DNA of 10,419 bases from an uncultured Candidatus Saccharibacteria bacterium (GTDB lineage: Bacteria; Patescibacteria; Saccharimonadia; Saccharimonadales; UBA6022): the NCBI GenBank assembly GCA_946479115.1, contig CAMLED010000025.1, positions 1-10,419 on the forward strand, written 5' to 3'. Below the pieces are notes generated by a model, which did not search any database, was not told the DNA's origin, and saw nothing but the letters and a program-made list of their open reading frames with translations. This document shows positions 1 through 10,419 of the stretch, in pieces. How positions within the stretch are numbered: position 1 is the first letter of the stretch; each line of letters begins with the position of its first letter. Made by a program: the position numbers and the translations under genes.

Positions 1-563
1 GAATCGCCTTTGAGAGATTTTAGGTCGAGGAATTGTTCAACATCAATGCCATATTTGTTCTCGAAATGTTCAACATCAAATTCTTCCAAATTACTAAGGC
101 CGTTCTTTAGTGCGTATACTTTTGTCGTCGGGCTAATCAACTGTAGCGCATCTAAATCACTCGTAAGTAAATAGGTTTCAATGCCCTTTTCGGTTGCTTG
201 TTTAGCAAAGGCGCCAAGAATATCATCCGCTTCGTAATCATCCAGCTCATACAATGGCCAACCGAAACCTTCGAGCAGCTCATATAGCAAAGGAATCTGT
301 GCGTAAAAATCATCCGGCGCTTTTTTACGACCGGCTTTATATTCTGGATAAATTTCGCGGCGTTTGCGAATATTAGTCCCTTTTTTATCCCACGCAACAG
401 CGACATAGTCGGGTTCAAGTTTCTTAATAAGCTCAATAGCGAGGCTAGCAAACCCAAACACGCCCCCTGTTGGCGTACCGTCAGATAAGCTTAGCCCTGG
501 CATGGCATAATAGCCTCTATAAAATACTGATTTTCCGTCGATTACTGCCAAGCGTTTTGTCAT
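1..563 (-). CDS. polA: DNA polymerase I, 5'-3' exonuclease domain (partial, runs off left edge)
   Basis: Reading the minus strand from the ATG at 563 gives 187 open codons that continue past base 1. The protein matches the 5'-3' exonuclease/flap endonuclease domain at the N-terminus of bacterial DNA polymerase I, which removes RNA primers and flaps during Okazaki fragment maturation and repair. Visible metal-site residues are D9 (in IDGKS), D59 (VAWDKKG), the EADD motif at 111-114, and D136 and D138 (TSDLDAL). The YKAGRKKAPDD stretch at 75-85 matches the conserved YK..R..PDD segment. The window ends at FLDLKSLKGD, just before the expected SSDNIPG helix-hairpin-helix motif. No cysteine is present. 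A TATACT box ends 6 nt before the ATG, so the mRNA is probably leaderless. Whether a polymerase domain follows cannot be seen; a stand-alone exonuclease is the alternative. Confidence 0.88.
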   Translation of the reverse strand, partial: MTKRLAVIDGKSVFYRGYYAMPGLSLSDGTPTGGVFGFASLAIELIKKLEPDYVAVAWDKKGTNIRKRREIYPEYKAGRKKAPDDFYAQIPLLYELLEGFGWPLYELDDYEADDILGAFAKQATEKGIETYLLTSDLDALQLISPTTKVYALKNGLSNLEEFDVEHFENKYGIDVEQFLDLKSLKGD

Positions 564-569
564 GCTACC

Positions 570-578
570 AGTATAACA
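570..578 (-). promoter_or_regulatory. Extended -10 promoter of the polA-type gene
   Basis: On the minus strand TGTTATACT reads as an extended -10 (TG, one base, TATACT). It ends 6 nt before the ATG at 563, so transcription should begin at or next to the A of the start codon. No -35 consensus is seen 16-18 bp upstream. It lies in the 28-bp gap after the pilin stop at 592. Confidence 0.65.
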
Positions 579-591
579 CCTTGACTATACC

Positions 592-1167
592 CTAGAACGT
601 GAAGACCTCTATCAGACAGCGGGTATAGCCGCTAACTCGCTGGGTGTATTTAGCATTCGTAAGTGTCACATTGTCATATGTAGGAGTTGGCGACAAAACA
701 TTGGGCAGCCCGCAGTCAGTATTCGGACCAACTGTATAATACAAAACCGCACGGTTATCACTGTAGTAATTAGCATGAAACCACAGCTGCCCTACTGGAT
801 TGCTGACTCCATACTTACCCAGCTGGATGGTCGAAACACCAGAATACGTCGCAAGCGTTTGGTTAAAGGTTGCGTCGTACGGCGTGTTCGTATTCCATAG
901 ATCGGAACTTGGACAAACCCCACCCGTAATCACTGACGGCGGTGCGATACATGACGATGTCGTTGGCCGTCCACTGGACGCCTCCCATGCTTTAAAGCCT
1001 TTAATGAGTGCACCGGCCTGTGCAATTATTCTTGTTGATTCGGCTCGTTCTTGGATGCCATTGTAGGCAACGATAGTGATTACCGCCAGAATAGCGATAA
1101 CAACAATAACAATCAGTAGCTCAACAATTGTAAAGCCCGCCTTTTTGTCGTGAATTAGCATATGCAT
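592..1167 (-). CDS. Type IV pilin-like protein with N-terminal methylation motif
   Basis: This 191-residue protein has a class III prepilin signal. A short basic leader ends in KKAG, followed by FTIVELLIVIV, with cleavage expected between G11 and F12 and the conserved glutamate at mature position 5 (E16). Residues 12-35 form the hydrophobic helix that anchors the pilin in the membrane and packs the fibre core. A prepilin peptidase would cut and methylate it before assembly into a type IV pilus or pseudopilus. The C-terminal globular part (about 60-191) has four cysteines, C73, C85, C152 and C184, which could form two disulfides outside the cell, and is rich in T, S, N and Y. Two ATGs are possible (M1 and M3); M1 is chosen because the -10 lies 9 nt ahead of it, but there is no clear Shine-Dalgarno for either. 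Major or minor pilin cannot be decided. Confidence 0.87.
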   Translation of the reverse strand: MHMLIHDKKAGFTIVELLIVIVVIAILAVITIVAYNGIQERAESTRIIAQAGALIKGFKAWEASSGRPTTSSCIAPPSVITGGVCPSSDLWNTNTPYDATFNQTLATYSGVSTIQLGKYGVSNPVGQLWFHANYYSDNRAVLYYTVGPNTDCGLPNVLSPTPTYDNVTLTNAKYTQRVSGYTRCLIEVFTF

Positions 1168-1176
1168 GTTGCATTC

Positions 1177-1185
1177 ATAATACCA
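1177..1185 (-). promoter_or_regulatory. Extended -10 promoter of the first pilin gene
   Basis: TGGTATTAT on the minus strand resembles an extended -10 and ends 9 nt before the ATG at 1167. This predicts a leader of about 2-3 nt. It sits in the 58-bp gap between the WhiB-family stop (1226) and the pilin, so the pilin can be transcribed independently of the regulator upstream. No -35 match is seen. Confidence 0.5.
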
Positions 1186-1225
1186 GTCAAAATATCACAT
1201 GAGCAAGCTACCTAGACCGATTGGC

Positions 1226-1573
1226 TTATAGATCGCCTAATGCTTCTTTGCGCTTTTTTCGCATGTTTTGACGTTCTTTGACGGTTGTTCCCGCCCAAAT
1301 GCCGCCACCATCTTCACTACTAGACAGCGCAAGCTGCGACTCTAGGCACGGTTCTTTGACATCACACTTCGCACATATTTTTCGTGCAGCTTCTGCACTA
1401 CCGCCTCTTTCTGGGAAGAATATATCGCCATCCATTTCTAGACATAGTGCCTTACTATGCCAGTCTTCATTCGGCTCAGGTTTGTCATGACCCGTATCAA
1501 CGATCGCAACGAATGCTAATTCTGGGCGTAATCGGTCACGACGAGAAACTTTCTCGAAAGGCATTTTTTCCAT
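1226..1573 (-). CDS. WhiB-family iron-sulfur transcriptional regulator
   Basis: This 115-residue protein has the WhiB (Wbl) signature. Four cysteines, C44, C67, C70 and C76, are spaced C-X22-C-X2-C-X5-C, the ligand pattern for a redox- or NO-sensitive [4Fe-4S] cluster. Also present are the conserved W38, the D..FFP segment (D50-P54), the turn GIWAGTT (91-97, matching the G[VI]WGG loop that contacts the sigma factor), and a basic tail (KKRKE, 106-110) for DNA contact. WhiB proteins typically act by binding region 4 of the primary sigma factor; a candidate partner, RpoD, is encoded about 1.3 kb away. A Shine-Dalgarno-like AGAGGA lies 6 nt upstream of the ATG. The family is regarded as essentially actinobacterial (plus their phages), so its presence here is notable. 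It is divergent from the kinase-pilin pair and just upstream of the other pilin gene; control of pilins is only a guess. Confidence 0.9.
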   Translation of the reverse strand: MEKMPFEKVSRRDRLRPELAFVAIVDTGHDKPEPNEDWHSKALCLEMDGDIFFPERGGSAEAARKICAKCDVKEPCLESQLALSSSEDGGGIWAGTTVKERQNMRKKRKEALGDL

Positions 1574-1579
1574 AGGTAT

Positions 1580-1604
1580 TCCTCTTTAATCTTCGGTTAT
1601 CATA
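1580..1604 (-). promoter_or_regulatory. WhiB-family gene promoter and ribosome binding site
   Basis: On the minus strand AGAGGA (1585-1580) lies 6 nt before the ATG at 1573, a fair Shine-Dalgarno site. A -10-like TATGAT is at 1604-1599, with a weak TTGTAC 17 bp further upstream. This gives a leader of about 19 nt, unlike the leaderless arrangement of several neighbours. The -10 call is tentative because the upstream TG seen at other promoters here is absent. Confidence 0.45.
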
Positions 1605-1645
1605 CGCCTCTCATTTAGCCGGTACAAGCATAATCAGAACAGGTT

Positions 1646-1654
1646 TGGTATACT
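1646..1654 (+). promoter_or_regulatory. Extended -10 promoter of the kinase-pilin operon
   Basis: TGGTATACT ends 7 nt before the ATG at 1662, so the transcript should start at or one base before the start codon. No Shine-Dalgarno fits in the space and no -35 consensus is seen. The 88-bp region 1574-1661 also holds the divergent WhiB-family promoter. Confidence 0.65.
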
Positions 1655-1661
1655 AAATCTA

Positions 1662-2237
1662 ATGAAGCACACTACAAACACAAAGATCGTCGCATTTGTT
1701 GGATTGACCGGCAGCGGCAAAAGCTCGGCCGTTGAATACTTAACTAGTAAAGGCTACCCAAAAGTTTATTTTGGTGGCGTCATTTATCAAGCAATGGAAG
1801 AAGCCGGCATTGAACGAACAGCAGAAAGTGAAACTAAATTCCGCGAAGAAATTCGGGAACGCGAAGGCAAAGACTTTGTCGTTAATCGGATTGTTACTCA
1901 AATTCGCGACCTCATCAATTCAGGTCAACACCGCATTGTTGCCGACGGTATCTATACATGGACTGAATATAAAATGATGAAACGTGAGTTCCCTGGTGAA
2001 CTTACGGTCTTTGCCGTCGTCGCACCAAAGCACTTACGTCACCACCGCCTAACCACTCGTCCAGAACGACCTTACACACTAGATGAAGCAAACCAACGCG
2101 ACTGGGCCGAGATCGAAAATCTAGAAAAAGGTGGACCGATTGCCATTGCCGATCACTACATCATCAACAATGGAAACCTTGACCATTTTCACGAACAGAT
2201 CGATACTGAACTGGAACACATTAATTTTTATAACTAG
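1662..2237 (+). CDS. P-loop NMP-kinase-like protein (UPF0200/CoaE-like)
   Basis: This 191-residue protein is a small P-loop phosphotransferase. The Walker A motif GLTGSGKS is at 14-21 after a hydrophobic beta strand (IVAFV). A second strand ends in VADGIYTWTEY (93-103), the usual acceptor-site position in nucleoside monophosphate kinases. A lid-like arginine-rich segment (R126, R129, R133, R136) is followed by RDWAEIENLEKGGPIAIADHY and an IINNG strand. This arrangement resembles the UPF0200/dephospho-CoA-kinase-like group, common in archaea and found in Patescibacteria. The substrate cannot be read from the sequence: a (d)NMP, dephospho-CoA or another small phosphate acceptor are all possible. 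It has no cysteine. It leads a predicted two-gene operon with a pilin gene 21 bp downstream; no functional link is known. Its own transcript is predicted to be leaderless. Confidence 0.8.
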   Translation: MKHTTNTKIVAFVGLTGSGKSSAVEYLTSKGYPKVYFGGVIYQAMEEAGIERTAESETKFREEIREREGKDFVVNRIVTQIRDLINSGQHRIVADGIYTWTEYKMMKREFPGELTVFAVVAPKHLRHHRLTTRPERPYTLDEANQRDWAEIENLEKGGPIAIADHYIINNGNLDHFHEQIDTELEHINFYN

Positions 2238-2248
2238 TGCAGCGGCAC

Positions 2249-2254
2249 AGAGGG
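2249..2254 (+). promoter_or_regulatory. Ribosome binding site of the second pilin gene
   Basis: AGAGGG lies 4 nt upstream of the ATG at 2259 (5 nt counting from GAGG), within the 21-bp gap after the kinase stop TAG. No -10 box is seen in the gap, so this gene is probably translated from the kinase transcript through this Shine-Dalgarno. Confidence 0.5.
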
Positions 2255-2258
2255 TGGC

Positions 2259-2834
2259 ATGAAACAAAAAGGTTTCACGATTGTTGAACTACTAGTCGTC
2301 ATCGCGGTCATTGGTATCTTGGCAACAATTGCGCTCGTAAGCTACCGCGGTGTACAAGCAAAAGCACGTGACACTGAACGTAAAACTGAAGTGCAAGCGA
2401 TTGCCGATGGCATCAAACTATACCGGTTGAAATATGGCAACGATATTGACATTGGCAGTGGCTGTGGCAGCAGCAACAATGGCTCTGGCTACTTCGCGTT
2501 TCAAGATCGAGGGGTACCTATCAGCACGACTTCTTATACTAAATCGATCATGCAATGTCTCGAAGAGGCTGGTTACCTTGATGGTGACATGATTGACCCC
2601 TCCAACTGCGTCAGTGGAGCATATGCCGCACTAGGAAAGGTTTGTAAACCTACGGGCTATTATTACATGAAATATACCTGTAATTACCAAGGACAAAGGG
2701 TCAGCGTCGTCTATGCACGTCTTGAAACCGAAGATCATACTAGTGACCTTGATAATTTTGATGGGGGCGCTAATACGTGCAGCTCTATAAGTGTCAAAGC
2801 TTATAATATGAACTATATGGTACTGGTTGATTAA
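2259..2834 (+). CDS. Type IV pilin-like protein with N-terminal methylation motif
   Basis: The five-residue leader MKQKG is followed by FTIVELLVVIAVIG, a textbook class III prepilin signal. Cleavage is expected between G5 and F6, with the conserved glutamate at E10. Residues 6-28 form the hydrophobic helix, then an amphipathic helix carries R and K residues (VQAKARDTERKTEVQAIADGIKLY) typical of PilA/PilE- and GspG-like proteins. The globular domain carries six cysteines (C69, C100, C117, C129, C141, C174), enough for three disulfides, with a glycine/serine-rich stretch at 66-77. Mature length is ordinary for a pilin. It shares the N-terminal motif, but little visible similarity beyond it, with the pilin at 592-1167. 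It follows the kinase-like gene in the same operon and ends 4 bp before a strong terminator hairpin. The subunit type cannot be assigned. Confidence 0.88.
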   Translation: MKQKGFTIVELLVVIAVIGILATIALVSYRGVQAKARDTERKTEVQAIADGIKLYRLKYGNDIDIGSGCGSSNNGSGYFAFQDRGVPISTTSYTKSIMQCLEEAGYLDGDMIDPSNCVSGAYAALGKVCKPTGYYYMKYTCNYQGQRVSVVYARLETEDHTSDLDNFDGGANTCSSISVKAYNMNYMVLVD

Positions 2835-2837
2835 TTG

Positions 2838-2889
2838 GCTCAATAAAAAAATACCTCGCTGATAGTAGCGAGGTATTTTTTTATTGAGC
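2838..2889. terminator. Bidirectional intrinsic terminator, perfect 23-bp inverted repeat
   Basis: Arms 2838-2860 and 2867-2889 are perfectly complementary around a 6-nt loop. The GC-rich core is ACCTCGCT/AGCGAGGT, and seven A on one side mirror seven T on the other, so either strand gives a hairpin with a U tract. It lies between the convergent stops of the second pilin (2834) and rpoD (2898) and fits termination of both transcripts. Confidence 0.93.
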
Positions 2890-2897
2890 AATCTAGA

Positions 2898-3896
2898 TTA
2901 CCCGAGGTATTCGTGAAGTTTCTTCGCATCTTTGTGCTTACGAAGTTTCGCGAGTGCTTTAGCTTCGATCTGGCGAATTCGCTCACGCGTGACGGCAAAT
3001 TCTTGGCCGACTTCTTCAAGCGTGTGACTCTTGCCATTTTCAAGACCAAAACGCATTTTGACAATCTTTTGCTCGCGATCAGATAGCGTTGAAAGGATTG
3101 ATTGCACTTGCTCTTTTAGTAACTGGTTTGCGGCAGACTCTTCTGGTGTTGCACCATCTTCGTCTTCGATGAAGTCACCAAGAACTGAATCTTCGTCTTC
3201 ACCATCGCGGCCAACACCAGCATCAAGTGACGTGATATCTTGTTTGATCTTAATCACGTATTCAACTTTTTCTGGTTCCATCTCAAGTTCTTTACCAAGC
3301 TCTTCAATGGTTGGCTCACGGTTTAGCTCCTGAGTCATACGACGCTGCGTACGAAGCAACTTGTTGATAGTCTCCACCATGTGTACCGGAATACGAATTG
3401 TACGAGCCTGGTCGGCGATCGCACGGGTAATAGCCTGGCGGATCCACCATGTGGCGTAGGTTGAAAACTTAAATCCCTTGTCCGGATCAAATTTTTCAAC
3501 GGCGCGGAGCAAACCAGTGTTACCTTCTTGGATTAGATCAAGGAAATCAAGACCACGGCCGCTATAACGCTTGGCAATTGAAACGACCAAACGCATGTTA
3601 GCTTCAGCCATCTTATCTTTGGCTTTCTTTTCACCAGCGACGACACGCTGCGCAAGAGCGAGCTCTTCTTCGGCGTTTAGCAGTGGAATTTTACCAATTT
3701 CACGCAGGTACAAACGAACGCTGTCGTCGGACACATCGTCAAAATATTGGCCGCTGTTAATCGTTTCCTCGTCAGCTTCTTCTTCATCAACTAGATCGTC
3801 GAGCGCTGGTTCGTCAATATCACTCAGTGGACCACCACTAGCGTCAATTACCAAATTTTCATCAAGTACTTCTTCAACTACATCATCTTTGGCCAC
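2898..3896 (-). CDS. rpoD: Primary RNA polymerase sigma factor RpoD/SigA
   Basis: This 332-residue protein is the housekeeping sigma-70 factor, which directs RNA polymerase to -10/-35 promoters. After an acidic N-terminal tail (about 1-55, no standard region 1.1) come region 1.2 ([16 protein letters not shown], 58-73), regions 2.1-2.4 (about 97-167, with [19 protein letters not shown] and the -10-reading segment [13 protein letters not shown] at 144-156), region 3 (about 168-250) and region 4 (about 262-326, with the helix-turn-helix [20 protein letters not shown]). The start is GTG; a strong AAAGGAG 7 nt upstream and the loss of homology before it support this choice. The first 14 nt overlap the end of dnaG, indicating a dnaG-rpoD operon with translational coupling. 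The rpsU gene of the classical macromolecular synthesis operon is absent here. The protein has no cysteine. Region 4 is the surface WhiB proteins usually bind. Confidence 0.97.
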
Positions 3897-5640
3897 GTGT
3901 TATCTCCTTTATAAGTGTATTCAGCTGGGCGCGCAGTTCAGTTGCTTTGGCATCATCACCACTGAGCTCTGCTTCGCGAAGCTGATTCGTTAATGCTGCC
4001 TGTGTTTGTTTCTTGTGTTCGTTTACTACTTGGCGGAGTAATCGTGCTGATTCAAAGTAACGATCTTGGTCGTTCCAATCAGCGTAGCGAGTCTCGGCCT
4101 TCAATAATAGTATTTTCACATACGTGTCGTAATTTTGCAACTCCTTAGGGGTTGTCTGCACACTTTTTCCTGCGTGAGTTGCCAGATAGGTGGCGACTGC
4201 TTGACGCTCTTCGTTGGCAAAGGCCGTTTGGTCAATTGTCGCAAATAATTCTTGGCTTGGCCCATCCAGCAAAGCCACCGCGAGCAAGTCATCTTGATAC
4301 GCGGTATTATCTTTTTCCACCCGTGACAGCGCGCCAGCCACAGGCCGGCGGGTTGGTGCCGTTTCAGCCACAGGCACACTCGCGAGTTTTGTCTTGACCG
4401 CCTCGAGCGAGGAGCCAATCATGGTCGCAATCTTCTTTTCGTAGTGGTCCTGTTCAACTGGATCTTGTAATGATCGGACGACATTCAGCGCAGCTGTCGT
4501 AAACAATCGTTTTCCACTGGCTGTCGTGACATCTTCACGCTGACTGTACTGATCCAAAATCCAATCCACCGCTGGCTGGCTACTATCAATTGCCTTTTGC
4601 CACAACGCCACATCCTGCTGAATTAATTCGTCTGGATCTTTGGCCCCTTCAGGCAGGCTAATAATCGTCAGCTCTACCCCAACCTCACTAGCAATTGGAA
4701 TTGCTCGTTCAGTCGCAGCAATGCCAGCTTTGTCGGCATCAAATGCTAATCGCACGTGGCCCGTCAGGCGCTTCAAAGCACGTAAATGTTGCTCGGTCAT
4801 CGCCGTCCCCGCGGTTGCCACTACCTGGGATACACCGGCCTGATGGCTGCTAACAACATCCAAGTTTCCCTCAACAATTACTGCGTAATCATTGGTGCGG
4901 ATCGCTTCTTTTGCCTGACTCAGACCAAAAACATGACGGCTTTTGTCGTACAGCAACGTTTGTGGTGTGTTCAGATATTTTGGCGCATTTGGATCATCCC
5001 CGCCCAAGATACGCGCCGTAAATCCAATAACTTGGCCACTGGCATCCATCAGCGGCACCATCATACGTCCACGGAACAAATCGCCACCAAAACGGTTCGT
5101 TAACCCCGCATCACTTAGCTCTTGGCGGCTAAAACCCTTTTTTGTCAAAAACTGTGTCAACGCTGTGCCGCTGGTTGGTGCATAGCCAATCATAAAATCT
5201 TGAACAATTTTCTTAGACAGTCCGCGCTGTTTAAAGACATAGTCGATAGCATGCTGATTTTTAAGCAAACTATGTTGGTAGTACTGTGTCGCCAGGCTAT
5301 GTGCTTCCAGTAGTCGCTTCTTGCGACGCGCTAGATCTTGGCTGCCTTTTGATTCATACAAAGTCAGGTCGACATTCGCCTTGCGCGCCAGGTGTTCCAG
5401 GGCCTGACGAAAGTCCATGCCTTCGACTTGCATAACAAATGAGAAGATATCACCGCCCTTATTCGACGAGAAGTCATGCCAAATATGTTTGTCTGGACTT
5501 ACGAAAAAGCTCGGCGTTTTTTCGCCGCTAAACGGACTGAGACCCTTGAAGTTACGACCAGCTCGTTTGAGCTGCACATACTCGCCAATCACATCCTCAA
5601 TGTTCAGTCGCGCACGGACTTCTTCTTTGGCGTCTTGCAT
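3883..5640 (-). CDS. dnaG: DNA primase DnaG with a zinc-ligand-less CHC2-like domain
   Basis: This 585-residue primase (close to the ~580 of E. coli DnaG) makes RNA primers at the replication fork. The N-terminal zinc-finger fold is recognisable ([20 protein letters not shown], then [19 protein letters not shown]), but all four ligand positions are changed: the usual Cys, His, Cys, Cys are S35, S38, D56 and S59. The central catalytic core is normal, with RGRMMVPL (190-197), the TOPRIM acidic residues E257 and D261 (VEGNLDVV), D301 and D303 (FDADKAG) and the KDPDE motif (334-338). A linker at about 421-443 leads to a divergent C-terminal helicase-binding domain. There is not one cysteine in the protein. 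It is the first gene of the dnaG-rpoD operon. A TATAAT ending 6 nt before the ATG predicts a leaderless message. The finger may keep its fold without zinc; a sequencing error cannot explain four separate substitutions. Confidence 0.96.
3904..3910 (-). promoter_or_regulatory. Ribosome binding site of rpoD
   Basis: AAAGGAG on the minus strand lies 7 nt before the GTG at 3896, inside the last codons of dnaG. It fixes the GTG start, since no ATG with a comparable site is nearby. Together with the 14-nt overlap it suggests rpoD is translated by re-initiation or coupling after dnaG. Confidence 0.8.
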
Positions 5641-5646
5641 AATTTG

Positions 5647-5655
5647 ATTATATCA
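5647..5655 (-). promoter_or_regulatory. Extended -10 promoter of dnaG-rpoD
   Basis: TGATATAAT on the minus strand is a consensus extended -10. It ends 6 nt before the dnaG ATG at 5640, so the predicted +1 is the A of ATG. There is no -35 consensus 16-18 bp upstream and no room for a Shine-Dalgarno. Confidence 0.75.
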
Positions 5656-5727
5656 TTCTTTACCTCTGTCGCCTCCCCTATCACTATTGCCCACAGCACA
5701 AGCGTTATTGCCGCTACCCGTCCCGTA

Positions 5728-5736
5728 TGCTTAAAT
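5728..5736 (+). promoter_or_regulatory. Weak extended -10 promoter of the membrane protein gene
   Basis: TGCTTAAAT has the upstream TG but a poor hexamer. It ends 8 nt before the ATG at 5745, again predicting a leader of 0-2 nt. The rest of the 104-bp divergent region 5641-5744 shows nothing beyond this and the dnaG promoter. Confidence 0.4.
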
Positions 5737-5744
5737 AGACCCAT

Positions 5745-6356
5745 ATGAATCCAGAGACGCCTCAGTTACCAATTGATTATTTGAATCAAATCGCCCCTGC
5801 GCCACAAAAGCCAGGCTTGAATAAACGGTCACTGTTAATGGTCGTTATCTTAATTGGTGTCGTCCTGACGATTGTTATTAGTTTTGTCGTTTTCATCAGC
5901 AATGCTAGTGGCGGCCCAAAAACTGACATGCAAACATTGGCTATTCGCATGCAAGCATTACAAAAGGTAGCCGACACCTCGCAGAAGAACATCAAAAGTA
6001 GCTCTCTTCGTGGCGTGAACAGCAATCTTAAATCTTTCTTGTCGAATGCCAATCGCGACATTGTTGACCCATTGGCAGCTAACAAAATTGATATCAAGAA
6101 ACTTGATAAGAAACTTGTCGCCAAAGTAGAAGCAGACACACTCAAAGCCGATCTAGAAGATGCCCGTCTTAACGCGACGTTTGATGACACCTACGCCCGT
6201 GAAATGAGCTACCGGCTAACTACCCTGTCGATCCTAATGGAATCAATTTATAACACTAGCCACAGCAAATCCCTCAAGGATTTCTTGGTCGCAACCGACG
6301 ACAACCTACAGCCAATCAAAAAACAACTCGACGAATTTAATTCGACGAACCGCTAA
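5745..6356 (+). CDS. Single-pass membrane protein of unknown function
   Basis: I do not recognise a family for this 203-residue protein. A proline-rich cytoplasmic N-terminus (residues 1-24, with PETPQLP and APAPQKPG) is followed by positive charges (K26, R28), then a strongly hydrophobic helix at about 29-52. The remaining ~150 residues are predicted to face outward. They are charged, lack cysteine and look mostly helical, with two K/D/L-rich stretches (about 105-140 and 180-198) that could form a coiled coil or helical bundle. The positive-inside rule supports N-in, C-out. It is transcribed divergently from dnaG and its 3' end overlaps the convergent YjbR-like gene by 20 nt. A role at the cell envelope is inferred only from topology. 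Confidence 0.85.
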   Translation: MNPETPQLPIDYLNQIAPAPQKPGLNKRSLLMVVILIGVVLTIVISFVVFISNASGGPKTDMQTLAIRMQALQKVADTSQKNIKSSSLRGVNSNLKSFLSNANRDIVDPLAANKIDIKKLDKKLVAKVEADTLKADLEDARLNATFDDTYAREMSYRLTTLSILMESIYNTSHSKSLKDFLVATDDNLQPIKKQLDEFNSTNR

Positions 6357-6681
6357 CCAAATTGTAGCTAAGACGTATCAGATCTTGGAACTCGTCTTCT
6401 GGCATCTGACCAGTATATAAAATCGTATTCCAGTGTTTTTTGTTCAAGTGATACCCAGGTAGCACTGTTTCATATTTTTCTCGGAGTAATTCGGCAAGTT
6501 GCGGATCACATTTTAGGCTCACACGGAGTGGCCTGCTATCATCGGCTACAATCGCAAACATTTTTGCCGTACCATCTGTTTTATCACCCACCTTGTAAAC
6601 TGACGTTTTTTCGTCAAACGGAAAATCCAACCAAGTGTTTGGGTAACTAAGTAATAATTCATCGAGTTCTTGTCGGTTCAT
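6337..6681 (-). CDS. MmcQ/YjbR family protein
   Basis: This 114-residue protein fits the small MmcQ/YjbR family, which has a CyaY-like fold and is often annotated as DNA-binding without a firmly established role. Family hallmarks visible are LDFPFDEKTSVYKVG (18-32), KMFAIV (40-45), the LKCDP motif (56-60) and PGYHLNKKHWN (75-85). Length is typical of the family. Its ATG overlaps the stop of the upstream orn gene (ATGA, 4 nt), so it is probably translated by coupling from the same transcript; only a weak AGGA lies 11 nt upstream. Its 3' end overlaps the convergent membrane protein gene by 20 nt, with no hairpin terminator between them. Confidence 0.9.
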   Translation of the reverse strand: MNRQELDELLLSYPNTWLDFPFDEKTSVYKVGDKTDGTAKMFAIVADDSRPLRVSLKCDPQLAELLREKYETVLPGYHLNKKHWNTILYTGQMPEDEFQDLIRLSYNLVSGSSN

Positions 6682-7241
6682 GCTTTCACTTTTCCTAAAT
6701 AATACTGTAATTCCATAATACTGCCACGGATATCACCCAGCGCACGGTGCTCTTCAGGCTTGGCAAATTTCTTGCCAAATTTACCCTCAAACACAACTTT
6801 CCAAGCACTGACGTCTAACATGCGGTAATGGAGCCGTTCGTCGAGACGATGCCATTCGTTGGCAATAAATTTACGGTCCTGATGAATCGAATTACCCGCC
6901 AGCAGCACTGGTTTGTCAGCTTCAAAATGCTCGTCTAGAAATGCCAACAATTCATTTTCAATCGTACGGCCTGAACGACCCTTTTCATGATTTTGCAAAA
7001 TCAATCCATCGCGCGCTTCGGGATTAGCATCCCAGAACGCCTTGCCGACTTTCATACGACGCTCGACTAAACGAGGTCCAACTTTAACGATGCCTTCATA
7101 CGTGGCAAGCTCATTAAAATTCCAGTCGGTCACAATTGCGGCGACTTCTAAAATACGATCTTCAATAGGATCAAGTCCCGTCATTTCCAGGTCAACCCAT
7201 AAAATTTTTTTCAGCCGCGCGTTGGCAAGTTTTTTATCCAT
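6678..7241 (-). CDS. orn: Oligoribonuclease (DEDDh 3'-5' exoribonuclease)
   Basis: This 187-residue protein is an oligoribonuclease, which degrades the 2-5 nt RNA fragments left by other nucleases and the linear dinucleotides from cyclic-di-nucleotide breakdown. DEDDh catalytic residues are visible: D17 and E19 (WVDLEMTGLDP), D122 (NSIHQDRKF), H165 and D170 (EEHRALGDIRGSI). The segments ILEVAAIVTDWNF and LLAGNSIHQDR are also family-typical, and the length matches E. coli Orn (181). There is no cysteine. A TGCTATACT box sits in the 18-bp gap after msrB and ends 6 nt before the ATG, so it should have its own leaderless transcript that also carries the YjbR-like gene. Confidence 0.96.
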   Translation of the reverse strand: MDKKLANARLKKILWVDLEMTGLDPIEDRILEVAAIVTDWNFNELATYEGIVKVGPRLVERRMKVGKAFWDANPEARDGLILQNHEKGRSGRTIENELLAFLDEHFEADKPVLLAGNSIHQDRKFIANEWHRLDERLHYRMLDVSAWKVVFEGKFGKKFAKPEEHRALGDIRGSIMELQYYLGKVKA

Positions 7242-7247
7242 AGGACT

Positions 7248-7256
7248 AGTATAGCA
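7248..7256 (-). promoter_or_regulatory. Extended -10 promoter of orn
   Basis: TGCTATACT on the minus strand ends 6 nt before the ATG at 7241, predicting transcription from the A of ATG. The site fits entirely between the msrB stop (7260-7262) and orn. No -35 consensus is seen. Confidence 0.65.
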
Positions 7257-7259
7257 ATG

Positions 7260-7679
7260 TTATTGCTGTTCGTCCTCTGTTCGACCGCTGTCTGGCGTAA
7301 ACTGTAGACTCAGTGAATTAATACAGTACCGCTGATCTGTCGGCACGCCGAGCCCTTCACCTTCAAATACATGACCTAGATGGCCACCACACGTCGCACA
7401 GGTTACTTCTGTGCGTACCATGCCAAACTTATTATCTTCATGGAAATCAACCGCTCCAGGAATCGCATCATAAAAGCTTGGCCAGCCGCACTCTGCGTCG
7501 AACTTGGTTTTACTATCAAATAGCTTTGTGCCACATGCTGCACAGCTATAGGTGCCAGGGTCAAAGAGACTATCGTATTCACCCGTAAAGGCCACTTCAG
7601 TACCTTTTTCGCGCAGCACATGATACTGTTCGGGTGTCAGTTCGTCTTCCCATTCACTCTCGGTTTTATCAATCTTCAT
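7260..7679 (-). CDS. msrB: Peptide-methionine (R)-S-oxide reductase MsrB
   Basis: This 139-residue enzyme reduces methionine-R-sulfoxide in proteins, repairing oxidative damage. The structural zinc site is intact, with C46/C49 (CAAC) and C94/C97 (CATC). The catalytic cysteine is C119 in RYCINS, and the resolving cysteine is C64 in ECGWPSF. The GGHLGHVF motif is at 98-105. N-terminal [21 protein letters not shown] is the standard MsrB opening, so the start is well placed. The last 12 residues are an acidic, polar tail. It is a stand-alone MsrB with no fused or adjacent MsrA. It lies between mscL and orn on the same strand but has its own -10 box and is separated from mscL by a terminator hairpin. 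Confidence 0.97.
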
Positions 7680-7685
7680 GCTTCT

Positions 7686-7691
7686 ATTATA
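7686..7691 (-). promoter_or_regulatory. -10 box of msrB
   Basis: A perfect TATAAT on the minus strand ends 6 nt before the ATG at 7679, predicting a leaderless transcript. The extended -10 TG is replaced by CG. Its -35 region falls inside the terminator inverted repeat at 7696-7734. Confidence 0.65.
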
Positions 7692-7695
7692 CCGC

Positions 7696-7734
7696 GATTT
7701 AAAAAGTCGCTCGGATGGAGCGACTTTTTAAATC
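7696..7734 (-). terminator. Intrinsic terminator of mscL, perfect 17-bp inverted repeat
   Basis: Arms 7696-7712 and 7718-7734 are perfectly complementary around a 5-nt loop. The GC-rich core is AGTCGCTC/GAGCGACT with a T5 tract in the distal arm. It begins 3 bp after the mscL stop and ends 4 bp before the msrB TATAAT. Being symmetric it could act on either strand, but only mscL needs it. Confidence 0.88.
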
Positions 7735-7737
7735 ATT

Positions 7738-8130
7738 TTAGCTTTTCTTTTTATCCAAGCGATCGAGCTTGGCAATGTGAATTAGCCAGTAAATAACAAA
7801 GGCTGTTGCCAGTAAGGTAATGACAGATGAAAGGATTGCACCCCATTCAATTTCTAGACCACCTTTGCCTTGACCGTTAGCCTTCACAATCACCCAGCTA
7901 AGTTCACTGAGATCAATGCCACCAATTAAAAAGCCGACGATTGGGTTGATAAACCCGTCAACAATTTGCTTGACTGATGCACCGGCTGCAGTACCAATTG
8001 CAAGACCGACCGCTAGGCCAACGACACCTTGCTCACGAACAAAGGCCAAGAAGCCATTGCCACGTTCCTTTACTGCTGCAGCTGCAACAGCAGGATTCTT
8101 TTTAGTTGCTGGTTTTTTCTTATCTGCCAT
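7738..8130 (-). CDS. mscL: Large-conductance mechanosensitive channel MscL
   Basis: This 130-residue protein matches MscL, the homopentameric channel that opens under membrane tension to release solutes on hypo-osmotic shock. The first helix includes GLAVGLAIGTAAGASVKQIV (38-57), with the small-residue gate pattern, and leads to INPIVGFLIGGIDLSEL (61-77), matching the MPPLGLLIGGIDF segment of E. coli MscL. The second helix is at about 95-118, and a basic C-terminal tail ends in KKKS. Two things differ from E. coli: a lysine/alanine-rich N-terminal extension of about 20 residues (MADKKKPATKKNPAVAAAAV) and a glycine-rich periplasmic loop (ANGQGKGG). The start is supported by AAAAAGGAG 5 nt upstream. 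The gene has its own promoter and terminator, so it is monocistronic. Confidence 0.94.
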   Translation of the reverse strand: MADKKKPATKKNPAVAAAAVKERGNGFLAFVREQGVVGLAVGLAIGTAAGASVKQIVDGFINPIVGFLIGGIDLSELSWVIVKANGQGKGGLEIEWGAILSSVITLLATAFVIYWLIHIAKLDRLDKKKS

Positions 8131-8135
8131 ATAAT

Positions 8136-8144
8136 CTCCTTTTT
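8136..8144 (-). promoter_or_regulatory. Ribosome binding site of mscL
   Basis: AAAAAGGAG on the minus strand lies 5 nt before the ATG at 8130. It is the strongest Shine-Dalgarno in the window for a gene with its own promoter, in contrast to the leaderless neighbours. Confidence 0.85.
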
Positions 8145-8154
8145 CTTATCTGAA

Positions 8155-8163
8155 AGTATAGCA
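8155..8163 (-). promoter_or_regulatory. Extended -10 promoter of mscL
   Basis: TGCTATACT is identical to the orn promoter box. It ends 24 nt before the ATG, giving a predicted leader of about 18 nt that contains the Shine-Dalgarno. It lies in the 50-bp gap after the upstream membrane protein gene. Confidence 0.65.
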
Positions 8164-8180
8164 GACACCAGCGGCGTCAG

Positions 8181-8807
8181 CTACTGATTCACTTGGCGCT
8201 GCTGAGTTAAAATATGCCTAATACCAAAACTACGACGCTGCAATAAATAACGGCCAAACAAACTTGCTACAATTACCGCACCGCCTAGCCCGTACGCCAT
8301 ATCGGTCATAGTATCGAACAAATCGGCGCGTTGCATAAATGTCCCCAGTACATGATCCGATGTAAACTCTACCAACTCCCATACGACAGCCACCAATGCC
8401 CCCGTTGCAATCACCATAAAGACTTGCAGCCACACTGGTAAGCGCACGGTTTGGCGCTCATGTAAATATGTCATCCAAATCACGCTCACCAGTCCGACTA
8501 ATAAGCCCGAAATAATATGCACACCATCATCCCACAAGGTAATTTTTCCATACATGTCCAGCAGCTCGGCGGCATATACCGACACAAACAAAAAACCAAC
8601 ATACAAACAATGTAAAATCGGTGCAAATCGTATTCCCCACACGCGCTCAGCTAGCGGCAATAACATACAGGCGACAAGAATCCCTATGGTCGCAAATGCA
8701 TGACCAGATTGCCCTGCCCCGACAAACACCGGTATACTCAGCACCATAATAACTTCAAACGGAAATGCCCAAATATGTCGCTTGATAACGTCGCGACTAA
8801 TCTTCAT
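8181..8807 (-). CDS. Six-helix integral membrane protein, DUF2238/YjdF-like
   Basis: This 208-residue protein has six predicted membrane helices, at about 12-30, 37-54, 61-80, 97-114, 125-143 and 168-186. Conserved-looking polar motifs lie next to helices: LWDDGVHIISG (91-101), VVWELVEFTSD (141-151) and DTMTDMAYGLGGA (165-177). The spacing of WDDxxH, WExxEF and DxxxD resembles the DUF2238/YjdF membrane family (and more distantly VanZ-like proteins), whose function is unknown. Acidic and histidine residues facing one side could bind a metal or a lipid headgroup, but that is inference. It starts 2 nt after the argS stop TAG, so it is almost certainly cotranscribed and translationally coupled with argS. 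No terminator hairpin is evident before the mscL promoter. Confidence 0.82.
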   Translation of the reverse strand: MKISRDVIKRHIWAFPFEVIMVLSIPVFVGAGQSGHAFATIGILVACMLLPLAERVWGIRFAPILHCLYVGFLFVSVYAAELLDMYGKITLWDDGVHIISGLLVGLVSVIWMTYLHERQTVRLPVWLQVFMVIATGALVAVVWELVEFTSDHVLGTFMQRADLFDTMTDMAYGLGGAVIVASLFGRYLLQRRSFGIRHILTQQRQVNQ

Positions 8808-8809
8808 CG

Positions 8810-10419
8810 CTACATCTTCTCTGGCGCGTCGATACCAAGGATAGCGAGCCCAGCGGCAAGCGTATCGGCATACAGCGCAACGATGCCGGCGCGATGTGCT
8901 TCGTGTTCATTGCCAGCAACTTGATTCTTTTCGTAGTATCGATTAAATTCTTGTGCCAGTTCAAACAAATAGTTACAAATATGATGCGGTTCAAGTGTAC
9001 GAATCGCCTGCTCAACCACTTCGGTATATTCGCCAAGTTTACGAACGAGCGTGCGGTCTTCTTCGTGAACGGTAGTTGGCATGGCAAATGTACCAGTTTT
9101 TTCTAGAATACGGCGAGCACGAGCATGAGCATACTGTAGATATGGACCTGAATTACCCTGCAGGCTCACGGTCTCTTCAATATCAAACGCAATGTCGCCG
9201 CCCAGTTTATACCGAGCAAAGGCGTATTTAATAGCACCGAGGGTTACTTTCTCGACTAACTCTTTGTCTTCAACTAGCTCACTGACTTTTTCGCGGACAA
9301 TATCTATGACATCGAGTGCACGCGTTACATTACCTAGTCGTGAACTCATTTTTTTACCATCAGCAAATTTGACCGTGCCATTCGTCATATGGGTCATCGT
9401 GCCGGCAAGTTCCGGGCGGAATGCTTCAGCGGCTGCATACACAACGCGCATGTATTCTTTTTGATCATTTCCCGTCAGGAGGTAGCGGTGTTCAAAATTG
9501 TAATCCTCTTTTTCCATCCAAATAACACCAATATCTTTGGTTTCATAAGTCGGTAAGCCTTTTGAAGTAACGAACACGCGTGTGTGCAAATGTTTCGACT
9601 CGTCGCCTTCAAACACGACGGCGCCATCAGATTTCTTTAACACGCCTTTTTCTAGCTGCTCCTGCACAACTTTCATACCCACAACAGCCGTTTGGCTTTC
9701 AGGGTAATAACGCATCGCTTCGACGTCGATGAGTTTATAAAAGGCATCAAAATAATCGTAGCTCCACTGACGAGTCGTCCAGTACATCTGCGCAAGTGGT
9801 GACGTATGATCGTCGCTACTGTGGAAGCCGTAGATTATCTTGTTTAGCTCATCAATATCGGTCTTTGCAGTAGTGTCTTCTTCGTACGCGCTAGCGCCGC
9901 GGACATAACACCCGCTAATCCAACGTGAACGTTCAAATGGATCGGTACTAACTGTCTCAAGTTTTTCAGGATACTCCCCGCCTAGTTCAGCCACCATGCC
10001 CCATAGACATTTCGCCACATGTAATCCAACATCGCCGCCAAAACTAGTGCGTTGCAGATCAGCACCACCAACCAGCATCAAACGTGATGCGATGTCACCA
10101 AATACCGTCTGATACAGGTGTCCGGTATGTAGTTCTTTGAATGCATTCGGACAGCTGTATTCGAATACAATTTTGCGACCAGCATAGCCTGGCTTTGGAT
10201 TCTTGCGAGTCAGCGAAAGAAGTGCCGTGTCACCCAGGCGAATATTAATAAAACCAGGTCCGGCCACAGACACTTCGGTAAAATCTTCGTTTTCGCGAAG
10301 TTTCGCCGCGATTTCTTCGGCGATTTCACGCGGGTTTTTACCCAGTGGCTTGGCGAGTTGTAATGCCACGTTGGTGGCGTAATCGCCAAACTGCGCGTCG
10401 GGACGCGTTAATACGACAG
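8810..10419 (-). CDS. argS: Arginyl-tRNA synthetase (N-terminus beyond right edge)
   Basis: This class I aminoacyl-tRNA synthetase charges tRNA-Arg. The reading frame stays open to the right edge. Upstream of the GTG at 10369 it continues with TRPDAQFGDYATN, the conserved end of the ArgS N-terminal tRNA-recognition domain, so that GTG is an internal valine and the gene is truncated by the window. At least 536 codons are present, of a usual 550-580. The HIGH motif appears as HTGH in PNAFKELHTGHL (around 10129-10118) and the KMSKS loop as KKMSSRLGNV (around 9355-9326). The C-terminal DALR anticodon-binding domain is complete (HHICNYLFELAQEFNRYYEKNQV...), ending in DAPEKM. The gene downstream begins 2 nt after its TAG stop, suggesting an argS-membrane protein operon. 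Its promoter is outside the window. Confidence 0.97.
   Translation of the reverse strand, partial: VVLTRPDAQFGDYATNVALQLAKPLGKNPREIAEEIAAKLRENEDFTEVSVAGPGFINIRLGDTALLSLTRKNPKPGYAGRKIVFEYSCPNAFKELHTGHLYQTVFGDIASRLMLVGGADLQRTSFGGDVGLHVAKCLWGMVAELGGEYPEKLETVSTDPFERSRWISGCYVRGASAYEEDTTAKTDIDELNKIIYGFHSSDDHTSPLAQMYWTTRQWSYDYFDAFYKLIDVEAMRYYPESQTAVVGMKVVQEQLEKGVLKKSDGAVVFEGDESKHLHTRVFVTSKGLPTYETKDIGVIWMEKEDYNFEHRYLLTGNDQKEYMRVVYAAAEAFRPELAGTMTHMTNGTVKFADGKKMSSRLGNVTRALDVIDIVREKVSELVEDKELVEKVTLGAIKYAFARYKLGGDIAFDIEETVSLQGNSGPYLQYAHARARRILEKTGTFAMPTTVHEEDRTLVRKLGEYTEVVEQAIRTLEPHHICNYLFELAQEFNRYYEKNQVAGNEHEAHRAGIVALYADTLAAGLAILGIDAPEKM

Follow-up and report, generated by a model that had tools for sequence, protein, structure and literature searches.

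The question raised by this locus is whether the genes behind its start-proximal -10-like boxes are expressed from leaderless mRNAs. The window (the whole 10,419-nt stretch of a Saccharibacteria contig that was analyzed) holds six strong and one weak -10 box, each ending 6-9 nt before an ATG (Table 1). Re-measurement confirmed all seven gaps given in a first-pass annotation of this DNA, with the box of the 203-aa membrane protein gene being weak at just four of six consensus matches. Five of the six strong boxes are preceded by a TGn, which had been overlooked, msrB being the exception. According to our analysis, and with a probability that we put at roughly 0.88, the boxed genes are expressed as sigma-70-driven leaderless mRNAs beside a second class of genes led by Shine-Dalgarno (SD) sites.

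Table 1. Coordinates of promoter boxes, genes and a hairpin in the window.
Feature	Position	Strand	Remarks
polA -10 box TATACT	570..575	-	6 nt before ATG (563); preceded by TGn
polA-type gene, 5'-3' exonuclease end of DNA polymerase I	3..563	-	NCBIfam TIGR00593 6.5e-54; predicted leaderless; truncated by window end
pilin1 -10 box TATTAT	1177..1182	-	9 nt before ATG (1167); TGn; predicted leader ~0-3 nt
pilin1, type IV pilin-like, N-methylation motif	592..1167	-	Pfam PF07963 2.5e-7
WhiB-family gene -10 box TATGAT	1599..1604	-	25 nt before ATG (1573); leadered; SD 6-7 nt before start
NMP-kinase-like -10 box TATACT	1649..1654	+	7 nt before ATG (1662); TGn
NMP-kinase-like (AAA_18) gene	1662..2237	+	Pfam PF13238 1.2e-7; predicted leaderless
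rpoD (sigma-70)	2898..3896	-	GTG start within dnaG end; SD-led
dnaG	3883..5640	-	TIGR01391 3.6e-113; predicted leaderless; heads dnaG-rpoD operon
dnaG -10 box TATAAT	5647..5652	-	6 nt before ATG (5640); TGn
203-aa membrane protein, weak -10-like TTAAAT	5731..5736	+	8 nt before ATG (5745); TGC in front
orn (oligoribonuclease)	6678..7241	-	NF003765 2.2e-40; predicted leaderless; co-transcription with msrB possible
orn -10 box TATACT	7248..7253	-	6 nt before ATG (7241); TGn
msrB	7260..7679	-	TIGR00357 1.9e-45; predicted leaderless
msrB -10 box TATAAT	7686..7691	-	6 nt before ATG (7679); without TGn
Hairpin, 17 pairs, terminator-like	7696..7734	.	between mscL and msrB -10; 16 nt from msrB ATG; stem self-complementary, so it forms on the - strand too (hairpin scan listed + only)
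mscL -10 box TATACT	8155..8160	-	24 nt before ATG (8130); leadered; SD GGAG, gap 5

The absence of SD sites from these genes, likewise claimed in the first-pass annotation, was borne out, as none of the seven boxed genes has an SD 4-mer near its start. SD-like 4-mers occur only at polA, 14-15 nt before the start, and at NMP kinase, 17 nt before it, overlapping the box or upstream of it. The contrasting genes of the window, mscL and the WhiB-family gene, have leaders of 18-19 nt and both carry an SD. Since orn follows msrB after 18 nt and polA follows pilin1 after 28 nt on the same strand, neither necessarily requires a box of its own. Scanning the window with a simple sigma-70 -35/-10 model gave no excess (16 observed, 16.3 expected), as that model requires a -35 element that is seemingly absent from many of these promoters.

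In order to examine upstream regions genome-wide, a close relative with a 1.16 Mb contig (G001) was used, with gene starts taken from a home-made start caller and 200 dinucleotide shuffles as a control. Aligned on the start codon, as had been proposed with the first-pass annotation, these regions have -10 boxes that peak sharply at a gap of 6-7 nt, far above the shuffles and the control ATGs. A box, defined as a TA..T hexamer with at least four of six matches 6-9 nt before the start, precedes 124 of 310 divergent genes (shuffle mean 31.4, maximum 45), 101 of 345 same-strand genes (mean 28.5, maximum 46) and 23 of 277 operon-type genes (same strand, gap <25 nt; mean 13.5, maximum 22). TATAAT-like hexamers might arise anywhere in A/T-rich intergenic DNA, and the background is sizeable, with a box at 6-9 nt before 460/5495 non-start intergenic ATGs and 1122/31495 ATGs within genes. 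The counts observed at the divergent and same-strand starts are nevertheless more than twice the shuffle maxima, exact-pattern counts across 239 genomes depend on spacing (2571 hits vs 449 at the control spacing), and orthologs keep the box, which makes the probability of chance negligible. Chance is ruled out for the box set, in line with the recurrence originally claimed, while single boxes such as those of the 203-aa gene and pilin1 could still be chance occurrences. In E. coli, 1 of 177 annotated starts carried the signal (8.1 expected).

Boxes and SD sites exclude each other in G001, where an SD occurs in 3/124 divergent and 2/101 same-strand boxed genes vs 73/186 and 115/244 unboxed ones; a 16S rRNA search of this genome gave no match. 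The operon-type class is itself impure, as 62 of 224 such genes in a pool of 57 dnaG-linked loci carry a box, probably since a leaderless promoter can fit into a short gap. One such short-gap gene is mmcQ, with a box in 26 of 55 relatives. The layout had initially been ascribed to most genes with their own promoter. This stands for the window (7/9, the weak box counted) and when the count is limited to strong extended -10 sites no more than 60 nt from a start (304/525 at 6-11 nt, pooled and partly redundant), but elsewhere the share is about a quarter to a half, depending on the measure. Among the non-operon ATG genes of G001, 248 of 719 carry the signal, with about 64 expected by chance (three shuffle means summed).

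Promoter-to-start distances are bimodal, with an almost empty intermediate zone: strong extended -10 sites in G001 number 93 at 5-9 nt, 18 at 10-12 nt, 1 at 13-20 nt and 75 at 21-60 nt. For gap-6 genes, a pyrimidine stands at -1 in 205/244 cases vs 421/732 in SD-led genes, which looks like transcription starting on the A of ATG; gaps 7 (80/129) and 8 (55/115) show no such enrichment over the SD-led genes. ATG is the start codon in 273/277 genes at gap 5-9 vs 292/326 at gap 20-200, which is consistent with translation from a 5'-terminal AUG. A/T-rich stretches at -20 to -10 are also described in other phyla, in a text that raises S1 binding (Nakagawa, 2017; PMC5397173), and the box could by analogy be an unstructured, S1- or ribosome-friendly part of a leader whose transcription starts farther upstream. 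We consider this very unlikely, since the signal has one positional peak, follows a TGn, is accompanied at gap 6 by a pyrimidine just upstream of the A, and is much weaker at operon-type genes. Moreover, few box genes have another strong extended -10 element farther out, at 20-54 nt (5/225, 1/62, 0/88), and a general A/T preference would fill the 13-20 nt zone.

The composition of the boxes points to a particular promoter type. Although TGn was no selection criterion, T and G occur in 66% and 68% of 154 aligned G001 boxes, and TG precedes 278/557 boxes vs 207/770 leadered promoters. Judged by their sequence, about half of the boxes are extended -10 elements (TGnTATAAT). H172 and E175 of the RpoD encoded in the window are conserved and align with H455 and E458 of E. 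coli sigma (region 3.0), which we take to be the residues reading TGn. The idea that leaderless promoters lack a -35 element was dropped, as the whole sets do not differ: at least four -35 matches occur in 136/557 boxed (66/557 at control spacing) and 196/770 leadered promoters (130/770 at control spacing; p 0.70 between the sets), and only the TGn subset differs (68/278 vs 75/207).

The layout is conserved at several genes. Among relatives reaching the N-terminus, the start codon of the NMP kinase is aligned in 38/46, with a -10 at 6-8 nt in 37 of these 38 and TGn in all 37, and that of polA in 28/49, with a -10 at 6-7 nt in 28/28 and TGn in 7/28. For dnaG the start is aligned in 49/65 and the box kept in 46/49, a simple SD test being positive in 11/49; across the dnaG loci examined, a redundant pool, the best -10 lies at 6-10 nt in 54/64. 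Genes of the other class hold to their SD as well, with rpoD showing an SD in 10/10 orthologs with aligned start (of 30) and mscL in 7/7 (of 22), none of them with a -10 (for mscL, at 6-10 nt). In a gene-by-gene comparison of G001 with a second genome (G177), box conservation is 19/26 vs 8/73.

If starts were mis-called, translation would really begin at a codon farther downstream, served by an SD of its own, and the mRNA would be leadered. The first-pass annotation took the starts as fixed by homology, which stands well for dnaG, as it does for NMP kinase, and fairly for polA, but poorly for orn (aligned in 14/52, box kept in 4/14) and msrB (5/29, box kept in 2/5), whose boxes the relatives support weakly. 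These two genes and the home-made caller favor mis-calling, as does a slightly commoner SD before a downstream in-frame start in box genes of one genome (G003, 11/95 vs 6/87 in SD-led genes). Such an SD is not clearly commoner in G001 (15/248 vs 16/340) or G177 (5/76 vs 17/169), and the box accompanies the aligned start codon at polA, NMP kinase and dnaG, so that we regard mis-calling as marginally less likely even than the S1-type explanation. The 203-aa gene has a standard -10 in 4/14 orthologs with aligned start and a TTAAATAG-like stretch at the box position in several of the relatives listed. None of the six relatives of pilin1 reaching the N-terminus has an aligned start.

Beyond close relatives, the exact-pattern counts suggest that the leaderless layout extends through much of Patescibacteria, though not to all genomes, as 6-nt hits do not exceed 14-nt hits in 29/239. 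In a non-Saccharibacteria-like genome (G021), 13/70 divergent genes carry a box vs 11.5 expected, with no clear excess. We rate at even odds a wider proposal, in which leaderless expression would be the standard layout across much of Patescibacteria, with two discrete leader forms (~0-5 nt, or at least ~14 nt with an SD), a choice that each gene retains across the evolution of a whole class, and SD sites mostly confined to operon-internal genes and the machinery of gene expression. For some Saccharibacteria (G118, G166), leaderless promoters may even be the predominant kind genome-wide. Loss of an initiation factor was rejected as the cause, IF3 (infC) being found in 12/12 Saccharibacteria checked. 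The ribosomal protein bS21 was also rejected, with matches in 10/12, only 3 above the cut-off and none in G001 and G005; neither factor accounts for the leaderless layout.

This kind of gene organization is known from other bacteria, and the lineage is apparently new; no description for Saccharibacteria was found in the literature searched. In Deinococcus-Thermus, a '-10 motif adjacent to ORF' (TANNNT, ~6-7 bp before the ORF) is found in almost one third of the genes of D. radiodurans and reported as a promoter for leaderless mRNA (Zhong et al., 2025; PMC12340547). Box spacing and coexisting SD-led genes are shared with that system, whereas the boxes here are often TATAAT or TATACT with TGn, belong to ~1 Mb Patescibacteria genomes and are predicted from sequence. 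The authors of that study report no pathway bias, whereas in our small hand-picked set 0/25 ribosomal, RNA polymerase, NusG, SecY and EF-Tu genes have a box at 6-9 nt. Zheng et al. (2011; PMC3160421) surveyed 953 genomes of bacteria, and the TA-led genes they describe resemble ours in a -10-like hexamer ~10-12 nt upstream, above dinucleotide shuffles, in genes that here are nearly all without SD and coexist with SD-led ones; the emphasis of the survey lies on Actinobacteria and Deinococcus-Thermus, and TM7 has no occurrence in the main text. Leaderless and SD-led genes also share a genome in mycobacteria, where, in contrast to our sequence-derived predictions, transcription starts were mapped (PMC3898074, PMC4633059). 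The GeneMarkS-2 group of leaderless bacteria (Lomsadze, 2018, as quoted in PMC9581028) is likewise among the nearest known systems.

We posit that the boxes are read by sigma-70 as promoters, roughly half of them being extended -10 elements, and are sited so that RNA polymerase would initiate at the A of the AUG or no more than ~3 nt from it. Given this promoter geometry, the genes behind them are probably transcribed as leaderless mRNAs, which would be translated without an SD, the 5'-terminal AUG presumably being recognized. Box position and specificity, the exclusion of SD sites and conservation at several genes are demonstrated here; the 5' ends and this initiation route we infer from sequence. 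The second class in the same genomes would have leaders of ~14 nt or more with SD sites and, among the genes checked, includes ribosomal proteins, RNA polymerase, EF-Tu, DnaK and many operon-internal genes. A NanoLuc reporter has been described for a Saccharibacterium (PMC10633639). If this reading of the boxes holds true, translation of a considerable fraction of the proteins in a very large, little-studied radiation of bacteria would begin without the classical ribosome-binding site. Since each set of orthologs keeps to its own layout, how leaderlessness influences expression could then be tested directly. Start-codon annotation of Patescibacteria genomes would be affected, as would the way expression cassettes are designed for those few Saccharibacteria that are genetically tractable, and ideas on how a reduced ribosome selects its start codons.

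The contig comes from a Saccharibacterium (TM7), and the DnaG protein of the window is up to 86% identical to the DnaG of named Saccharibacteria assemblies (66 loci). The first-pass annotation had described seven -10-like boxes ending 6-9 nt ahead of start codons and, with all gaps re-measured, this description held with six strong boxes and one weak. The strong boxes precede the ATG of polA, dnaG, orn and msrB (6 nt each), the NMP kinase gene (7 nt) and the first pilin gene (9 nt), and five of these six carry an extended TGn element; the box of the 203-aa gene (TTAAAT, 8 nt) has only 4/6 matches. No Shine-Dalgarno (SD) site was found on re-measurement near the start of any of the seven. Two genes of the window have an ordinary layout, which are mscL (own -10 at 24 nt, GGAG at 5 nt) and the WhiB gene (own -10 at 25 nt, GAGG/AGGA at 6-7 nt). 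rpoD, mmcQ, pilin2 and the VanZ-like gene lie closely behind a same-strand gene, as do orn, at a distance of 18 nt, and polA, at 28 nt. SD-like sites are present before rpoD and pilin2, AGGA at 11 nt alone before mmcQ, and none before the VanZ-like gene. Since the hairpin upstream of msrB ends 16 nt from the ATG, an mRNA beginning past it would be practically leader-free.

Coordinates of features in the window and in related genomes
Feature	Location	Strand	Remark
Type IV pilin-like protein, 191 aa	592-1167	-	The two pilin-like genes flank the WhiB and NMP kinase genes
WhiB-family iron-sulfur regulator	1226-1573	-	PF02467, 2.4e-17
Type IV pilin-like protein, 191 aa	2259-2834	+
ACAGAGGTAAA	5658-5669	-	Directly upstream of the dnaG extended -10
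17-pair hairpin	7696-7734		Upstream of msrB; 4 nt from the -10, 16 nt from the ATG
Extra RpoD-like sigma factors	G003:C1 ~1373749-1390262
Extra RpoD-like sigma factors	G007:C36 ~71925-76681

Few relatives of either pilin-like protein have an N-terminus comparable to theirs, and for the WhiB protein only one relative among 67 records extends to the N-terminus. The WhiB family is characteristic of Actinobacteria, which usually serve as hosts for Saccharibacteria.

A -10 peak adjoining start codons genome-wide, which had been proposed as a check against shuffled sequence, was present in G001 (L003; JAUCSD010000001.1, 1,164,240 bp), a close relative (81% DnaG identity) represented by a long contig. 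Its 1143 genes (996 with ATG) were called from coding potential and start-codon type; because the caller never uses sequence upstream of the start, the upstream signal cannot be its artefact. A TA..T hexamer with at least 4/6 matches to TATAAT, ending 6-9 nt ahead of ATG, was found at 124/310 divergent genes, where 200 dinucleotide shuffles gave a mean of 31.4 (sd 5.2, maximum 45). Same-strand genes had the box in 101/345 cases with at least 50 nt upstream (shuffles 28.5, maximum 46) and in 23/64 with 25-49 nt (4.5, maximum 11), and operon-type genes in 23/277 (13.5, maximum 22). Among control ATGs, 460/5495 non-start intergenic and 1122/31495 coding ones carried it. The divergent class peaked at gap 6, with 53 of the 310 genes versus 8.9 per position further up. 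In E. coli, the same test returned 1/177 annotated starts versus 8.1 expected. Box and SD are nearly exclusive in G001: SD sites occur in 3/124 divergent and 2/101 same-strand box genes, and in 73/186 and 115/244 box-free ones.

The boxes look like promoters. Alignment of the 154 G001 boxes at 6-7 nt gave the consensus TnTGnTATAAT, with T in 66% and G in 68% of the boxes at the two extended positions, neither of which was used in selection. Box genes rarely had a further strong extended -10 between 20 and 54 nt (5/225 in G001, and 1/62 and 0/88 in two further Patescibacteria genomes, G177 and G003), and SD-led heads had one more often (30/188, 25/81 and 8/55, respectively). In alignment, the window RpoD retains the residues at E. 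coli H455 and E458, which read TGn, and those at R584, E585 and R588. Some Saccharibacteria encode extra RpoD-like sigma factors within about 17 kb of rpoD.

Strict extended -10 sites (TGnTA[TA]nnT, at least 5/6, intergenic, with a free path to the start) fell in G001 into separate distances up to 200 nt: 2 at <5 nt, 93 at 5-9 nt, 18 at 10-12 nt, 1 at 13-20 nt, 75 at 21-60 nt and 51 at 61-200 nt. The reverse-complement motif gave 2 sites at 5-9 nt and 32 at 10-60 nt, versus 93 and 94 for the forward motif. When G001, G177, G003 and the dnaG-linked loci, which are redundant, were pooled, the counts from 6 to 11 nt were 126, 62, 64, 23, 16 and 13, followed by 6 sites in total at 12-18 nt and a broad hump beginning at about 20 nt. 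G177 (L164-L183) has a secondary peak at 11 nt (8/82 divergent, 13/124 same-strand genes), which suggests a group of genes whose leaders are about 4-5 nt long.

Usual transcription start sites read Y(-1)R(+1). A pyrimidine at -1 was enriched at gap 6 (205/244 versus 421/732 SD-led genes, p 1e-14) and not at gaps 7 and 8 (80/129, 55/115). For gaps of 9 and 10 nt, the -3 position prefers A (0.55 and 0.62), which would fit a transcript beginning 3 nt upstream, although SD-led genes are also A-rich there (0.46). ATG was the start codon in 273/277 cases at gaps of 5-9 nt versus 292/326 at 20-200 nt (p 2e-6).

Gene labels were taken from 52 E. coli proteins, a small hand-picked set; G001 gave a best hit for 41 of them (the mreB label fell on dnaK). 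None of the 25 ribosomal-protein, rpoA, rpoB, rpoC, EF-Tu, NusG and SecY genes found had a box at 6-9 nt; by the simple test 22 have an SD, and dnaK, ileS, mscL and rpoD are likewise SD-led. The box was present at dnaG, tsaD, def, dnaJ, pykF and sufS, together with an SD at pheS; carB, fmt, murB and pheT had neither.

Orthologs were sought in G001, in 400 kb of G177 and in 65 dnaG-linked loci (67 records in all), and conservation was counted in relatives whose start codon aligns with that of the window. The box was kept at 28/28 aligned starts for polA (out of 49 relatives extending to the N-terminus; 7 with TGn), 37/38 for the NMP kinase (of 46; all 37 with TGn) and 46/49 for dnaG (of 65; 25 with TGn). 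A positive SD test was obtained in 1/28, 0/38 and 11/49, respectively, the dnaG cases being probably due to an ACAGAGG stretch adjoining the box. As judged from sequence, the leadered genes rpoD (SD at 10/10 aligned starts of 30) and mscL (7/7 of 22) remain leadered across relatives, with no box in either. Conservation was weaker for mmcQ (26/55, of 63), orn (4/14, of 52), msrB (2/5, of 29), the 203-aa gene (4/14, of 47) and argS, whose start codon is uncertain or lies beyond the window (2/12, of 45). The homology support for starts, used in the earlier argument from recurrence, is good for dnaG, fair for polA and weak for orn and msrB. An aligned start was absent for pilin1 in 6 relatives, pilin2 in 7, WhiB in 1 and the VanZ-like gene in 2. 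Among best mutual hits with agreeing ATG starts, box conservation was 19/26 versus 8/73 between G001 and G177 (99/250 pairs, p 7e-9), 5/8 versus 3/18 with G003 (26/143, p 0.06) and 3/5 versus 1/16 with G026 (21/152, p 0.03).

At the dnaG loci, the best -10 lay at 6-10 nt in 54/64 examined (of 66), with 38 at exactly 6 nt; the deepest branches were less clean than the rest, and in three loci a start codon was not found at the expected place. ACAGAGGTAAA is kept upstream of dnaG in many Saccharibacteria (for example L001-L007, L009, L011, L017, L019, L024, L025, L027, L046, L049 and L065), and at other dnaG loci, such as L010, L012 and L013, ACAGAGG abuts TATAAT directly. G001 has a single copy of the 13-mer AACAGAGGTAAAG. 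The conserved stretch may be a dnaG-specific operator or promoter element.

Across 239 genomes of the phylum, the exact pattern TGNTATAMT-N6-ATG was counted 2571 times, versus 449 for the N14 spacing control and 220 when the pattern was read backward as a control; N6 exceeded N14 in 210 genomes, equalled it in 14 and was lower in 15. Nineteen genomes among the matches listed were treated as Saccharibacteria-like (RpoD identity of at least 72%; 4/239 lacked an RpoD match) and held 439 N6 versus 50 N14 patterns, with 2132 versus 399 in the remaining 220. The median count was 9, with 100 in G118 and 87 in G166 (RpoD 74-75%, Saccharibacteria-like) and 48 in G172 (55%, not). In the stretches of G177, 31/82 divergent genes had the box at 6-9 nt versus 2.6 per position further up, and in those of G003 52/116 versus 11.2 expected. 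Exact-pattern counting can overlook the trait, since G026 (L225-L244; not Saccharibacteria-like, 63% GC) has zero exact matches yet TA..T at 6-9 nt in 22/72 divergent genes versus 3.1 expected. G021 (not Saccharibacteria-like, 37% GC) showed no clear excess in the divergent class (13/70 versus 11.5 expected) and a peak at gap 6 among same-strand genes (16/171). The trait is widespread and not uniform in the phylum.

The first-pass annotation knew of no description of leaderless genes for this lineage; the literature searched, which covered few subscription papers and no bioRxiv, likewise gave none for Saccharibacteria, and in papers pairing 'leaderless' with the lineage, as far as their text was available, the word was limited to reference titles or to YchF in general, which does not prove priority. 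The mechanism is already known elsewhere; novelty seems to lie in the lineage, in the two-state geometry and in the conservation gene by gene. A predicted leaderless-type gene layout is widespread in Saccharibacteria; its promoters are often of the extended -10 type, it is conserved at several genes, and it is probably present in much of Patescibacteria.
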